From Paenibacillus lutimineralis (GTDB lineage Bacteria; Bacillota; Bacilli; Paenibacillales; Paenibacillaceae), in assembly GCF_003991425.1 (NCBI RefSeq), contig NZ_CP034346.1:3633501-3697500 (forward strand): 64,000 nt of DNA, in the 5' to 3' direction. Within the stretch, counting starts at the first letter, position 1. Each line of letters begins with the position of its first letter. The notes below the pieces were generated by a model that did not search any database, was not told the DNA's origin, and worked only from the letters and a program-made list of their open reading frames with translations. A program made the position numbers and the translations under genes. Positions 1 to 64,000 of the stretch are shown here, one piece after another.

Positions 1-1529
1 GGAGCTTTGCCGCTCATGATATCAGCGATTTGCGTTTTTATCGTATCGGAACGTGTCCCAAAGATCGCCTGAATATTGTTCCCGACTTCAAGCACGCCGG
101 AAGCTCCCAGCTTCTTGAGTCGGTCCTTGCTCACATTGCCCTTGTCCTTCACTTCTACCCGCAAACGGGTAATACAGGCATCGAGGTGAGTGATGTTTTC
201 CCCGCCACCAAGCGCGGACAAAATATTGTGCGGCAGATCATCCTGCTGAACGGCTCTGCCTTCTTCCGCCCCCTCTTCTATGTTGTCTGGATCTTCCCGG
301 CCTGGTGTTTTAAGATTGAATTTGCGGATAACAAAGCGGAATCCGAAGTAGTAAATGACCGCAAGAATCAAACCAACGATGATAACGTACCACCATGGGG
401 TCCGGTTTGGGATTACCCCAAAGATGAGGTAGTCGATCAAGCCTCCCGAAAAGGTCATCCCGATTTTGACACCAAGCAGATGCATCGTCATAAAGGATAA
501 CCCTGCGAAAATCGTATGCACAGCGAACAGAATGGGAGCGACGAACAGGAAGGAGAATTCGAGCGGTTCCGTAATCCCTGTCAGGAACGATGTTAACGCG
601 GCTGAACCCATAATCCCGGCCACGTATTTTTTGTTCTCAGGTCGGGCTTCGTGGTAGATCGCCAGCGCCGCGGCGGGTAACCCAAACATCATGAACGGGA
701 ATTTACCGGTCATAAAGGTACCTGCCGTAAACGGCACCCCATCTCTGAGCTGCGCCATGAAAATTTGCTGGTCCCCACGAACCAACTGTCCGGCTTTATT
801 GACGTATTCTCCAAATTCAAACCAGAATGGCGAATAGAAAATATGATGCAAACCAAATGGAATCAGCGCACGTTCCACGATACCAAAAATCAATGCGGAC
901 AAGGTTCGGTTTTGTTCCAGCATGAAGTAGGAAGCAGAGTTTAATCCACTCTGAATTGGCGGCCAAATGACAACCATCAACAAACCGAGCAGCACTGAGG
1001 TTGCTGCCGTCATGATGGGAACGAATCGTTTTCCAGCAAAAAAGCCGAGGTAGGACGGAAGCTCGATTTTAAAGAAGCGGCTGTACATCGTAGAGGCCAA
1101 TATACCAACAATAATCCCACCAAACACGCCGGTAGCCAGTGTTGGAATGCCCAGCACATTGGCGTAAGCCGGATCTGTACCGACCATCGCCGTCGTTACG
1201 CCGATGACCGTGCCCATGGTTACATTCATAACGAGATAACCAATGATCGCAGCCAGCCCAGCTACGCCCTCCCCTCCGGACAAACCGACAGCAACACCAA
1301 CGGCGAACAGCAAGGCTAGGTTCGTAAACACAATCTGCCCGGCATTCATCATAACCGTGGCCACCGCATGGACGACGCTGTTATCTAGAGCTGGAACGAG
1401 ACTTAGAAACTCTGGACTAATCAGCATGTTGCCGATACCGAGCAGCAACCCTGCGGCAGGAAGCAGCGCGACCGGCAGCATCAGCGCTTTACCGACTCTT
1501 TGCAATATACCGAACAAACGCTTGAACAT
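1..1529 (-). CDS. ptsG: PTS glucose-type permease, EIICB part (3' end outside window)
   Basis: This is the membrane subunit of a phosphotransferase system that imports and phosphorylates glucose or a close relative such as N-acetylglucosamine. The N-terminal EIIC domain (about residues 1-390) is hydrophobic and contains the family stretch [14 protein letters not shown] and the later segment [18 protein letters not shown]. After a charged linker rich in Glu and Asp comes an EIIB domain with the phosphocysteine motif [11 protein letters not shown]. The reading frame is still open at base 1, so any EIIA domain is not visible. The start ATG is at 1527-1529 behind GGAGGATGT. The upstream leader looks like a terminator/antiterminator region, which fits GlcT-type control of ptsG in Bacillus. 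The family is certain; glucose as the substrate is likely but not proven. Confidence 0.9.
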
Positions 1530-1563
1530 TTACATCCTCCTGAATACAAAATTGTTTAATCAC

Positions 1564-1680
1564 AACAAAAAAAGCATAAGCCAATAAAAGTCCTTATCAT
1601 GCATGTCATCGTATAGGGATAGATTACCCCGTAAATGGACAATACAATCAAAACCTTTTATAACTCATGCTTTTTCGAAC
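1564..1680 (-). promoter_or_regulatory. Possible antiterminator/terminator leader of ptsG
   Basis: On the minus strand the leader holds AAAAAGCATGAGTTAT (complement of about 1659-1674) and, about 90 bases later, CTTATGC followed by seven T (complement of about 1568-1580), just ahead of the ptsG ribosome binding site. GCATGAG can pair with CTTATGC, and a local ATAAG/CTTAT hairpin ends in the T-run, so two exclusive folds are possible. Bacillus ptsG is controlled by the antiterminator GlcT at a RAT site in such a leader. The RAT consensus is only partly visible here, so this is a suggestion. Confidence 0.4.
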
Positions 1681-1702
1681 AATTTTCTCTTAAGCCTTAA
1701 AC

Positions 1703-2299
1703 TTATTTAGATACTTTCACACGATCTTCAGCTGGAGCGAATTGCTTCTCACCCGGTTGTACAGTTGGTTTACCAAATGGCATTTGACCGATCAATTTCC
1801 AGGAAGCCGGAATATTCCATTCGGCCTTCACGGCATCGTCAATCAACGGATTGTAGTGTTGAAGCGTTGCACCAATACCTTCATTCGCAAGCGCAGTCCA
1901 GACAACCAATTGCAGCATACCATTGGATTGGTTAGACCATACTGGGAAATTGTCCTTGTAAAGCTCAAATTGTTGTTGCAAGCCTTCAACTACAGCTTGA
2001 TCCTCGAAGAACAGCACTGTACCATAACCAGCGCGGAAAGCGCCCATCTTCTCAGCGGTAGGCCCGAAGCTTTCAGCAGGAACAACCTTCTTCAAAGTAT
2101 CCTCTGTAATATTCCACAGCTTATCATGCTGCTCATTCAGCACGACCAACACACGGGAAGATTGCGAGTTGAAAGATGAAGGAGTATGAAGAACCGCTTC
2201 TTTTACGATTTCTTCAATCTTCTCATCAGAGATGACAGTCTCCTTGCTAATTCCATACACACTACGTCTGTTCTTCAACAAATCGATAAATTGACTCAT
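1703..2299 (-). CDS. Nitroreductase family protein (Frm2/Hbn1-like)
   Basis: A 198-residue cytoplasmic flavoprotein of the nitroreductase superfamily, expected to bind FMN and use NAD(P)H to reduce nitro or quinone-type compounds. The N-terminus carries LLKNRRSVYGI, the RRS type FMN-phosphate site. HTPSSFNSQSSRVLV follows, and the C-terminal part has NEGIGATLQHYNP and WKLIGQMPFGKP, typical of the Frm2-like branch. The length is normal for that branch. It has its own promoter about 130 bases upstream (2427-2455) and no partner gene in the same direction. The physiological substrate cannot be read from sequence; the branch is often linked to oxidative or lipid stress. Confidence 0.85.
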   Translation of the reverse strand: MSQFIDLLKNRRSVYGISKETVISDEKIEEIVKEAVLHTPSSFNSQSSRVLVVLNEQHDKLWNITEDTLKKVVPAESFGPTAEKMGAFRAGYGTVLFFEDQAVVEGLQQQFELYKDNFPVWSNQSNGMLQLVVWTALANEGIGATLQHYNPLIDDAVKAEWNIPASWKLIGQMPFGKPTVQPGEKQFAPAEDRVKVSK

Positions 2300-2426
2300 T
2301 ATTATTCAATCTCCTATCCATTTTCATATTATTTTGGCCTAAAAACTGTGAACCATTCAGCAATTTTTGGCCTATTCTCTAAAACAAAAGTTTGATACTA
2401 ACTATTACTTAGCAACTTATATAAAT

Positions 2427-2455
2427 ATATTACACAAGTGATTAGCCTATTGCAA
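2427..2455 (-). promoter_or_regulatory. SigA-type promoter of the nitroreductase gene
   Basis: On the minus strand TTGCAA (2450-2455) and TAATAT (2427-2432) are separated by exactly 17 bases. The leader of about 120 bases ends at the nitroreductase start. The rest of the 2300-2641 gap is AT-rich and shows no gene. Confidence 0.6.
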
Positions 2456-2641
2456 GTATTTTTTTATAAAAAGTTATCTACATTCAAAAAGTAAGCGAAT
2501 TTATTCGTAGTTATCATCCACTCGCAATCTAAAGACATGAATTAAGTGTCTAAATGGCAAATAAGCATGACCAACGTTATATATCCATCCATGCCTACAT
2601 GGGTTATACTGGAAAAAACGATTATAGGAGTGTTACATACC

Positions 2642-3799
2642 TTGGCAAGAACGAAAATCTTCATAAGTTCTGTGAACGAGGATGGGCTGAAGCCGCTCCG
2701 CAAAAGCGTGTATCAGGAACTTCACGCCCTTGGCCATGAGCCGGTGATGTGGGAGGAGAATATCGGACCGTGGCTAGCCAGCGCTGATCCCGTTACACTC
2801 TGTCTGCAAGCTGTCGAGCAATGCGATATTTATCTGTTGTTCATCGGCAGCAAGGCCGGCACCTATGATAAGGCGGCGGAAAGAACAATCACTCACCTGG
2901 AATTCATCAAAGCGCAGGAACAGGAAATTACAATCCTGGTGTTTGCTGATGTCGAGGTTAAGCGGATCTTCTTCAGTACAGTCAAACCGCTGCTCGACCA
3001 ATATATCGATCAATATATTAGTAAAGAGGAACGTTTCCCTTCCCCGCTTCATATGATGGATGCACTTCGAAAGCATAAGCAAGTTCCAGGGTATATCGAT
3101 CCCTATGTATGGTATTTCCTCTACGATATGATTTTGCGCAACGTGTATGTAGATGATTTATCATTGGGGGTACCCATCGACTGGAGAAGCTATTTCAGTG
3201 ATCTACTGCGCAGAGGCTCCCTCCTGCTTCCGCTTGAGGAATCCATCCAGCTTAGCGGTAACCGACTGGAGCAGTTGGACGAAGCTTTTGATCTGATTAC
3301 CGGTTTAATACCACAAATGCAGATCAGCGGTTTTCGTGATGCGGAGAAATTTCTGAGTCTGATTAAGGACCGAGCTTGCGGCGGTATGATTGAACACGGC
3401 TATGGGAAATATATGACGGAGAGTGTCGGAAGCTATGGAGATTGCTCTGCGATAACCCTGTATGTGAGCCAGGAAGATCAACTCCATCTAGTCGCCAAGT
3501 GTGGAAAGGCACAAGGTCCCCCATACTATAAGCTGGACAATAAGAGCTCCTACGCCGTTCTGACTTACCAAATGGGTGATCAGCGTGAACAGGTCTTCTT
3601 CACCGCAGCCAAGAATATGTTCTACTATTGTATCCGTTCCGGGCCTTATGTCATCACTTTACATTATCCAGCTGAACCAGATTGGGATTATAGGAAGTTT
3701 ATCCGCTATAAAGAAAGTGTAAACCATGCTATAATAAGTAAAAATCCTGTTATTATTGAATTCATCAAACTAAGTCTAGGAGGGATGCAGCGTGGGTAG
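2642..3799 (+). CDS. DUF4062 domain protein
   Basis: A 385-residue protein of unknown function. The N-terminal 110 or so residues match the DUF4062 pattern: a beta strand TKIFISSV, then LRKSVYQELHALGHEPVMWE, CLQAVEQCDIYLLFIGSKAG, and a conserved TITHLEFIKAQE before ITILVFADVEVK. This fold resembles TIR/nucleotide-deoxyribosyltransferase-like domains and is often placed next to effector domains in bacterial conflict systems. The C-terminal 250 residues match nothing I recognise and have no membrane segment. I chose the TTG at 2642 because AGGAG lies 11 bases before it and the DUF4062 strand starts right after; upstream in-frame codons lack a ribosome binding site. It overlaps the next small gene by 8 bases, which suggests translational coupling. 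Confidence 0.75.
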   Translation: MARTKIFISSVNEDGLKPLRKSVYQELHALGHEPVMWEENIGPWLASADPVTLCLQAVEQCDIYLLFIGSKAGTYDKAAERTITHLEFIKAQEQEITILVFADVEVKRIFFSTVKPLLDQYIDQYISKEERFPSPLHMMDALRKHKQVPGYIDPYVWYFLYDMILRNVYVDDLSLGVPIDWRSYFSDLLRRGSLLLPLEESIQLSGNRLEQLDEAFDLITGLIPQMQISGFRDAEKFLSLIKDRACGGMIEHGYGKYMTESVGSYGDCSAITLYVSQEDQLHLVAKCGKAQGPPYYKLDNKSSYAVLTYQMGDQREQVFFTAAKNMFYYCIRSGPYVITLHYPAEPDWDYRKFIRYKESVNHAIISKNPVIIEFIKLSLGGMQRG

Positions 3800-3983
3800 C
3801 GGTGTATTCGTATCCAAGAATGGACGGGTAAGCAAAGCAATTGGAATTCAACCCAAGGAAGCATTATTATTTGCCCCTCCTAAGAAGAATTCGTCGCAAA
3901 TATTAGAAGAACAGCGAATCGCTGTGAAACGTAATAGTAAACAAATCAAGGATCGGTTCGCCCAAGCAACCAAACGGGCATGA
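3792..3983 (+). CDS. Small basic protein coupled to the DUF4062 gene
   Basis: A 63-residue Lys/Arg-rich protein (MGSGVFVSKNGRVSKAIGIQ, then a helical basic tail QRIAVKRNSKQIKDRFAQA). It starts with GTG at 3792, eight bases before the upstream gene ends, and a strong AGGAGGG at 3778-3784 precedes it. No signal peptide, membrane helix or known motif is visible. The overlap and the shared terminator at 4014-4057 argue that it works with, or is made in ratio to, the DUF4062 protein. It may be a nucleic-acid-binding or partner peptide, but this is inference. I do not recognise the family. Confidence 0.6.
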   Translation: MGSGVFVSKNGRVSKAIGIQPKEALLFAPPKKNSSQILEEQRIAVKRNSKQIKDRFAQATKRA

Positions 3984-4013
3984 ATTAATTGCATCCTGAT
4001 TTAAGTTAATGAG

Positions 4014-4057
4014 TAAGGCCTGAGGCTGGTTTTTATACCGGCACAGGCCTTTTCTAT
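4014..4057. terminator. Intrinsic terminator between convergent genes
   Basis: AAGGCCTG at 4015-4022 pairs with CAGGCCTT at 4044-4051, followed by TTTTCTATTTTT. It closes the DUF4062 pair and may also serve the converging TetR gene. Confidence 0.75.
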
Positions 4058-4062
4058 TTTTA

Positions 4063-4650
4063 CTATAGCAAAATCTGTAATCCTGAGAACCATATGGTTA
4101 CGTATTCTCGGGCAGCTTGAACGATCTGGTCTTCATCGCTATAGAGGCGAATGATCTCAAAATATCCTTCCAGGAACGCAATCGCTAGCGGCCGCGCCGC
4201 ATCTGAGTTAAGCTGCTTCATTGCTGCCGTCTTTTGATTATAATCTGCAAAATGCATCTTGACATGACCTACAAAGCGATCAAAGAATTCATTTCTAATA
4301 TTCTCTTGCCGTGTTCCCTTACTCTCGTACAATAAAATCAGCAAACTCTGCCGATATTCGCGCAGAAACTCCGCTAGCAGGCTCTCCAACTGATCCAAGA
4401 TGATCGGCATACGGTTCGCAGAAATGTCCTCACTATTCTCCATAAGCTCAAGCAGTCGTTCATACGCCGGCATCGTGACAGCCTCCAACAAGGCTTCTTT
4501 ATTAGGAAAATAACGATACAAGTTGCCGACAGACACCCCCACTTTAGCTGCGATATCCTTCATGGATGTCTTCTCATAACCGGGATCCAGGAACATATTT
4601 TGGGCAACCTTCAGCATAGCATGCCGCAACTCATCTTTTAAAACCTGCAT
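4063..4650 (-). CDS. TetR/AcrR family transcriptional regulator
   Basis: A 195-residue one-component repressor. The N-terminal helix-turn-helix is clear: TSMKDIAAKVGVSVGNLYRYFPNKEALLEAV. The C-terminal ligand-binding half is helical and variable. The ATG at 4648-4650 is chosen because GGAGG lies nine bases before it; an upstream in-frame ATG has no ribosome binding site. It is divergent from an ABC exporter operon, and the two promoters face away across about 30 bases, so it most likely represses the exporter and itself until a substrate binds. The ligand is unknown. Confidence 0.88.
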   Translation of the reverse strand: MQVLKDELRHAMLKVAQNMFLDPGYEKTSMKDIAAKVGVSVGNLYRYFPNKEALLEAVTMPAYERLLELMENSEDISANRMPIILDQLESLLAEFLREYRQSLLILLYESKGTRQENIRNEFFDRFVGHVKMHFADYNQKTAAMKQLNSDAARPLAIAFLEGYFEIIRLYSDEDQIVQAAREYVTIWFSGLQILL

Positions 4651-4675
4651 AAGCGTGAACCTCCATTCGCTTTTA

Positions 4676-4705
4676 AATATAGGCATGACCGAACTGAGTT
4701 GTCAA
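4676..4705 (-). promoter_or_regulatory. Promoter of the tetR-type gene
   Basis: Minus-strand TTGACA (4700-4705) and TATATT (4676-4681) with an 18-base spacer. It lies back to back with the exporter promoter at 4733-4761. The short palindrome GTTGTCAAC at about 4698-4706 overlaps the -35 and could be part of an operator. Confidence 0.6.
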
Positions 4706-4732
4706 CGAGCTTCTATAGGGGATGAAATTATC

Positions 4733-4761
4733 TTGACTTTATAAATGGATCAGCGTATTTT
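4733..4761 (+). promoter_or_regulatory. Promoter of the ABC exporter operon
   Basis: TTGACT (4733-4738) and TATTTT (4756-4761) with a 17-base spacer. The leader of about 90 bases reaches the ATP-binding subunit start at 4859. Confidence 0.6.
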
Positions 4762-4858
4762 AAAAGTGAATTATAATTCATTATTGAAAACGAGTAATAA
4801 CGCGCGAACGGATCTGGACGATACTACACAATCTTATAGAAAGGAGCTGCAGGGATTT

Positions 4859-5713
4859 ATGATCGAAGTACATGATTTGAAATATAGGTATCCCGGAAGC
4901 AAGGAGCAGGTTCTTCATGGTCTTCATTTTTCTATTCCGAAGGGTGAAATATTTGGCTTTCTGGGTCCCTCAGGTGCCGGCAAAAGCACGGCTCAGAAAA
5001 TCCTCATCGGCATCCTGAAGCAATACGAAGGGCAAGTCACCGTTTTGGGGAGAAATGTCTGTGATGCTAAGCCTGATTATTACGAGAGAATTGGTGTAGC
5101 CTTTGAGTTTCCTAATTTTTATGGTCGTTTTACCGCATTGGAGAATCTCCGTCTGTTTCGTTCCCTCTATAAAGGATCAACGAGCAAACCTGAGGAGCTG
5201 CTGGAAAAGGTTGGGCTGGCGAAATACGGCCATACAAAGGTTGAGAACTTCTCCAAAGGAATGAAAATGAGGCTTAACCTGTGCCGTGCGTTGCTAAATC
5301 AACCTGATATTTTATTTCTGGATGAGCCTACCTCTGGACTGGACCCGGTTAATGCCCGGTTAGTCAAGGAGATCATTCTACAAATGAAGGCCAATGGGAA
5401 AACGGTACTGATTACAACGCACAATATGCATACGGCAGAAGAGATTTGCGATCGGATCGCTTTTATAGTCGACGGACGAATCGTTCTCATTGACACCCCA
5501 CGTGAATTAAAAGTACAGCACGGTAAAAGGCGCGTCCGGGTGGAGTATAGGAAAGATAAGCAAGTAAAACAAGAACATTTCGCATTAAGTGGAATCGGGA
5601 CTAATCCAGAGTTCACGGGACTGCTGCTTCGGGAAGAGATTGAAACGATTCATACAGAGGAAGCAACTCTAGAGGACATTTTTATTAAGGTGACGGGGAG
5701 GAATCTGGAATGA
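4859..5713 (+). CDS. ABC transporter ATP-binding protein
   Basis: A 284-residue nucleotide-binding subunit of an exporter. It shows Walker A GPSGAGKST, the signature segment FSKGMKMRLNLCRALL (a variant of LSGGQ), Walker B PDILFLDEPTSGLDP and the switch His in LITTHNMHTAEE. The length and C-terminal tail fit drug or lantibiotic-type exporters such as the CcmA/fluoroquinolone exporter group. The ATG at 4859 begins the usual MIEVHDLKYRY opening; an AAAGGAG lies 12 bases upstream. A longer in-frame extension to 4745 would overlap the promoter and is unlikely. The gene overlaps the first permease by four bases (ATGA), so the three genes form one translationally coupled operon under the divergent TetR regulator. 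Confidence 0.9.
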   Translation: MIEVHDLKYRYPGSKEQVLHGLHFSIPKGEIFGFLGPSGAGKSTAQKILIGILKQYEGQVTVLGRNVCDAKPDYYERIGVAFEFPNFYGRFTALENLRLFRSLYKGSTSKPEELLEKVGLAKYGHTKVENFSKGMKMRLNLCRALLNQPDILFLDEPTSGLDPVNARLVKEIILQMKANGKTVLITTHNMHTAEEICDRIAFIVDGRIVLIDTPRELKVQHGKRRVRVEYRKDKQVKQEHFALSGIGTNPEFTGLLLREEIETIHTEEATLEDIFIKVTGRNLE

Positions 5714-6417
5714 GAATGGCGGGCGCCATCGCATACGATATAAAACTACAGCATAGACACGGATTTTATTACGCTTACCTGGTGATCAGCCTATTCTATA
5801 TCATGTTATTGCGCCTTTTGCCTGCTTCCTCCCGTGAAATGGCCGATGTTTTGCTGACGTTTACCGATCCAAGCATGCTTGGCTTTTTCTTTATCGGTGG
5901 CCTGGTGCTACTGGAGAAAGGTCATGATATTCATAACACATTATTTGTGACGCCTTATAAACCTGAGGAGTACATGATGTCAAAGACGCTATCCCTTACT
6001 TTGTTATCTATGATCAGCAGTTATTTGATTCATGTCAGCCAATTCGGATTCAGTACGAATCCGTTACTGTTTATGACCGGAGTGTTCCTGACGTCTGTAT
6101 TCTTCACTTTGGCGGGCATGGGGGTAGCCTTTCGTTGCCGCTCATTAAATGGTTTCTTTTTTCTATCTACCCTAGTGACGTTTGTATTTATGCTACCGAT
6201 TATGGATTTTCTTCATATTTGGTCTACGCCCATTTATTATATATTGCCGACTCAGGGTTCGTTCTTGCTGCTCCGTTCGGCCTTCGAGCCCGTTCCTTGG
6301 TTGCAAATCTTATATGCGGTTCTGCTGCTTGCAGGCTGGATCGGTCTTGCTTTCCTCTGGGTACGGTATTCATTCCGGAAGTTTATTATGCTGAGGTTGG
6401 GAGGGGATGGATCATGA
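5710..6417 (+). CDS. ABC exporter permease subunit 1
   Basis: A 235-residue integral membrane protein with about six hydrophobic segments, for example YYAYLVISLFYIMLLRLL, MLGFFFIGGLVLLEKG and GFFFLSTLVTFVFMLPIM. The segment VLLEKGHDIHNTLFVTPYKPEEY is typical of permeases resembling the fluoroquinolone exporters. It overlaps both neighbours by four bases (ATGA junctions). It is expected to pair with the next permease as a heterodimeric channel powered by the upstream ATPase. The substrate is not known; the TetR partner suggests a drug or toxic metabolite. Confidence 0.8.
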   Translation: MRMAGAIAYDIKLQHRHGFYYAYLVISLFYIMLLRLLPASSREMADVLLTFTDPSMLGFFFIGGLVLLEKGHDIHNTLFVTPYKPEEYMMSKTLSLTLLSMISSYLIHVSQFGFSTNPLLFMTGVFLTSVFFTLAGMGVAFRCRSLNGFFFLSTLVTFVFMLPIMDFLHIWSTPIYYILPTQGSFLLLRSAFEPVPWLQILYAVLLLAGWIGLAFLWVRYSFRKFIMLRLGGDGS

Positions 6418-7142
6418 TTCCTGCACTGCGTCTGCTCCGTAGCGATATGAAGCTCGTTGGCCGGGATTCCATGTTATTCTTCTATCTCCTTGCCCCACTA
6501 CTTCTTATGTCAGCTTTAAAATTTGGGGTGCCGGCTGCTAACGAAGTACTTGCGATTTACTTCCATTTCAACTTATCTGAATATTACGGTCTTATTACCG
6601 CTGTAGCTCTTCTCCTGGTTAGCCTGATTCTCGGCTGTATGTGCGGATTTATGATGCTGGATGAGCGGGATGATCATTTGATTCAATATTATGCGGTGAC
6701 GCCACTATCTCGCAGCGGCTATCTGATTTGCCGCCTTATCACGGCGGTTGTTCTGTCAATTATTTATGATGCGATCCTGCTCTTGCTTGCGGCCCCAGAG
6801 TCAGTGACAACATCTCAGGTATTGTACCTGCTACCGATGGCTGCGCTTGAAGCGCCTATTATCGCATTGTTTTTGGTTGCTTTTGCCGCTAATAAAGTGG
6901 AGGGTCTTGCTCTATCCAAAGGAGCGAGTCTGATCGTGGCCATTCTAGCGGCAGCCTGGTTCATACACTCTCCTTTAAAATATGGATTGGGCATCTTTCC
7001 CCCATTCTGGATTTACGAGGTACTACACAGCGGGTATGAAGGAAGGCCGTGGAAGACTCTCCTGCTCACATTGATTGGCGTAGGCGTTCATCTGCTGGCC
7101 GTGTATGTGATGCTTCGTAAATTTCTGCAAAGACAGGATTAA
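6414..7142 (+). CDS. ABC exporter permease subunit 2
   Basis: A 242-residue membrane protein with about six transmembrane segments (FYLLAPLLLMSALKFGVP, LITAVALLLVSLILGCMCGF, LITAVVLSIIYDAILLLLAA). The motif MMLDERDDHLIQYYAVTPLS resembles the cytoplasmic loop of the first permease, so the two probably arose by duplication. The ATG at 6414 overlaps the stop of the previous gene in an ATGA junction. A longer upstream frame exists but lies wholly inside the first permease. A strong terminator follows at 7176-7226. Confidence 0.8.
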   Translation: MIPALRLLRSDMKLVGRDSMLFFYLLAPLLLMSALKFGVPAANEVLAIYFHFNLSEYYGLITAVALLLVSLILGCMCGFMMLDERDDHLIQYYAVTPLSRSGYLICRLITAVVLSIIYDAILLLLAAPESVTTSQVLYLLPMAALEAPIIALFLVAFAANKVEGLALSKGASLIVAILAAAWFIHSPLKYGLGIFPPFWIYEVLHSGYEGRPWKTLLLTLIGVGVHLLAVYVMLRKFLQRQD

Positions 7143-7175
7143 CCTGATCGGATGCATGCGCATTATCTTCTAAAT

Positions 7176-7226
7176 ACGCCCCCCAATGTCAAAGATACTG
7201 ACGTTAGGGGGCGTTACTTATTTTTA
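7176..7226. terminator. Strong bidirectional terminator
   Basis: ACGCCCCCCAATGTCA (7176-7191) pairs with TGACGTTAGGGGGCGT (7199-7214), followed by TACTTATTTTTAC. It separates the exporter operon from the convergent SMR genes. Confidence 0.85.
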
Positions 7227-7235
7227 CTTAGTCGC

Positions 7236-7550
7236 TTAAGCGATCAGCTTCAACCCGACAGCTGCGGACAGAACCATAGCGATGAACAGTATCCTTCTCC
7301 ATTCTCTGGATTCCCCGTAGAGGATCATTCCGACAAGCGCGCTGCCCACCGTACCAATTCCGGTCCAGATCGCGTAAGCAGTCCCCATGGAGATCGACTC
7401 CATCGCAATAGACAGGAGCACAAAACTAAGAATAAAACCGCCGAACAAAAGGGAGAAGGATACGATGTCCTTACGCTGATTCAGCTTATTGATGCCAGCT
7501 ACTCCCAACACTTCTCCGAACCCGGCCAATATAAGCAAGATCCAGGCCAT
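7236..7550 (-). CDS. ykkD: SMR family exporter subunit, guanidinium type (YkkD-like)
   Basis: A 104-residue membrane protein of the small multidrug resistance family with four predicted helices. The essential acidic residue of helix 1 is Glu13 in LLILAGFGEVLGV. The helix 3 signature GTAYAIWTGIGTVGSALVG is present. It starts two bases after the partner gene ends, behind AGGAGGAGGG. SMR proteins work as antiparallel dimers that swap two protons for one cation. Being second in a guanidine riboswitch operon, it is expected to form a heterodimer with the YkkC-like partner and export guanidinium. Confidence 0.88.
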   Translation of the reverse strand: MAWILLILAGFGEVLGVAGINKLNQRKDIVSFSLLFGGFILSFVLLSIAMESISMGTAYAIWTGIGTVGSALVGMILYGESREWRRILFIAMVLSAAVGLKLIA

Positions 7551-7552
7551 GC

Positions 7553-7891
7553 TTATCCCTCCTCCTTCATTTCATGCTCTTTCGTAATCGTCTTCAAACC
7601 AACTACGCCGGCTAACAGCAGCAGAATCAATAAAATTTTCGCCAGCTTGACCGGTTCATTGAAGATGAGCATCTCCGTCAATACGGTACCCGCAGTTCCG
7701 ATACCTGTAAATACAGCATACGCCGTTCCTACCGGCAGCTTCCTTGTCGACAGAATTAACAGATACATACTAAACACGATCGAGAACGCAGTTCCAATCC
7801 ATTCCAGAGCAGTTCCTGCATGCTTCAGTCCGATGACCCAGCTAATCTCGAGCAATCCAGCAATAAATACCAATGACCAGTTACGGCTCAT
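7553..7891 (-). CDS. ykkC: SMR family exporter subunit, guanidinium type (YkkC-like)
   Basis: A 112-residue four-helix membrane protein. Glu15 in IAGLLEISWVIGLKH is the proton/substrate-coupling residue. WVIGLKHA and GTAYAVFTGIGTAGTVLTE match the guanidinium exporter (Gdx) branch. A charged C-terminal tail (KEHEMKEEG) extends past helix 4, as in YkkC. The ATG has AGGAGTG ahead of it. The gene is the first behind a full guanidine-I riboswitch (7984-8117), which is strong contextual evidence for function in guanidine detoxification. Confidence 0.9.
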   Translation of the reverse strand: MSRNWSLVFIAGLLEISWVIGLKHAGTALEWIGTAFSIVFSMYLLILSTRKLPVGTAYAVFTGIGTAGTVLTEMLIFNEPVKLAKILLILLLLAGVVGLKTITKEHEMKEEG

Positions 7892-7983
7892 TTCCTCACT
7901 CCTCTCTCTAGCGATGTCCAGATGGATACGGTCTTGAAGGATTCAATCCCACTGCCTCTCTCTTCTCCGAACCTCGTAAAGAC

Positions 7984-8117
7984 AAAAAAAAGCCGGAGAA
8001 GATATCCTCTCTGATATCCTCCCGGGCTTTTATCCCTCCGTGTCCACAGACTCTTGAGCCTGTGCGTTCTCTCTCGGACCAGTCCAGCGTCAAGCCGCGC
8101 TGCGGAACCCTAGAGAA
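7984..8117 (-). ncRNA. Guanidine-I riboswitch (ykkC class) with terminator
   Basis: The minus strand carries all hallmark blocks of the ykkC/guanidine-I aptamer in order: CTAGGGTTCCGC (complement of 8102-8113), CTGGTCCGAGAG, ACACGGAGGGATAAAAGCCC and CGGGAGG. The last block overlaps a terminator, in which AGCCGGAGAAGATATC and its partner are followed by eight A on the plus strand (a T-run on the minus strand) at 7984-7990. Guanidine binding should prevent the terminator and switch on the SMR pair. A promoter sits directly upstream at 8132-8160. An open reading frame across this stretch is rejected. Confidence 0.96.
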
Positions 8118-8131
8118 CAAAATGTAACCCT

Positions 8132-8160
8132 ATCATAAGGGAAACGAAAGCTCGGGTCAA
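8132..8160 (-). promoter_or_regulatory. Promoter of the guanidine riboswitch transcript
   Basis: Minus-strand TTGACC (8155-8160) and TATGAT (8132-8137) with a 17-base spacer, about 15 bases before the riboswitch. Confidence 0.75.
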
Positions 8161-8298
8161 CTATGTTAATCCAATCATGGGGATCGATGTCACCGGAAAT
8201 ATGCCCCCGCTTGTAACCTGCTTCCCAATGTTTTAACATAATAATTGCGGAATATTGTTATTATTTACAATCAAATAGATATATAAAAAGGAGTGTAG

Positions 8299-9318
8299 AT
8301 GAATATGGACAGAAAGCTGTTCTCCACTTTTACGATCAAGAATACGACATTTAGAAATCGGGTCGTGATGTCCCCCATGTGCATGTACTCTTCACCGAAT
8401 AAGGACGGTAAGGTCGCTGATTGGCATCTCGTCCACTACCCGACCCGTGCGGTTGGCGGCGTTGGTCTGATTATTGTCGAAGCTACCGCTGTATCGCCAG
8501 AAGGCCGCATCTCTTATAGAGACCTCGGCATCTGGGATGACGAGCATATCGAAGGGCTGCAAAGACTTGTATCCCTGATTCAGCAGAACGGGGCCAAAGC
8601 CGGAATCCAGCTTGCCCATGCAGGCCGTAAGGCTGATCTTGAGGAGACTATTCTTGCTCCATCAGCAATTCCGTTCGCTACAATGAAGACGCCAAAGGCC
8701 GCTGATCTCGAAGAGATTCAGGGGATCGTGCATAAATTCCGGGAGGCGGCTCGCCGTGCTAAAGAGGCTGGGTTCGATGTCATCGAAATTCACGCAGCTC
8801 ATGGGTATTTGCTGAATGAATTCCTATCGCCTCTCTCCAATCACCGCGAGGACGAATACGGGGGTAATGCTGACAACCGTTATCGTCTACTCGGGGAAGT
8901 TATCGAAGCCATAAAACAGGAATGGAATGGCCCTCTATTCGTGCGCATCTCCGCCGAGGAATATGCTGAAGGCGGCAATCACCTTGAGGACTACGTCAGT
9001 TATGTCCGTAAAATGAAGGAACAAGGCGTTGATCTGATCGATTGCAGCTCAGGTGCCCTTGTACCAGCTCATATAGATATTTTCCCTGGCTATCAGGTGC
9101 ATCTGTCGGAACAAATTCGTCATCAAGCCGATATCTCAACCGGCGCGGTAGGACTTATTACATGCCCGCAGCACGCAGAGGAGATTATCGGCAACGGCAG
9201 AGCCGATCTGGTCTTGCTTGGACGCGAACTGCTGAAGGACCCATATTGGACCTTACATGCAGCCAAAGAGCTAGGCGTTGAGATTCAGCCTCCGAAGCAG
9301 TATGATCGGGCGTTCTAA
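8299..9318 (+). CDS. namA: NADPH dehydrogenase, Old Yellow Enzyme (YqjM/NamA type)
   Basis: A 339-residue FMN-dependent ene-reductase that reduces activated C=C bonds and some nitro compounds with NADPH. It closely follows the known YqjM sequence: SPMCMYSS with the redox-tuning Cys28 and Tyr30, [29 protein letters not shown] with the substrate-binding His pair, [19 protein letters not shown] and the phosphate-binding end [16 protein letters not shown]. The ATG at 8299 follows AAAAAGGAGTGTAG. The stop codon overlaps the next start (TAATG), linking it to mqnB and mqnD; a direct biochemical link to menaquinone synthesis is not established. Confidence 0.93.
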
Positions 9319-10034
9319 TGATGAACGATATGGATAGAACTCAAACCGTGCTCAACTACAGGCACATCTTAATTATGACCGCAGTAGAGGCCGAGCGTGA
9401 GGCCGTACTGCGTGGCATTGCCAAGGCTGCGAGTGAGCAAAGTCCTTCAGGACAAGTAAAGTTTGATGTGCAGTTATGCGGGGTCGGCCCCATATCAGCG
9501 GCAGCAGAGACCGCCGCCTATTTGGCCGCCAATCCGAATTATGATCTCGTTCTTAGCGCCGGCATCGGCGGTGGCTTCACAGAACGCGCCGAGATCGGTT
9601 CGATCGCCATCGCCGATAGTATCATTGCTGCCGATCTGGGAGCCGAGACGGGGGATGGCTTCTCCAGTGTGGACAAGCTTGGCTTCGGTTCGTCAAGCAT
9701 TCCGGTGGCTTCTGATCTCACTGAAGAGTTGACCAAGTCGATCCAGAATGCCGGGTGGGCGGTCTGCAGCGGGCCTATTCTAACCCTTTCCACTGTGACC
9801 GGAACTCAGGAAACTACCGATGATCTGAAGCGAAGAATTCCCGGAGCTGTGGCAGAAGCCATGGAAGGCTATGGTGCGGCATTTGCTGCTCACCGCCTGA
9901 ACATCCCCGTCATGGAGATCCGGACGATATCCAATGCTGTAGGCCCGCGTAATCGTGAGCTATGGCGAATTGGCGACGCCCTGCAGGCACTTGAACAGGC
10001 CTGCTATATTTTATCGGAGGTATTGCAACGATGA
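9318..10034 (+). CDS. mqnB: Futalosine hydrolase
   Basis: A 238-residue nucleosidase that removes hypoxanthine from futalosine (or adenine from aminofutalosine) in the futalosine route to menaquinone. The fold is that of purine nucleoside phosphorylase/MTA nucleosidase: ILIMTAVEAEREAVLRGI at the N-terminus, VQLCGVGPISAAAETAAYL, LVLSAGIGGGF, and VAEAMEGYGAAFAAHRLNIP with the EAMEGYGAA substrate site. The first ATG overlaps the namA stop; another at residue 5 is possible since no clear ribosome binding site is seen. It overlaps mqnD by four bases (ATGA). Assignment as MqnB is supported by that neighbour. Confidence 0.9.
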   Translation: MMNDMDRTQTVLNYRHILIMTAVEAEREAVLRGIAKAASEQSPSGQVKFDVQLCGVGPISAAAETAAYLAANPNYDLVLSAGIGGGFTERAEIGSIAIADSIIAADLGAETGDGFSSVDKLGFGSSSIPVASDLTEELTKSIQNAGWAVCSGPILTLSTVTGTQETTDDLKRRIPGAVAEAMEGYGAAFAAHRLNIPVMEIRTISNAVGPRNRELWRIGDALQALEQACYILSEVLQR

Positions 10035-10873
10035 GAATTGCATTTTCACCCTGTCCTAATGATACTTTTATATTCCATGCCCTAGTACATGGCTTGATCC
10101 TGGGAACACCTGAATTTGAAGTAACCTATGCCGATATCGATCGAACGAACGGATGGGCGGCTGACGGGAATGGCGGAGATATTATGAAGATATCGTTCGC
10201 CGCTCTGCCCTGGGTACTCGACAAATACGCCCTGCTTCCATGTGGAGGGGCGCTTGGACGCGGCTGTGGACCGCTTGTATTGACCAAGGGGGATTCCGAG
10301 CAGCTTGGCGATCCCGCATCCCTCTCTGGCCGACGCGTTGCAGTACCTAGCGAACGCTCTACAGCATATCTGCTGTTCCGGCTTTGGGCTGCACAACATG
10401 TACCGGGAGGCGTTGGGGAGATTATCGTCATGCCATTTGATAAGATCATGCCTGCGGTCCAGAATGGCTCCATCGATGCCGGACTGGTCATTCATGAAGC
10501 ACGTTTTACTTATAAAAACTACGGTTTACAGCTGATGGCCGATCTTGGCAATTGGTGGGAAGAAGATACGGGCTTGCCGATTCCGTTAGGTGCGATCATT
10601 GCTGATCGTTCGCTCGATCTTGCTTCTATCAGCAACTGGATCAAGCAATCTGTAGAATATGCCTGGGCTCATCCAGAAGCATCAGAAGAATATGTGCTCA
10701 GTCATGCCCAAGAGATGTCCCCTGAGGTTACGCAAGCACATATTAATCTCTATGTGAACAAATACTCAGCGGATCTGGGCGATGACGGCTATGCTGCGAT
10801 ATCAGCCCTACTGAACCGTGCCGCCGATGAAGGCCTGGTTCCGGCCATCGATCCTTCGGCATTGCGAGTATAA
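10031..10873 (+). CDS. mqnD: 1,4-dihydroxy-6-naphthoate synthase
   Basis: A 280-residue enzyme converting cyclic dehypoxanthine futalosine to 1,4-dihydroxy-6-naphthoate, a late step of the futalosine menaquinone route. The opening MRIAFSPCPNDTFIFHALV is diagnostic. The rest has the two-domain periplasmic-binding-protein-like fold of MqnA/MqnD: GDIMKISFAALPWVLDKY, LVLTKGDSE, RRVAVPSERSTAYLLFRLW, GSIDAGLVIHEARFTY with the catalytic His, and WWEEDTGLPIPLGAIIADR. It starts behind CGGAGG and overlaps mqnB. The other pathway genes (mqnA, mqnC, mqnE) are not in this window. Confidence 0.94.
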   Translation: MRIAFSPCPNDTFIFHALVHGLILGTPEFEVTYADIDRTNGWAADGNGGDIMKISFAALPWVLDKYALLPCGGALGRGCGPLVLTKGDSEQLGDPASLSGRRVAVPSERSTAYLLFRLWAAQHVPGGVGEIIVMPFDKIMPAVQNGSIDAGLVIHEARFTYKNYGLQLMADLGNWWEEDTGLPIPLGAIIADRSLDLASISNWIKQSVEYAWAHPEASEEYVLSHAQEMSPEVTQAHINLYVNKYSADLGDDGYAAISALLNRAADEGLVPAIDPSALRV

Positions 10874-10962
10874 GAACTCCATACCGTTTATAGACACTCT
10901 TTCGTCTTAAACAAAGGCTAATTGAAGTTCTTTCAGAGTTAATTGAATTTCATCAAGGATGA

Positions 10963-11001
10963 TGACTTCCCTGACGCTAGCTGTCAGGGAAGTTGTTTTA
11001 T
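10963..11001 (+). terminator. Terminator of the namA-mqnB-mqnD operon
   Basis: ACTTCCCTGAC (10965-10975) pairs perfectly with GTCAGGGAAGT (10983-10993), followed by TGTTTTA. Confidence 0.8.
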
Positions 11002-11036
11002 AATAAGCTCAATTAATGATGACAGGAGTGTTATTG

Positions 11037-11687
11037 ATGCCAGCAAACAATGCTTATCTTTATGTATTTGATACAATGTCAGATTGGGAATATGGGTATT
11101 TAGTTGCCGAACTAAACTCAGGAAGATTCTTCAGAAGCGAATTAGCCCCTTTAAAAGTAGTTACAGTAGGTGCTACTAAAGATATCATTACTACAATGGG
11201 AGGACTGAAAATAAAACCGGATATCCCCCTGGTTGATTGTACTCTAGAGAGTAAAGATCTTATCATTTTACCTGGTGGGAATACTTGGGGAGAAAAAATC
11301 CATCAACCTATCTTAAAAAAAATTGGCAAGGCTATTGATAACGGTACTGTTGTCGCTGCAATTTGTGGGGCAACTGAGGGGCTCGCGAATAGCGGATACC
11401 TGAACTCAAGAAAGCATACAAGCAATAACCTAGAGTATCTGAAAATGGTCTGTCCAACTTATAAAGGGGAAGATTTTTATGAACTGGGGCCCGCGGTATC
11501 TGATAATAATTTGGTTACTTCATCAGGAGTAGCTCCTCTGGAATTTGCTATGGAGGTTCTAAAAGTTTTAGATGTATTTGCACCAGAGACACTCCATGCA
11601 TGGTATAACCTTAATAAAACTCATCAAGCAGAGTATTTTTTTCAGTTAATGGACTCGATTAATAATGAGCCTAACGAAAAGAAATGA
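11037..11687 (+). CDS. DJ-1/PfpI family (YdeA-like) protein
   Basis: A 216-residue protein of the class I glutamine amidotransferase-like superfamily, DJ-1/PfpI branch. The nucleophile elbow is VAAICGATEGL with Cys110, preceded by LIILPGGNTWGE. These are typical of proteins acting as small-molecule hydrolases or stress factors; the reaction is unknown. The C-terminal third has an extra helical segment (ETLHAWYNLNKTHQAEYFF). The ATG at 11037 is eight bases after AGGAGT, better than an upstream in-frame ATG at 11016. The gene is more AT-rich than its neighbours and is flanked by terminators on both sides, so it stands alone and may have been acquired. Confidence 0.8.
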   Translation: MPANNAYLYVFDTMSDWEYGYLVAELNSGRFFRSELAPLKVVTVGATKDIITTMGGLKIKPDIPLVDCTLESKDLIILPGGNTWGEKIHQPILKKIGKAIDNGTVVAAICGATEGLANSGYLNSRKHTSNNLEYLKMVCPTYKGEDFYELGPAVSDNNLVTSSGVAPLEFAMEVLKVLDVFAPETLHAWYNLNKTHQAEYFFQLMDSINNEPNEKK

Positions 11688-11693
11688 ATAATA

Positions 11694-11748
11694 AAAAGCT
11701 GTAGCTAGACGTTAATAACGGCTTTAGCTACAGCTTCTTACTTTATTT
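11694..11748. terminator. Intrinsic terminator
   Basis: AAGCTGTAGCTA (11696-11707) pairs perfectly with TAGCTACAGCTT (11725-11736), followed by a T-rich tail; preceded by A-rich sequence, so it can act in both directions. Confidence 0.8.
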
Positions 11749-11757
11749 ATCACAGTC

Positions 11758-12024
11758 TTACTGCCAGCGCTTCAACGTAGGAAGCAGGCCCTGTAGCATA
11801 GAACGTGCCGTCTCCTCACTCATTCCTCCCGGCTCATCCGACACCATATGGGGAACACATATCTCGATCATTTCATCCATTGTCACATCCGCCGTGAAGT
11901 TTCCTTCCTTATAGCAATAATGACAATAGTCCTCGCTCTTAGAGCCATCTGCTTCCGTCCCGTACTCAGCTTCAGGCTGGTTCATCGGCATAGCGCAGCT
12001 CTGGCATAGCTTCATATCATTCAT
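11758..12024 (-). CDS. Putative zinc ribbon protein
   Basis: An 88-residue protein with two CxxC pairs near the N-terminus: CQSCAMPM and, after about 25 residues, YCHYCYKEG. This spacing matches the putative zinc-ribbon domain (pfam12674 type) often found as stand-alone small proteins. The C-terminal half (VTMDEMIEICVPHMV ... LLPTLKRWQ) is helical and conserved in the same family. The ATG at 12022-12024 is eight bases after GGAGG; the upstream ATG overlaps that site and is rejected. The function is unknown. Confidence 0.75.
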   Translation of the reverse strand: MNDMKLCQSCAMPMNQPEAEYGTEADGSKSEDYCHYCYKEGNFTADVTMDEMIEICVPHMVSDEPGGMSEETARSMLQGLLPTLKRWQ

Positions 12025-12057
12025 CTCAAATTCCTCCATTCAAATTTTCATCTTGAC

Positions 12058-12534
12058 TCAATCCAATGATTTGATAAAGCTCTGTATTTGCTTCTTATGT
12101 TTCTTATCATGCGGAATAAATCCACGTAAATAACCGTTAATGCTGAATTTCTTACCGTCTCCATCCATATAACTTCGCAAATACTCCTCTTCCTGTAAAC
12201 CGGAAATAGTACGGATAATCTTCGAGCGATATTCTATGAATTGATCATAGATTTCCAGCTTCGTCCTGGATTTCGCGTACTGGATCGCATGGGCATTGAA
12301 CTGGTTGAAGTCCTGATGCTTAACAGTCAGGGGTTCTCCCAGCTTGATCTTCTCAATAGCGTCCTCGTAGAAATACTTATCCCAGAGCATGATATGACAC
12401 AGCATGTCCTTCACCGTCCATTTCCCTTCTGCAATCGGAGTATCCCAATACCTATCCTCCAACTCACAGATTGAAGCAATGAACGGAATAAACCCATTGT
12501 ACTCCTCCACCATTTGCGTACTTGTCTTTGCCAC
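12058..12534 (-). CDS. DinB-like/DUF1706 four-helix protein
   Basis: A 158-residue cytoplasmic protein of the DinB/YfiT metal-binding superfamily, closest to the ClbS/DfsB (DUF1706) type. Recognisable parts are EGKWTVKDMLCHIMLWDKYF, with the first metal-ligand His, and LRGFIPHDKKHKKQI near the C-terminus with the others. Relatives detoxify or transfer thiols such as bacillithiol, or protect against colibactin. The specific role here is unknown. It lies just upstream of the zinc ribbon gene with a 33-base gap, so the two may be co-transcribed. Confidence 0.75.
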   Translation of the reverse strand: MAKTSTQMVEEYNGFIPFIASICELEDRYWDTPIAEGKWTVKDMLCHIMLWDKYFYEDAIEKIKLGEPLTVKHQDFNQFNAHAIQYAKSRTKLEIYDQFIEYRSKIIRTISGLQEEEYLRSYMDGDGKKFSINGYLRGFIPHDKKHKKQIQSFIKSLD

Positions 12535-12623
12535 TCGTCCCCTCCTCCCTACTAATCATTAACTGTCATTTCGTTGGATCTATTTTCATTATATAGGCGT
12601 TTAACTGACAGCTTTGTGTCATA

Positions 12624-13535
12624 TTAAGTATACCTTCCGATCATATTTTTCAATTTACTTTTAATAATTTCACGGATATGTGTGGGTTCAAGCACCTCAG
12701 CCATATCGCCAAAAGATAGGATATAGCCATACACCCAGTCATCCTCCGGATAAGATGCTGTCACAATGAAACTTCCATCCTCACAGCGAGCAATTTGCTC
12801 CTCTTCGAACTCATCATAAATCCGGTATAATAACGTATCCTTTATTTTTAGCTTAAATGTAACCATCGTCTGGGCTGCCCAGCCCGTCTGTTCTTGCTCT
12901 TCATGGATGGCATCCAGATTACTCCGGCTACAGTTCTCTTCAAGGACAATCAGATCTTTCATCCTTGACAGCTTGAACACACGCATCGCCTGTCTGTCCA
13001 GGCAATACGCCCTCAAATACCAGGTTCTCCCTTTAAACCAGAGCTGCAGTGGTTCCACCACCCGTGTTGTTTTCTCATATGAGCTTGTACCATAATAGTC
13101 GAAAGAAAGCCGGTGTCGTTCCAGTATAGCGGTCTTAATGAGCTGGAAACGCTCCTGCTTCTCATCGCCCCAATGAGTAAAATCAACCTCAATCCAGTTT
13201 GCCTGCTGGAACCCAAACATACCACTCATTTTCGTGAGAATCTGATTCACTTCAGGATAATGAGTTGCTTTCATGCCCTGTAGGACGGAGAGGATGTCCC
13301 TCTGCTCCTGCTCAGATAGCAGTGATTTGTTCAGAACATAGCTCTCGAGCAGACTGATTCCGCCGCCCTTTCCTTTGTTCGTGTAGATCGGTATGTTAGC
13401 CTCGCTAAGGATATCGAGATCTCGATAGATCGTTCGCGGTGACACCTCAAAATGATCTGCAAGCTCCTTTGCGGTGACCATCCGCTTATCCAGTAAAATA
13501 TAAACAATTTCAAACAAACGCGAAATTTTTGACAT
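12624..13535 (-). CDS. YafY-type HTH/WYL transcriptional regulator
   Basis: A 303-residue DNA-binding regulator. An N-terminal helix-turn-helix (residues 1-60: RMVTAKELADHFEVSPRTIY) is followed by a wing with the tell-tale IYTNKGKGGGISLLESY. The middle is a WYL domain: RLSFDYYG, then VEPLQLWFKGRTWYLRAYC, which gives the family its name. A WCX-like C-terminal region ends it. WYL domains sense small ligands or nucleic acid. The ATG at 13533-13535 follows AGGAGGACAC. Its target is unknown; the closest gene in the same direction downstream is the DinB-like gene, 89 bases away, which it may control. Confidence 0.87.
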   Translation of the reverse strand: MSKISRLFEIVYILLDKRMVTAKELADHFEVSPRTIYRDLDILSEANIPIYTNKGKGGGISLLESYVLNKSLLSEQEQRDILSVLQGMKATHYPEVNQILTKMSGMFGFQQANWIEVDFTHWGDEKQERFQLIKTAILERHRLSFDYYGTSSYEKTTRVVEPLQLWFKGRTWYLRAYCLDRQAMRVFKLSRMKDLIVLEENCSRSNLDAIHEEQEQTGWAAQTMVTFKLKIKDTLLYRIYDEFEEEQIARCEDGSFIVTASYPEDDWVYGYILSFGDMAEVLEPTHIREIIKSKLKNMIGRYT

Positions 13536-13580
13536 GTGTCCTCCTGCATCGCTTCTAGCGATACATTCTCTTAACTCCCC

Positions 13581-14459
13581 TTATTTCCCGAATCTACGGC
13601 GATACCCGCACTTGCGGCATAGCTCCTCGACGGCTTCCCTGCGCGAGAATCCTTCGTATAAGCGATTCGCTCTCTCTCCCTCAATAATCTCAGAGAATGG
13701 CCTATCGTACACATTGCCTAAGTTAATAACTCCCTCTCCATCTAGGCAACAAGGGATCACTGTACCATCGACTAGAATTCCCGCCTGATTGCGCAGCGCA
13801 TGGCAGAATCCACGTCCATCGTCCTCTTCCGCTTTCAGATCAGGCCAATCGAACTCCACATCCTGATTCAAATAAATCCGTTCGGCAATTTTAACACCGC
13901 TGCCAGGAACTACCTTCTCCTCAATCCGATAATCAAGTCCAAACTCCTCTTCGATCAAGCCAAGGGTAGCTCTATTGCGGCTGCGTATGTGGTTCTCGAC
14001 ATTATCTCTCGTTAGATTCCAGAGTCGGAAGGACACAATCAAATCCGATAGTGCCGTCGCTTCGCGCACGAAGGTGAAGATCTCTCGCAAATAGCCTTCG
14101 CGATTCTCCGAGCCGGCATGTCCATCGAAGCTGTGTAGGGAGAAATTCATTTGCCTTAGCGCAGGCTTGCCGAGCAGCTTGGAAGCTGCCTTATGAATCA
14201 ACGTTCCATTTGTTGTAATATTCACTTTGAAGCCTTTTTCATAGCTCAGATCAAGCAATTGATCAATTTTGGGGTGAAGCAGCGGTTCGCCTTTAACATG
14301 AAAATATATATAATCCGTATGCGGCTTAATATCATCCAGGATTTTGCTGAAATCCTCCACTTTAATAAAACGGGCTTGTCTCTCCGTTGGTGGGCAGAAA
14401 CTACAGGCCAAATTGCAAATGCTCGTCGTCTCAATATAAAATTTCTTGAATTTCTTCAT
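13581..14459 (-). CDS. Radical SAM protein with SPASM-like C-terminus
   Basis: A 292-residue iron-sulfur enzyme. The radical SAM motif is CNLACSFC (Cys15, Cys19, Cys22), followed by FHVKGEPLLHPKID (the GGE-type SAM site as KGE) and VNITTNGTLIH. The C-terminal part has GTVIPCCLDGEGVINLGNV and CRKCGYRRR, typical of the SPASM/twitch auxiliary cluster region. Such enzymes modify peptides or sugars, but no peptide precursor is visible nearby, so the substrate is unknown. The ATG at 14457-14459 is chosen because it opens MKKFKKFYIETT; the upstream TTG would add nine residues without homology. Confidence 0.82.
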   Translation of the reverse strand: MKKFKKFYIETTSICNLACSFCPPTERQARFIKVEDFSKILDDIKPHTDYIYFHVKGEPLLHPKIDQLLDLSYEKGFKVNITTNGTLIHKAASKLLGKPALRQMNFSLHSFDGHAGSENREGYLREIFTFVREATALSDLIVSFRLWNLTRDNVENHIRSRNRATLGLIEEEFGLDYRIEEKVVPGSGVKIAERIYLNQDVEFDWPDLKAEEDDGRGFCHALRNQAGILVDGTVIPCCLDGEGVINLGNVYDRPFSEIIEGERANRLYEGFSRREAVEELCRKCGYRRRFGK

Positions 14460-14683
14460 ATACGTTCTCTCTTCTCCAATCCTCAAGCACTTGCTAGAGA
14501 TGATCTATCAGACCCATCCTCATAATTTTGTCCAATCTACTTCCTATTCTAACTGATATGTCCTAAAAGTCACGGTAATTCCACAGTAATATCTGACTGT
14601 TCATCCACGGACCGCCGCGCCATGCCGGATTCTCCATACATAAGCTTAAGCTTCTTCCGACCTAACGTTGCGGTCCGTCCTCA

Positions 14684-15526
14684 TTATCCGCTGCTTCGTA
14701 AGCTGATTTTTACTTGTTCTAGGATAATCGGCGTACCGGCAAACACGGTATCATCCCCCAGTTCAAGTATCAAAGAATCGGTGGTGACCTCATATATTTG
14801 TCCTTCCTGCAAAAGACCGTTAATATACAAATTCGTGTAATTCCTAGGGTCCGGACCAAGAAACTGAGTTGCATTGTTTCCATCATCATCATGGAATTGC
14901 TCTACGGGTATGGCAACAGAAGATTGCAGATCTGAGTCAGGAAAATAGAAATAGCGGAAGGGCAATACGATGACGCTTAGATTACTATCACCCGATGGTC
15001 CAGGAGGTCCTTGTGGTCCCACAGGTCCAGGAGGTCCCGACTGACCTTGATTCCCTTGAGAACCGGTGAATCCCCGCAATCCTTGGATTCCTGCTGGTCC
15101 GGGTGGACCCTGTTCCCCCGGTGGACCTTGAATCCCTTTTGGCCCCATAGGTCCGGGCATCCCTGGCGAACCTTGCGGTCCTTGAGGGCCTTGAAGTCCT
15201 TCTAGTCCTTGTAGTCCCTGTTTACCTTCTGGACCTCGTGAACCTGGCATACTTACGCCAGGGGGATCGTTCAATCTTATGTGGCTATCCGGGGGCAGAT
15301 GCGGCGGTTTATTAGGTGGTGGAGCACAATGTGGAAGTTGGACTACTCCCCCATGAGGTGTCGTCCAACGTCGTCTATTCCTCTTGAAGTGATGCATTTT
15401 ATTGAAATGTCTCTTTCTTTTGCGCCATTTAGCTAATTTCACATGATGCCTCATCTTCCCCAGTCTGAATGCATATGAATGTCTGCTCTGCTTTGCTCTT
15501 CGTCTGTTAAGACTGCGTAAAAGCAT
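14684..15526 (-). CDS. Collagen-like protein with DUF4183 C-terminal domain
   Basis: A 280-residue surface-type protein in three parts. A very basic N-terminus (residues 1-70, many Arg, Lys and His) leads to a Pro-rich linker. Then come 29 uninterrupted Gly-X-Y triplets (starting [16 protein letters not shown]) that should form a collagen triple helix. The C-terminal 90 residues contain the DUF4183 pattern [20 protein letters not shown] ... [13 protein letters not shown], probably the trimerisation knob. Such proteins occur in exosporium or spore surface filaments of Bacillales (BclA-like). There is no signal peptide, which fits sporulation-time assembly from the mother cell. The ATG at 15526 has AGGAGGT six bases before it. 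A DUF4183-only gene is divergent from it. Confidence 0.85.
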
Positions 15527-15733
15527 CAATCCACCTCCTCAATCCATGATTCTTGACTATGTTATCTTATGTTGAAACCGTGGCGAAGAAATGGACAGAT
15601 TACCTAAATTCGGGCAGAAGTTTGAAAATAATCCATTTGTAGAAACGCCGTCGCCATTCTATAAAAAAATCATTATATATTATGAATCGAGAATCTCTCG
15701 ATCTAGTCATATATTTATAAGGAGTGAGAATCT

Positions 15734-16153
15734 ATGGCCGTTATTAAACCGGTATTTACAGCTACTGCAAGTGCACCCGTTGCCAGCGGCGGTGCAGTAA
15801 CAACGACGTTGAACCCTGATACAACCCGATACTTTGCCACACTGACCGCAGGCATGCTAGGAGCTACAAATACTACAATTCCAGCTGGAAGCTTCGTAGA
15901 CGACTCGGATACTGCTATCACTGCACTGCCAGCACTAACCGCTAATGACTATTTCAACGTCTATATTAACGGAGTTCTTCAGCAGCAATCACTATCCACA
16001 CTGGCAACGGATAGTCTTGTATTGGGCGCGACGACTCCGGATCTTTCCGCCGGTACACCAATCCAACTGGAGATCGTCAGCTTCGCCAACGTATCATCGA
16101 CCCTGTCAACACCACCCAATATTTCCGCACCAGTCATTACGATTACTTCCTGA
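15734..16153 (+). CDS. DUF4183 domain protein, probable spore-surface protein
   Basis: A 139-residue protein rich in Ala, Thr and Ser, without signal peptide. The second half carries the DUF4183 pattern FNVYINGVLQQQSLSTLATD ... GTPIQLEIVSF, shared with the C-terminal domain of the divergent collagen-like protein, so the two probably assemble together. It starts at ATG 15734 after AAGGAGTGAG. The intergenic region contains the hairpin ATCGAGA/TCTCGAT (about 15682-15698) and CATATATT, which resembles a mother-cell sigma -10. That is weak evidence for sporulation control. A perfect hairpin terminator follows. Confidence 0.78.
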   Translation: MAVIKPVFTATASAPVASGGAVTTTLNPDTTRYFATLTAGMLGATNTTIPAGSFVDDSDTAITALPALTANDYFNVYINGVLQQQSLSTLATDSLVLGATTPDLSAGTPIQLEIVSFANVSSTLSTPPNISAPVITITS

Positions 16154-16171
16154 ACCAATCGCATGTACCAA

Positions 16172-16206
16172 ATTGGAGGCTACTCATATATTGAGTAGCC
16201 TCCAAT
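16172..16206. terminator. Perfect 15-bp hairpin terminator
   Basis: ATTGGAGGCTACTCA (16172-16186) and TGAGTAGCCTCCAAT (16192-16206) are exact complements around a five-base loop, between convergent genes. There is no strong T-run on the plus strand. Confidence 0.6.
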
Positions 16207-16226
16207 ACTGCCTTACGTATTAAATG

Positions 16227-17562
16227 TTATTTATTGCTCGATTGTGTTGCTTTTTTCTTCGTCTTCTTCCAATCCTCAAGCGAGGAGCCAGTATCCACCT
16301 GCAGTAATCCGCTTTTGGACATGCCGATTTGCTGGGAAGAATATATTCCCGTGTGCCCCGAGAACACATAGCTTACGATACACGCAATGAACATATAGAT
16401 CGCCCCTTCGGAACCGAAAAATTTCAATCCCCATAATGAAGCAGGCTATGGGTGTACTCGTTGCACCAGAGAAGACAGCGATAAAACCAAGCGCAGCCAG
16501 GAATGGGCCGTATATATGCAGTAGACCTGCCAGGGAATGCCCAAGGGTCGAACCAATAACGAATAAAGGCGTAACCTCTCCTCCCTGAAATCCGGAGCCA
16601 AGCGTAATTGAAGTGAATAGAAGCTTCCATAAGAAAGCGAATGGAGAAACTCCTTCCGTCAACGAAGAGGTGATCAGAGGTATACCCAACCCCAAATAAT
16701 CACGGCTGCCGACGATATACACAAGCGCAATGATTATTACACCACCAATGGCGGATTTCAATATTGGATTCTTAAACAGCCTAGAGAAAGTTTTCTTAAG
16801 AAAATGAGTAAGTTCGCTGAAGCAGAGACTCGCCAAACCGAAAATGACTGAAGCCAGCAGTACTTTCAACAATACCACAACAGACAATGCTGGAATTAAA
16901 TCAACGGAATAGCTTGTATGATGTACGCCCCATACATGTGTCGCTACTATATCTCCAATGAAGCTGGCTGCAAAGCACGGAATAAGCGCGCGATAACTCA
17001 TCAAGCCAATCGCAACAACTTCAAGGCCAAAGACCGTTCCAGCAAGCGGTGTTCCGAACACCGAACCGAAGCCGCCGCTAATACCGCACATGAGTAAAAT
17101 CCGACGATCCATCGCATCGATTTTAATCATTTTACCGAACCACTCTGCCAGACTTCCTCCCATCTGCACTGCTGTTCCCTCACGTCCGGCCGAGCCGCCA
17201 AATAAATGCGTAATCAGCGTTCCCAGCAGGACTAGCGGGGCCATTCTCAGTGGAATAGTCTCTCCTCCATTCTGAATACCTTCCAGAATCAAGTTATTCC
17301 CTCTTGAACTACTCCCGCCGAACTTCATATACATATAGCTGACCAGCACTCCGCCAACAGGTAGCAGGAATAACAGCCAAGGATGGGATAGACGCTGCTG
17401 CGTCACGTAATCCAGACTATCCAAGAATAAGGCCGAGGCACTCCCGGCGAGAATTCCAACAATTCCACCGAGAACAAGCCATTTCAAAAAAGAGCCCAAA
17501 TAAGCAATATGCGGGAAACCATACAATAGCCGTTCCCGCTTCTCCCCATTTTGTTCGTTCAT
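16227..17562 (-). pseudogene. CLC-F type fluoride/proton antiporter, frameshifted near 3' end
   Basis: A CLC family membrane protein of about 444 residues if read through. It has GSAGREGTAVQMGG at the gating-glutamate site and GSGFQGGEVTPLFVIGS late in the protein. The usual anion-selectivity stretch GSGIP is replaced by RGNNLILEG, as in CLC-F fluoride exporters. A fluoride riboswitch directly upstream (17639-17724) agrees. The frame breaks at a five-base A run at 16417-16421: the first frame runs GIEIF then turns to unrelated Arg-rich sequence, and the adjacent frame continues GSEGAIYMFIACIVSYVFSG to a stop at 16227. Deleting one base restores the family sequence, so this is either a young pseudogene or a homopolymer sequencing error. 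Start ATG 17562 follows AGAGGAATT. Confidence 0.85.
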
Positions 17563-17638
17563 CACATAATTCCTCTTCTCTAACCTATTGTTACTACTGC
17601 CGCGTGAAAGGCTATATGATCTGTTTCTCCAATCATTG

Positions 17639-17724
17639 AAAAAAAACAGACTCCTACCAGGATATCCATACCTGGTAGGAGTCATTAGCCTTCACGGCGG
17701 TTATGGCGAACTCCATCGCCTATA
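17639..17724 (-). ncRNA. Fluoride riboswitch (crcB class) with terminator
   Basis: The minus strand reads TATAGGCGATGGAGTTCGCC, then ATAACCGCC, GGCTAATGACTCCTACCAGG and a matching CCTGGTAGGAGTC ending in eight T (complement of 17640-17647). The first two blocks and GCTAATGACTCCT are the diagnostic fluoride aptamer core, and the overlapping GACTCCTACCAGG hairpin is its expression-platform terminator. Fluoride should stabilise the aptamer and allow transcription of the CLC-F gene. A consensus promoter sits right upstream. Confidence 0.97.
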
Positions 17725-17745
17725 TTATTCAAATCACTATGTGAA

Positions 17746-17774
17746 ATTATATTACATTAGCAGAGCTGCGTCAA
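17746..17774 (-). promoter_or_regulatory. Promoter of the fluoride riboswitch transcript
   Basis: Minus-strand TTGACG (17769-17774) and a perfect TATAAT (17746-17751) with a 17-base spacer, about 20 bases before the aptamer. Confidence 0.8.
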
Positions 17775-17888
17775 TTCAATTTCGATCCAGGATGCCAATG
17801 CAATGCCAAGCCACTTAAGCTTGGGCAGGCAGATGCCATGCCCCCTGCATAGAATGGAACAAAAAGCGCAGAGAAAGGTGAATGCCAA

Positions 17889-18977
17889 TTGACCAGTTTT
17901 CGTAAAGCGTACTTATTGAAACAGCGCATCGCTAGAACCATGCTTAAGAAGCGGGGAATCCACGGGATTGGCGTCGGCTTGAAGGAACCGGGCAAGCCGG
18001 GCAAGGGTGCAGCCGTCATCGTCTATGCTACTCCCGCAGCGGCAACCGCTAGCCCCCGTAAGCGAAAAACCTCGCACTCCCGGCAGCCTTCGACGAATAT
18101 TGCCAAGAAGATATCCGGCGTCCCTGTACGGGTCGTTCGTTCCAAAGGCTTCAAAAGGAATGCAGACAGCGGTAAGTTTATGAAGCGCATACGTCCGGTG
18201 ATCGCCGGATACAGTATCGGCAGGGCTGATGAATCAGGCACCGCCGGACTGATTGTAAGTACTGATCCTCAGGGCTCAAATCGATATATCCTTAGTAATA
18301 ACCATGTCCTCGTTGACAACAATTCGAGTCGTACTTCAGCGACGATTCAGCCCGGCGGCGCCGATGGCGGAACGCTCAAGAAGGATCTTGTCGGTTACAT
18401 GAGCAAATATGTCAAGCTGCACAAGAAGAAAAATAATTATATAGATGCTGCGATCTCTCGCCCGCTCCGGAGAAGTCTAGTGAAGCCGAAATACGCCGTA
18501 TATGGGAACGTTCCCGGATATATCACAAGCTACAAAGTAGGCGATAAGTTCAAGAAGGTGGGTAGAACAAGCGGGGTTGTTACAGGTACAGTGGAATCTA
18601 TCCATACGGATATCCAGGTGAATTACGGCGATTATGGGAATCTGGGTACGATCAATTTCAAGAATCAGAGTATCATACGTGGGAAGGGCCCGGTCTCTTT
18701 ACCTGGAGACTCTGGCTCCGTCTGGCTGACGAAGAAAGGCAACAAAGCCGCAGCGGTCAATTTCGCTGGCTCTGATAACGGCCTACTCTCCATCTCTTAC
18801 CCGATCGACTGGTTCATGAAGGTGTTCGGTGCAAGGGTAGCAAGAAGCGGTAAACATGCTCTTTCCTTACCGAACCGTGGCAAACAGAAACGCTATGTAT
18901 ATACACATCCATTATCCGTCAAGACTTTAAAGTCTATCTCCTGCCGTACATGCAAGTCACATCACAAGTCGAAATGA
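17889..18977 (+). CDS. Trypsin-like serine protease domain protein
   Basis: A 362-residue protein with a chymotrypsin-fold core. The expected triad is visible: His139 in ILSNNHVLVD, Asp186 in NYIDAAIS and Ser275 in LPGDSGSVW. VGRTSGVVTGTV also fits S1-type proteases. The N-terminal 100 residues are very basic, open with a helical segment and hold GIHGIGVGLKEPGKPGKGA, a pattern of non-secreted bacterial relatives; no signal peptide is evident. The C-terminus is basic with a CRTCKSHH cluster. The start is TTG at 17889, with AAAGGTG nine bases before. The substrate is unknown. It stands alone. Confidence 0.8.
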   Translation: MTSFRKAYLLKQRIARTMLKKRGIHGIGVGLKEPGKPGKGAAVIVYATPAAATASPRKRKTSHSRQPSTNIAKKISGVPVRVVRSKGFKRNADSGKFMKRIRPVIAGYSIGRADESGTAGLIVSTDPQGSNRYILSNNHVLVDNNSSRTSATIQPGGADGGTLKKDLVGYMSKYVKLHKKKNNYIDAAISRPLRRSLVKPKYAVYGNVPGYITSYKVGDKFKKVGRTSGVVTGTVESIHTDIQVNYGDYGNLGTINFKNQSIIRGKGPVSLPGDSGSVWLTKKGNKAAAVNFAGSDNGLLSISYPIDWFMKVFGARVARSGKHALSLPNRGKQKRYVYTHPLSVKTLKSISCRTCKSHHKSK

Positions 18978-19029
18978 CCTCATGGATAAACAAACGTTGA
19001 CCAGAGATTGAGAACTTCAGATAAACAGT

Positions 19030-19062
19030 GAACAGGACCTAACTATCCGTCAGGTCCTGTTC
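19030..19062. terminator. Hairpin between convergent genes
   Basis: GAACAGGACCT (19030-19040) and AGGTCCTGTTC (19052-19062) are exact complements. The T-run is poor on both strands, so termination strength is uncertain. Confidence 0.5.
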
Positions 19063-19085
19063 AGAGATATAATAAGATGATGTGG

Positions 19086-19979
19086 TTATTCCATGAAATC
19101 CTTCAGGCGTTTGCTGCGGCTTGGATGTCTTAGCTTGCGCAGTGCCTTGGCTTCAATCTGACGAATCCGTTCCCGTGTAACACCGAATTCCTTGCCCACT
19201 TCCTCCAGCGTACGGGAGCGACCATCGTCCATCCCGAAGCGCAGTCGAAGCACATTCTCCTCACGCTCTGTAAGTGTATCCAGCACTTCTTCGAGCTGCT
19301 CACGCAGAAGTTCGAAGGCGGCTGCATCCGCTGGTGCCAGCGCTTCATGATCCTCAATGAAATCGCCCAGATTGGAGTCATTCTCCTCACCGATTGGCGT
19401 CTCGAGAGAGACCGGCTCTTGGGCAATCTTCATAATCTCGCGGACCTTCTCCGGTGAAATCTCCATCTCAGCAGCAATCTCTTCCGGCGTTGGTTCGCGG
19501 CCAATTTCCTGAAGCAATTGTCTCGATACGCGGATCAGCTTATTAATCGTCTCAACCATATGCACCGGGATACGGATCGTCCGGGCTTGGTCTGCAATCG
19601 CTCTCGTGATAGCCTGACGTATCCACCATGTTGCATACGTACTGAATTTAAATCCTTTGGAATAATCAAATTTCTCTACCGCCTTGATCAGGCCCATGTT
19701 GCCTTCCTGGATCAAATCGAGAAATACCATACCCCGGCCGACATAGCGTCGTGCGATACTTACAACAAGACGCAGATTCGCTTCCGCCAAACGGCGTTTC
19801 GCTTCTTCATCACCTTGTTCTACCCTTTGTGCCAGCTCAATTTCTTCTTCAGCCGACAACAGAGGAACGCGTCCAATTTCTTTAAGATACATTCTGACCG
19901 GATCATCGATTTTAACCCCAGGAGGTAACGATAGGTCATCTGTCAAGTATGATTCAGTATGTTTTAAATCCTCTGCCAT
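19086..19979 (-). CDS. RNA polymerase sigma-70 factor, SigA-like without region 1.1
   Basis: A 297-residue group 1/2 sigma factor. Region 1.2 is [20 protein letters not shown]. Region 2 contains [20 protein letters not shown] and the -10 recognition helix [20 protein letters not shown], identical in style to housekeeping SigA. Region 3 is [19 protein letters not shown]. Region 4.2 is [20 protein letters not shown]. The acidic region 1.1 that usually adds 80 or more residues is missing, and the gene is not beside dnaG. It is therefore more likely a second, SigA-like factor than the primary one. Promoter specificity should resemble SigA. It stands alone between a protease and the kdp operon; what it controls is unknown. 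Confidence 0.87.
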
Positions 19980-20175
19980 CAGTCAGACCCCCACCCTAAA
20001 AATAAAAAACAAATAACTCCCGCTTTCAATATTTCTACCAGCAGTGTGCCTATTTGACAATTTAGTGCGTTTATGCTAATATAAATTTAAATATTGCATT
20101 GAAACGCCTGTGTTTTGGCTATCCGTCATTTTAACATAGTTTTTTAATAATTACAAGTCTAATTCACAAACAGAT

Positions 20176-20203
20176 ACGCAGATCCTTACGGATCTGCGTT
20201 TTT
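20176..20203. terminator. Terminator hairpin at the end of the kdp operon
   Basis: ACGCAGATCC (20176-20185) and GGATCTGCGT (20190-20199) pair perfectly around TTAC, with a T-run on the plus strand. It lies 13 bases beyond the last kdp gene; the minus-strand tail is only moderately T-rich. Confidence 0.6.
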
Positions 20204-20215
20204 ATGTTTCTCGGG

Positions 20216-22531
20216 CTAATATTCTTCTCTTGAGACTATGAGCACATCCCGCATTGCAGAACTGCGAAGCAGATGCATAAATAGTGCTTCACTAGTTAGC
20301 AAGTGGAGCTTCTTCGGCTTCGCTTGCCCGATAATAATCTGTGATGCGCCCAATTCCTCCGCCCTAGCCAGCAACGCCGCTGTTGTCTCCTTATGCCGCC
20401 TCATCTGTAGCAACTCAAACTGGCCGCCTAATTGCTGAGTTAAGTTTCTGATCTTCACCAGCTCTGGAGAATCATTTCTTATATTATTATTCCCCACATA
20501 GACCACATGCCATTCTGCTTTAAGTCGATAAGCCAGCCGGAAGCCGCGACGGATGATTCGTTCAGCTCCTGCGCTATGAGTAATACATACAAAGATGAAC
20601 TCTTTCTTACGCCACGGTCCCCGCATAGATGTTCTTCTCTCCCATGACTCCAAGCGTTCATCCACGTCGTCGGCCAGTTCACGAAGTGCCAATTCTCTTA
20701 GTGCAATCAAATTCCCCATCTTGAAGAAGGAGTTTAGCGATTGCTCCACCTTCGCCGGGGCGTAAATCTTCCCTTCACGCAGCCGCTGCTGTAGCATCTG
20801 CGGAGTTACATCAATCAGCTCAACCTCATCCGCCATTTGTAGAAGCGCATCGGGAACCCGCTCCCGAACCCGGATTCCGGTCAGACGTTCCACTGCATCA
20901 TTTAAACTCTCAAGATGCTGCACATTGACCGTCGTAATAACGGAAATACCTGCTTCGAGAATTAGCTGTATATCCTCATATCGCTTCTTGAACCTGCTTC
21001 CTGGAACATTGGAGTGTGCCAATTCATCGATCAGAACAACCTCTGGATTACGATGCAAGATCGCTTCTGTATCCATCTCTTCCAATTCAGTCTGCCGATA
21101 CTGCCATTTTCTCCGCGGAATCAACTCCAGCGTTCCGACCTGCTCCTGTGTTTCCTGTCTGCCGTGAGTCTCAAGCATTCCAAGGATAATGTCAATTCCT
21201 TTTGCCTTAAGATGATTACCTTCCCGCAGCATGGTATAGGTTTTACCCACGCCTGGAGCGGCCCCGATATATACCTTCAGCGAACCCTTATGAAGATTCT
21301 TTGTCTGCTGGTTGGCTTCCTCCCAGCTTGCCCGGCGAAACGAAGCGCCCATATCATGATTGAGCTTGGCAGGACGCATGGCCATGATCCGCTCGCCCTC
21401 GCTCTCGGCGCGATCAGCCATCAGGAATAAATCCGTACTTCGCAGCTTGCGCAGCAAGCCTTTAATAACCGAGCCTTTTCTTAATTCCTGCCATATGCTC
21501 ATTTTGGAGTGGCCCATTACGATCCGTGTTATTTTACGCTCCAACGACAGTTCGGCAAGCTGGCCTGCCAGTCTCCTTCGTCCTTGTAAAGGTAGCTCGA
21601 TGAACTCGGCATCGATCTTATCGCATAGTTGCTGAATCGAGCTCTTGAAGGCCCTCTGCTCTGGCGTCAGCTTCACGCCCGGCTTCATATATACGACGAC
21701 AATAAGCTCCCCATTCAACCGCTTGGCGATCTGCTGCCCACGTCTGATATAGATTGAGCCGTTCCAATGATATTGGACGGACACTAGAATTCGCTCCGCG
21801 GTTCCCGAAGGACCGACAAGCCCTTCTGACATGCGATGCTTATCCAGCATATCGTTTACCCCATTGGCCATCAACCTAAGAGACAGCTCTCGAAGTACAG
21901 CTACATTGTCCCTACGGCAAATAGCTGGATGAACCTTATGACCGAGTAATCCGTCTTCAACCCGCTTCAGCAAAGTCTCAGGTGATACATCGATTAATCT
22001 GACCTCATCGGCCATATCCAAGGTTTCCGGCGGTACGGTATTCTCTGCGCGAATTCCTGTATAATGCCTGGCAATGATGTCTGCGCCGGACAATTCGTAT
22101 ACATTGATTGTCGTAATAACACTGATCCCTTGTTCCAGCAGAAATGAGATATCCTCGAGACGAGTTGCGAAGCGCGCCCCTTCCCGATTGCGGTGAGCCA
22201 GATTGTCAACGAGCACTACTTCCGGATTGCGCAGCAAGATTTGATCCAGAGGAAGATCCTTCTTCTCTACTCCCTCCTTCATCCAGTGAATACTCGGCAT
22301 TCGTTCGATTCCGTGCAGCTGCTCCACCGTCTCTTGGCGCTGGGAAGTTGTGACCGCACAAGCAATCACATCGATTCCCTGCGATTTCAGAAGCTGTCCC
22401 TCGCGCAGCATATGATAAGTTTTGCCCGCGCCGCTAGTTGCGCCAATCAGAACCTTAAGTTTGCCACGCCGCATCCGTTCCATATATTGCAATATTTCTT
22501 CAGGCGTCTTCCTTCGATAGGTCATTGACAT
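20216..22531 (-). CDS. KdpD-like protein: two KdpD sensor/USP modules, no kinase
   Basis: A 771-residue soluble protein made of two copies of the KdpD N-terminal module plus a universal-stress-like (USP) domain. Copy 1 (about 20-385) has Walker A GATSGAGKTY and the Walker B-like VVLVDNLAH. Copy 2 (about 415-771) has canonical GAAPGVGKTYTMLREG and VVLIDELAHSNVPGS. Both share EDI..LLEQGISVITT(I/V)N and DEV.LIDV(S/T)P. There are no transmembrane helices and no histidine-kinase domain, and no kdpE follows. Copy 1 has lost the Glu of the DELAH motif. In Staphylococcus the KdpD USP domain binds c-di-AMP. As the last gene of a kdp operon already under c-di-AMP riboswitches, it may sense the same nucleotide or regulate the pump directly; this is inference. 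ATG 22531 follows GGGGGGTG. Confidence 0.85.
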   Translation of the reverse strand: MSMTYRRKTPEEILQYMERMRRGKLKVLIGATSGAGKTYHMLREGQLLKSQGIDVIACAVTTSQRQETVEQLHGIERMPSIHWMKEGVEKKDLPLDQILLRNPEVVLVDNLAHRNREGARFATRLEDISFLLEQGISVITTINVYELSGADIIARHYTGIRAENTVPPETLDMADEVRLIDVSPETLLKRVEDGLLGHKVHPAICRRDNVAVLRELSLRLMANGVNDMLDKHRMSEGLVGPSGTAERILVSVQYHWNGSIYIRRGQQIAKRLNGELIVVVYMKPGVKLTPEQRAFKSSIQQLCDKIDAEFIELPLQGRRRLAGQLAELSLERKITRIVMGHSKMSIWQELRKGSVIKGLLRKLRSTDLFLMADRAESEGERIMAMRPAKLNHDMGASFRRASWEEANQQTKNLHKGSLKVYIGAAPGVGKTYTMLREGNHLKAKGIDIILGMLETHGRQETQEQVGTLELIPRRKWQYRQTELEEMDTEAILHRNPEVVLIDELAHSNVPGSRFKKRYEDIQLILEAGISVITTVNVQHLESLNDAVERLTGIRVRERVPDALLQMADEVELIDVTPQMLQQRLREGKIYAPAKVEQSLNSFFKMGNLIALRELALRELADDVDERLESWERRTSMRGPWRKKEFIFVCITHSAGAERIIRRGFRLAYRLKAEWHVVYVGNNNIRNDSPELVKIRNLTQQLGGQFELLQMRRHKETTAALLARAEELGASQIIIGQAKPKKLHLLTSEALFMHLLRSSAMRDVLIVSREEY

Positions 22532-22584
22532 TTTCACCCCCCGCCCATTATTCCGCCAGAACAAGTTAACCAGATTGGATCAAA

Positions 22585-23211
22585 CTAAGAGTTACCTCTT
22601 GCGATTTGCTCCTGCAGCTCCATATTAAGCCGCAGCACATTTATTCTTGGTTGACCGAAGAGACCCAGATCCCGTCCGCTCGTTGCATCCTGTACCAACA
22701 ATTCCAATATATCCACCGAAATACCTGTCAGCTTGCTGATTCGCGGAATCTGTGATTCCGCCGCTTGCGGCGTAATATGAGGGTCAAGTCCAGAGCCCGA
22801 ATTCGTAATTAAATCGATGGGAAGCTTGCTTAACGGCATATCTAGATTGTCCTTCTTCCATGCTTCTAGCGACGACTCCATCCGCTGCATTAGCTTCGGG
22901 TTGGAAGACGCGTAATTGCTAGAGCCTGAGCCTGCTCCATTGTAATCGATACTGGATATTCGTCCATGGAACAGCTTCGGATCCGTGAAGGACTGACCGA
23001 TCAACTCGGAACCAATGACATCCCCCTGGCTATCCTTAACTAAACTTCCGTTCGCCTGCCATGGGAATAGTATCTGTGCCAGACCTGTACTTGCCAAAGG
23101 ATAAATAATACCGCAGAGAACGATAAAAATGATACTGAAGCGGAGAGCAGCCCATAACGCCGAGCCTGAAGCAGACAACCACGATTGCTTACCTGATTTA
23201 ATAACAGCCAT
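22585..23211 (-). CDS. kdpC: Potassium-transporting ATPase subunit C
   Basis: A 208-residue accessory subunit of the Kdp potassium pump, with one N-terminal membrane helix (LRFSIIFIVLCGIIYPLAST) and an extracytoplasmic domain. Family landmarks are GSELIGQSFTDPKLFHGR, NYASSNPKL, DLITNSGSGLDPHITPQAA and LGLFGQPRINVLRLN. It helps the pump hold ATP or stabilises the KdpA-KdpB complex. It lies 30 bases after kdpB and 53 bases before the KdpD-like gene, in a single operon. Confidence 0.96.
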   Translation of the reverse strand: MAVIKSGKQSWLSASGSALWAALRFSIIFIVLCGIIYPLASTGLAQILFPWQANGSLVKDSQGDVIGSELIGQSFTDPKLFHGRISSIDYNGAGSGSSNYASSNPKLMQRMESSLEAWKKDNLDMPLSKLPIDLITNSGSGLDPHITPQAAESQIPRISKLTGISVDILELLVQDATSGRDLGLFGQPRINVLRLNMELQEQIARGNS

Positions 23212-23241
23212 CTTTGATTACTTCCTTTCTGAGCGCCTGAT

Positions 23242-25272
23242 TTAGACCCATAAATGTACGAACAAATCAATCAGTTTAATTCCGATGAACGGGGCAACAA
23301 CACCACCCAAACCAAAGATTAGCAAATTTCTGCTTAGCAGACGCTGCGAGCTCATTGGCCGATACTTGACTCCACGCATAGCAATTGGGATCAAGAGCGG
23401 AATAATCACCGCATTGAAGATTAAGGCGGACAGGATGGCCGAGAGCGGCGAACCAAGCTTCATAATGTTAAGTGCACCCATCTCCGGGATTGCCAGCATG
23501 AACATCGCTGGTATAATTGCAAAATATTTGGCGATATCATTAGCAATACTAAACGTAGTTAACGCTCCGCGAGTCATCAAGAGCTGCTTGCCAATCCCTA
23601 CGACCTCGATCAGCTTGGAGGGATCTGAATCGAGATCCACCATATTCGCCGCTTCCTTGGCGGATACCGTCCCGCTGTTCATCGCCAGGCCTACATCCGC
23701 TTGGGCTAATGCGGGAGCATCATTCGTCCCGTCACCCGTCATCGCAACTAGCTTCCCTTGTGCCTGCTCACGACGAATGACATCGATCTTATCCTCTGGC
23801 TTGCACTCAGCGATGTAATCATCCACTCCAGCTTCTCTTGCAATCGTAGCAGCAGTCAGTGGATTATCACCCGTGCACATAATCGTTCGAATCCCCATTT
23901 TCCGTAACTGCTCGAATCGTTCTTTCATGCCTGGTTTAACCGTGTCCTTGAGATGAATAATGCCATAGATCATTTCATCAACCGCAACCGCCAACGGCGT
24001 TCCACCCGCAGTAGCCACTTGATTAGTAATTGCCTCCAGGTCAGCCGGAATATGTCCGCCTTGGCTGCTGACCCATTTTATAATCGCATCAACAGCCCCC
24101 TTGCGTACTCTTCTGCCATCCTGCAGGTCGACGCCGCTCATACGCGTCTCGGCTTTGAACTCAATGCTCTCCCCGGCAGCGGCCAGGGATTCGTCATATT
24201 CGAGCCCTTGTCTGCGAAGCAATTCAAGCACCGAGCGACCTTCTGGCGTCTCGTCAAATCTTGAAGATACCGCAGCCCAACGGGCAAGTTCGTCTTCAGC
24301 CCTACCATCAACGGGGAGAAATTCAGCTGCCATTCGGTTCCCAAATGTAATCGTACCCGTCTTATCGAGGATCATTGTATTCACATCTCCGGCAGCTTCT
24401 ACGGCCTTACCGGACATCGCCAGAACATTGTATTGAGTTACCCGGTCCATTCCGGCAATTCCGATCGCGGACAGCAGCCCCCCGATCGTCGTCGGAATTA
24501 GGCAGACAAGCAGCGATACTAGCACGGTGATCTCCAGATGAATATTCAAATAATCGGCAATCGGCTTTAAGGTAATGACCACAATCAGGAAAATAACCGT
24601 TAATACGGTAAGCAAAGTTCCTAAAGCAATCTCATTCGGTGTCTTCTGACGTTCGGCACCTTCAACTAATGAAATCATTCGGTCGATAAATGACTGTCCA
24701 GGATCACTCGTAATACGAACAACAATCCTATCACTAACCACCAGAGTTCCGCCTGTAACTGAACTGAAGTCGCCACCAGCTTCTTTTATAACTGGAGCCG
24801 ATTCACCCGTAATCGCAGATTCATCAACCGAAGCCAGCCCCTCGATAATTTCACCGTCTGCCGGGATCATCTCCCCTTGCGATACAACAACAACATCGCC
24901 TTTGCACAGCTCAGAGGAAGGTACGCTTCTCGTACTACCGCCTATTAGTTTGTTAGCCATAACTTGCTGCTTCGTCTTCTTCAAGCTGTCCGCCTGGGCC
25001 TTCCCTCTTCCTTCCGCAAGAGCTTCAGCAAAATTCGCGAACCATATCGTAATTAACAGGATCAAGAAGATGGCCACGTTGACTCCCGTATTGTGATCTT
25101 TACCAAGCAATCCAGGGAACAAAATTTGTAGGAGTACGAGGAAAGCTCCGACTTCTACGACGAACATGACCGGATTCTTGATCATCCATATCGGATTCAG
25201 CTTCTTGAAGCTGTCCAGTACGGCTCCTTGCATCATTTTTCCGGATAACATCGATTTATGCCTAGTGCTCAT
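23242..25272 (-). CDS. kdpB: Potassium-transporting ATPase ATP-binding subunit
   Basis: A 676-residue P-type ATPase that drives K+ uptake through KdpA. The phosphorylation motif [11 protein letters not shown] (Asp303), the actuator TGES loop (155-158), the nucleotide-domain [10 protein letters not shown] and the hinge [20 protein letters not shown] are all present. Several hydrophobic segments lie at the N- and C-terminus. The TGES serine (about 158) is the site phosphorylated for inhibition in E. coli KdpB. The ATG at 25270-25272 has GAGGTG eight bases before; an upstream GTG is less likely. The coding density and order kdpA-kdpB-kdpC match the standard operon. Confidence 0.97.
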
Positions 25273-25292
25273 GTTTAGCACACCTCTTTGAT

Positions 25293-26972
25293 TTATTTTA
25301 GCGTCAAATATTCAGCAACAGGACCTGCGGCAAGAACCGGCAGAAAAGTAAGAGCTCCGATAAGCAATACCGTCCCTACGAGAATTCCAGCGAATAATTT
25401 ATTGTCTGTCCGCAGCGTGCCGATGGTCTCCATGACGGGTTCTTTCTGCATTAAGGATCCTGCAGCAGCTAACAAGGCAATCATAGAAACATAACGGCCC
25501 AGGAGCATGACCAATCCGGTCATGATATTCCAGAACGCTGTATTATCCGCGAGACCCTCGAAGCCGGAGCCGTTATTTGCTGCAGAGGATGCATATTCAT
25601 ACAGTATTTGCGACAGTCCATGATACCCTGGATTCGTAACTGCGCCATACCCTAAGCCAGTCATAGCACTGATTGCCGTCGGTGCAAGCACAATTAAGGG
25701 ATGAACAAGAATCGCAATAGCGATCAGCTTCATCTCCCTAGCTTCAATCTTCTTGCTGAGGAATTCAGGCGTTCTGCCGACCATTAATCCACAAATAAAT
25801 ACACCGAGTATGGCGTACATCACCATGTTCATAAGTCCGACGCCCTTCCCACCGAAGACAACGTTCAACATCATCTGGGATAGAGCTGCCAAGCCGCCGA
25901 GCGGAGTAAGCGAATCATGCATATTGTTGACGCTCCCCGTAGTCGCGGCGGTGGTAATCGCCGTAAAAAGTGCCGAGCCCGTAACCCCGAAACGAACCTC
26001 TTTGCCCTCCATATTTCCTTGCGTGACGTCTATCCCAAGCGTATGAAAGAGCGGGTTCCCGGCCTTCTCGCTGAAATAGACCAAAGACAGAAATGCAAGG
26101 AACAAGACCATCATCGCTGAGAAAATAACCCAACCCTGCTTCTTATTGCGCGCGAATAAACCGAATGTATAAGGTAATGACGCGCTGATCACCCACATTG
26201 ACCACATCTCAATTGCATTCGTCAACCCGCTTGGGTTCTCGAACGGATGGGATGAATTGGCTCCAAAGAATCCACCACCGTTCGTGCCCAAATGCTTAAT
26301 GGATTCCAGCGAGGCCACCGGTCCAAGCGAGATTCGCTGTACAGTCCCTTCCAGCGTGTTCACTGCCGTGGTAGGCTGCAAGGTCTGCGGAACCTGGAGC
26401 GCGACCAGTAGCAGCGTCACGATCAGAGAAGCAGGCAGAAGAATACGGACAATCGCCTTCACAAAATCCTCAAAGAAATTCCCCAGCAGTTGGCCTCTTC
26501 CTGTAATTCCGCGGATAAAAGCGATAGCGGCGCATAACCCCGTAGCGGCTGATGTGAACATCATCATTGTGATTACAGCCATTTGCGAGAAATAGCTAAG
26601 CCCTGTCTCCCCGCTATAATGCTGCAGATTCGTGTTGGTCATGAAGCTGATTACCGTATTGAATGCCAGTGTCGGCTCCATGCTGCCGCTTCCTTCGGGA
26701 TTCCATGGGAACCACTGCTGCAGACTGAGAAGTAGAAAACTGATTGTCATCAATACCACATTCGTTGCCAGCAGACTGATCACATATTTCTTCCAATCCA
26801 TCCCTTCGCGCCGCCTATAGCCGGCTATGTTGAAAATAAACCGCTCCATTGCTCCGAAGATGCGATCACTTCGATTCGGTACATTTGAGAAAACATGATA
26901 TATATAAGTTCCAACCGGCTTCACCAGCAACAATATGACGCCAATCACAATGAACATTTGTAAATAATCCAT
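25293..26972 (-). CDS. kdpA: Potassium-transporting ATPase channel-like subunit
   Basis: A 559-residue polytopic membrane protein forming the K+ selective channel of the Kdp pump. Signature sequences are [72 protein letters not shown] and [13 protein letters not shown]. The four selectivity-filter stretches can be traced in these. It starts at ATG 26972 behind GGGGTGAG. The small subunit KdpF is not found upstream; the 50-base gap to the preceding gene is too short for it. Confidence 0.97.
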
Positions 26973-27022
26973 AACACACTCACCCCATCTGGAATCCTAC
27001 TTAATGATTTTTTAGCTCTAGC

Positions 27023-27430
27023 TTATTGCTCAAGCTTTGCTGCAAGCAGAAATCCAACCTCTCCGCTTACGGAATGAATGACATAAGAAGCTCCTAACCC
27101 TTTGTAAATCATGCGCGGATTTCTATTCGGAGTGATAATGAAAATCTGATCACGCGTCCATCTCCGACAGATTTGCAAATAGCGACAGGTTAATGTCATG
27201 CTCATTTCAAAAATATAACAGCGTCCGATCGGAAACGGCGGGACGATCCAGCTCTGCTCGTCATCCGTCTTGATGCGCAGTACATGTCTTACGCCCAGTT
27301 TATGAAGGACTTCTTCCTCCTTCTTGTTGTTCACCAGGACCGCAAAATTACGCTTCGCCGCGATCAGCAGCAAAATAAACTTCAGTCCAACCGGATTCGG
27401 TGCTGCTACTAGAACAAACTCTTCCTCCAC
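27023..27430 (-). CDS. Small Rossmann-like protein leading the kdp operon
   Basis: A 135-residue protein of unknown function. It starts FVLVAAPNPVGLKFILLLIA, then AVLVNNKKEEEVLHKLGVRH, YIFEMSMTLTCRYLQICRRW, and ends DQIFIITPNRNPRMIYKGLG and EVGFLLAAKL. The alternating strand/helix pattern suggests a Rossmann-like nucleotide or nucleoside binding fold, but no classic glycine loop is complete. I choose GTG at 27428-27430 because AGGAGG lies ten bases before and because a longer frame would run back into the riboswitch terminator. Position between the c-di-AMP riboswitches and kdpA implies a role in potassium homeostasis, which is inference. Confidence 0.6.
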   Translation of the reverse strand: MEEEFVLVAAPNPVGLKFILLLIAAKRNFAVLVNNKKEEEVLHKLGVRHVLRIKTDDEQSWIVPPFPIGRCYIFEMSMTLTCRYLQICRRWTRDQIFIITPNRNPRMIYKGLGASYVIHSVSGEVGFLLAAKLEQ

Positions 27431-27472
27431 TTGAGAACACCCTCCTCGAATTTGCAGAGGACAACACAAAAG

Positions 27473-27727
27473 AAGCCGCAGGAAAGATAGTAACCTTCCC
27501 CGCGGCTTAATGAGTGGTCTTAGACCCACTACCCGACCTTTGGTGGTTGCCTCTTCCTAGACGCTTACGAGGTTAGCTGACGGATTCGGGCGCGGAAGTC
27601 GCCCTACCTTGGAGAATACGTTTATCCTCCAAGCGATTCACCCCATGGAACTAAGGTTTAGAAGCCCGCAGATCGGGCATCACTCAGTACCGTTGGTTCC
27701 CCCGCTGCTGTCATATTCACGACAGCA
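27473..27727 (-). ncRNA. c-di-AMP riboswitch (ydaO/yuaA class), proximal copy
   Basis: Minus strand, in order: GCTGTC..., GACAGCAGCGGGGGAACC, GGGGTGAATCGCTTGG, GGTAGGGCGACTTCCG, CCCGAATCCGTCAGCTAACC and CTCGTAAGCGTC, the conserved blocks of the ydaO aptamer (complement of about 27545-27727). It is followed by a terminator in which AAGCCGC and GCGGCTT (complement of 27473-27510) precede a TCTTTTGTGTT tail. c-di-AMP binding is expected to cause termination and so shut off the kdp operon when potassium is ample. Kdp control by this class is known in Bacillus. Confidence 0.95.
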
Positions 27728-27784
27728 TTCAGCGAATTTTAATTGATGTTGCATTGTATTTTAGTTCATTTTTCAAATTAGAGC

Positions 27785-28073
27785 GCAAAAAACCACAGAG
27801 GCAAACGGTCCTCTGTGGCCGAATTCGTTGCGGCTCGCAGTCACCTTTCCTCTCTCATACCCACGCTGACGAAGTTAGCTGACGGATTCGGGCGGTGAGA
27901 GTCGCCCTACCTGAGAAGAGTCCATGGTCTCTTCCTCAGGATTCACCCCTGTCCGAATGGCCTGTGTTGGCTCTCACACCAGCCCTGGCCATTCAGACGA
28001 TGAGCAAGCTGCGTTGATCATCACACAGCAAGCTCTTGTTGGTTCCCCCGTTCTCTGGAACATCCCAGAGATT
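27785..28073 (-). ncRNA. c-di-AMP riboswitch (ydaO/yuaA class), distal copy
   Basis: A second full aptamer lies upstream of the first: CCAGAGAACGGGGGAACC, GGGGTGAATCCTGAGG, CAGGTAGGGCGACTCTC, GCCCGAATCCGTCAGC and TAACTTCGTCAGCG (complement of about 27855-28073). It has its own terminator, where CCACAGAGG (27793-27801) pairs with CCTCTGTGG (27810-27818), with a TTTTTTGCG tail on the minus strand. The peripheral helices differ in sequence from the proximal copy, so this is not a recent exact duplication. The kdp transcript must pass both switches. Confidence 0.95.
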
Positions 28074-28096
28074 AAGCGATCGGAATTGCTTAATAT

Positions 28097-28125
28097 TGAT
28101 TATGGATTGAATCATACCGCTGCAA
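28097..28125 (-). promoter_or_regulatory. Candidate promoter of the kdp transcript
   Basis: Minus-strand TTGCAG (28120-28125) and TAATCA (28097-28102) with a 17-base spacer, about 25 bases before the distal aptamer. The -10 is weak. Confidence 0.4.
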
Positions 28126-28294
28126 GGTTTGACTGTAAAGCCAACTTCCCGGCAAAAAAGGCGATTAATTTAAAGGAATACGAAAATATACCGCTTACAT
28201 TGATGCAACACTCTCTAATTTTCGCTATAGCTCATTTCTACTCTTGATTTTAAATTCTTTTATAAGGCTCCCACAGATTATAGTAACCGACCTC

Positions 28295-28325
28295 TTGACT
28301 CTCCCCTTTACTGGAACGTTATACT
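28295..28325 (+). promoter_or_regulatory. MerR-type promoter with 19-base spacer
   Basis: TTGACT (28295-28300) and TATACT (28320-28325) are 19 bases apart, the long spacer typical of MerR-activated promoters. The spacer CTCCCCTTTACTGGAACGT holds an imperfect dyad of the MerR operator kind (CTCCCC/GGAACG). This suggests autoregulation of the downstream MerR gene and its MFS partner. Confidence 0.7.
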
Positions 28326-28374
28326 CGGTAAGCAAGTGCAAGCCTATTTAAATTACCTGCAGGGATGTGTAGCC

Positions 28375-29190
28375 ATGTTCAAAATCAGTGAATTCTCAAA
28401 AATCAGCCAAGTATCCGTCAAGACGCTTCGTTACTACGATCAGTTGAATCTACTCAAGCCGGACTTCACGGACAAACATACGGGTTATCGGTATTATTCA
28501 GCGGATCAAATGCTCCAATTGAATCGGATTTTGGCATATAAAGAGCTTGGCTTCTCATTGGATCAAATCCGTCAAATGCTAGACGAGCAAATTCCGATCG
28601 AACAAATCAGAGGCATGTTCCGGGTGAAGCAGAATGAGATTCTGTCTATTCTGGACAGAGAACAAGCCCGGCTTGCTCGGATCAAAGATCGGCTCAGCTT
28701 CATTGAGAATGAAGGCACAAACTTGACCAGACACGATGTTATTTTAAAAGAAGTCGAGCCTCAGCTCGTGATGTCTTACCGTCAGAGAGCTTCGCTAAGC
28801 CAGATTCCCGAACTGTTCAGGCAGCTTGATTCCCAGCTTTCCAGTTCCGCTCCGTCTTCTTTAACGCAGATGGTACTCTGGCACGGCTGTGATGAATGTG
28901 ATGACGATATTGATATTGAAGTCGCACGCGTGCTCCCGCAGGAACTGACGAGTCGTCCTCCATTTATCGTAAAGCAGCTTCCCCAAGTTCTGCTAATGGC
29001 TACGCTTGTACATCATTGCCGCACAACAGCACCTTGCACAGCCAGTACGGAATTGGCTCTATGGATCGAACGTAATGGATACCGGATGATAGAAAATGAG
29101 CCTCGGCGAGAGATCTGTCTTCCTCATGACAAATCAATCGACCCGGAAGCCTATATAGCTGAAGTTCAAATTGCCGTCGTTAAAGCTTGA
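28375..29190 (+). CDS. MerR family regulator with effector-binding domain
   Basis: A 271-residue activator. The N-terminal winged helix-turn-helix is FKISEFSKISQVSVKTLRYY, with RYYSADQMLQLNRILAYKELGFSLDQIRQM. A helical linker (QNEILSILDREQARLARIKD) leads to a GyrI/BltR-like effector domain from about residue 115. The ATG at 28375 is about nine bases after AGGGA and begins the HTH. The promoter has the 19-base spacer expected for MerR control. It precedes an MFS exporter by 32 bases, the BmrR/BltR-Bmr/Blt arrangement, so it probably switches on the exporter in response to a toxic ligand. Confidence 0.88.
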   Translation: MFKISEFSKISQVSVKTLRYYDQLNLLKPDFTDKHTGYRYYSADQMLQLNRILAYKELGFSLDQIRQMLDEQIPIEQIRGMFRVKQNEILSILDREQARLARIKDRLSFIENEGTNLTRHDVILKEVEPQLVMSYRQRASLSQIPELFRQLDSQLSSSAPSSLTQMVLWHGCDECDDDIDIEVARVLPQELTSRPPFIVKQLPQVLLMATLVHHCRTTAPCTASTELALWIERNGYRMIENEPRREICLPHDKSIDPEAYIAEVQIAVVKA

Positions 29191-29222
29191 AATCGAAAGA
29201 AGCTTATCAGAAAGGGGTTCAT

Positions 29223-30425
29223 ATGACAAAGTATCATAAACGTTTGGTTTTGAATTTATTTGTACTTACCTTCGTATTGGGAACGAGTGAATTTGTTATT
29301 GTCGGACTGTTGAGCGAAGTAGCTGCGGGGCTCCATATCGGGATTTCAACCGCAGGAAGCTTAGTATCGGTCTTTGCGATCACTTTTGCGATCGGTACGC
29401 CAATCCTGACGGCCGTGTTCAGCAGGTTTGCTAAATACCCGCTTATGTTATCCTTGATTACCATCTTTATTGCCGGAAATATAATGACAGCACTTGCCGA
29501 CTCTTACGAGCTTCTCCTAGTGTCCAGAATGATCACTGCGCTTGTAACCGGGGTGCTGATCGCCCTTGCCATGTCAGTGGCCAGCGAGAGCGTACCGTTG
29601 GAGAAGAGAGGATCCGCTGTCGCTATCATTTTTGCCGGATTTACCATCGCAAGCGTCGTTGGGGTGCCCCTTGGCACTTTAATCGGACAACAATACGGCT
29701 GGCATATGGTCTTTTGGTTCACCGCTTTATTAGGCGTCATATCATTGATCGCAAGCTCTGCAACGATTCCCAAAGCACTCCAAGGAAATCGTAGTTCATT
29801 GCAAAAACAACTCGGTCTATTTGCTAATTCTCGCATTATCATTGCGTTTTTTATTCCGGCTTGCAGCATCGCAGCTACTTATACTGTATACACCTACCTG
29901 ACCCCGATTTTACAGGATGTAATGGCTGTTCCTACACCATATATTAGTCTGGTATTTTTGCTCTACGGCGTGGTATCCATTTTCAGCACGTTCATCGGCG
30001 GTAAGTTGGCGGCAAACAATGGCATCAGTAAGCTGCGGTTCGTATTTCTGGCACAGGCCATCATTCTTGCTTCACTCTATCTGTCTTCCCGTTCGCTCGT
30101 GGCAGGTTTAATCAGCATTTCTTTGATAGCTTTGCTGGTATACACGATGAATTCCACCATGCAGCTGTATTTCATCGATCTGGCCGATAGGCACTCACCA
30201 ACTGCCAGAGATTTGGCTTCGTCGTTAACGCCTGTGTCCGTCAATGTAGGCATCGCCCTCGGTTCGACCCTCGGCGGCTTCGTTACCACAAGCAGTCGAT
30301 TGATCGATGTGTCTTGGACCGGCGGACTAGTGGCGATTGCCGCAGCCGTTTTGGCCGGGATTAGCTACCGCCTGGATCATAATAGCTCACAGTTATGCAA
30401 TGATCCAGCAGGTGCAAAATGTTAA
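29223..30425 (+). CDS. MFS drug or metabolite exporter (DHA1 type)
   Basis: A 400-residue major facilitator with 12 predicted membrane segments. The N-terminus FVLGTSEFVIVGLLSEVAAG and the later SRMITALVTGVLIALAMSVA and PVSVNVGIALGSTLGGFV are typical of the DHA1 family members AraJ/YdhL. The start ATG at 29223 follows AAAGGGG; an upstream in-frame TTG is less likely. It directly follows the MerR regulator and probably exports the compound that regulator senses. The substrate is unknown. Confidence 0.85.
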   Translation: MTKYHKRLVLNLFVLTFVLGTSEFVIVGLLSEVAAGLHIGISTAGSLVSVFAITFAIGTPILTAVFSRFAKYPLMLSLITIFIAGNIMTALADSYELLLVSRMITALVTGVLIALAMSVASESVPLEKRGSAVAIIFAGFTIASVVGVPLGTLIGQQYGWHMVFWFTALLGVISLIASSATIPKALQGNRSSLQKQLGLFANSRIIIAFFIPACSIAATYTVYTYLTPILQDVMAVPTPYISLVFLLYGVVSIFSTFIGGKLAANNGISKLRFVFLAQAIILASLYLSSRSLVAGLISISLIALLVYTMNSTMQLYFIDLADRHSPTARDLASSLTPVSVNVGIALGSTLGGFVTTSSRLIDVSWTGGLVAIAAAVLAGISYRLDHNSSQLCNDPAGAKC

Positions 30426-30450
30426 AACTACAGCTGATAACCTAAAAAAT

Positions 30451-30478
30451 TTTACTCATGTCTCTCCTTCGTTATAAT
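30451..30478 (+). promoter_or_regulatory. Promoter of the MBL-fold gene
   Basis: TTTACT (30451-30456) and a perfect TATAAT (30473-30478) with a 16-base spacer, 37 bases before the start. Confidence 0.5.
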
Positions 30479-30515
30479 AGAGTTAGTTCATTATTCTGCC
30501 AAAGGAGCGATATTC

Positions 30516-31214
30516 GTGAAACTAACGTATCTCGGACATTCATGCGTATATTTAGATACTGGCGATTACCGTCTGATCATTGACCCATTCTTGACCGGAA
30601 ATCCTAAAGCAGCTGCTGTGGCTGAAGATATCGATGTCGATTATATCCTGCTTACCCATGGGCACTCGGACCATATTGGGGATGCTGAGGCGATAGCCAG
30701 AAGAACTGGAGCCACCATCGTAGCTATCGTTGAACTGGCTGACTTCTTTGAGCAGAGAGGGCTTAAGGCGACAGGAATGAATCTGGGAGGTTCGTACAAC
30801 TTCCCGTTTGGCAAGCTGACCTTCACTCCGGCTCTCCACAGTTCTTCCGTTGAAGTGAACGGAACGAATGTCTACCTGGGGGTTGCCGCAGGCATTGTAC
30901 TTAACATCAACGGTTTCACCGTATATCATTGCGGCGATACCGCATTGTTCAGCGATATGAAGCTAATCGGAAGCAAGCATAAGATCGATCTCGCTTTCAT
31001 CCCAATCGGCGATTTCTTCACAATGGGACCGGAAGATGCCCTGCTCGCTGCCGAATGGATCGGTGCCAAGCATGTGGTCCCCGTTCACTACGATACATTT
31101 GGCATCATCAAGCAGGACGGAACACAATTCGCCCACCAATTGCAAAAGCTTGGCATATCCGGCCATGCCCTGCTGCCAGGCGAAAGCCTCGATAAAACGC
31201 AGTTGGAGCGTTAA
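30516..31214 (+). CDS. UPF0173 metal-dependent hydrolase
   Basis: A 232-residue member of the metallo-beta-lactamase fold, UPF0173 group (YtkL type). Metal ligands are in LLTHGHSDHIGD, FTPALHSSS, YHCGDTALFSDM and VVPVHYDTF, and the N-terminus KLTYLGHSCVYLDTG is diagnostic. It is expected to bind two metals and hydrolyse an unidentified substrate. ATG follows AAAGGAGCG. It has its own promoter and a hairpin terminator at 31260-31291, so it is a single-gene unit. Confidence 0.9.
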   Translation: MKLTYLGHSCVYLDTGDYRLIIDPFLTGNPKAAAVAEDIDVDYILLTHGHSDHIGDAEAIARRTGATIVAIVELADFFEQRGLKATGMNLGGSYNFPFGKLTFTPALHSSSVEVNGTNVYLGVAAGIVLNINGFTVYHCGDTALFSDMKLIGSKHKIDLAFIPIGDFFTMGPEDALLAAEWIGAKHVVPVHYDTFGIIKQDGTQFAHQLQKLGISGHALLPGESLDKTQLER

Positions 31215-31259
31215 TTGGCCTATCTCGTCTCACTAACCGACCGCTCAAAGCGGGCAAAA

Positions 31260-31291
31260 TAAAAAAGCTGCCTATAAGCAGCTTTTTTATT
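31260..31291. terminator. Intrinsic terminator
   Basis: AAAAAAGCTGC (31261-31271) pairs with GCAGCTTTTTT (31278-31288); a bidirectional A/T-flanked hairpin. Confidence 0.9.
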
Positions 31292-31293
31292 TC

Positions 31294-31513
31294 TAACGAA
31301 ACTACAGACCGTTATTTTCTCGAAAAAAAACCGGTAAATTATATCTAACGAAACAGCATATCGTTATTTGGGCGAAATGCTGCCTAAAAGGGTTGATTTG
31401 GGTTCAATAGCGATACCCCGTTTCGTTAAAAATCTCAGCGACCTAAATTGAAGCAAATAACGATACCACGTTTCGTTAGGATTCCCAAAATAGCGGAATC
31501 ACGCGTTTCGTTA
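31294..31513. repeat. Five-copy TAACGAAAC intergenic repeat cluster
   Basis: Five copies of the nonamer TAACGAAAC occur in 220 bases without a gene: direct at 31294-31302 and 31346-31354, inverted (GTTTCGTTA) at 31420-31428, 31470-31478 and 31505-31513. Read on the proper strand each is followed after about eight bases by a variant of GTTATTT, so the unit is roughly TAACGAAAC-N4-TATC-GTTATTT. The direct and inverted copies face each other. No open frame, promoter or T-run explains it. Confidence 0.75.
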
Positions 31514-31542
31514 GCGCTCCCTTGGACAGACACAGGTACTTG

Positions 31543-32766
31543 CTAGTCCAAAAGTTCCTTTCCTTTCGTCTCGGTACCAAGCCATAGAACGGCAATCGCG
31601 CCGATCAGAACGGTGACAAAGAACAGCCAGAAGATCGAGCTGATCGGTACTTCTCGGGCTACGAGCCAGCCAACCAGGAACGGAGCGATCACCCCGCCAA
31701 CTCGGCCGAAGGAAGCAGCGAAGCCAACACCTGTCGACCGAACCTTCGTCGGATACAGCTCCGGCGTATAGGCATACATACCTCCCCACGCCCCCAAGTT
31801 AAAGAAGGATAAGCAAATTCCCGAGGCAATCAGCATCCCTTCCGTCGTAGCGCTACCGAACCAGGCTGCGCTTGCAGCAGTAAGTACCAGATACAAGACT
31901 AATACAAACTTCCTACCGAACTTCTCTATGAAGTAAGCAGCTGTGAAATAACCCGGCAATTGAGCCAGTGTCATAATTAACACATATTCAAAGCTCTTGA
32001 CGAGACTGAAGCCCTTCAGAACCATGACCGAAGGCAGCCACAGGAACATCCCATAATATGAGAAGACTACAGTAAACCATAGGATCCAGAGCATGATCGT
32101 CGAGCGTCGATGAGGAGCTGACCATACAGATTGCAGCTTCTCTCTTACTGAAAATCTCTGTCTCATTGTATTAGATTGCGCGACAAACCGCGGCGGGTCC
32201 TCAATGGACCGACGTAAATATAGGGCGTACAAGACCGGTACACCACTAATGACAAAAGCCGTCCGCCATCCGTAATCCGGGATAACATAATAAGCGATCA
32301 GCGCTGACAGAATCCAGCCGATGGCCCAGAAGCTCTCAAGCAGAACTACTGCCCGCCCCCGATCCTTGGCTGGAACAGATTCCGATACCAAAGTTGATGC
32401 TACAGGCAACTCACCGCCAAGTCCAAAGCCTGCGATAAAGCGAAGCACGCACAGCATGGCAAATCCAGTGGCAGCGGCGGACAAACCGCTCGCCACAGCA
32501 AAGATGACCAGCGTCCAGAGCAGAACTGCTTTACGGCCGAATTTGTCGGCCATCAGGCCAGCCAGAGCGGCACCGAACACCATTCCGATCGAGTTAATAC
32601 TTGTAAACAAGCCTGTTTGCTGCGGGGTCAGTCCCCAGTCCACCGCCAAAGCAGCGGCGATAAATGATATAATCCCGACATCCATCGCGTCGAACATCCA
32701 ACTGAAGCCGGCGCTAAATAACAGCTTCCTCGTCTTCGGCTTCGCCGCCATATTCGTTACACTCAT
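31543..32766 (-). CDS. MFS transporter of the NiaP (YceI) type
   Basis: A 407-residue major facilitator with 12 membrane segments. It follows the B. subtilis YceI/NiaP sequence pattern closely: AGFSWMFDAMDVGIISFI, MADKFGRKAVLLWTLVIFAV, FGLGGELPVASTLVSESVPA, RAVVLLESFWAIGWILSALI and YTPELYPTKVRSTGVGFAAS. NiaP proteins import niacin; other members of this cluster move aromatic acids. The start ATG at 32766 follows GGGGTGG. There is no niacin-regulated element visible. The niacin role is an inference from similarity; a sugar or aromatic acid is possible. Confidence 0.82.
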   Translation of the reverse strand: MSVTNMAAKPKTRKLLFSAGFSWMFDAMDVGIISFIAAALAVDWGLTPQQTGLFTSINSIGMVFGAALAGLMADKFGRKAVLLWTLVIFAVASGLSAAATGFAMLCVLRFIAGFGLGGELPVASTLVSESVPAKDRGRAVVLLESFWAIGWILSALIAYYVIPDYGWRTAFVISGVPVLYALYLRRSIEDPPRFVAQSNTMRQRFSVREKLQSVWSAPHRRSTIMLWILWFTVVFSYYGMFLWLPSVMVLKGFSLVKSFEYVLIMTLAQLPGYFTAAYFIEKFGRKFVLVLYLVLTAASAAWFGSATTEGMLIASGICLSFFNLGAWGGMYAYTPELYPTKVRSTGVGFAASFGRVGGVIAPFLVGWLVAREVPISSIFWLFFVTVLIGAIAVLWLGTETKGKELLD

Positions 32767-32823
32767 TGTGCCACCCCATTCTCCACTCATATCTCTATTT
32801 TATTTTTATATTTCTACATGCGG

Positions 32824-33432
32824 TTATGCCGTCATGCTGCGGTCGTGCTTGATCATATTCCGGTTTCTGAACCAGAAGATGACGGTAAGGGCAACCAGAA
32901 AAATAATATAACTGAATATTAACTTACGAAGATCTGTGTCCGGAAATACGACCGATGCGCTTAATATTCCATACAGCCATATCCCGGACAGATTACCGAC
33001 CATATTTGACCATGTATACGATGATAGCTTCATATTAGATATAGCCGACATGAACGAGATCAAATTGTTAGGCATAATCGGCAGGGTACGCAGAAATATT
33101 ACTGCCCATACACCATACCGTTCCAGGCCTCTTTGCCATTTCTCATATTTTTGTAGCTTATGCAGCCATTTGCGGTTGAACCAGTCAGCGAATAAATAGC
33201 CGCATAGTAAATATACGATCATCCCAGCTGCCGTTCCGGCGATCCAGCTGGCGATAAGTCCATCTGCGATCCCCAATACGGAGATATGCAGCATGACAAT
33301 AGTCGCAAACGGGAATATGCCAATCGTTCCTTGTAGAAGCGCCAGCGGAATCGTAATGATCAGTATAGAAAAACCGCCCAGCTGTGTGGCATCAATCAGC
33401 CAACTCGTCCATTGTTCTATCCATTCACTCAA
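32824..33432 (-). CDS. TVP38/TMEM64 (VTT domain) membrane protein
   Basis: A 202-residue membrane protein with about five hydrophobic segments. The core VTT/SNARE-associated region includes LLQGTIGIFPFATIVMLH, WIAGTAAGMIVYLLCGYLFA, YGVWAVIFLRTLPIMPNNLI with the conserved RxxPxxP-like loop, and SYTWSNMVGNLSGIWLYG. DedA/TVP38 relatives flip lipids. The exact substrate is unknown. It lies 57 bases upstream of the NiaP-like gene in the same direction, perhaps co-transcribed. Confidence 0.82.
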   Translation of the reverse strand: MSEWIEQWTSWLIDATQLGGFSILIITIPLALLQGTIGIFPFATIVMLHISVLGIADGLIASWIAGTAAGMIVYLLCGYLFADWFNRKWLHKLQKYEKWQRGLERYGVWAVIFLRTLPIMPNNLISFMSAISNMKLSSYTWSNMVGNLSGIWLYGILSASVVFPDTDLRKLIFSYIIFLVALTVIFWFRNRNMIKHDRSMTA

Positions 33433-33510
33433 GCGATTTCTTCTCCATTCTCACTCCTCGGGCCAAGAAGCGTAATAATATCACTCTACGGTGAGAATTC
33501 TCTTATAGCC

Positions 33511-34017
33511 CTAGTGTTCAATTCTTCTTCCTAAAATAACAAGATCGCGCTCAATCCCATCCAGATTAGCAACACGCGGCAGGCAAGCCCACTGCTCGAA
33601 CCCAAACTTCCCTAACAGGGAGAGACTCGGCGTGTTATGAGCAAATACAAAACCAAGCAGCGTATTAACCGCAATTTGCGGACAGAAATCGATCGCCCGC
33701 TTAAGCAGCAAACTGCCTAGGCCCTTACCACGACATTCTGCTGAAATATAGATACTGATCTCCGCTGTCGCCAGATAAGCTGGTCGACCATAGAAAGATT
33801 GGAGGCTAAGCCATGCGACGATTCTTCTCCCATCCTTGAGCACCCATAGCGGTCTAAAGTCTGGGCCATGCTCTTCAAACCATGATAGACGGCTAGCTAC
33901 AGTGATCGGCTCCAAATCAGCCGTGACCATCCGTCCAGCAATCGTCTCATTATATATTTCTACAATACGGTCCAGATCTTCAAGGACTGCATCTTCAATT
34001 ACATATTGTTCATGCAT
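33511..34017 (-). CDS. GNAT N-acetyltransferase (phosphinothricin acetyltransferase-like)
   Basis: A 168-residue acetyl-CoA-dependent acetyltransferase. It has [19 protein letters not shown] at the N-terminus, [20 protein letters not shown] with the acetyl-CoA pyrophosphate loop, and [20 protein letters not shown], characteristic of the Pat/MddA branch. Members acetylate phosphinothricin, methionine sulfoximine or similar amino acid analogues. ATG at 34015-34017 follows AGGAGAGG; longer upstream reading is out of keeping with homologues. It sits downstream of a DinB-like gene (38-base gap) in the same orientation. Confidence 0.83.
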
Positions 34018-34054
34018 CTGAGTACCTCTCCTAGTTCTGCAAGTCTGGCTGTAA

Positions 34055-34531
34055 TCAACCTTGTACCGTCTTCTTGAACTGTTTAATGATGCCGAAGTGC
34101 ATCCCTTCATGGTACAGACTGAAGCTTAGCAAGGATCCGATGCGATCCATCGTGAAGCCTGAGCTAGTCGTGAAAGGCTGTATCGTAGGTTCATTTAAGC
34201 GCCCAGTCAATAATCTTCTGATCTCTAACGGCTGCTCGCCTGCGATTCGACACACCTCCGCGAAATCAGGTCCTTGACCCGTCCATTCCAGCGGCGATGT
34301 ACCGTTAGCGAACCATTTCGGATATTGTTCCGGAAGTCCCGAGGGAAGTCCTGCCAGGAGAAAGGCAAAGCGGTCCTGTACGAAGGCAATATGCCCCAGA
34401 TTCCACAGAATATGATTGCGGAACCCTTCAGGGATCGTCCGCACTTCTTCCTCTGTTAACCCCTGTACCATTTTTAGAGTTTGGCTTCTTATAAATTCAA
34501 TCTGATCAAAAATGACTTCATTCGAACTCAT
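34055..34531 (-). CDS. DinB superfamily protein
   Basis: A 158-residue four-helix protein of the DinB/YfiT group. The metal ligand positions are visible as [20 protein letters not shown] and [19 protein letters not shown]. These proteins bind Zn or Ni and some act as thiol transferases. No specific substrate can be named. The start ATG 34531 is seven bases after GGAGGT; the ATG two codons upstream would be too close to that site. Its neighbours are a GNAT gene and an ABM monooxygenase gene, in one probable transcript. Confidence 0.8.
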
Positions 34532-34554
34532 GCTCATTACCTCCATCGATGTCT

Positions 34555-34854
34555 TCACATCTCTAATTTAATCTGAACGTAGTGCTCAACCAATGGAAAG
34601 GGGTCATAGTAATGGTGCAGTAATTCCTTCCACTCTTCGTATTGAGGAGATTGTCTGAACCCAACCTCATGATCGGTAATCGAACGCCACTTAACGAGTA
34701 AAATGTACTTATTTTCGGTCTCTACGCATTTATGTAGCTCATGTCCCAAATATCCACGCATTTGAGAAATGATCTTCGATGCCTGCCGGAAGCTGCTCTC
34801 AAAGTCATTAATCGTGCCCGGTTTCACCTGCAGATGGGCTACTTCAAGTATCAT
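34555..34854 (-). CDS. Antibiotic biosynthesis monooxygenase (ABM) domain protein
   Basis: A 99-residue dimeric alpha-beta protein of the ABM/YgiN kind. [36 protein letters not shown] and [20 protein letters not shown] are the family landmarks. Members oxidise aromatics or act as heme-degrading or lactaldehyde-related enzymes. The start ATG 34854 lies after GGAGGGG. It precedes the DinB-like gene by 23 bases. Confidence 0.82.
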
Positions 34855-34999
34855 TGTTACCATCCCCTCCGTTTTCCTGATTATAGCATGGCATCCTGGC
34901 ATAATGAATCGGATTTTTCCAATTGCCCTATTATAAGAAAACCTCTAACCCGTTCAATCAAGAACAGCTACTTCACTTATTAATTCCTATATCTAGAAA

Positions 35000-35047
35000 G
35001 GGAAAAGGACCCGCAGACCCGCTTCAATAGCGGAACTGAAGGTCCTT
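35000..35047 (-). terminator. Terminator of the TrpXYZ-type ABC operon
   Basis: On the minus strand AAGGACC (complement of 35041-35047) pairs with GGGTCCTTTTCCC (complement of about 35000-35012), with an inner CCGCTATTGAAGCGG hairpin. Confidence 0.65.
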
Positions 35048-35096
35048 ATAACATATATACTTTTCCCTTGCACAGGTCTACGGATTGCCCTATCCT

Positions 35097-35894
35097 CTAG
35101 GAGCTGAGTACGACCCGATCATCGCTCAGCTTATGACCGCTAATCTGTTCGAACTCTCCAAGCAGGCCCTCGATCGTCAGTTGCTGCTTCTCCTGCTCGT
35201 GAATATCGAGGATGATGCGGCCCCCATCCATCATAATTAGCCGATTGCCAAGGCGAATCGCCTGTTCCATGTTGTGCGTGACCATCAGGGTGGTGAGCTT
35301 CAGCTCGCTGACGATATTCTGCGTGAGCTGGGTTACCAGCTCTGCCCGTGCTGGGTCCAATGCCGCGGTATGCTCGTCAAGCAGCAGGATCTGCGGCTCA
35401 GTAAATGTAGCCATGAGCAGACTGAGCGCCTGACGTTCACCACCGGACAGCGTTCCTACCTTGGCGCGCAGTCGATTCTCTAGACCGATGCCAAGCTTAC
35501 GAAGCTGCTCTTTGAACAGTTCTCTTCGCCCGGAGTTAATCCCAATCGATAGCCCACGACGCTTGCCGCGCGAGTATGCCATCGCCAGATTCTCCTCGAT
35601 TGTCATATGCGGAGCAGTCCCGGCCATCGGGTCCTGGAAGACGCGGCCGACCCAACGGCTGCGCTTATGTTCGGACAAATCCGTAATGTCATTGCCGTCA
35701 ATATGAACCGTACCGGAATCCGGCTTTAGCGTACCCGAGATCATGTTCATCAACGTTGATTTGCCGGCGCCGTTACTGCCGATCACGGTCACGAAATCCC
35801 CTGGCTTCAGCTGCAGATTCACGTTAATTAGCGCGATCTTCTCATCGACGGAACCTGGATGGAATAGTTTGGATAATTGTGTAATCTGCAGCAT
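35097..35894 (-). CDS. ABC transporter ATP-binding protein (TrpZ-like)
   Basis: A 265-residue ATPase energising the adjacent permease. It carries Walker A IGSNGAGKSTLMN, the signature LSGGERQALSLLMATF, Walker B PQILLLDEHTAALDP (the usual DEP is DEH here) and the switch region TLMVTHNMEQAIRLG. Its start overlaps the permease stop (TAATG). The set substrate-binding protein, LivH-like permease and this ATPase matches the TrpXYZ/pfam04392 type of importers for tryptophan, tyrosine or similar. The actual ligand is not determined, and no T-box was seen upstream. Confidence 0.87.
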   Translation of the reverse strand: MLQITQLSKLFHPGSVDEKIALINVNLQLKPGDFVTVIGSNGAGKSTLMNMISGTLKPDSGTVHIDGNDITDLSEHKRSRWVGRVFQDPMAGTAPHMTIEENLAMAYSRGKRRGLSIGINSGRRELFKEQLRKLGIGLENRLRAKVGTLSGGERQALSLLMATFTEPQILLLDEHTAALDPARAELVTQLTQNIVSELKLTTLMVTHNMEQAIRLGNRLIMMDGGRIILDIHEQEKQQLTIEGLLGEFEQISGHKLSDDRVVLSS

Positions 35895-36808
35895 TATAGT
35901 CCACCTCCCAAACTTCTCTGCTCAGCGTCGGAGACAAGTTCCAACGAGCGCTTACGCGCGAGTGCCTTCTGCTTCCATGATCTGCGTACCGTCGGTAGAA
36001 CCAAGGCGATGATGACGATCAATGCCGTGATCACCTTCAGATCGGTCTGCTCCAGCCACTCGATCCGCAGCGCTAGAGCGACAACCAGACGATAGACAAT
36101 GGAGCCAAGCACGACGGCCAGCGTGGCAAAGAACACACTACGAGCTCCGAATATCGCTTCTCCGATAATTACGGAGGCCAGCCCGATAACAATCATTCCG
36201 ATTCCGGCGGAGATATCAGCAAATTGCGACTGCTGGGCAATTAACGCACCAGACAATGCAACAAGTCCATTCGATAAGCTAAGTCCCAAAATAATCGTAT
36301 TGTCGGTATTCGCGCCAAAGCTTCTAATCATCCTCTGATTATCTCCTGTCGCCCGTAGCGCGAGCCCAAGTTCAGTACGGAAGAACAGATCGAGCAGAAG
36401 CTTAATAGCGATGACTACAAAAGGCATCAGCAATAGCGGTGATATAGAGCTGAATATCGTCTTCTCACCGAGTAGTCCGACATTCGGCTTCCCCATAATT
36501 CGCATGTTAATGGAATATAATGCGATCATCATCAGAATTCCGGATAAGAGGCCATTTATACGACCTTTGGTATGAATAAGCCCTGTAATCATACCGGCTA
36601 ACAGTCCGCCGCCCAAGGCGCAGATTGTGGACACCCAGGGGGATACACCATTCGTAATCATTATGGCTGCTATGGCTCCGCCGGTTGTAAAGCTTCCGTC
36701 CACCGTTAAGTCTGGAAAGTCCAGGATACGAAAGGTGATGTAAACGCCAAGCGCCATCAATGCATATAGCAATCCGGATTCTAGGGCTCCGAGTAATGAG
36801 TTCATCAT
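35894..36808 (-). CDS. ABC transporter permease (branched-chain type, TrpY-like)
   Basis: A 304-residue membrane subunit with about eight or nine hydrophobic segments. The N-terminus LLGALESGLLYALMALGVYI and TFRILDFPDLTVDGSFTTGG are typical of the LivH-related permeases of this family, as are LRATGDNQRMIRSFGANTDN and SLSNGLVALSGALIAQQ. It lies 29 bases after the binding protein and overlaps the ATPase by one base. Confidence 0.88.
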   Translation of the reverse strand: MMNSLLGALESGLLYALMALGVYITFRILDFPDLTVDGSFTTGGAIAAIMITNGVSPWVSTICALGGGLLAGMITGLIHTKGRINGLLSGILMMIALYSINMRIMGKPNVGLLGEKTIFSSISPLLLMPFVVIAIKLLLDLFFRTELGLALRATGDNQRMIRSFGANTDNTIILGLSLSNGLVALSGALIAQQSQFADISAGIGMIVIGLASVIIGEAIFGARSVFFATLAVVLGSIVYRLVVALALRIEWLEQTDLKVITALIVIIALVLPTVRRSWKQKALARKRSLELVSDAEQRSLGGGL

Positions 36809-36837
36809 GGTGATACTACCTCCTAATTATGGAACAC

Positions 36838-37839
36838 CTATTCGAGAATATTGGTCTCCTTATCCTTAACCTGCTCCTTCATTGCATCCGTAACGGTGAT
36901 CCCTTGTTCTGCCGCAGCTTTCAGATTAAGAATGAGATCGAGCTTCTCTGGCACTGTAACCTTCAAATCACCGATCTTCTTGCCCTCCTTGAGAACTTGC
37001 AGCGCCATTTGACCTGCTTGATAGCCATGATCATAGTATTTGAAGCCTACCGTAGCAAATGCACCTTTCTCAACGGAATCACGGTCGCTAGAAAAGAATG
37101 GGATATCATTGTCATTAGCCACTTGAATAACCGTGCTAACTGCCTCCACCACTGTGTTATCGAGCGTAATATAGATTGCGTCGGCTCGACCTACTAAGGA
37201 TTCCGCAGCCTGCTTCACTTCCGAGGTGTTCGTAACTGAAGCTTTTACGATCTTAATTCCGTGCTTCTCCAGTGCCTTTTCTGCCAAATTAGTCATGACT
37301 ACAGCATTTGGCTCGCCTTGGTTGAGCACGACGCCCACGGTCTTCACATCAGGGAAATTACCGGCGATAAAGTCCATCAACTGAGAAATAGCCTCGGGGT
37401 TCGTATCAGAAGCGCCTGATACATTGCCGCCCGGCTTCTCCAGATTGTCTATCAATTTAGCATCGAGCGGATCCGTAACCGCTGCGAACATGACTGGCGA
37501 ATTCTTCACCTGACTAGCCAGCGCCTGTGCTGGAAGTGTAGCGATGCCTAGAACCAGGTCATATTTCTCACCAGCTATTTTCTGAGCAATCGTCATATTG
37601 TTATTTGGGTCACCTTGCGCATTATTGTAATCCAGCTTCAGGTTATCTCCTTCTACAATCCCCGCGTCCTTCAGAGCTGCCAGAAAGCCTTCACGAGTCG
37701 CATCCAGCGACGGATGCTCCACGATTTGTGAGATGGCAATCTTGTACTGCTTCCCAGAGCCCGAGCTTCCACAGCCAACTACAGTTACCAGCATGATCGA
37801 GATGACTAATAATAGACCTAATTTCTTCCTCATTTTCAA
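36838..37839 (-). CDS. ABC substrate-binding lipoprotein (pfam04392 type, TrpX-like)
   Basis: A 333-residue extracytoplasmic binding protein. A lipoprotein signal LLLVISIMLVTVVGCGSS with cleavage before Cys is present. The mature part shows IAISQIVEHPSLDATREGFL, FAAVTDPLDAKLI, GGNVSGASDTNPEAISQLMD, GVVLNQGEPNAVV and SSDRDSVEKGAFATVGFKYY. This is the ABC_sub_bind family; in Streptococcus a member delivers tryptophan. The ATG at 37837-37839 follows GAGGGGGTC. A tandem of overlapping promoters lies about 125 bases upstream. Confidence 0.9.
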   Translation of the reverse strand: MKMRKKLGLLLVISIMLVTVVGCGSSGSGKQYKIAISQIVEHPSLDATREGFLAALKDAGIVEGDNLKLDYNNAQGDPNNNMTIAQKIAGEKYDLVLGIATLPAQALASQVKNSPVMFAAVTDPLDAKLIDNLEKPGGNVSGASDTNPEAISQLMDFIAGNFPDVKTVGVVLNQGEPNAVVMTNLAEKALEKHGIKIVKASVTNTSEVKQAAESLVGRADAIYITLDNTVVEAVSTVIQVANDNDIPFFSSDRDSVEKGAFATVGFKYYDHGYQAGQMALQVLKEGKKIGDLKVTVPEKLDLILNLKAAAEQGITVTDAMKEQVKDKETNILE

Positions 37840-37964
37840 AAGACCCCCTCAATTAATTTACCACATTAATGATTCACTTGGTCGATGCGAAATCCGGTTA
37901 ACGCTTCTATCCATAAAAGTGTCAAAGCGCAAAAATGTGATCTTTCCCACGTTTCCGGAAGATT

Positions 37965-38004
37965 ATATTATTCTCATATTAAATGGCGGTCAATTTCTAG
38001 TCAA
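37965..38004 (-). promoter_or_regulatory. Two overlapping promoters of the ABC importer operon
   Basis: Minus-strand pair 1: TTGACT (37999-38004) and TAATAT (37976-37981), 17-base spacer. Pair 2: TTGACC (37988-37993) and TAATAT (37965-37970), 17-base spacer. The leader of about 120 bases (37840-37960) shows no T-box or other known riboswitch. Confidence 0.6.
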
Positions 38005-38134
38005 TCCAAAATCTACTATTTGGTTAAATTTGGATCATTGGGGCATAGAAAATAAGAGACTGGCCAGAATTCTGACCTGCCTCTTGTCTACTCCTTCTTA
38101 TTAGCTCCTCTCTATTTTCTGATATTTCTTACAT

Positions 38135-38644
38135 TTATCGCTTCCGCTCCAAATAAATATGCTTCGCCTTTATCATCTCACCTGAAATTTGCAGCAAGCC
38201 GAAAGAATACTTTGGTTCACGCCGTTTGTCTGTAGGGGAACCGGGATTAAACAGAAGCAGCCCATTCTCCCTCTTTAATAAGGGCTTATGAGAATGGCCG
38301 AACAAAATGGCCTTAACCTCCTGCCCCTGGAAGATCTTCATCGCCTTCTCCCGTGCATTTCCGCGGCCTTCAGGCAGAAATCCGTGGGTAAGTCCAACCT
38401 TATGTGAACCAAGCTGGATGATCTTGTGATAACCAAACCGCTGGATAATCTCTTCAGGATCATTATTGCCGGCCACCCCTTCAACCGGAGCAAGTGCAGA
38501 CAACTGCCTGTAGACCTCCATATTGGTCCAGTCCCCTAAATGGATAATCAGATCAACATTGCGGAATTGAGAGACCAGCGCAGGCGGCAGTACTGAGGCT
38601 CTTTTCGGCATATGAGTATCCGATACAACTCCGATCTTCATCAT
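38135..38644 (-). CDS. Metallophosphoesterase (YfcE/MJ0936 family)
   Basis: A 169-residue phosphodiesterase. The metal-binding motifs are KIGVVSDTHMPKR, LIIHLGDWTN, VAGNNDPEE, VGLTHGFLPEG and ILFGHSHKPLLK, with FNPGSPTDKRR closing the site. Members hydrolyse phosphodiesters of unclear physiological identity. Its ATG overlaps the stop of the upstream gene (TAATG), so the two are translationally coupled. Confidence 0.9.
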   Translation of the reverse strand: MMKIGVVSDTHMPKRASVLPPALVSQFRNVDLIIHLGDWTNMEVYRQLSALAPVEGVAGNNDPEEIIQRFGYHKIIQLGSHKVGLTHGFLPEGRGNAREKAMKIFQGQEVKAILFGHSHKPLLKRENGLLLFNPGSPTDKRREPKYSFGLLQISGEMIKAKHIYLERKR

Positions 38645-39573
38645 TAGCGCAGAGGAGAAGCCGCCATACGAATATACGTATGCCTGCGGCCTCGTATTGC
38701 GATGGACAGAGCCATAATATTGTCCGGAATCGCAATTCCGGTGTATCCTGCATCACCGATATGAAACACATCGGCTCCCGCCCTTTTGGCACTTAATGCA
38801 ATCGCCTTGACTGTCTCTGTATCGGCACCCTCCTGACTCGTACCGATCGCGGCCAGAGCTAGTGCTCCCTTCTCCTTCACCTCAGTGATGATCGCAGCAA
38901 GTTCCTCCTCGCGCAGTCCAGGGACTGTGCCCGGGGCAGGCAGAAGAATAATATCTGCTCCTGCCTCCGTAAAGGCAAGTGCCGCTTCCCGATCAATCAC
39001 TTTGCCACGTGTTCCTGCACCATGCATTTTCCCAGCGATAATCAGTCCGCCAAAATGCTCATTCGCAAGGCGGATCGCCTGTGCAATCTGCTCATTGGTA
39101 ACCCCTGTCTTCGGATTGCCTGTCAGGCATACGAAGTCGGCCCCTAATTCCTTGGCTTTTACTAGACTTGAGGCTGTCGCTCTGCGTCCCTCAGGCAATG
39201 GATTCAGTTGTTCGAGCGCTTCCGCAGAATCATCCACAGGCTCCAGATTAATCCCGATCGGCAGCCCTGTTAACCGCTTCGCTTCGGCGATCGGATTCTG
39301 GATCTGCTGCTCCTCACCGGTAGGGTGGAACACATCAAGCGGGGCCAGTCCGCGGACTACAGGGTTAAATACATCGAACACATTGAGCAGAATCATATCT
39401 GCGCCGAACGCTTTGGCCAGCTCAGCATTACTGATCTCTGGCAGCATTGGTTGAGAGACGGACACCGTCTCCGCGATGACCGTTCTCCCCTCGGCAGCGA
39501 GTATCGCGCCCTTCAATTGTTCTCGCCCCATACTTTGGAAGTCAGATGCGCGGCAATCTAAAATTCTCTTCAT
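38644..39573 (-). CDS. TIM-barrel-like conserved protein of unknown function
   Basis: A 309-residue protein. It shows a run of beta/alpha units (GADMILLNVFDVFNPVVRGL, LTGLPIGINLEPVDDS, LGADFVCLTGNPKTGVTNEQ, LIIAGKMHGAGTRGKVIDRE, AGADIILLPAPGTVPGL and GADVFHIGDAGYTGIAIP). This pattern suggests a TIM barrel similar to phosphoenolpyruvate mutase/dihydropteroate-type proteins; it resembles the uncharacterised DUF7916 group. Substrates are unknown. It is coupled to the metallophosphoesterase, so the two may act on related phosphorylated compounds. Confidence 0.65.
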   Translation of the reverse strand: MKRILDCRASDFQSMGREQLKGAILAAEGRTVIAETVSVSQPMLPEISNAELAKAFGADMILLNVFDVFNPVVRGLAPLDVFHPTGEEQQIQNPIAEAKRLTGLPIGINLEPVDDSAEALEQLNPLPEGRRATASSLVKAKELGADFVCLTGNPKTGVTNEQIAQAIRLANEHFGGLIIAGKMHGAGTRGKVIDREAALAFTEAGADIILLPAPGTVPGLREEELAAIITEVKEKGALALAAIGTSQEGADTETVKAIALSAKRAGADVFHIGDAGYTGIAIPDNIMALSIAIRGRRHTYIRMAASPLR

Positions 39574-39815
39574 CGGCTCACCTCATTTTGAGTTATGACC
39601 AACATCCAAGCCTATTGCTTCAGTTCGTTCTACCTACGCTATATAACACTATAAACCATCCTACCATGAAGTATAACACCTCCAGTTAATTAATTCCCGA
39701 CGTTCAGAAAAACTACTCCCTAGTCATCAACCCTGTAGTATAATGTTAAAATGCTGAAAAAATTAGGTTTCCGGTCCAGTAACGGTGCCTATGAAATGGA
39801 AAGGAAGAAATCATT

Positions 39816-41054
39816 ATGAGTCTTACAGCAGATGGACCATCTGTCTCTACACAACAACCTCAAACTCGATCGCGCCGTCTGCAAGCGGTGTTGATTCTAG
39901 GCTGTTTATCAGCCTTCGGCCCATTTTCCTTAGATATGTATTTGCCAGCATTACCATCCCTGGCGAAAGATCTAAATACGACCGCTTCGATGGCACAGCT
40001 CAGCCTTACCTCTTGCCTGCTTGGTCTGGCGATTGGGCAGCTCATCGTTGGTCCATTGAGCGATATGCGCGGCAGAAGGATGCCGCTAATCATCTCGCTG
40101 ACGATGTACGCAATCAGCTCTTTGCTATGCGTATTCGCTCCAACAGCAGGCTTGCTGAATGTACTTCGCTTCATTCAAGGTCTGTCTGGTTCAGCTGGCA
40201 TCGTGCTATCCCGTGCCGTCGTGCGTGATATGTACTCCGGTACTGAACTGACCAAGTTCTTCTCGATGCTCATGCTAGTGAACGGGGCAGCTCCAATCCT
40301 GGCGCCGATCTTCGGCGGTCAGCTGTTGGCCTACGTCTCCTGGCGCGGCGTATTCGTCGTATTGTCCCTCATCGGCGTTGTTATGATGCTGTCGGTTCTA
40401 CTTGGCCTGCCAGAAACACTGCCGAAGGAGAAACGTCAATCTGGCGGATTAGGGGTTACACTTCGCACCTTCCGCAAGCTGCTCGCGGATCGCTTATTTA
40501 TCGGATATTGCTTGTCTCAAGGATTAATTACTGCTGCTATGTTCGCTTATATATCTGGCTCTTCTTTCGTTTTGCAAAATATTTACAGCGTATCAGAACA
40601 GACCTACAGTTTAATCTTTGCTATGAACGGAGCCGGCATCATTATCGCGAGCCAACTTACCGGACGCCTGGTGAATCGATTTAAAGAGACTAGACTGCTT
40701 CGCTTCGGGCTAGCCCTGGCTGCGATATCATCCGTTGCCCTGCTAATCGCAATTATTCTTCATGGAAACTTGCTTTCGATCCTGATTCCACTGTTCTTCG
40801 TCGTCTCCTGTGTCGGGATCGTCGGAACCGCCAGCTTCACCCTGGCAATGCAGGATCAAGGCGAATCAGCAGGCAGTGCATCCGCCTTGCTCGGTCTGCT
40901 ACCTTATATTCTTGGTGCCGCTGTAGCACCGCTAGTCGGTCTTGGCGGAGACATGAACGCCCTGCCGATGGGGATCGTCATCGCCGTTGCGGATATCGGT
41001 GCTGTCATCTGTTATCTTCTCATCGTACAGAGAAAAAACTATAATCTGAAGTAA
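39816..41054 (+). CDS. MFS multidrug exporter, Bcr/CflA family
   Basis: A 412-residue drug:proton antiporter with 12 membrane segments. The N-terminus LSAFGPFSLDMYLPALPSLA is diagnostic of Bcr/CflA, as are LIVGPLSDMRGRRMPLIISL (motif A), LRFIQGLSGSAGIVLSRAVV and PILAPIFGGQLLAYVSWRGV. Close homologues export bicyclomycin, sulfonamides or peptides. ATG follows AAAGGAAG. TATAAT occurs at about 39738 but a good -35 was not found. The gap 39574-39815 otherwise shows nothing. Confidence 0.88.
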   Translation: MSLTADGPSVSTQQPQTRSRRLQAVLILGCLSAFGPFSLDMYLPALPSLAKDLNTTASMAQLSLTSCLLGLAIGQLIVGPLSDMRGRRMPLIISLTMYAISSLLCVFAPTAGLLNVLRFIQGLSGSAGIVLSRAVVRDMYSGTELTKFFSMLMLVNGAAPILAPIFGGQLLAYVSWRGVFVVLSLIGVVMMLSVLLGLPETLPKEKRQSGGLGVTLRTFRKLLADRLFIGYCLSQGLITAAMFAYISGSSFVLQNIYSVSEQTYSLIFAMNGAGIIIASQLTGRLVNRFKETRLLRFGLALAAISSVALLIAIILHGNLLSILIPLFFVVSCVGIVGTASFTLAMQDQGESAGSASALLGLLPYILGAAVAPLVGLGGDMNALPMGIVIAVADIGAVICYLLIVQRKNYNLK

Positions 41055-41113
41055 CAAATAAATCAGTCAATGCTTATTATGAAAATGCTTGTAATGAGGA
41101 GGTTTCTGCCAAG

Positions 41114-41446
41114 ATGGCTAAGCTGCTATACAGCGTCGGCGGCGTTCTCATCCTTGCCGGATTATTATCGGGTTTCCTCTATTACGGATGGGGAGAGCAT
41201 GCCTGGGGCGCTGCATTTACTATCATCGGATCAGGATTTCTGTCTGGAATTATCTTTATAGCGCTGGGTGCGATCATCGAACGTCTCGATATGAACGCCT
41301 ATTATTTAGAAGAGCTTCTGGACAGGACACCACCGCCGCCAGAGAGCAATAAGCCTCGCCCGGTTAAGCATTCATACCTTAAGGGCAATCATTCGAAAAC
41401 CCCGCTTGAGGCTCTGAAGGGCTACAAAATGAACGCTAAAGACTAG
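41114..41446 (+). CDS. Small two-helix membrane protein
   Basis: A 110-residue protein with two hydrophobic segments (YSVGGVLILAGLLSGFLYYG and FTIIGSGFLSGIIFIALGAI) and a charged, Pro-rich cytoplasmic tail (TPPPPESNKPRPVKH). It begins at ATG 41114 after GAGGAGG. It lies 59 bases after the Bcr-type exporter and ends at a terminator, so it may share its transcript. No known family recognised. Confidence 0.6.
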   Translation: MAKLLYSVGGVLILAGLLSGFLYYGWGEHAWGAAFTIIGSGFLSGIIFIALGAIIERLDMNAYYLEELLDRTPPPPESNKPRPVKHSYLKGNHSKTPLEALKGYKMNAKD

Positions 41447-41487
41447 ATAGGTATCATACCATCTTATGACCTTGCTTCATGTACAGT

Positions 41488-41553
41488 AAAAGACAGCATC
41501 TCCCACAGACGATCCAGATCGATCTTCTGCATTGGAGATGCTGTCTTTTTTTA
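41488..41553. terminator. Bidirectional terminator
   Basis: AGACAGCATCTCC (41491-41503) and GGAGATGCTGTCT (41534-41546) are exact complements; followed by a T-run at 41545-41552 and A-rich on the other side. It closes both the Bcr unit and the convergent GH85 unit. Confidence 0.85.
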
Positions 41554-41555
41554 TA

Positions 41556-44336
41556 TTACTTCAATCCCTTAACCTCGAATCCGTAGATTCGTGCTGCTGT
41601 ATCTCCACCCTGTGTCGGCTTCTCAACGATCAGCTTGGCATAGCGGGCCGAAGTCAGCGCAATCGCATGCTTGCTGACTCCTTTCGTATTGTCATTGACA
41701 TCTACGGCATCCGTCCAGTTCTCCCCATCCAGGCTAAGCTGAATTTTGAAGACTCTCGTATTGAAGGCTGCTGGCTCGCCACCTGCTTCGGCATGCTTAA
41801 TGACAAATTCGCTGACCTTATGCTCGCCGCCGAGATCAACGGTCAGCGTATGCGGCGCATCGCCAACTGCACACCATTTCGTACGGTCATCGCCATCCAC
41901 GGCAAACTTTGGTGCTTCCTTCTCATTAACGAAGCTGGATGCAGTCGCCTTCTGGTTCAGGGCAAGATCTGCAACACCGCCAGCCGCTTCCTTCGTTACC
42001 GTAATCATCTGACGACTGACCACATCTTCGCCTTCACTATTCTTGGCTGTGAGCGTAACCTCATAGGTTCCTTCTTCTTTATAAGTAACTACCGGATTTT
42101 GCTCCGTACTGGTGGAAGGTTCTCCACCCGGGAAGCTCCAATTCCAGCTCTCCGTAACTTCAGATGATTTGTCCGTAAATTTCACGCTATCTCCAGGAGC
42201 GATTAGAGTCTGATCCGCTTCAAATGCGGCCACCGGTTTCGGATAGGCCGGCCACTCAAAAGCTGCTCCAGCTGGCTTGCCTGCTTCATAGTGACGATTC
42301 ATCGGAACGACAACCAGTTTCGTCTCCGCTTCCTTCTCAAGCCGTCTCATTTCCGGTATATAGTATACCGTATTTCCAGTCAACCCCATCAGTTCATATT
42401 TGCCATCCGGCTTCACACGATAAACTTGGTAGTACAGCACATCCTCCTGGTTCTTAGGAGCACTCCATGACAATCTAGCGTCACCGTATATGCCATCGCG
42501 GAAGTCATTCTCCGTTACTTTGAGATCTGTAACCGCCTTTGGCGTCTTGGCCTTATCATTCACATTTGTTACAGCCAACTGGCCGATATTCGCTTGATAA
42601 TCCTTAATCGCGTTATTGCTCTCAAATTCTAGTGATAAGCCAACGATCGTCCGTCCCTTATATTGATTCAGGCGCACCTGACCTTGCAGCCAGTCCTGAC
42701 TGTCTCCAGCCTGCGTCCATTTCTTAGGTTCGAAGAAAGTATACTTATCCGGAGCATCTGAGAAAGCAACGCCGATCTTCACCTTGCCAGCCTCTGAATT
42801 CGATTGATAGATCACCGATAATTCTGTTGTTGCTTCAACTGGCATATTCGCCTTATACAGCTTCAGATGCGTCGGATTTGCAGGTGACAGATCACCTTCC
42901 AGCTTCAAAGAACTGCCTCCATTATAAGCTGTGCTGAAGTCAAAGCTCGGAGCGAGCGGAGTAGCGCCATCCTTCGTCTCGGCGATCCAGCGCCAAGTCG
43001 GTAGAATATCCTGTAGACTGCGGTTGCTCCAATCCTTCTCACGCATCACCTTGCCGTTAAGCGCATAGAAATGTCCGTTGCCGGTATTGAAATGAGTGAT
43101 AAATTCTGTGCCATCAATGACACTCTTGTCGACAATATCATGCGCAATGCCTCTCCAGGAGTACGGATTGTCCGCCTCGGCTGATCCGGTATCTTGCGGA
43201 TTTTTATTGTGGCCAACCCAGAAGATCTCTTCCTTCTCCATGTATTCCTCTTGCGTTTTCGAGCTGTTAAATGTCCAGTCCGGACGATAGATGCCAAGTG
43301 AGGTGGTGGCCTCTTTGCCATCCGGGAAGAGAATTGGCCAATTATACTCCCCATTGTATCCGTTCGCTTCCACATCGATGCCAGCGAACAGATCATACGG
43401 GCTGCGGCCGAGCTCTGCCGCTTTTTGAGGCGAATTCAGATAAGGTGTCACATAGTCGTACTTGCCGTTCACTTCGTCCTTGTACTGCCAGCGGAAATCC
43501 AGGAACATCTGGTCGGAGACACGAGTCTTGTCATCCTGGAAGAATATCTTGTTCTTATCGGTCAGAGCACCCTGCCATTTAATCTGCCCTTCGTCGATCA
43601 TGGAATCATACCAGACGACCTCCATCTTAGGTCCCTTGATCTGCTGCATGTACTTAAGGAACTGCTGCATCTTCGCTGCATCTTCCTTGTTGGCTCCTTG
43701 AGTCTCTTGGTTAATAAACCAACCGTCAAAGCCATAATAGTTAGCTACTTCAATCAGCTTATCAGCTACCGGGAAGGTTCCATCCTGGCGCTGCTGTAGC
43801 ATATCCTTCATCCAATCGATCTTCCCGCCATGTTCAGTCTGCGGCAGGAACACCGTACCGAGCACTGGTACACCATTCTTATGAGCGGCATCGATCACAT
43901 CAGCACTCGGTGGCACGATTAGGCCTTCACCGGCTGATCCGCCCCACATGACTAGCTTATCGATATACTGCCAGAAGCTGAACGTGTATGAATGGAAGTT
44001 CTCCGAACCTTGAGATGGAGCACCACTTGTACTTGGATACATTGAGGAAAGCGCTATCACTTTGGGCTGAACTTTAGAGGTAGCATTGGTCTTCAAACCC
44101 TGGAAGCGTCCCTCCTTCAACTCCACTGTACCCCGATTAAATGGCGCATCTTTATCCTTCGCCGCGGACCATTCCAAGAGTGTATTCGGATACCAATAGG
44201 AGGAATGAGGCTGCGCAGCTTTGGCCTGGCCGCTGAAGCCGAACAAGGTCATGGCAAGCACTGCACTCCCTGCCATCATGGCAATCTGATGCTTCCTCTT
44301 CGATCTCATCAAGTAATTATCTTTGGCTCGTTTCAT
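41556..44336 (-). CDS. Secreted endo-beta-N-acetylglucosaminidase (GH85)
   Basis: A 926-residue secreted enzyme expected to cut between the two core GlcNAc residues of N-linked glycans. A signal peptide (about 1-40: MMAGSAVLAMTLFGFSGQAKA) leads to the GH85 domain. YGFDGWFINQET carries the catalytic Asn209/Glu211 pair of substrate-assisted cleavage, and WYPNTLLEWS, FLPQTEHGGK and VVWYDSM are family marks. A beta-sandwich region (about 480-605), an Fn3-like region (about 606-705), a PKD domain (about 706-785: SWNWSFPGGEPS) and a C-terminal F5/8 type C (discoidin) carbohydrate-binding domain follow. ATG follows GGAGG. Last gene of the sugar ABC operon, which should import the released glycan. 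Confidence 0.92.
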   Translation of the reverse strand: MKRAKDNYLMRSKRKHQIAMMAGSAVLAMTLFGFSGQAKAAQPHSSYWYPNTLLEWSAAKDKDAPFNRGTVELKEGRFQGLKTNATSKVQPKVIALSSMYPSTSGAPSQGSENFHSYTFSFWQYIDKLVMWGGSAGEGLIVPPSADVIDAAHKNGVPVLGTVFLPQTEHGGKIDWMKDMLQQRQDGTFPVADKLIEVANYYGFDGWFINQETQGANKEDAAKMQQFLKYMQQIKGPKMEVVWYDSMIDEGQIKWQGALTDKNKIFFQDDKTRVSDQMFLDFRWQYKDEVNGKYDYVTPYLNSPQKAAELGRSPYDLFAGIDVEANGYNGEYNWPILFPDGKEATTSLGIYRPDWTFNSSKTQEEYMEKEEIFWVGHNKNPQDTGSAEADNPYSWRGIAHDIVDKSVIDGTEFITHFNTGNGHFYALNGKVMREKDWSNRSLQDILPTWRWIAETKDGATPLAPSFDFSTAYNGGSSLKLEGDLSPANPTHLKLYKANMPVEATTELSVIYQSNSEAGKVKIGVAFSDAPDKYTFFEPKKWTQAGDSQDWLQGQVRLNQYKGRTIVGLSLEFESNNAIKDYQANIGQLAVTNVNDKAKTPKAVTDLKVTENDFRDGIYGDARLSWSAPKNQEDVLYYQVYRVKPDGKYELMGLTGNTVYYIPEMRRLEKEAETKLVVVPMNRHYEAGKPAGAAFEWPAYPKPVAAFEADQTLIAPGDSVKFTDKSSEVTESWNWSFPGGEPSTSTEQNPVVTYKEEGTYEVTLTAKNSEGEDVVSRQMITVTKEAAGGVADLALNQKATASSFVNEKEAPKFAVDGDDRTKWCAVGDAPHTLTVDLGGEHKVSEFVIKHAEAGGEPAAFNTRVFKIQLSLDGENWTDAVDVNDNTKGVSKHAIALTSARYAKLIVEKPTQGGDTAARIYGFEVKGLK

Positions 44337-44387
44337 TAAATTGCCTCCTTTGTCTGATTAAAATCTATTGAAGTAGAACTATTTAGA

Positions 44388-44422
44388 AAGAGAGAAACGG
44401 TTAAACACTCAACCGTTTCTCT
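44388..44422 (-). terminator. Hairpin between ABC lipoprotein and GH85 genes
   Basis: AGAGAAACGGTT (44391-44402) and AACCGTTTCTCT (44411-44422) are exact complements, with a CTCTTTCT tail on the minus strand. It probably lowers, rather than ends, transcription into the GH85 gene. Confidence 0.65.
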
Positions 44423-44443
44423 AATTACTACCTTATGAATCGA

Positions 44444-45961
44444 TTATTTTTGCTCCGCTTTCCAAGCGTCGAATTGCTTTTGAGCTTCAGCAATTACTTT
44501 GTCAATCCCCGCATCTTTAAACTTCTGGATTGCCTTTGGCAAATATTCGTCTGGATCAACGGAACCCGTGTACAGCGAAGGAATGAATTCCTTAGCTACG
44601 TTCGTTACCGAAGCCACTTCTGTCTTAACAGGAGCCGTATCGAAGTTGAAGCCAAAGGTTGGTGCTACGATCGCCGAGGAGTTGAATTTCTCAAATGCAT
44701 CCCATTTATCCTTCGGTTCACCATCATGCAGATAAGTCAGGAACATATTACCGAGCGCAAAGCCTGGCATAGCGTAGCTATCTTGCATGGCAGGAAGGTC
44801 TTCAATATACGGATCTTCCAATTTCTTATAGTGCACATCTTCAATACCGTATTGAATCAAATTACGCAGATAAGTGTCCGTGTTAAGAAGGTTCAGGAAC
44901 ATCATCGAACGCTCAGGATTTTTCGAGTAAGAGGAAATCGCGAGCATGGAACCAGCAGCAGAGCTAGTGTAGATTACTGGAGTATGCATTGGTCTGGAGA
45001 TGATGTCATAACCAGCGCTTCTCGACCAGCCAAGTTCTGCGTATGGTTGGATAATCTCACGGTCTACCAGCCATTTGCCTGTCTTCATATTATCGATGCC
45101 GTCCAGAGTAGCTACATCTTCGCGTACATAGCCGGCTTTGTAGTAGTTGCGCATCGTATTCAAATTAGCTTTCAATTCAGGTGTTTCTAGCAGGTTTGTG
45201 AATTTGAAATCCTTCGAATCCAGATACATACCGATCGGAATTTCGTCGCCAAGTAGGAAATCTACCGGCAAGTATGGCTTAAAGCCCTTAGGTACTGCCA
45301 ACGGAGTAATATCAGCAGGCTCGTTCTCTTTGATGGTCTTCAGCAATGGCTCAAGATCCTCAAGAGTCGTCACGTTGGAAATATCGAGATTGTACTTATC
45401 AACATATTTCTTGTTGAAGCGCCATACCCATTGTTGAGCCAATTCCTTGTTGGCAGGGATACCGTAGTTAACGCCATTTACTTTCGTACCTTCTAGGAAG
45501 CGAGGATCAAGTACTTCCTTGATTCCTTTGCCATATTGATCAAGAAGATCATTCAATGGCATGAATGCGCCTTTTGCCGCGTTTGGCAGGTAGTCGAATG
45601 CCCAGGAGCTTGTAAATGCGATATCGTAATCTTCACCGGAGCTGGTGATAACCTGCATGCGCTGGCTGTAGTCGCCCCAGTCAATCATCGTAATATCTAC
45701 TTTAGCGTTGATCTTCTCAGTTACATATTTATTGATCTCTTCCTGTACCTTAGGCAGATCCTTCTGGTTAGGTCCGATCAAATACAGCTTCAAGGCTACT
45801 GGGTCCAGCTTGGAAGCATCTATCGTGCCGTCATTTTGTACGGCATTCTGCTCCTTGCCGGATGATGCGTTGTTCTCTTTCTTGTCTCCGCATCCGGCAA
45901 GCACTACGGACAGCAGCATAACCAGTGCTAGTGACAACAATGATAACTTCTTCTTGGTCAT
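44444..45961 (-). CDS. Sugar ABC transporter substrate-binding lipoprotein (LplA-like)
   Basis: A 505-residue extracellular solute-binding protein. The lipobox LLSVVLAGCGDKK gives a lipid-anchored Cys23 or so. The body belongs to the large LplA/DUF3502-type group common in Paenibacillus: MIDWGDYSQRMQVITSSGED, YDIAFTSSWAFDYLPNAAKG and GVNYGIPANKELAQQWVWRF. It is placed between the two permeases and a secreted GH85 enzyme, so a GlcNAc-ended N-glycan or fragment is the likely ligand. ATG follows AGGGGGAAAG. Confidence 0.88.
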   Translation of the reverse strand: MTKKKLSLLSLALVMLLSVVLAGCGDKKENNASSGKEQNAVQNDGTIDASKLDPVALKLYLIGPNQKDLPKVQEEINKYVTEKINAKVDITMIDWGDYSQRMQVITSSGEDYDIAFTSSWAFDYLPNAAKGAFMPLNDLLDQYGKGIKEVLDPRFLEGTKVNGVNYGIPANKELAQQWVWRFNKKYVDKYNLDISNVTTLEDLEPLLKTIKENEPADITPLAVPKGFKPYLPVDFLLGDEIPIGMYLDSKDFKFTNLLETPELKANLNTMRNYYKAGYVREDVATLDGIDNMKTGKWLVDREIIQPYAELGWSRSAGYDIISRPMHTPVIYTSSAAGSMLAISSYSKNPERSMMFLNLLNTDTYLRNLIQYGIEDVHYKKLEDPYIEDLPAMQDSYAMPGFALGNMFLTYLHDGEPKDKWDAFEKFNSSAIVAPTFGFNFDTAPVKTEVASVTNVAKEFIPSLYTGSVDPDEYLPKAIQKFKDAGIDKVIAEAQKQFDAWKAEQK

Positions 45962-46098
45962 TTTCTTTCCCCCTGACTAAATTTTGTGTTGCATTTATTG
46001 AAACCGCTTAACAATTCGCCCGGATAACCGGCCGAACAAATGTCCGGCCAATTTCTGATTCTAAATAGTTAATGCGGTGACAACCATGGGTTAGGTGT

Positions 46099-47055
46099 TT
46101 ATCCCTTAACGGAGCCCACCGTTAGGCCCTGTACAAAATAACGCTGGAAGAACGGATAAGCTAGCACGATCGGAGTGGTTGCGAGAACAACCATCGCCAT
46201 CCTTACAGTCTCTTGTGGCATAGTCGCGGCAAAATCAACCGCAGAACCGATATTTTGTGCATTCTGAATCAAGAAGTCCATATTCTTCTCAATTTTCATC
46301 AACAAGAACTGCATCGGAGGTGTAACCTTCGGGCTATTGAAATACAAGAGCGCGTTGAACCAATCGTTCCAATAACCGAGCGAGCTGAACAACCCGATCG
46401 TTGCGATCCCTGGTAGCGATACCGGTAATACGATTCTGGCGAAGGTCAGAAACTCCCCTGCTCCATCGATTTTCGCAGATTCAATAATTTCCTCTGGAAT
46501 CGTAGTCTGGAAGAACGTCCGCATGACGATGATGAAGAATGCGTTCATCGACAATGGGAAGATCAAGGCCCAGATCGTGTTCTGCAAGTGCAAGAACTGT
46601 GTCATCACGATGTAACCCGGAACCATACCGCCTGAGAATAACATCGTGAAAAACGCTAGAAAGCTGAAAAATCCACGGAATTCAAAGCTTCTTCTGGATA
46701 GCGCATAAGCGTAGGTCGTAACTAGCGTTAAGCTAAGCAAGGTACCCAACACCGTGACGAGTAGCGTTACCCCGAATGATCCAAGCAGCTCGCTGCCTGA
46801 TTTGAAAATATATTCGTAAGCCTGTGTGCTTAATTTGCTTGGAAACAAGCTAAATCCATTAAGCGCCAGTGTCTGTTCGTCCGTAAACGATATGACAATG
46901 ACATAGATGAACGGAAAGATGCAAGAGAATGTAAACAATCCGATGATGACATTAAATAATGCGTTCCAGAAAGGCGATATAGCGTTATAATCGCGCTTCT
47001 TCTTTCTTCTTCCCGCTTCTAACTGTCCGGCGGGCTGAGTCGTAGCTTGTGGCAT
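46099..47055 (-). CDS. Carbohydrate ABC permease, LplC/MalG type
   Basis: A 318-residue permease with six membrane segments. The cytoplasmic EAA loop EEIIESAKIDGAGEFLTFAR-IVLPVSLPG is present, and WNALFNVIIGLFTFSCIFPF and GYWNDWFNALLY are typical of the LplC type. Together with the LplB-type gene it forms the channel. ATG follows GGAGGTGC. The ATPase for this system is not in the window; such Bacillales systems usually share a general MsmX ATPase. Confidence 0.9.
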   Translation of the reverse strand: MPQATTQPAGQLEAGRRKKKRDYNAISPFWNALFNVIIGLFTFSCIFPFIYVIVISFTDEQTLALNGFSLFPSKLSTQAYEYIFKSGSELLGSFGVTLLVTVLGTLLSLTLVTTYAYALSRRSFEFRGFFSFLAFFTMLFSGGMVPGYIVMTQFLHLQNTIWALIFPLSMNAFFIIVMRTFFQTTIPEEIIESAKIDGAGEFLTFARIVLPVSLPGIATIGLFSSLGYWNDWFNALLYFNSPKVTPPMQFLLMKIEKNMDFLIQNAQNIGSAVDFAATMPQETVRMAMVVLATTPIVLAYPFFQRYFVQGLTVGSVKG

Positions 47056-47073
47056 AATAGCACCTCCGTTAAA

Positions 47074-48003
47074 TTAGAAGATCGCATGATCTCTTTCGAT
47101 TTTTCTGACGATGTAGTTAGCGAGCAAGATCAGCACCAAACCAACGAGTGATTGATACAGACCGGCTGCCGTACTCATCCCGATATCGCCCATATTGATC
47201 AAGCCGCGATATACGAAGGTATCGATAACGTTGGTCACTGGATACAGTGCGCCCGAATCCTTAGGCAATTGATAGAATAGACCAAAGTCTGAACGGAAAA
47301 TTCCGCCGATTGCCAGAATCGTCAAAATAATCATTAATGGTTTAAGCAGAGGTATCGTTATGTAACGAATTTGCTTCCACTTCGTCGCCCCATCAATTAC
47401 CGCTGCTTCATAGTAGGATTTATCAATCCCTGTAAGAGAAGCGAGATAGACAACGCTGTTATAGCCGACCCCTTTCCAGATCCCGACAAGTACAAGGATG
47501 AACGGCCAATACTTCGGTTCGGAATACCAGCTTATTTTGTCTCCACCGAAGAGTGTAATAATGTGGTTCAGCGTTCCCTTATCCATGCTCAGGAAGGTAA
47601 AGGCGAAATAACTGATAATAACCCAGGATAGAAAGTGCGGCAGGAACATCCCTGTCTGATACACCTTCGCCATCTTCTTGTTCACCAATTCATTCAGCAT
47701 AATCGCAAAGGCCACTGCGATGATAAGCCCCAAGAATATGAAGAATAGATTATACAAGATCGTATTTCTGGTAATGATGTAAGCGTCATTTGTTGAAAAT
47801 AAATACTCGAAATTTTTGAACCCAACCCACTCACTGTTAATCACGCTGGCAAAGAAGCCATCGCGGCTAATTCGGAAATCCTTAAATGCAAGAACCGTAC
47901 CGAACATAGGCAAGTAAGCAAAAATTAAAAACCAAATTGTTCCCGGCAAAATCATGATCAGCAACGCCCTGTTTCTAATCACTTTCTTTAAAAATGCTGC
48001 CAT
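47074..48003 (-). CDS. Carbohydrate ABC permease, LplB type
   Basis: A 309-residue permease with six membrane segments. The EAA loop SYYEAAVIDGATKWKQIRYI is clear, and ILPGTIWFLIFAYLPMFGTV and GIWKGVGYNSVVYLASLTGI are typical of the LplB group. It starts the transport operon, 18 bases before the LplC-type gene. Upstream there are direct repeats and a cre-like site (48103-48170). Confidence 0.9.
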   Translation of the reverse strand: MAAFLKKVIRNRALLIMILPGTIWFLIFAYLPMFGTVLAFKDFRISRDGFFASVINSEWVGFKNFEYLFSTNDAYIITRNTILYNLFFIFLGLIIAVAFAIMLNELVNKKMAKVYQTGMFLPHFLSWVIISYFAFTFLSMDKGTLNHIITLFGGDKISWYSEPKYWPFILVLVGIWKGVGYNSVVYLASLTGIDKSYYEAAVIDGATKWKQIRYITIPLLKPLMIILTILAIGGIFRSDFGLFYQLPKDSGALYPVTNVIDTFVYRGLINMGDIGMSTAAGLYQSLVGLVLILLANYIVRKIERDHAIF

Positions 48004-48102
48004 GATTCTCTCCCCCCTTTACTGCTGTCATCCTCTGGTGCCTGAAAAGCCCTCTTGGATGGAATATGGAAACTAGCATCTTCTAACTGCTTCTATTTTC
48101 CC

Positions 48103-48118
48103 AAGAAAGCGCTACCCG
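48103..48118. promoter_or_regulatory. Candidate cre (CcpA) site
   Basis: AAGAAAGCGCTACCCG keeps the central AAxCGxT core of the cre consensus but differs at three of the outer positions. It lies about 100 bases before the LplB-type gene, where carbon catabolite repression would be expected. Confidence 0.35.
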
Positions 48119-48143
48119 CAACAAGTTGAAAAATGCTCGAATC

Positions 48144-48170
48144 ATATGTACAAATTAAAGATATATGTAC
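48144..48170. promoter_or_regulatory. Direct repeats, candidate YesN-type binding site
   Basis: ATATGTAC occurs at 48144-48151 and 48163-48170, exactly 19 bases apart, each followed by AAA(A)TTAAAG. AraC-type response regulators bind direct repeats of about this period upstream of the promoters they activate. The site lies between the regulator gene and the ABC operon. Confidence 0.4.
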
Positions 48171-48225
48171 AAAATTAAAGAACCGCCCGCATATACGGAC
48201 GATCCTCAGCGCATTGCAAAGATAT

Positions 48226-49776
48226 TTACTTCGTGTACATATGCCTTAGTTCTGTCGGAGAAACACCCGCATATTTCTTGAATTGCCGATAGAAATAAGA
48301 CGTATCGGTATAGCCCACACTGACTGCAATCTCCGCTGTCTTCTGATCCGTATGAATTAACAATTGCGTCGCTTTCTCAATCCGATATTGGTTCACATAA
48401 TCGGAGAAGCTGAGGCCAACCTCCTGCTGGAACAACTGGCCTAAATAGTTTGGATGCATATCCAGCTTCTGACTCAACGTTTTGAGCGATAATTCCTCAG
48501 CATAGTGCTCCTTCACCTGCTCGAGCAGCATGGCCACATGTCCACTATACTCTTGCTGAACCGTATCTCTGTTGCCCAAGCTTCGCTGTACAACCGAAAT
48601 GACATGCCGAATCAATCCCTGAATCGTGTTCATTCTGGCAAGTGCTGCGAATACCTCGCTATAATCGGGGCGATCCTCCATATCCTTTGCGCTCAGCATA
48701 AGCTGAATCGCCATATTCATACACTCGCTTCTTGGGATGATATCATTCTCGAACTGTCCGAGGAGCATCGACTCGATGAATTCGATAATGGGCTCTTGCT
48801 TCCCATCGATCAGTAGTCTTACATACTGTTCCTGATCCCATATTACTGAATGAGACTCTTCCACTTTGGTTAGCGGTCCATTCATATATACTGTTCTGTC
48901 CTGACACGAGATGAGACATTGCTGGAACACCTGCTTGGCCTGCTTGTAGCTATCTTGAACACCATAGAAATCGCTGCTGACAGCGCTACTTACCGCCCAT
49001 ACCGGCAGTCCGGTCATCTCAGAGATTCTCCTCGCCGTGGCTGGAGCGTTCTCCAATATGGACTGATGATGCTCGGGATCATCAGAGACATAGAGCATCA
49101 CCAGGTCTTCGTCCGCATCCGGGAAGCAGATCACCTCATCCTCACTATCGATAGTTTCCCGCGCAATAACACCGCACTCCTCACTCAATCCGTGCAGCCG
49201 ATACAACCGGGAGATGGGCTTCTCTTCCGAGATAACGCGGAACACCAAAGCCTGAACATATTTATAATTCAGCGGAATTCCTAGCAATTCAGCACGATGC
49301 TTGAACTCCTGACCTTCGATCTCGCCCAGAACCCAGCGCTGCAGAATATTGCTGCGCAGCACTCTCCAATCTTCCTCATAACGGAACAGATTAAGCTCTT
49401 CCCGCTCCCAATCTCCGCGAATATGTCTGATTGTTGATTCCAATTCATCAATGTTAATTGGCTTCAATATGTAATTCTCAATTCCGAGCGTAATTCCCAC
49501 TTTTACGTACTCGAATTCCTCATAGCCACTCAAGACTATAAAGCGCGTGCGTGGATGAATCTGCTTCACCCTGCGGATCAATTCCAGTCCGTTCATACGG
49601 GGCATCATAATGTCCGTAATCAATAAATCGACCGGTTCTTCCTTAATTTGTTGCAAGGCGGTCTCTCCATCATTTGCAGATCCGGCTATTTCAATGCCGT
49701 ACTGCAGCCAATCCGTAATCGAGCTCAGACCTTGAGCGATCAAGGGTTCATCATCTACAAAAAATACCTTTTTCAT
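48226..49776 (-). CDS. Two-component response regulator, YesN type (REC plus AraC HTH)
   Basis: A 516-residue regulator. The receiver domain (1-120) has Asp8/Asp9, the phospho-acceptor Asp55 in DLLITDIMMPRMNGLEL and FIVLSGYEEFEYVK. A middle region of about 280 residues is of unknown role. The C-terminal AraC-type domain has YAEELSLKTLSQKLDMHPNY and TAEIAVSVGYTDTSYFYRQF-KKYAGVSP. Its ATG overlaps the kinase stop (TAATG). It is expected to activate the downstream sugar ABC/GH85 operon. Confidence 0.92.
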   Translation of the reverse strand: MKKVFFVDDEPLIAQGLSSITDWLQYGIEIAGSANDGETALQQIKEEPVDLLITDIMMPRMNGLELIRRVKQIHPRTRFIVLSGYEEFEYVKVGITLGIENYILKPINIDELESTIRHIRGDWEREELNLFRYEEDWRVLRSNILQRWVLGEIEGQEFKHRAELLGIPLNYKYVQALVFRVISEEKPISRLYRLHGLSEECGVIARETIDSEDEVICFPDADEDLVMLYVSDDPEHHQSILENAPATARRISEMTGLPVWAVSSAVSSDFYGVQDSYKQAKQVFQQCLISCQDRTVYMNGPLTKVEESHSVIWDQEQYVRLLIDGKQEPIIEFIESMLLGQFENDIIPRSECMNMAIQLMLSAKDMEDRPDYSEVFAALARMNTIQGLIRHVISVVQRSLGNRDTVQQEYSGHVAMLLEQVKEHYAEELSLKTLSQKLDMHPNYLGQLFQQEVGLSFSDYVNQYRIEKATQLLIHTDQKTAEIAVSVGYTDTSYFYRQFKKYAGVSPTELRHMYTK

Positions 49777-51629
49777 TAAAGTATCCCTTCTTTCAGCATA
49801 GGTATTTCCATCCGAACCTCCGTACCTTTTCCAGGCTCACTGGACACGCTCAGACCGTATTCCTCTCCATAGTTCATCCGGATTCTATCATGCACATTGA
49901 TCAGTCCGATCGAAGGATTGCTCTTCTCCATGAGATTGGAGGACAGCTGATAAGATCCTGACAACATCTTGTCGATCTCCTGCATGCGCTCAGCCGGAAT
50001 CCCGTTCCCGTTGTCCTGTACTGTAATGATGATCCGTTCCCCTTCCCGTAACGCGCTAATCCTCACCCGATTATCTTCATCTAGGGAGCGAAAGCCGTGC
50101 ACCATATAGTTCTCAACAATCGGCTGCACAAGCAATTTAATGATACTACAACCATTTACAGCGGGTTCTACCTCGATAGCCACTTCTATCCGGCCCTCAT
50201 AGCGAATTTGTAGCAGATCAAGATAGATTGAACACATCTCAATCTCTTCCTTGATTGTAATAACCGTGTCCTTCTTCACCATACCTTTGAACATGACGGA
50301 GAGACTGTACACCATCTTGCCGACATCGCGGGCTCCCTCTGAGTAGGCCTTCATTCGAATCGACTCAAGCGTATTGTAGAGAAAATGAGGGTTAATCTGA
50401 GATTGCAGAGCCACTAGCTCAGCATGCTTCTGTTTAATCTCGGAGGTGTACATTTTATCAATATATTGCTCCAACCTCTCACACATATCATTGAATCTTT
50501 GCGAAATTTGTTGCAGTTCATCTTCGCCCGGCATTTGGATTCGCGTTGATAAGTCCCCTTCACCGATGCGACTCATGGACACGATGATTCTGCGGATCTT
50601 CTTGGAATATTTCCTCATCACGGTAGAAGTCAGCACGAAGCTGGCAACAAAGAACAATAATGTAATGAGTATCAATGTATTGCGAAGGCTGCCGGTGCTA
50701 GCCTCAATCGTCGATTTGGACACGACACCTATGACGGTCAGCCCGGCATTCCCGGTATCAAGCACATTTATCTTGGAGGGTTCATCCAAGTCGATCCATT
50801 TACCTGCCGTGTTCAATTCATAGCGATAAGGATAGTCCTGCCCAACATATTCCCCCGTTGAATCGTATAGAACCTTGCCTTGTGAAGTCATGACTAGCAT
50901 CTGTCCATGCGTAGCAGGTACCCGGCTGCTTAACCAACTCGCAAGCTGCTTGCTGTCAAAATCAACGACCAGCATGCCAATTCTGTCTAGCGTCCATGGA
51001 TCTTGGAGCTCACGTCTATACGAGTACATCGGGATAGAAGACGATTTTTCCGTTGTATCGGCTTCCGGACTATTGCCCACCGTATCCCAAGTATAGGCTC
51101 GGCGCGTCATCAGCCAGTTGTTCCATGATCCATCGGAATCGCTTTCATATTGGAGCTGTTGTTTCTCTTTCTCTCTTTCGAAACTCATGCCGAATTTTCG
51201 CGGGTAGCTGTAAATGGACACCCTCTTTGCCCCAGGCTCCTGCTCCATATAATTTTTAACTAAGGTGCTGTAGGATCGCAGCCTTTGCTCATTCGTCTTC
51301 GTAAATTGATTCAGACGGTAACCCAGGTAGTTCTCATAGGGATTATTGAGGAAATAGACCAGATCATCGCTAAGTGTTGCATCCCCATATATCTGCTGAA
51401 TCGTGTTCTGAATATTCTCATACTGCCTGTTAAGATAAATGCTGAGAACCTGTGCCGTCTTCATATTGGCATCCGTCTCCTCGCGGATAATCCGCTGCAG
51501 TTGATATTGATAGACTAGAACCGCCGCCGTTACGAACAGCACCATCATGACCGCCGAATACAACAGAATAATCTTGTTGAACATTTTCCGCTTCAGATGA
51601 TTGAGATAAAATCTGCGAATCTTTGACAC
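49776..51629 (-). CDS. Sensor histidine kinase, YesM type
   Basis: A 617-residue membrane kinase of the LytS-related His_kinase family. Two hydrophobic segments (about 18-40 and 310-330) flank an extracellular sensor domain. A HAMP region follows (MRKYSKKIRRIIVSMSRIG). The phospho-acceptor is in VALQSQINPHFLYNTLESIR, and the ATPase has IVENYMVHGF and ITVQDNGNGIPAERMQ. The GTG start at 51629 lies nine bases after AGGAG. It works with the coupled YesN-type regulator, probably sensing extracellular glycan. Confidence 0.92.
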   Translation of the reverse strand: MSKIRRFYLNHLKRKMFNKIILLYSAVMMVLFVTAAVLVYQYQLQRIIREETDANMKTAQVLSIYLNRQYENIQNTIQQIYGDATLSDDLVYFLNNPYENYLGYRLNQFTKTNEQRLRSYSTLVKNYMEQEPGAKRVSIYSYPRKFGMSFEREKEKQQLQYESDSDGSWNNWLMTRRAYTWDTVGNSPEADTTEKSSSIPMYSYRRELQDPWTLDRIGMLVVDFDSKQLASWLSSRVPATHGQMLVMTSQGKVLYDSTGEYVGQDYPYRYELNTAGKWIDLDEPSKINVLDTGNAGLTVIGVVSKSTIEASTGSLRNTLILITLLFFVASFVLTSTVMRKYSKKIRRIIVSMSRIGEGDLSTRIQMPGEDELQQISQRFNDMCERLEQYIDKMYTSEIKQKHAELVALQSQINPHFLYNTLESIRMKAYSEGARDVGKMVYSLSVMFKGMVKKDTVITIKEEIEMCSIYLDLLQIRYEGRIEVAIEVEPAVNGCSIIKLLVQPIVENYMVHGFRSLDEDNRVRISALREGERIIITVQDNGNGIPAERMQEIDKMLSGSYQLSSNLMEKSNPSIGLINVHDRIRMNYGEEYGLSVSSEPGKGTEVRMEIPMLKEGIL

Positions 51630-51748
51630 GAAGGAACACTCCTGTTCATTGATATACTGTCCGCGTTACAGTGTAACATTGGTTCTTCAAATCGGGCAAA
51701 CTGATTTTCTGTGAAGGTTACTTCTGTAAGAAGTTATCCATTTAATAA

Positions 51749-51792
51749 AAAGAGACCGCAGACGTATTTACTTCATACGTTCGCAGTCTCTA
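51749..51792 (-). terminator. Intrinsic terminator of the coiled-coil gene
   Basis: On the minus strand AGAGACTGCGAACGTA and TACGTCTGCGGTCTCT fold, followed by TTTTTATT (complement of 51745-51752). It ends the gene at 51808-52737. Confidence 0.75.
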
Positions 51793-51807
51793 TTCCACCA
51801 TGGGCTA

Positions 51808-52737
51808 CTAATGATAAGTCTCAACCATCTGTACATATTGCCTGTGCAATACTTCAAATTGTTGTTCGGCTTGACGCTTTGATCTAGACAAGTGATCCAT
51901 GAGTTCATCCACTTGGGATGCCTTGGTGATAACCTGATTCAATATCTCATTGATCCTTCCCTGAACAAACCAGTCCGTGATCAAATTGTCAAAGAAGTAG
52001 TCGGTGAAGGTGAGAAATCCGTCGATCTTCATATCTACAGATAAGGTATCGCCTACATCGCGCAATTCCTTACCAAATCGCTGCAAATTGTTCTCCGCCC
52101 TATACACATGCTCCATCGCCCCATCAATACGGCTGTGCTTGATATGAGTCGAGATCATACCCCCACCCAGCATATCATAAGTGCCCCAATTCCTGGCCGA
52201 ATTCAGACTCTCTTCCGCCAGTCTTAAATCTTCCTGTACACTTATTCCCGCATCCAAAGCTTCTTGCAGCTCTTTATTCTGTACCATAAGTTCAGCGAGA
52301 CGATCCGCAAGCTCCCTTAGCTCTTGGTTACTGTCAAGAATACGTCGTTCCTTCTCTTGAAATAAAAGCTCATAGTCCGCTTCCGAATTGCGAACCTCCC
52401 GAATCCGCTGCTGTACTTGATCAATCTGCTGCTGCACATCCTGAACCGCTCGTTCGGCATGCTCATACTTAATCTTTGCCTCCAGCGCTTCACGCTGCTC
52501 CTGGTCAAGCTTCTCTAGCTTCTTGCCGAGTATAAAGTAGATGAAGGCGGATAGCGACGCACCGCTTAAGCGTTCAACATCCTTCTCTTCAGCAGCCAGT
52601 CTTCTGCGTGATTGATTCCTTGTACGCTCCAGCTCGACAAGCTCTTCCTGCAACTGATGAAGTCTTGCCTCCCACTTCTCCATCCCGCGTGCCTTTTCCT
52701 TCACAGCAGCAAGCCGTTCGTTCAAATCCTCAAACAT
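51808..52737 (-). CDS. Long coiled-coil protein of unknown function
   Basis: A 309-residue acidic protein dominated by heptad-like repeats rich in Glu, Gln, Leu and Arg (about 1-180, for example LHQLQEELVELERTRNQSRR and VQDVQQQIDQVQQRIREVRN). One short less charged patch (LSGASLSAFIYFILGKK) may be membrane-touching. The C-terminal third is helical with FTDYFFDNLITDWFVQGRI. I do not recognise the family. The second in-frame ATG (52737) is preferred, as AGGGATGCGG precedes it. A structural or membrane-remodelling role is possible but not shown. Confidence 0.6.
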   Translation of the reverse strand: MFEDLNERLAAVKEKARGMEKWEARLHQLQEELVELERTRNQSRRRLAAEEKDVERLSGASLSAFIYFILGKKLEKLDQEQREALEAKIKYEHAERAVQDVQQQIDQVQQRIREVRNSEADYELLFQEKERRILDSNQELRELADRLAELMVQNKELQEALDAGISVQEDLRLAEESLNSARNWGTYDMLGGGMISTHIKHSRIDGAMEHVYRAENNLQRFGKELRDVGDTLSVDMKIDGFLTFTDYFFDNLITDWFVQGRINEILNQVITKASQVDELMDHLSRSKRQAEQQFEVLHRQYVQMVETYH

Positions 52738-52783
52738 CCGCATCCCTGCTTTCAGAATATTTATCCCTAGTCCATATTAACGA

Positions 52784-53356
52784 TCAAACTTCCAGCCCCA
52801 GAGGTTTGGATAGCTCTCGTCCGATCGAACGGAACGAAAGAATAAGCATAATTATGCTGATAAGAGCTGCGACCAAACCCACCAATAAAGCGCTAAAAAT
52901 ATCTATGTTCAAAGCAAATGGATAGACAATCAGTAAGTACACCGAACAGATGAAATAGAATACCCAGCGCGCCGTAAGTGAACTGGCCAAATCATGGAGT
53001 CCTCTCATAATCAATAGATGATAGGTCCCTTTGCAGATCGAGGTCAGTATGAACAGCTGTAGCAAACCATGAACCAGTACAACGGCAAGCTCTCCGTTCG
53101 TGGTCATGCCTAGATCCACCTCGTTAAGACGGAGTCCGATCGGATGAAGTATTTGCGGCAGAGATAGCAGGCTTAATACTCCCGCTGCCCACATCCCGTT
53201 ACGGAAGCCGGGTGCTTGCTGGCGCAGACTCCATAAGGCCGACATGATGATCAGATATCCGATGAAATTAGGAAGTAGATCTAAATTAGAAAGAAACCGA
53301 ATATCGAATATGACGAAAAGGAGACCATAACCAATCCGGTAAAATAAAGATCTCAT
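52784..53356 (-). CDS. Uncharacterised multi-pass membrane protein
   Basis: A 190-residue protein with about six hydrophobic segments (YGLLFVIFDIRFLSNLDLLP, LVHGLLQLFILTSICKGTYH, WVFYFICSVYLLIVYPFALN, LLVGLVAALISIIMLILSF). It overlaps the preceding gene by four bases (ATGA) and lies 46 bases before the coiled-coil gene. The three are likely one operon. No family match is recognised. Confidence 0.65.
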   Translation of the reverse strand: MRSLFYRIGYGLLFVIFDIRFLSNLDLLPNFIGYLIIMSALWSLRQQAPGFRNGMWAAGVLSLLSLPQILHPIGLRLNEVDLGMTTNGELAVVLVHGLLQLFILTSICKGTYHLLIMRGLHDLASSLTARWVFYFICSVYLLIVYPFALNIDIFSALLVGLVAALISIIMLILSFRSIGRELSKPLGLEV

Positions 53357-54255
53357 TCTCCGTCCCCCCTGGCAGCTGCTACTATCCTCTTTACATCACG
53401 CTCGGACAAGTCCCAATTTTGAGAAATCATAAATGAATAGACGGCACTCTTCCCATTTTCCGGCTCAAAAGTAAGTTGAATCAACAACTGATATATATCT
53501 GCGGAACCAGAGGACGCATCTATTAATGGTTGGTTTAAATGATATTTAAGAGATACTTCATCGCCTTCATGGATGGAAATCGGATATTCAGCAGCATTCA
53601 ACGGAGTCTCGGCGACGGATTGATAAGAGGGCATGCCGCTCCCTGTTGGCAGCTTGCGTCCGATATCTATGAGTAATGAAAAGGAATCTCCGAGCTCATT
53701 TAGGTAGGCCGTTGAAATTCCGGTAATCTGTAATTTTTTCAAAACTAGAAAATTGTAAAGTCCCGTCCCATCCGAGGAGGCACTTGACCAATTGCTCGCA
53801 ATTGTATTCTCGTGATTATCCGCAGGTAGTGTATATAACCGGATTTCGCCGATGTCCATATTATCCATGGAACCATCTGAGAAATATCCTTGTACCGTGC
53901 GAATGATCAGCGGTTCCGTGCCACCAGTCTGTTCTTCCGATGTATCCAGATCCGTTATCTGAACCATCATGGAGCCCATCGTTTGATGAGTATAGCGATT
54001 CCGTTCAGGCATTGGAGTAATCATGGCATTCGGCAGTTCAGGAATGATAATCCGGTTCAGCTTCCGCTTCTCGTGCTTATTTTCCAGATAAAATAATTCG
54101 AAGCTATACCCTGGAGCCCGAACCTCTTCAATATGATGCTTCAAAAAAATCGCCTTCGGCAATTGTGAATGATGATAATAGACGAGATTGCCTACCCAGC
54201 TTGCAGCGATTAACACTATTGCAGCAACAGCAGCAATATAGATTAGACGCTTCAT
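53353..54255 (-). CDS. Membrane-anchored extracytoplasmic protein
   Basis: A 300-residue protein with one N-terminal hydrophobic anchor (LIYIAAVAAIVLIAASWVGN) and a large hydrophilic domain expected outside the cell. The outer part has a beta-rich look (VRAPGYSFELFYLENKHEKR, IHEGDEVSLKYHLNQPLIDA). It starts at ATG 54255, eight bases after GGAAGG. It overlaps the next gene by four bases (ATGA), so the pair may form a complex. No known family recognised. Confidence 0.6.
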   Translation of the reverse strand: MKRLIYIAAVAAIVLIAASWVGNLVYYHHSQLPKAIFLKHHIEEVRAPGYSFELFYLENKHEKRKLNRIIIPELPNAMITPMPERNRYTHQTMGSMMVQITDLDTSEEQTGGTEPLIIRTVQGYFSDGSMDNMDIGEIRLYTLPADNHENTIASNWSSASSDGTGLYNFLVLKKLQITGISTAYLNELGDSFSLLIDIGRKLPTGSGMPSYQSVAETPLNAAEYPISIHEGDEVSLKYHLNQPLIDASSGSADIYQLLIQLTFEPENGKSAVYSFMISQNWDLSERDVKRIVAAARGDGE

Positions 54256-54353
54256 CCGATGATCCTTCCAGAACATATTTTGATTCTTGATTGTTATAAC
54301 GTATAGAATCCAAATTGGTTTCATGCATCAAGTATCTTAGTTGGATTCCCAGA

Positions 54354-55265
54354 TTAAAGCCCTAGCCTTTCTACCTCCTGTACTGCCAACTCACAAATTC
54401 GATGACTCTCCAGCGCATCGCTGATCGAAATTTGAGGCTGCTTCCCCTCGCGAACACAACTTAGGAAGTGGTCTGTCATATCAACAAATCCTCTCCGGTA
54501 TAAAACTGGATCCCAATCCTTGAATTTTAGAAGCTTCTCCTCACCATTAGCAAAATGAACGGTAGTATTCAAGCCATCAATTACCCATTTATTACCGGGA
54601 TTCATCACCTCAAGTATTTCTTCATTTGTCCCAGAGTCGCGGTTCATCACTCCGATACATGTAAATCCATCACCTTCTAGCTGTAGCGTAATGTGATAGA
54701 GTTGTCCTTCAAGAATATAAGGTGAGACCTTCACCTGCTTCACTTCACCTGGAGCCAAATAACGCAGCGTATCAACCACATGGATAAAGTCGTCAAAAAT
54801 AAACCGCCGTGCCACGTCAGGCAAGGCAATTCGATTCTTCTGCAGCACGATCATTCGCGGAGCCGCCTCACTTTTCAATGAAGCGACCATCGGTGCAAAA
54901 CGCCGGTTGAAGCCTACCATGAGTAGCACTTGCTTCTCCTCCGCCAGCTTGGCAATTCTCTCGCATTCCGCATATTGATAAGAAATAGGCTTATCCACAA
55001 ACACATGAATTCCGTGAGTGATCAATTGTTCAGCGATCTGGGCATGCGATTCTGTCGCTGTATGTATGAAAGCCGCCTGAATTCCGGCCGTGATTAACTG
55101 CTCCACACTTCCCGCCGTCTCGGCGATCCGATATTTAGCCTGTAGATGCTCCAAAGTCTGGGCATTTCTCGTACACAACACTAGTTCGATATCTTCTCGA
55201 TCCGTCAATACCGGCAAATATGCCTTTCTGGCGATATCGCCAAGTCCAATAATGCCAATCCGCAT
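54354..55265 (-). CDS. Gfo/Idh/MocA family oxidoreductase
   Basis: A 303-residue NAD(P)-dependent dehydrogenase. The N-terminal Rossmann fold is MRIGIIGLGDIARKAYLPVL, then AAFIHTATESHAQIAEQLI and the family motif FVDKPISYQYAECERIAKLA. The second half is the GFO_IDH_MocA C-terminal sheet (MIVLQKNRIALPDVARRFIF). These enzymes oxidise sugars or inositols; the substrate is unknown. ATG 55265 is eight bases after GGAGG. Confidence 0.88.
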   Translation of the reverse strand: MRIGIIGLGDIARKAYLPVLTDREDIELVLCTRNAQTLEHLQAKYRIAETAGSVEQLITAGIQAAFIHTATESHAQIAEQLITHGIHVFVDKPISYQYAECERIAKLAEEKQVLLMVGFNRRFAPMVASLKSEAAPRMIVLQKNRIALPDVARRFIFDDFIHVVDTLRYLAPGEVKQVKVSPYILEGQLYHITLQLEGDGFTCIGVMNRDSGTNEEILEVMNPGNKWVIDGLNTTVHFANGEEKLLKFKDWDPVLYRRGFVDMTDHFLSCVREGKQPQISISDALESHRICELAVQEVERLGL

Positions 55266-55389
55266 TTTTATTTCCTCCCTCATAGGTTCTCCTATTCTAT
55301 GTCTCCACTATATTCTAGGTTTTTATAGAAATCAAAGCTTGAGTCTCCTTCGTAGAAACCAGCAAGTTTTACGGCAGGCCTTTTTCATT

Positions 55390-55417
55390 TTGAAATATAC
55401 GGGTACAATAGTATAGA
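55390..55417 (+). promoter_or_regulatory. Candidate promoter of fabV
   Basis: TTGAAA (55390-55395) and TATAGA (55412-55417), spacer 16 bases, about 52 bases before the start. Confidence 0.45.
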
Positions 55418-55469
55418 TTAAAGTAATTTTAAACTATAAGATTTGAAATGAAAGGAAAGACACAATTTC

Positions 55470-56660
55470 ATGATTATTAAACCTAGGACTCGCGGATTCA
55501 TCTGTACGACCGCTCATCCCGTTGGATGTGCCAAGCAGGTACAGCATCAAATTGATTATGTCTCCAAGCAACCCACCATAGATGGACCGAAAAATGTACT
55601 TGTGATCGGAGCTTCTACCGGTTATGGTTTAGCTTCGCGTGTGGTAGCAGCTTTTGGAGCCGGGGCAAACACCATAGGCGTGTATCGCCCAAGTGCGGCA
55701 ACGGCTACGCGGACCGCTTCCGCAGGCTGGTACAATTCCGCGGCTTTTGAACAGGCAGCTGAAGCAGCTGGCCTGAAATCCTTCAGCGTGACAGGCGATG
55801 CCTTCACAGATGAGATCAAAGCTAAGACGGCCAAAGTCATTGCCGAGAAGCTGGGCAAAGTTGACATGGTCATTTACAGTGTTGCAACGGCACGTCGCAC
55901 AGATCCACGGACTGGCGAAACCTTCAACTCCACGTTGAAGCCCATCGGTCAACCGTATACGAACAAGACGGTTAACTTCCACACAGGCGAAATCAGCTCG
56001 GTGACGTTGGAACCTGCGACAGAGCAAGAAATCGCTGATACGGTTGCTGTCATGGGCGGTGATGATTGGAAGCTGTGGATCGACACACTGGCAGAAGCTG
56101 GAGTCCTCGCTGACAATGCGGTTACGATCGCCTTCTCTTATATTGGATCCGATATCACTCAGCCCATCTACCGTGATGGTACGATTGGGCAAGCGAAGGA
56201 TGATTTAGAACGTACAGCCCATGAATTGGATCAGCGCTTGAACAACATCGGAGGACATGCTTATGTCATCGTCAGCAAGGCGCTTGTGACTCAATCAAGT
56301 TCTGCAATTCCGGTTGTTCCACTCTACATGTCCACCTTATATAAAGTGATGAAGGAGAAAGGAATACACGAAGGAACGATCGAACAGATGTATCGTTTGT
56401 TCTCCGAACGGCTGTACGGCCCGGATATCGTCCCTGTTGATGAAGTAGGGCGAATCCGTATTGATGATTGGGAAATGCGCGATGATGTACAAGAAGAGGT
56501 TACGAAGCTATGGGATCTGATGAGTACTGACAACGTCTTCGATCTATCCGATCTCTCCGGCTACCGCAAGGAATTCTTCCAGCTATTCGGCTTCGAGGTA
56601 GATGGTATCAACTATGAAGCAGATGTTGATCCAGCCGTTTCTGTTCCTCATATGGAGTAG
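55470..56660 (+). CDS. fabV: Enoyl-ACP reductase FabV (trans-2-enoyl-CoA reductase family)
   Basis: A 396-residue NAD(P)H-dependent reductase for the last step of fatty acid elongation. The N-terminus IIKPRTRGFICTTAHPVGC is diagnostic. The cofactor site is VLVIGASTGYGLASRV, and the catalytic Tyr234-x8-Lys243 lies in IYRDGTIGQAK, the FabV form of the SDR triad. FabV is insensitive to triclosan in several bacteria, unlike FabI. Its presence next to ordinary housekeeping genes suggests it is part of the native fatty acid system or a backup; whether FabI or FabL also exists cannot be seen here. ATG follows GGAAAG. Confidence 0.95.
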   Translation: MIIKPRTRGFICTTAHPVGCAKQVQHQIDYVSKQPTIDGPKNVLVIGASTGYGLASRVVAAFGAGANTIGVYRPSAATATRTASAGWYNSAAFEQAAEAAGLKSFSVTGDAFTDEIKAKTAKVIAEKLGKVDMVIYSVATARRTDPRTGETFNSTLKPIGQPYTNKTVNFHTGEISSVTLEPATEQEIADTVAVMGGDDWKLWIDTLAEAGVLADNAVTIAFSYIGSDITQPIYRDGTIGQAKDDLERTAHELDQRLNNIGGHAYVIVSKALVTQSSSAIPVVPLYMSTLYKVMKEKGIHEGTIEQMYRLFSERLYGPDIVPVDEVGRIRIDDWEMRDDVQEEVTKLWDLMSTDNVFDLSDLSGYRKEFFQLFGFEVDGINYEADVDPAVSVPHME

Positions 56661-56832
56661 ACGCATAATATAATCAGACGATGTACACAAATAGAACTAG
56701 GGTATGGATGCTTGATTTATTATTTCCGTCCTTTAGTTCTATTATTTTTATTAGGGCGGTTCCATACATTTCCGTTATAATTAGACTCAGCGGATTTGCC
56801 GCACAATATTCAATGCAGCTCCCCTGCTGCTC

Positions 56833-56860
56833 TTGTATCACACGCCGCTCATGTTACAAT
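56833..56860 (+). promoter_or_regulatory. Candidate promoter of the DEAD-box helicase gene
   Basis: TTGTAT (56833-56838) and TACAAT (56855-56860), spacer 16 bases, 48 bases before the start. Confidence 0.4.
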
Positions 56861-56908
56861 AGCTAAAGGTATTAGACGCAATTTATAATAAGGAGCTTAA
56901 CAAATTAC

Positions 56909-58414
56909 ATGACGAAATCATTCCAGAAGCTGGGCATTCGTGCCGAGCTGGTACAGCAATTGCAAGAACTGGGGATCACAACACCAACTCCAATCCAGGC
57001 GGAAGCGATCCCTTATATACAAGCCGGACATGATATTATTGGCGAGGCACAGACCGGCACCGGCAAGACGCTGGCATTCATTCTGCCGATGCTTGAGTGT
57101 ATCAATGTGAATAGTCCAGAGGTTCAGGGGCTGATTCTAACCCCTACCCGGGAGCTTGCCATTCAAATTACTAGTGAGCTGAAGAAGCTTGCATCTGTGG
57201 TTGGGGCACGTGTTCTTGCCGCTTATGGCGGCCAAGATGTGGAACGGCAGCTGCGTAAGCTTGAGGGCGCAATCCATATCGTTGTCGCTACACCTGGCCG
57301 ATTGCTGGATCATCTGCGGCGCGGCTCGATCCATTTCGGCAAATTGAAAATGCTCGTCCTTGACGAAGCGGATCAAATGCTGCACATGGGCTTCCTTCCC
57401 GAAGTCCAGAATATTGTGGAGCAAACCCCTGTACGCCGTCAGACTCTGCTCTTCTCTGCGACGATGCCACACCAGGTTCGACAGCTAGCACAGGCTTACA
57501 TGCAGAAGCCAGAGGAAGTGAAAATTCCGACCCAACAGATAACGCTCACGGAAATTTCGCAGATCGCTGTCCAAGTCACAGACCGCTCTAAATTCAAGGA
57601 TCTCTGTACCCTCATCGAACAACAGCATCCTTATCTTGCAGTCGTCTTCTGCCGTACCAAACGGCGGGCCAGCAAATTGAATCAGGAGCTACAGGAGCAA
57701 GGCTACGCTTCAGACGAACTGCATGGTGATTTGTCGCAAGCGAAGCGTGAACAGGTCATGAAGAAATTCCGGGAAGCGAAGCTGCAAATACTGGTCGCTA
57801 CCGATATGGCTGCACGTGGGCTTGATATTGAAGGCGTGACACATGTATTCAACTATGACATACCTGCTGATGCCGAATATTACATTCACCGCATCGGACG
57901 GACAGGCCGTGCCGGAAACACCGGGGTGGCGATCACATTTGTAACGGCCCATGATCGCGGGTCCCTGGAAGCGATCGAACGTGGCATTAAGATGACTATA
58001 CCGAAGCGGCAGCTTGCCGAATCAGGACTGAGACGTATTGAAGGGTCCGCGACTACGACAGCTAGAGATTCTCGCAAGAGAAACAACGGTGCCGATAGCG
58101 CACGTTCCGGCAGAAATGCCAGTACGGGTGAATATGGTGCTGGACGCAGTGCAAAACGCGGACAATCGAGAGATGAGCGTGGCTCCAACGCCGGACGCTC
58201 AGGACGATCAAGCGAACGCGACTATTCGCGCAGCAGCCGTAGTTCTAGTCCTGGAGGCCGGGAGCCAGGACGCGCTAGCCGTGGCGAACGTCAGGATTCG
58301 GGACGCCAAGGACGCCGTGGTACTGACGGACGCAATAGCGGACAAGGCAACAGGCAAGGTAGCGGCCGCCAGAATCCGTCAGGCGGCAATCGCGGCGGCA
58401 GAGGCAGACGATAG
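56909..58414 (+). CDS. DEAD-box RNA helicase (CshA-like)
   Basis: A 501-residue ATP-dependent RNA helicase. Motifs in order: Q motif FQKLGI...TPTPIQ, Walker A AQTGTGKT (47-54), PTRELAIQ, VATPGRLLDHL, DEAD (152-155) with MLVLDEADQMLHMG, SATMP, and the C-terminal HRIGRTGRAGNTG. The last 115 or so residues are a low-complexity tail rich in Arg, Gly and Ser (RGG-like), which binds RNA without sequence choice. Such enzymes act in cold growth, ribosome assembly or mRNA decay. It has its own terminator (58452-58515). Confidence 0.93.
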   Translation: MTKSFQKLGIRAELVQQLQELGITTPTPIQAEAIPYIQAGHDIIGEAQTGTGKTLAFILPMLECINVNSPEVQGLILTPTRELAIQITSELKKLASVVGARVLAAYGGQDVERQLRKLEGAIHIVVATPGRLLDHLRRGSIHFGKLKMLVLDEADQMLHMGFLPEVQNIVEQTPVRRQTLLFSATMPHQVRQLAQAYMQKPEEVKIPTQQITLTEISQIAVQVTDRSKFKDLCTLIEQQHPYLAVVFCRTKRRASKLNQELQEQGYASDELHGDLSQAKREQVMKKFREAKLQILVATDMAARGLDIEGVTHVFNYDIPADAEYYIHRIGRTGRAGNTGVAITFVTAHDRGSLEAIERGIKMTIPKRQLAESGLRRIEGSATTTARDSRKRNNGADSARSGRNASTGEYGAGRSAKRGQSRDERGSNAGRSGRSSERDYSRSSRSSSPGGREPGRASRGERQDSGRQGRRGTDGRNSGQGNRQGSGRQNPSGGNRGGRGRR

Positions 58415-58451
58415 AAGCCAAGCCCTGAACAACAACTGATGTTCTAATAAT

Positions 58452-58515
58452 AAAAAACCGTTCCATTTGTAGATGGTCAAGCAATCTCCCATCAACGAGT
58501 GGAACGGTTTTTTTA
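58452..58515 (+). terminator. Terminator of the helicase gene
   Basis: AAAACCGTTCCA (58454-58465) pairs with TGGAACGGTTTT (58500-58511), with T-run to 58514. The long 34-base loop carries an inner hairpin. Confidence 0.8.
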
Positions 58516-58525
58516 AAATATAAAA

Positions 58526-58567
58526 AGGGGCTAGCCCGCTATTATCAAACAGCTAGGTTAGCCCCTT
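58526..58567 (-). terminator. Terminator of the flavoprotein gene
   Basis: On the minus strand AAGGGGCTA and TAGCCCCTT (58526-58534 and 58556-58567) close a hairpin, then TTTTTATATTTT. Confidence 0.75.
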
Positions 58568-58591
58568 CGAAGGGTTCAGCCCAATCAACTA

Positions 58592-60553
<1,962 letters not shown>

Positions 60554-60630
60554 CTATTTCAACCTATCGCAACCAACTTCACGGTTTGGCGTATTAAATG
60601 TATAAAACTGAAAGGAAGAGGTTGATCGAT

Positions 60631-61335
60631 ATGGCGGCGAAGCTCAACAAAATCATGTCCCCCACCTTTATTTTCTTTACGTGTGTTATAGTCCTGTCCG
60701 TTGTCGTCGCTGTACTGTCAAGACCTTACTTCACAGAGCCTATCTTCTACATCAACGAGAACAAGTACAAGTTCGCGAGCGAGCAAGGCAACCAGGTCTC
60801 TTATCACAGTAAAACGGCTGCTCCCATTCAGGTCAGCATTGACGGTCATGAGCGTACGGTAATTATCAATCACAAGGAATATTACATAACGAAATACAAT
60901 TCTAACTACAATACAACGTATAACGTAATGTATCCGAACGGTCGTAATTACGAAGTAAGAGATCAATCCGGTTATTTATTGAGTTTCGATGAAAATGGCG
61001 ATTTCGTCGTCGAGGCCTTCGCTTATGTGAACAACCAAAGAGTCATTCGAGAAGGCGAGGAGGAATTTACCCCAGCGATGCTTGTAACGGCCTCTTACCC
61101 AGAATATCATGATACTCCTGGGGCATCTGGATTTCTTTTTCTAGCATTAGCTATACTCATTTATGGATGGTGCGCCTATCGATATGAGAAATTTCAGGAC
61201 ATTATGTTTAACCTCTCACCTCAAAGACTTTGGGTGAACAACCCTGAACCTAGTGACTTTTATTATTTCATGTGCAAAGTTGGCGGAATTTTCTGCATGG
61301 CCTTTGCCGTCTGGGTTGCCCTCCAAGCATTCTGA
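60631..61335 (+). CDS. Membrane protein with a DUF6199-like C-terminal part
   Basis: A 234-residue protein with an N-terminal anchor (PTFIFFTCVIVLSVVVAVLS), an extracytoplasmic beta-rich middle (about 40-165: YHSKTAAPIQVSIDGHERTV) and two further hydrophobic segments (FLFLALAILIYGWCAYRYEK and VGGIFCMAFAVWVALQAF). The end is like DUF6199, a small C-terminal two-helix membrane module. Function unknown. ATG 60631 follows AAGAGG by nine bases. It converges with the next gene with only eight bases between them. Confidence 0.65.
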   Translation: MAAKLNKIMSPTFIFFTCVIVLSVVVAVLSRPYFTEPIFYINENKYKFASEQGNQVSYHSKTAAPIQVSIDGHERTVIINHKEYYITKYNSNYNTTYNVMYPNGRNYEVRDQSGYLLSFDENGDFVVEAFAYVNNQRVIREGEEEFTPAMLVTASYPEYHDTPGASGFLFLALAILIYGWCAYRYEKFQDIMFNLSPQRLWVNNPEPSDFYYFMCKVGGIFCMAFAVWVALQAF

Positions 61336-61343
61336 TCTGAGAC

Positions 61344-62042
61344 TTATGAACGTTCTAATAAATCTATGATTTGCATTAAACTAGATACCGTATATGTGCT
61401 TTTAGGTAAATCTGGTTCAGGTATGCTTCCCTTAGGATTAAACCACACGCTATCGATTCCGACGTTATTGGCTCCCTGAATATCCGATGTTAATCGATCA
61501 CCTATCATTAGGAATTCTTCCGTCCGGCTTGTCTGCAAAGCATCGAAAATATGGTTAAAGAAATAAGGGCTCGGTTTTTCATAACCAATCTCTTCGGAAA
61601 TAAATAGTTGTTCAAAATATCCGTGCAGCTTGGCATCTTCTAATCTTTTTCTTTGGGTCTTTCCTACACCGTTTGTTCCAACATATAACTTACAATCTAG
61701 CTTACTGAGGCTATTGAGCAATTCCTCTGCTTGAGCAATGGTCTTATGTCCTTCATTTAAATGCTCACGGTACATTGCTTCAACCTTTGCGCCATTTTCA
61801 TCTATAGAGAACTCCTGCAAAAAAAGTGAAAAACGCGTTGTCAGCACCTCATCCCGAGAGATCAGGCCTTCCTCTAATTGATGCCACAATCCATCATTAA
61901 TGCGCTTGTAACATGCAATGGTTTGTTCGTTATAAGGTAATTTGAATTGCGTAATAATTTGTTTTAATGCCTTTTCCTCTGAATCTTGAAAATCAAGAAT
62001 CGTATCATCTAAGTCAAAAATTATATGTTTGTATTTGTTCAT
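61344..62042 (-). CDS. HAD pyrimidine nucleotidase, YjjG/YfnB family
   Basis: A 232-residue haloacid dehalogenase phosphatase. HIIFDLDDTILDF gives the nucleophilic Asp and acid/base Asp. LYVGTNGVGKTQRKRL (motif II), ISEEIGYEKPSPYFF with the conserved Lys, and MIGDRLTSDIQGANNVGIDS complete the motifs. Members hydrolyse noncanonical pyrimidine nucleotides and protect against misincorporation. ATG 62042 is the natural start. Confidence 0.92.
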   Translation of the reverse strand: MNKYKHIIFDLDDTILDFQDSEEKALKQIITQFKLPYNEQTIACYKRINDGLWHQLEEGLISRDEVLTTRFSLFLQEFSIDENGAKVEAMYREHLNEGHKTIAQAEELLNSLSKLDCKLYVGTNGVGKTQRKRLEDAKLHGYFEQLFISEEIGYEKPSPYFFNHIFDALQTSRTEEFLMIGDRLTSDIQGANNVGIDSVWFNPKGSIPEPDLPKSTYTVSSLMQIIDLLERS

Positions 62043-62151
62043 GATCTATACACCCCTTGGTAGTAATATATCCAAATTAAGAGAGAATCGCCCATCCATA
62101 ACTTACCTGCCCTATTCTCCTTCCAGACATGTTAGAATGAAATTGCGAAAA

Positions 62152-62167
62152 GTTACAACATTGTAAC
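62152..62167. promoter_or_regulatory. Perfect short palindrome upstream of the CAP-domain gene
   Basis: GTTACAA (62152-62158), CA, TTGTAAC (62161-62167): a 7-bp perfect inverted repeat 62 bases before the start, the size of a repressor operator. No binding protein can be named. Confidence 0.4.
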
Positions 62168-62229
62168 CGGGATGTCATTTTTGAATTCCGTCGCGAACTC
62201 AATACGATAACTTGGAGGGAATCAAGAAT

Positions 62230-63057
62230 ATGACCCATAAGAATCTGAAAACTCTATTCACAGGAAGTATGGCAGTAGCTGTTATTGCTGCTGGAGTAAT
62301 TTTACCACAAGGAGGAAAAGCGGAAGCAGCCTCTGCTTCTAATATAGATTGCAATCAACCAACACAGCAGGTTCAAAAGGTTCAGCAAAAATGGGTGCAA
62401 TTGAACTGGAATGGTAACTTGGACGATTTGAAATCTCTACTATCTCAGCTTCCTAATCTTGATCTGTCTAACCTGCCGGAGATTCAAAAACCAACAACTC
62501 CGAGCGAGAAACCAAGTAACCCAGAACAAAAGCCATCGACAGGATCGGACTCATCTAATAACAATAATAACGAAACGCCAACAAAACCGACTACACCTAC
62601 AACACCAACAAAGCCGACAACGCCAACAACACCTACAAAACCAACAGCACCAAGCGATAATAACAATGGCACATCCGGTCAAACGGACAATGCTTCCTTC
62701 GCACAGCAAGTGGTGAATCTGGTCAATCAGGAGCGCAGCAAAGCCGGTCTTAAGCCGCTTACAGTTCAAGATAATCTGACTAAAGTAGCTGCAGCGAAAG
62801 CAGCGGATATGCGCCAGAACAATTATTTTGACCACCAATCGCCAACCTACGGTTCTCCATTCGATATGATGAAGCAGTTTGGAGTAAGCTATAGCTACGC
62901 AGGTGAGAATATCGCGAAAGGTCAACGTACCCCTGCTGAAGTCATGAACGCTTGGATGAACAGTGAAGGCCACCGTCAAAATATTATGAGTCCAAACTTC
63001 ACCAAGATTGGTGTGGCTTATGATAACGGCTACTGGGTTCAAGAATTTATCGGCTAG
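62230..63057 (+). CDS. Secreted CAP-domain protein (YkwD-like)
   Basis: A 275-residue exported protein. A signal peptide (about 1-34, ending KAEAASA) leads to a short conserved segment, then a Thr/Pro linker (about 85-140 with repeats of TPTKPTTPT), and a C-terminal CAP/SCP domain (about 155-275). The CAP core is VNLVNQERSKAGLKPLTVQD, with His and Glu of the cavity in YFDHQSPTYGSPFDMMKQFG and AGENIAKGQ and the closing NAWMNSEGHRQNIMSP. B. subtilis YkwD and its spore-associated relatives share this layout. The biochemical role of bacterial CAP domains is unknown. ATG 62230 follows GGAGGG. Confidence 0.88.
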   Translation: MTHKNLKTLFTGSMAVAVIAAGVILPQGGKAEAASASNIDCNQPTQQVQKVQQKWVQLNWNGNLDDLKSLLSQLPNLDLSNLPEIQKPTTPSEKPSNPEQKPSTGSDSSNNNNNETPTKPTTPTTPTKPTTPTTPTKPTAPSDNNNGTSGQTDNASFAQQVVNLVNQERSKAGLKPLTVQDNLTKVAAAKAADMRQNNYFDHQSPTYGSPFDMMKQFGVSYSYAGENIAKGQRTPAEVMNAWMNSEGHRQNIMSPNFTKIGVAYDNGYWVQEFIG

Positions 63058-63065
63058 TAAAGGTA

Positions 63066-63307
63066 ATTCAAAAAGTCCGCTTTTGATCACGAAGTGAATC
63101 AAGAAGTGGCATCGGCATCGAATCTTGAATTCAGCCGGGTCTAAGCAGATGCTTACGAAGTTATGTTTCCTACGGAAACATCTCAGGTGCTCACGTACAA
63201 ACTACGTACGCTCTGCTCCTCAGACCCTAGCTTCATCCAACTGAAGCGTTTCGAAGAAACGCACATCGGAAGCATAAGCTTCGGTTCTGAAAACCGGAGT
63301 TTTGAAT
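63066..63307. repeat. Hairpin-rich intergenic element closed by inverted ends
   Basis: A 242-base gene-free block with ATTCAAAA (63066-63073) and TTTTGAAT (63300-63307) as complementary ends. Inside are GGGTCT (63137-63142) with AGACCC (63222-63227), enclosing TAAGCA/TGCTTA (63142-63155), ATGTTTCC/GGAAACAT (63163-63181) and ACGTA/TACGT (63193-63207). Further hairpins are GCTTC/GAAGC (63230-63247), GCGTTTC/GAAACGC (63246-63262), GAAGC/GCTTC (63269-63282) and CGGTT/AACCG (63282-63296). The nested arrangement suggests a folded RNA or a small mobile repeat. Confidence 0.6.
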
Positions 63308-63349
63308 CTACTAATGATAAAAAGCTACACGCATAAATTCAGAAATACT

Positions 63350-63390
63350 ACAAATCCTAGGTACCAAGAAGGTGCCTAGGATTTGTATTT
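63350..63390 (-). terminator. Terminator of the histidine kinase gene
   Basis: CAAATCCTAGG (63351-63361) and CCTAGGATTTG (63375-63385) are exact complements just past the stop of the kinase at 63393. Confidence 0.7.
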
Positions 63391-63392
63391 AT

Positions 63393-64000
63393 CTACTCCT
63401 CTTGTTGTTCTGAGCTTGTATACATCGACCTCTTCATCTCAATACAGAATCGGTAATCTCCTTGCTGATGATCCAGCCAAATCCGGCCACCATGCAGTTC
63501 GACAATATTTCTCGCGATCGATAAGCCTAGTCCATAGCCGGGTGGCATATACATATCATTCTGCTTAGGCTCCATCCTGTAGAACCGTTGAAATAGCAGT
63601 TCTTCCTGCTCTTTAGTAATCGGTTGACCTTGATTCTCTACCGATAGCTGTACATACTTCTCACCTGTAACCAGGCTGATCTTCACTTCGCCAGGCACCA
63701 GTGAGAACTTCGTGGCATTCATTAGCAGATTATCTATGGCTCGGACCATTTGCTCGACATCCATACTCATTATGACTGGATCGGGGCTTAGCTCCTGAAT
63801 CAAAGTAATTCCTTGTTCTCTCGCAACCGGTTCAAATTCCGAGACCATTTGCTCAATTAGACTATGAAAGTCTACCTCCTGGAGATTCAACTGAACATCG
63901 CCATGGGATAGACGTGTATATTCAAACAGATCATCAATCAACTTCTTGAGCTGCTGGGTTTTGTTGAACGCATTGTTAATATAGCGCGCCTCTTCCTGCT
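63393..64000 (-). CDS. Sensor histidine kinase, VanS-like (N-terminus outside window)
   Basis: The last 200 or so residues of a kinase whose frame stays open at the window end. The dimerisation helix is partly visible as NKTQQLKKLIDDLFEYTRLS, followed by the ATPase: N box MVRAIDNLLMNATKFS, G box PGYGLGLSIARNIVELHGGR. The style of the C-terminal half is that of VanS/PhoR-type kinases. The true start and sensor domain lie beyond 64000, so the stimulus cannot be inferred. Confidence 0.85.
   Translation of the reverse strand, partial: QEEARYINNAFNKTQQLKKLIDDLFEYTRLSHGDVQLNLQEVDFHSLIEQMVSEFEPVAREQGITLIQELSPDPVIMSMDVEQMVRAIDNLLMNATKFSLVPGEVKISLVTGEKYVQLSVENQGQPITKEQEELLFQRFYRMEPKQNDMYMPPGYGLGLSIARNIVELHGGRIWLDHQQGDYRFCIEMKRSMYTSSEQQEE

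Follow-up and report, generated by a model that had tools for sequence, protein, structure and literature searches.

The KdpABC potassium pump operon in the 64,000-nucleotide stretch of Paenibacillus lutimineralis DNA analysed here (the window) is very probably preceded by two complete c-di-AMP OFF riboswitches, arranged in series in the 5' leader of a probable single transcript, the first gene of which is RCK_N-like. Visible in the sequence are two aptamers, two predicted terminators, a candidate antiterminator and a conserved promoter-like site upstream, and the doublet recurs in many relatives. From these features we infer that both aptamers bind the ligand, that each governs termination independently of the other and that they share a transcript; the direction of control is taken to be OFF because that is the direction of the B. 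thuringiensis kdp switch, as published in the main text of PMC6488665. RNA polymerase would start upstream of copy 1 and, at high potassium and c-di-AMP, each ligand-bound aptamer would let its own terminator form. A polymerase escaping terminator 1 would be tested again at terminator 2, so that the pump operon would be fully transcribed only with both aptamers free.

The presence of two aptamers is clear. When the entire window is compared with Rfam by cmscan, RF00379 (c-di-AMP, ydaO/yuaA) matches twice over its full length, both times on the minus strand, i.e. copy 1 at 27849..28088 (79.6 bits, E 7.2e-17) and copy 2 at 27547..27744 (83.7 bits, E 5.4e-18), and both lie far above the gathering score of 38 bits. 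The covariance search thus bears out the sequence-only reading, which had proposed two separate ydaO-class aptamers within a span, 27473-28073, that begins 15 bases within copy 1. Among the 59 columns with a conservation of 95% or more in 70 other aptamers, each copy keeps the conserved core letter at 58, the single departures being U in place of a conserved C in copy 1 (CUAACUUCG) and C in place of a conserved U in copy 2. The copies are identical to one another at 88/146 trimmed core columns, in keeping with the divergence proposed in the sequence-only reading, and are separated by a gap of 104 bases, which has no room for a 60-aa ORF. Two units of aptamer plus own platform, of the same family and ahead of one ORF, constitute the arrangement known as a pseudo-cooperative tandem, and not a two-input AND gate, in which the ligands differ. 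Elsewhere in the window, Rfam matches a guanidine-I riboswitch (8017-8124, minus strand) and a fluoride riboswitch (17669-17729, minus strand).

Each aptamer is followed by a predicted intrinsic terminator, that of switch 1 at 27791..27820 (minus strand, then a U tract) being found by our own terminator scan and examined by stem counts, and that of switch 2 at 27473..27508 (minus strand) by both a tool scan and our own scan; these agree closely with the terminators assigned to the two aptamers beforehand (27793-27818 and 27473-27510). The tool scan found the site at 27508-27473 while returning 3 terminator-like sites per 1.6 kb against 1.5 expected, and so, taken alone, counts for little. Our own scan also places a third, unrelated terminator-like site inside the first gene, at 27377-27351. 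In an alignment of 20 rows, 19 of them distinct (window plus relatives, with L028 left out), 93% of cells in the terminator 1 stem are paired, compared with 41-59% when the strands are slid, and in 3 rows an A-U pair is replaced by G-C; the innermost pair fails in 10/19 rows, and 288/500 shuffles have as many pairs with both members changed. After the second copy, our own scan finds no terminator site in 8/16 relatives, in which imperfect stems are apparent by eye; the same scan missed the copy-1 terminator of L011, which is likewise visible by eye.

A candidate antiterminator strand for switch 1 lies at 27824..27848 (minus strand), between the aptamer and the terminator, and can form a duplex with the terminator 5' arm of -13.9 kcal/mol, a value that 10/500 single-letter shuffles equal. 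The candidate duplex is present in all 17 leaders tested, in each of which it is matched by no more than 41/500 single-letter shuffles. Across the 19 distinct rows, 78% of antiterminator cells are paired as against 37-46% when slid, with 68/500 shuffles reaching 78%; 8 cells are changed on both sides, as in 6/500 shuffles, and these changes fall at 3/9 pairs, a spread that 334/500 shuffles reach. By our reading, the alignment used for both sets of counts (A2) sets the window, L009 and L010 in a poor antiterminator register. The shuffles used for the antiterminator duplex, and for the promoter and post-terminator pairing considered below, keep single-letter content only, and these three tests set aside the Bacillaceae multi-copy loci L034, L055, L060 and L063. 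For switch 2, the window fold calculated before the terminator 3' half has the aptamer CCUCGU paired with the terminator GCGGGG, so that aptamer and terminator would compete directly; this pairing is a single fold prediction, and L009 and L010 fold otherwise.

The operon downstream has in part the composition expected from its earlier description as a kdp operon. KdpA (25293..26972; TIGR00680, PF03814), KdpB (23242..25281; TIGR01497) and KdpC (22585..23211; PF02669), all on the minus strand, are recognized by Pfam/NCBIfam, and KdpA is 96% identical to that of Paenibacillus sp. GM2, among its nearest kdpA relatives. They are followed by a KdpD-like, non-kinase ORF (20216..22564, minus strand), in which two KdpD modules are joined, PF02702 and NF038185 (KdpD_non_kinase) each matching two stretches; the 782-residue product has a match over most of its length in 8/21 genomes, the window's own included, and a literature search on non-kinase KdpD in Paenibacillus turned up nothing useful. 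The operon opens not with a kdp gene but with a 135-aa ORF (27023..27430, minus strand), for which a GTG start at 27430 is inferred from the ribosome-binding site and homologues, the ORF list giving a longer frame from 27529. This ORF has no Pfam/NCBIfam match at E 0.001. Its AlphaFold model (pLDDT 89.6) has TrkA-N/KtrA domains as best PDB matches (best E 3.6e-5, TM about 0.7). By tblastn a homologue is present in 27/60 kdpA loci, and absent from the doublet locus L079; 215 database proteins match at E 0.001 and, among the 120 of these listed, some are named as RCK N-terminal domain-containing. Eight of 21 family members have weak Pfam TrkA_N matches (best E 0.015) and five have ADH_zinc_N matches (best E 0.00011), the window member having neither. 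When the family was searched against PDB sequences, nothing matched at E 0.001, the best being a de novo protein (0.019) and a TrkA K+ channel protein (0.11). The model and the weak sequence matches indicate that the predicted protein has a Rossmann-like fold nearest RCK_N, sequence membership being unproven; it may be a nucleotide-binding protein that acts on the pump.

The survey of related kdp leaders that had been suggested shows that tandem copies are common. The best 80 of 184 relatives with kdpA loci were fetched, and 60 were scanned with Rfam, the other 20 being by title not Bacillota. At least two same-strand aptamers precede kdpA in 20/60 loci (18 with two, two with three), one does in 18/60, and none is found within 2.5 kb upstream in 22/60. 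The 46 Paenibacillaceae loci comprise 16 with two, 11 with one and 19 with none; Bacillaceae loci, 3 with one, 2 with two and 2 with three; and Anoxybacillaceae loci, 3 with one. Of the four remaining loci, from other or unranked sources, one has a single aptamer and three have none. Separately, an opposite-strand c-di-AMP aptamer lies upstream of the kdp leader in 12/60 loci (L015, L022, L023, L025, L035, L036, L037, L042, L055, L059, L063 and L065).

Some of the multi-copy leaders are of other designs. In Halalkalibacter alkalisediminis (L055, 959-1880, plus strand), three c-di-AMP aptamers precede, one after another, an HPr-like gene and kdp; the second and third are 370 bases apart, with no frame over 61 codons and no 9/12 promoter-like site in between, and our own scan places terminators after the second and third copies, not after the first. 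This is possibly a c-di-AMP triplet, in a genus other than Paenibacillus; where PMC9481103 treats c-di-AMP, it gives doublets alone and no triplet. In Alkalihalobacillus bogoriensis (L063, 1265-2136, plus strand), two aptamers are followed by an HPr-like ORF (a weak match, E 0.00039, below Pfam's cutoff), a third aptamer, short ORFs and kdpA. The Bacillaceae kdp doublets L034 (1832-2173, plus strand) and L060 (1830-2189, plus strand) have gaps of 48 and 72 bases, in which our own scan finds no terminator; these are possibly cooperative switches with two aptamers and one platform, of the sort on which PMC9481103, in its main text, speculates.

Within the window's genome, which has eight RF00379 matches in all, a second candidate doublet at 108.7-109.7 kb was rejected, since its two aptamers each precede their own ORF (162 and 163 aa), leaving the kdp pair as the only doublet. 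The two ORFs, read by eye, presumably encode an NlpC/P60-like cell-wall peptidase.

The two types of copy appear to have been distinct for a long time. Of 80 aptamers cut out, 73 entered a first tree and 72 a second, from which the last row of the window's own genome was dropped; left out were five rows from that genome, L025_div and L062_S. The second tree, of 72 aptamer cores over 146 columns and with no outgroup, has long branches, 28/67 open forks and unsettled bootstrap values, and some of the clade tests were chosen with the tree already in view. All 17 Paenibacillaceae first copies and four singles unite in a group of 21 rows (support 91/86, not starred). Second copies fall elsewhere with other singles and make up no single supported clade, and holding them together is not rejected (p-AU 0.306). 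The tests reject a recent duplication that would make the two window copies sisters (p-AU 0.0056), but not a shared origin of the six copies carried by the window, L009 and L010 (p-AU 0.233). The pair of Priestia taiwanensis (L060) groups within its own genome (97/88) and is thus an independent doublet. Because the first copies of Paenibacillaceae cluster with one another and not with second copies, the doublet looks old; the sequences are most simply read as an early duplication followed at times by loss of one or the other copy, in a tree that, having no outgroup, does not itself give the direction.

The series arrangement depends on a single transcript. Upstream of copy 1 the window has a promoter-like site, TTTACA-17-TATGAT (28111..28139, minus strand), with a 10/12 match reached by 2/200 shuffles. 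Every one of the 17 Paenibacillaceae tandem leaders compared, the window's included, has a like site (TTTACA or TTTACT, 17 or 18 bases, then TATGAT, TAATAT or TAGTAT) ahead of copy 1, as do 4/4 single leaders of the copy-1 type, the matches in relatives often being ordinary when taken singly (1 to 51 of 200 shuffles reach them). An internal promoter, which the sequence-only reading had itself named as counting against the series, would make copy 2 the leader of a second start. The gap between the copies is A+T-rich and those of L009, L011 and L033 do contain a 9/12 match (reached by 41, 63 and 42 of 200 shuffles, respectively), but the window gap has no site of at least 9/12, its best being 8/12, reached by 146/200 shuffles, and no site of the one promoter type scanned for is conserved between the copies among the 17 leaders. 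In L032 and L042, moreover, the stretch from the terminator end up to and including base 16 of aptamer 2 is only 25 bases long, which leaves no space for a promoter that does not overlap the terminator. Since the upstream site is constant across leaders and none is conserved between copies, both switches are probably on one transcript, and two transcripts are highly improbable. It is also improbable that one switch alone is functional, the other being a decaying or constitutive copy retained by chance. Leaders with a single copy of either type exist, a sub-threshold RF00379 match (32 bits, E 0.0014, cutoff 38) precedes the single copy of L047, and the departures from the conserved letters noted above affect both window copies; nine other single-copy leaders searched alike have no sub-threshold match ahead of or behind the copy. 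Against decay are the scores of both window copies, far above the cutoff, the restriction of the departures to 1/59 conserved columns in each, and the recognisable platform 1 across 17 leaders.

The alternative that comes closest to the arrangement of two complete switches, though an unlikely one, is a doublet of two mechanisms, in which switch 1 is a pure terminator and switch 2 adds a post-terminator pairing that frees or hides the ribosome-binding site of the first gene. The AGAGGCAAC strand (27546..27554, minus strand) can pair with a stretch after terminator 2, to a degree that 21/500 shuffles equal in the window. That stretch, the GUUGUCCUCU strand (27456..27465, minus strand), whose putative function comes from pairing tests and folds, has two possible partners, 27546-27554 upstream and, downstream, the region around the ribosome-binding site and start. 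Pairing of AGAGGCAAC with GUUGCC-type stretches is equalled by no more than 5/500 shuffles in 15/23 second-type leaders, as such a mechanism would have it, but is intermediate in three (the window, where it is moderate, L009 and L079) and at chance level in five, and the stretches tested for L011 and L037 start before the terminator end. Read-through folds of seven leaders are similarly divided, the stretch pairing downstream with the ribosome-binding site or start in three (the window, L018 and L041), yet upstream in four (L009, L035, L039 and L042), and the implied ligand logic is not clearly OFF. An ancient, non-interchangeable pair, in which copy 1 would gate transcription and copy 2 both transcription and ribosome-binding-site exposure, so reading one signal at two stages with different settings, is put forward only tentatively and is likewise doubtful.

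For two complete OFF switches in series, an independent-switch model with invented parameters (0.1 leak plus 0.9 maximum per switch) illustrates what a second copy may contribute. With two equal switches the floor drops tenfold (0.100 to 0.010), the ceiling goes down from 0.90 to 0.81, and the EC10/EC90 span narrows from 81- to 50-fold, with an effective Hill coefficient of 1.13. If the affinities differ tenfold, the span is 84-fold and the Hill coefficient 0.99, i.e. there is no sharpening. Thus, of the sharper and lower-leak response that had been predicted, the lower leak is reproduced, whereas the sharpening is small, and on this simple model the main gain of the doublet would be tightness, not steepness. 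The term AND gate, used in the sequence-only reading, does not fit closely, since one ligand supplies both inputs, and has been set aside in favour of pseudo-cooperative, the name given in the main text of PMC9481103.

The possible significance of the kdp doublet is that it gives the known but little-studied c-di-AMP doublets a clear physiological target in the high-affinity K+ pump. Many Paenibacillaceae have the arrangement, which is probably old in that family, and leaders with one copy of either type also exist there; leaders with the doublet, with the copy-1 type only and with the copy-2 type only therefore form a natural series for measuring the value of a second same-ligand switch.

Among the literature matches listed, whose coverage lies outside most subscription journals and supplements, none concerned a kdp c-di-AMP doublet. 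In the main text of PMC9481103, 77 c-di-AMP doublets are described and classed as pseudo-cooperative, the aptamers being separated in most of them by an intrinsic terminator; the window is alike in having two c-di-AMP aptamers with a terminator between. That main text does not contain the words 'kdp', 'Paenibacillus' or 'potassium', and its supplements lie outside the comparison, so the present locus may be among the 77. As described in the main text of PMC6488665, a single c-di-AMP riboswitch precedes B. thuringiensis kdpFABC, c-di-AMP binding terminates transcription and K+ limitation lowers c-di-AMP; riboswitch-controlled kdp operons were found in 12 species, Bacillales only, each with a truncated KdpD. 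Again the supplements are outside the comparison, and the main text is without 'Paenibacill'. The B. thuringiensis system resembles that proposed for the window in having an OFF switch and terminator ahead of the Kdp pump, together with a truncated KdpD and no KdpE. By contrast, one aptamer is described in B. thuringiensis, where the first gene is kdpF, compared with two aptamers and an RCK_N-like first gene in the window. The triple-tandem c-di-GMP-I riboswitch of B. thuringiensis, as cited in PMC9481103, provides a precedent for switches in series giving more digital control; as in the window, its switches for the same ligand stand in series, although the ligand and aptamer class differ. The window case is thus not new as a kind, and belongs to the already described pseudo-cooperative tandem riboswitches.
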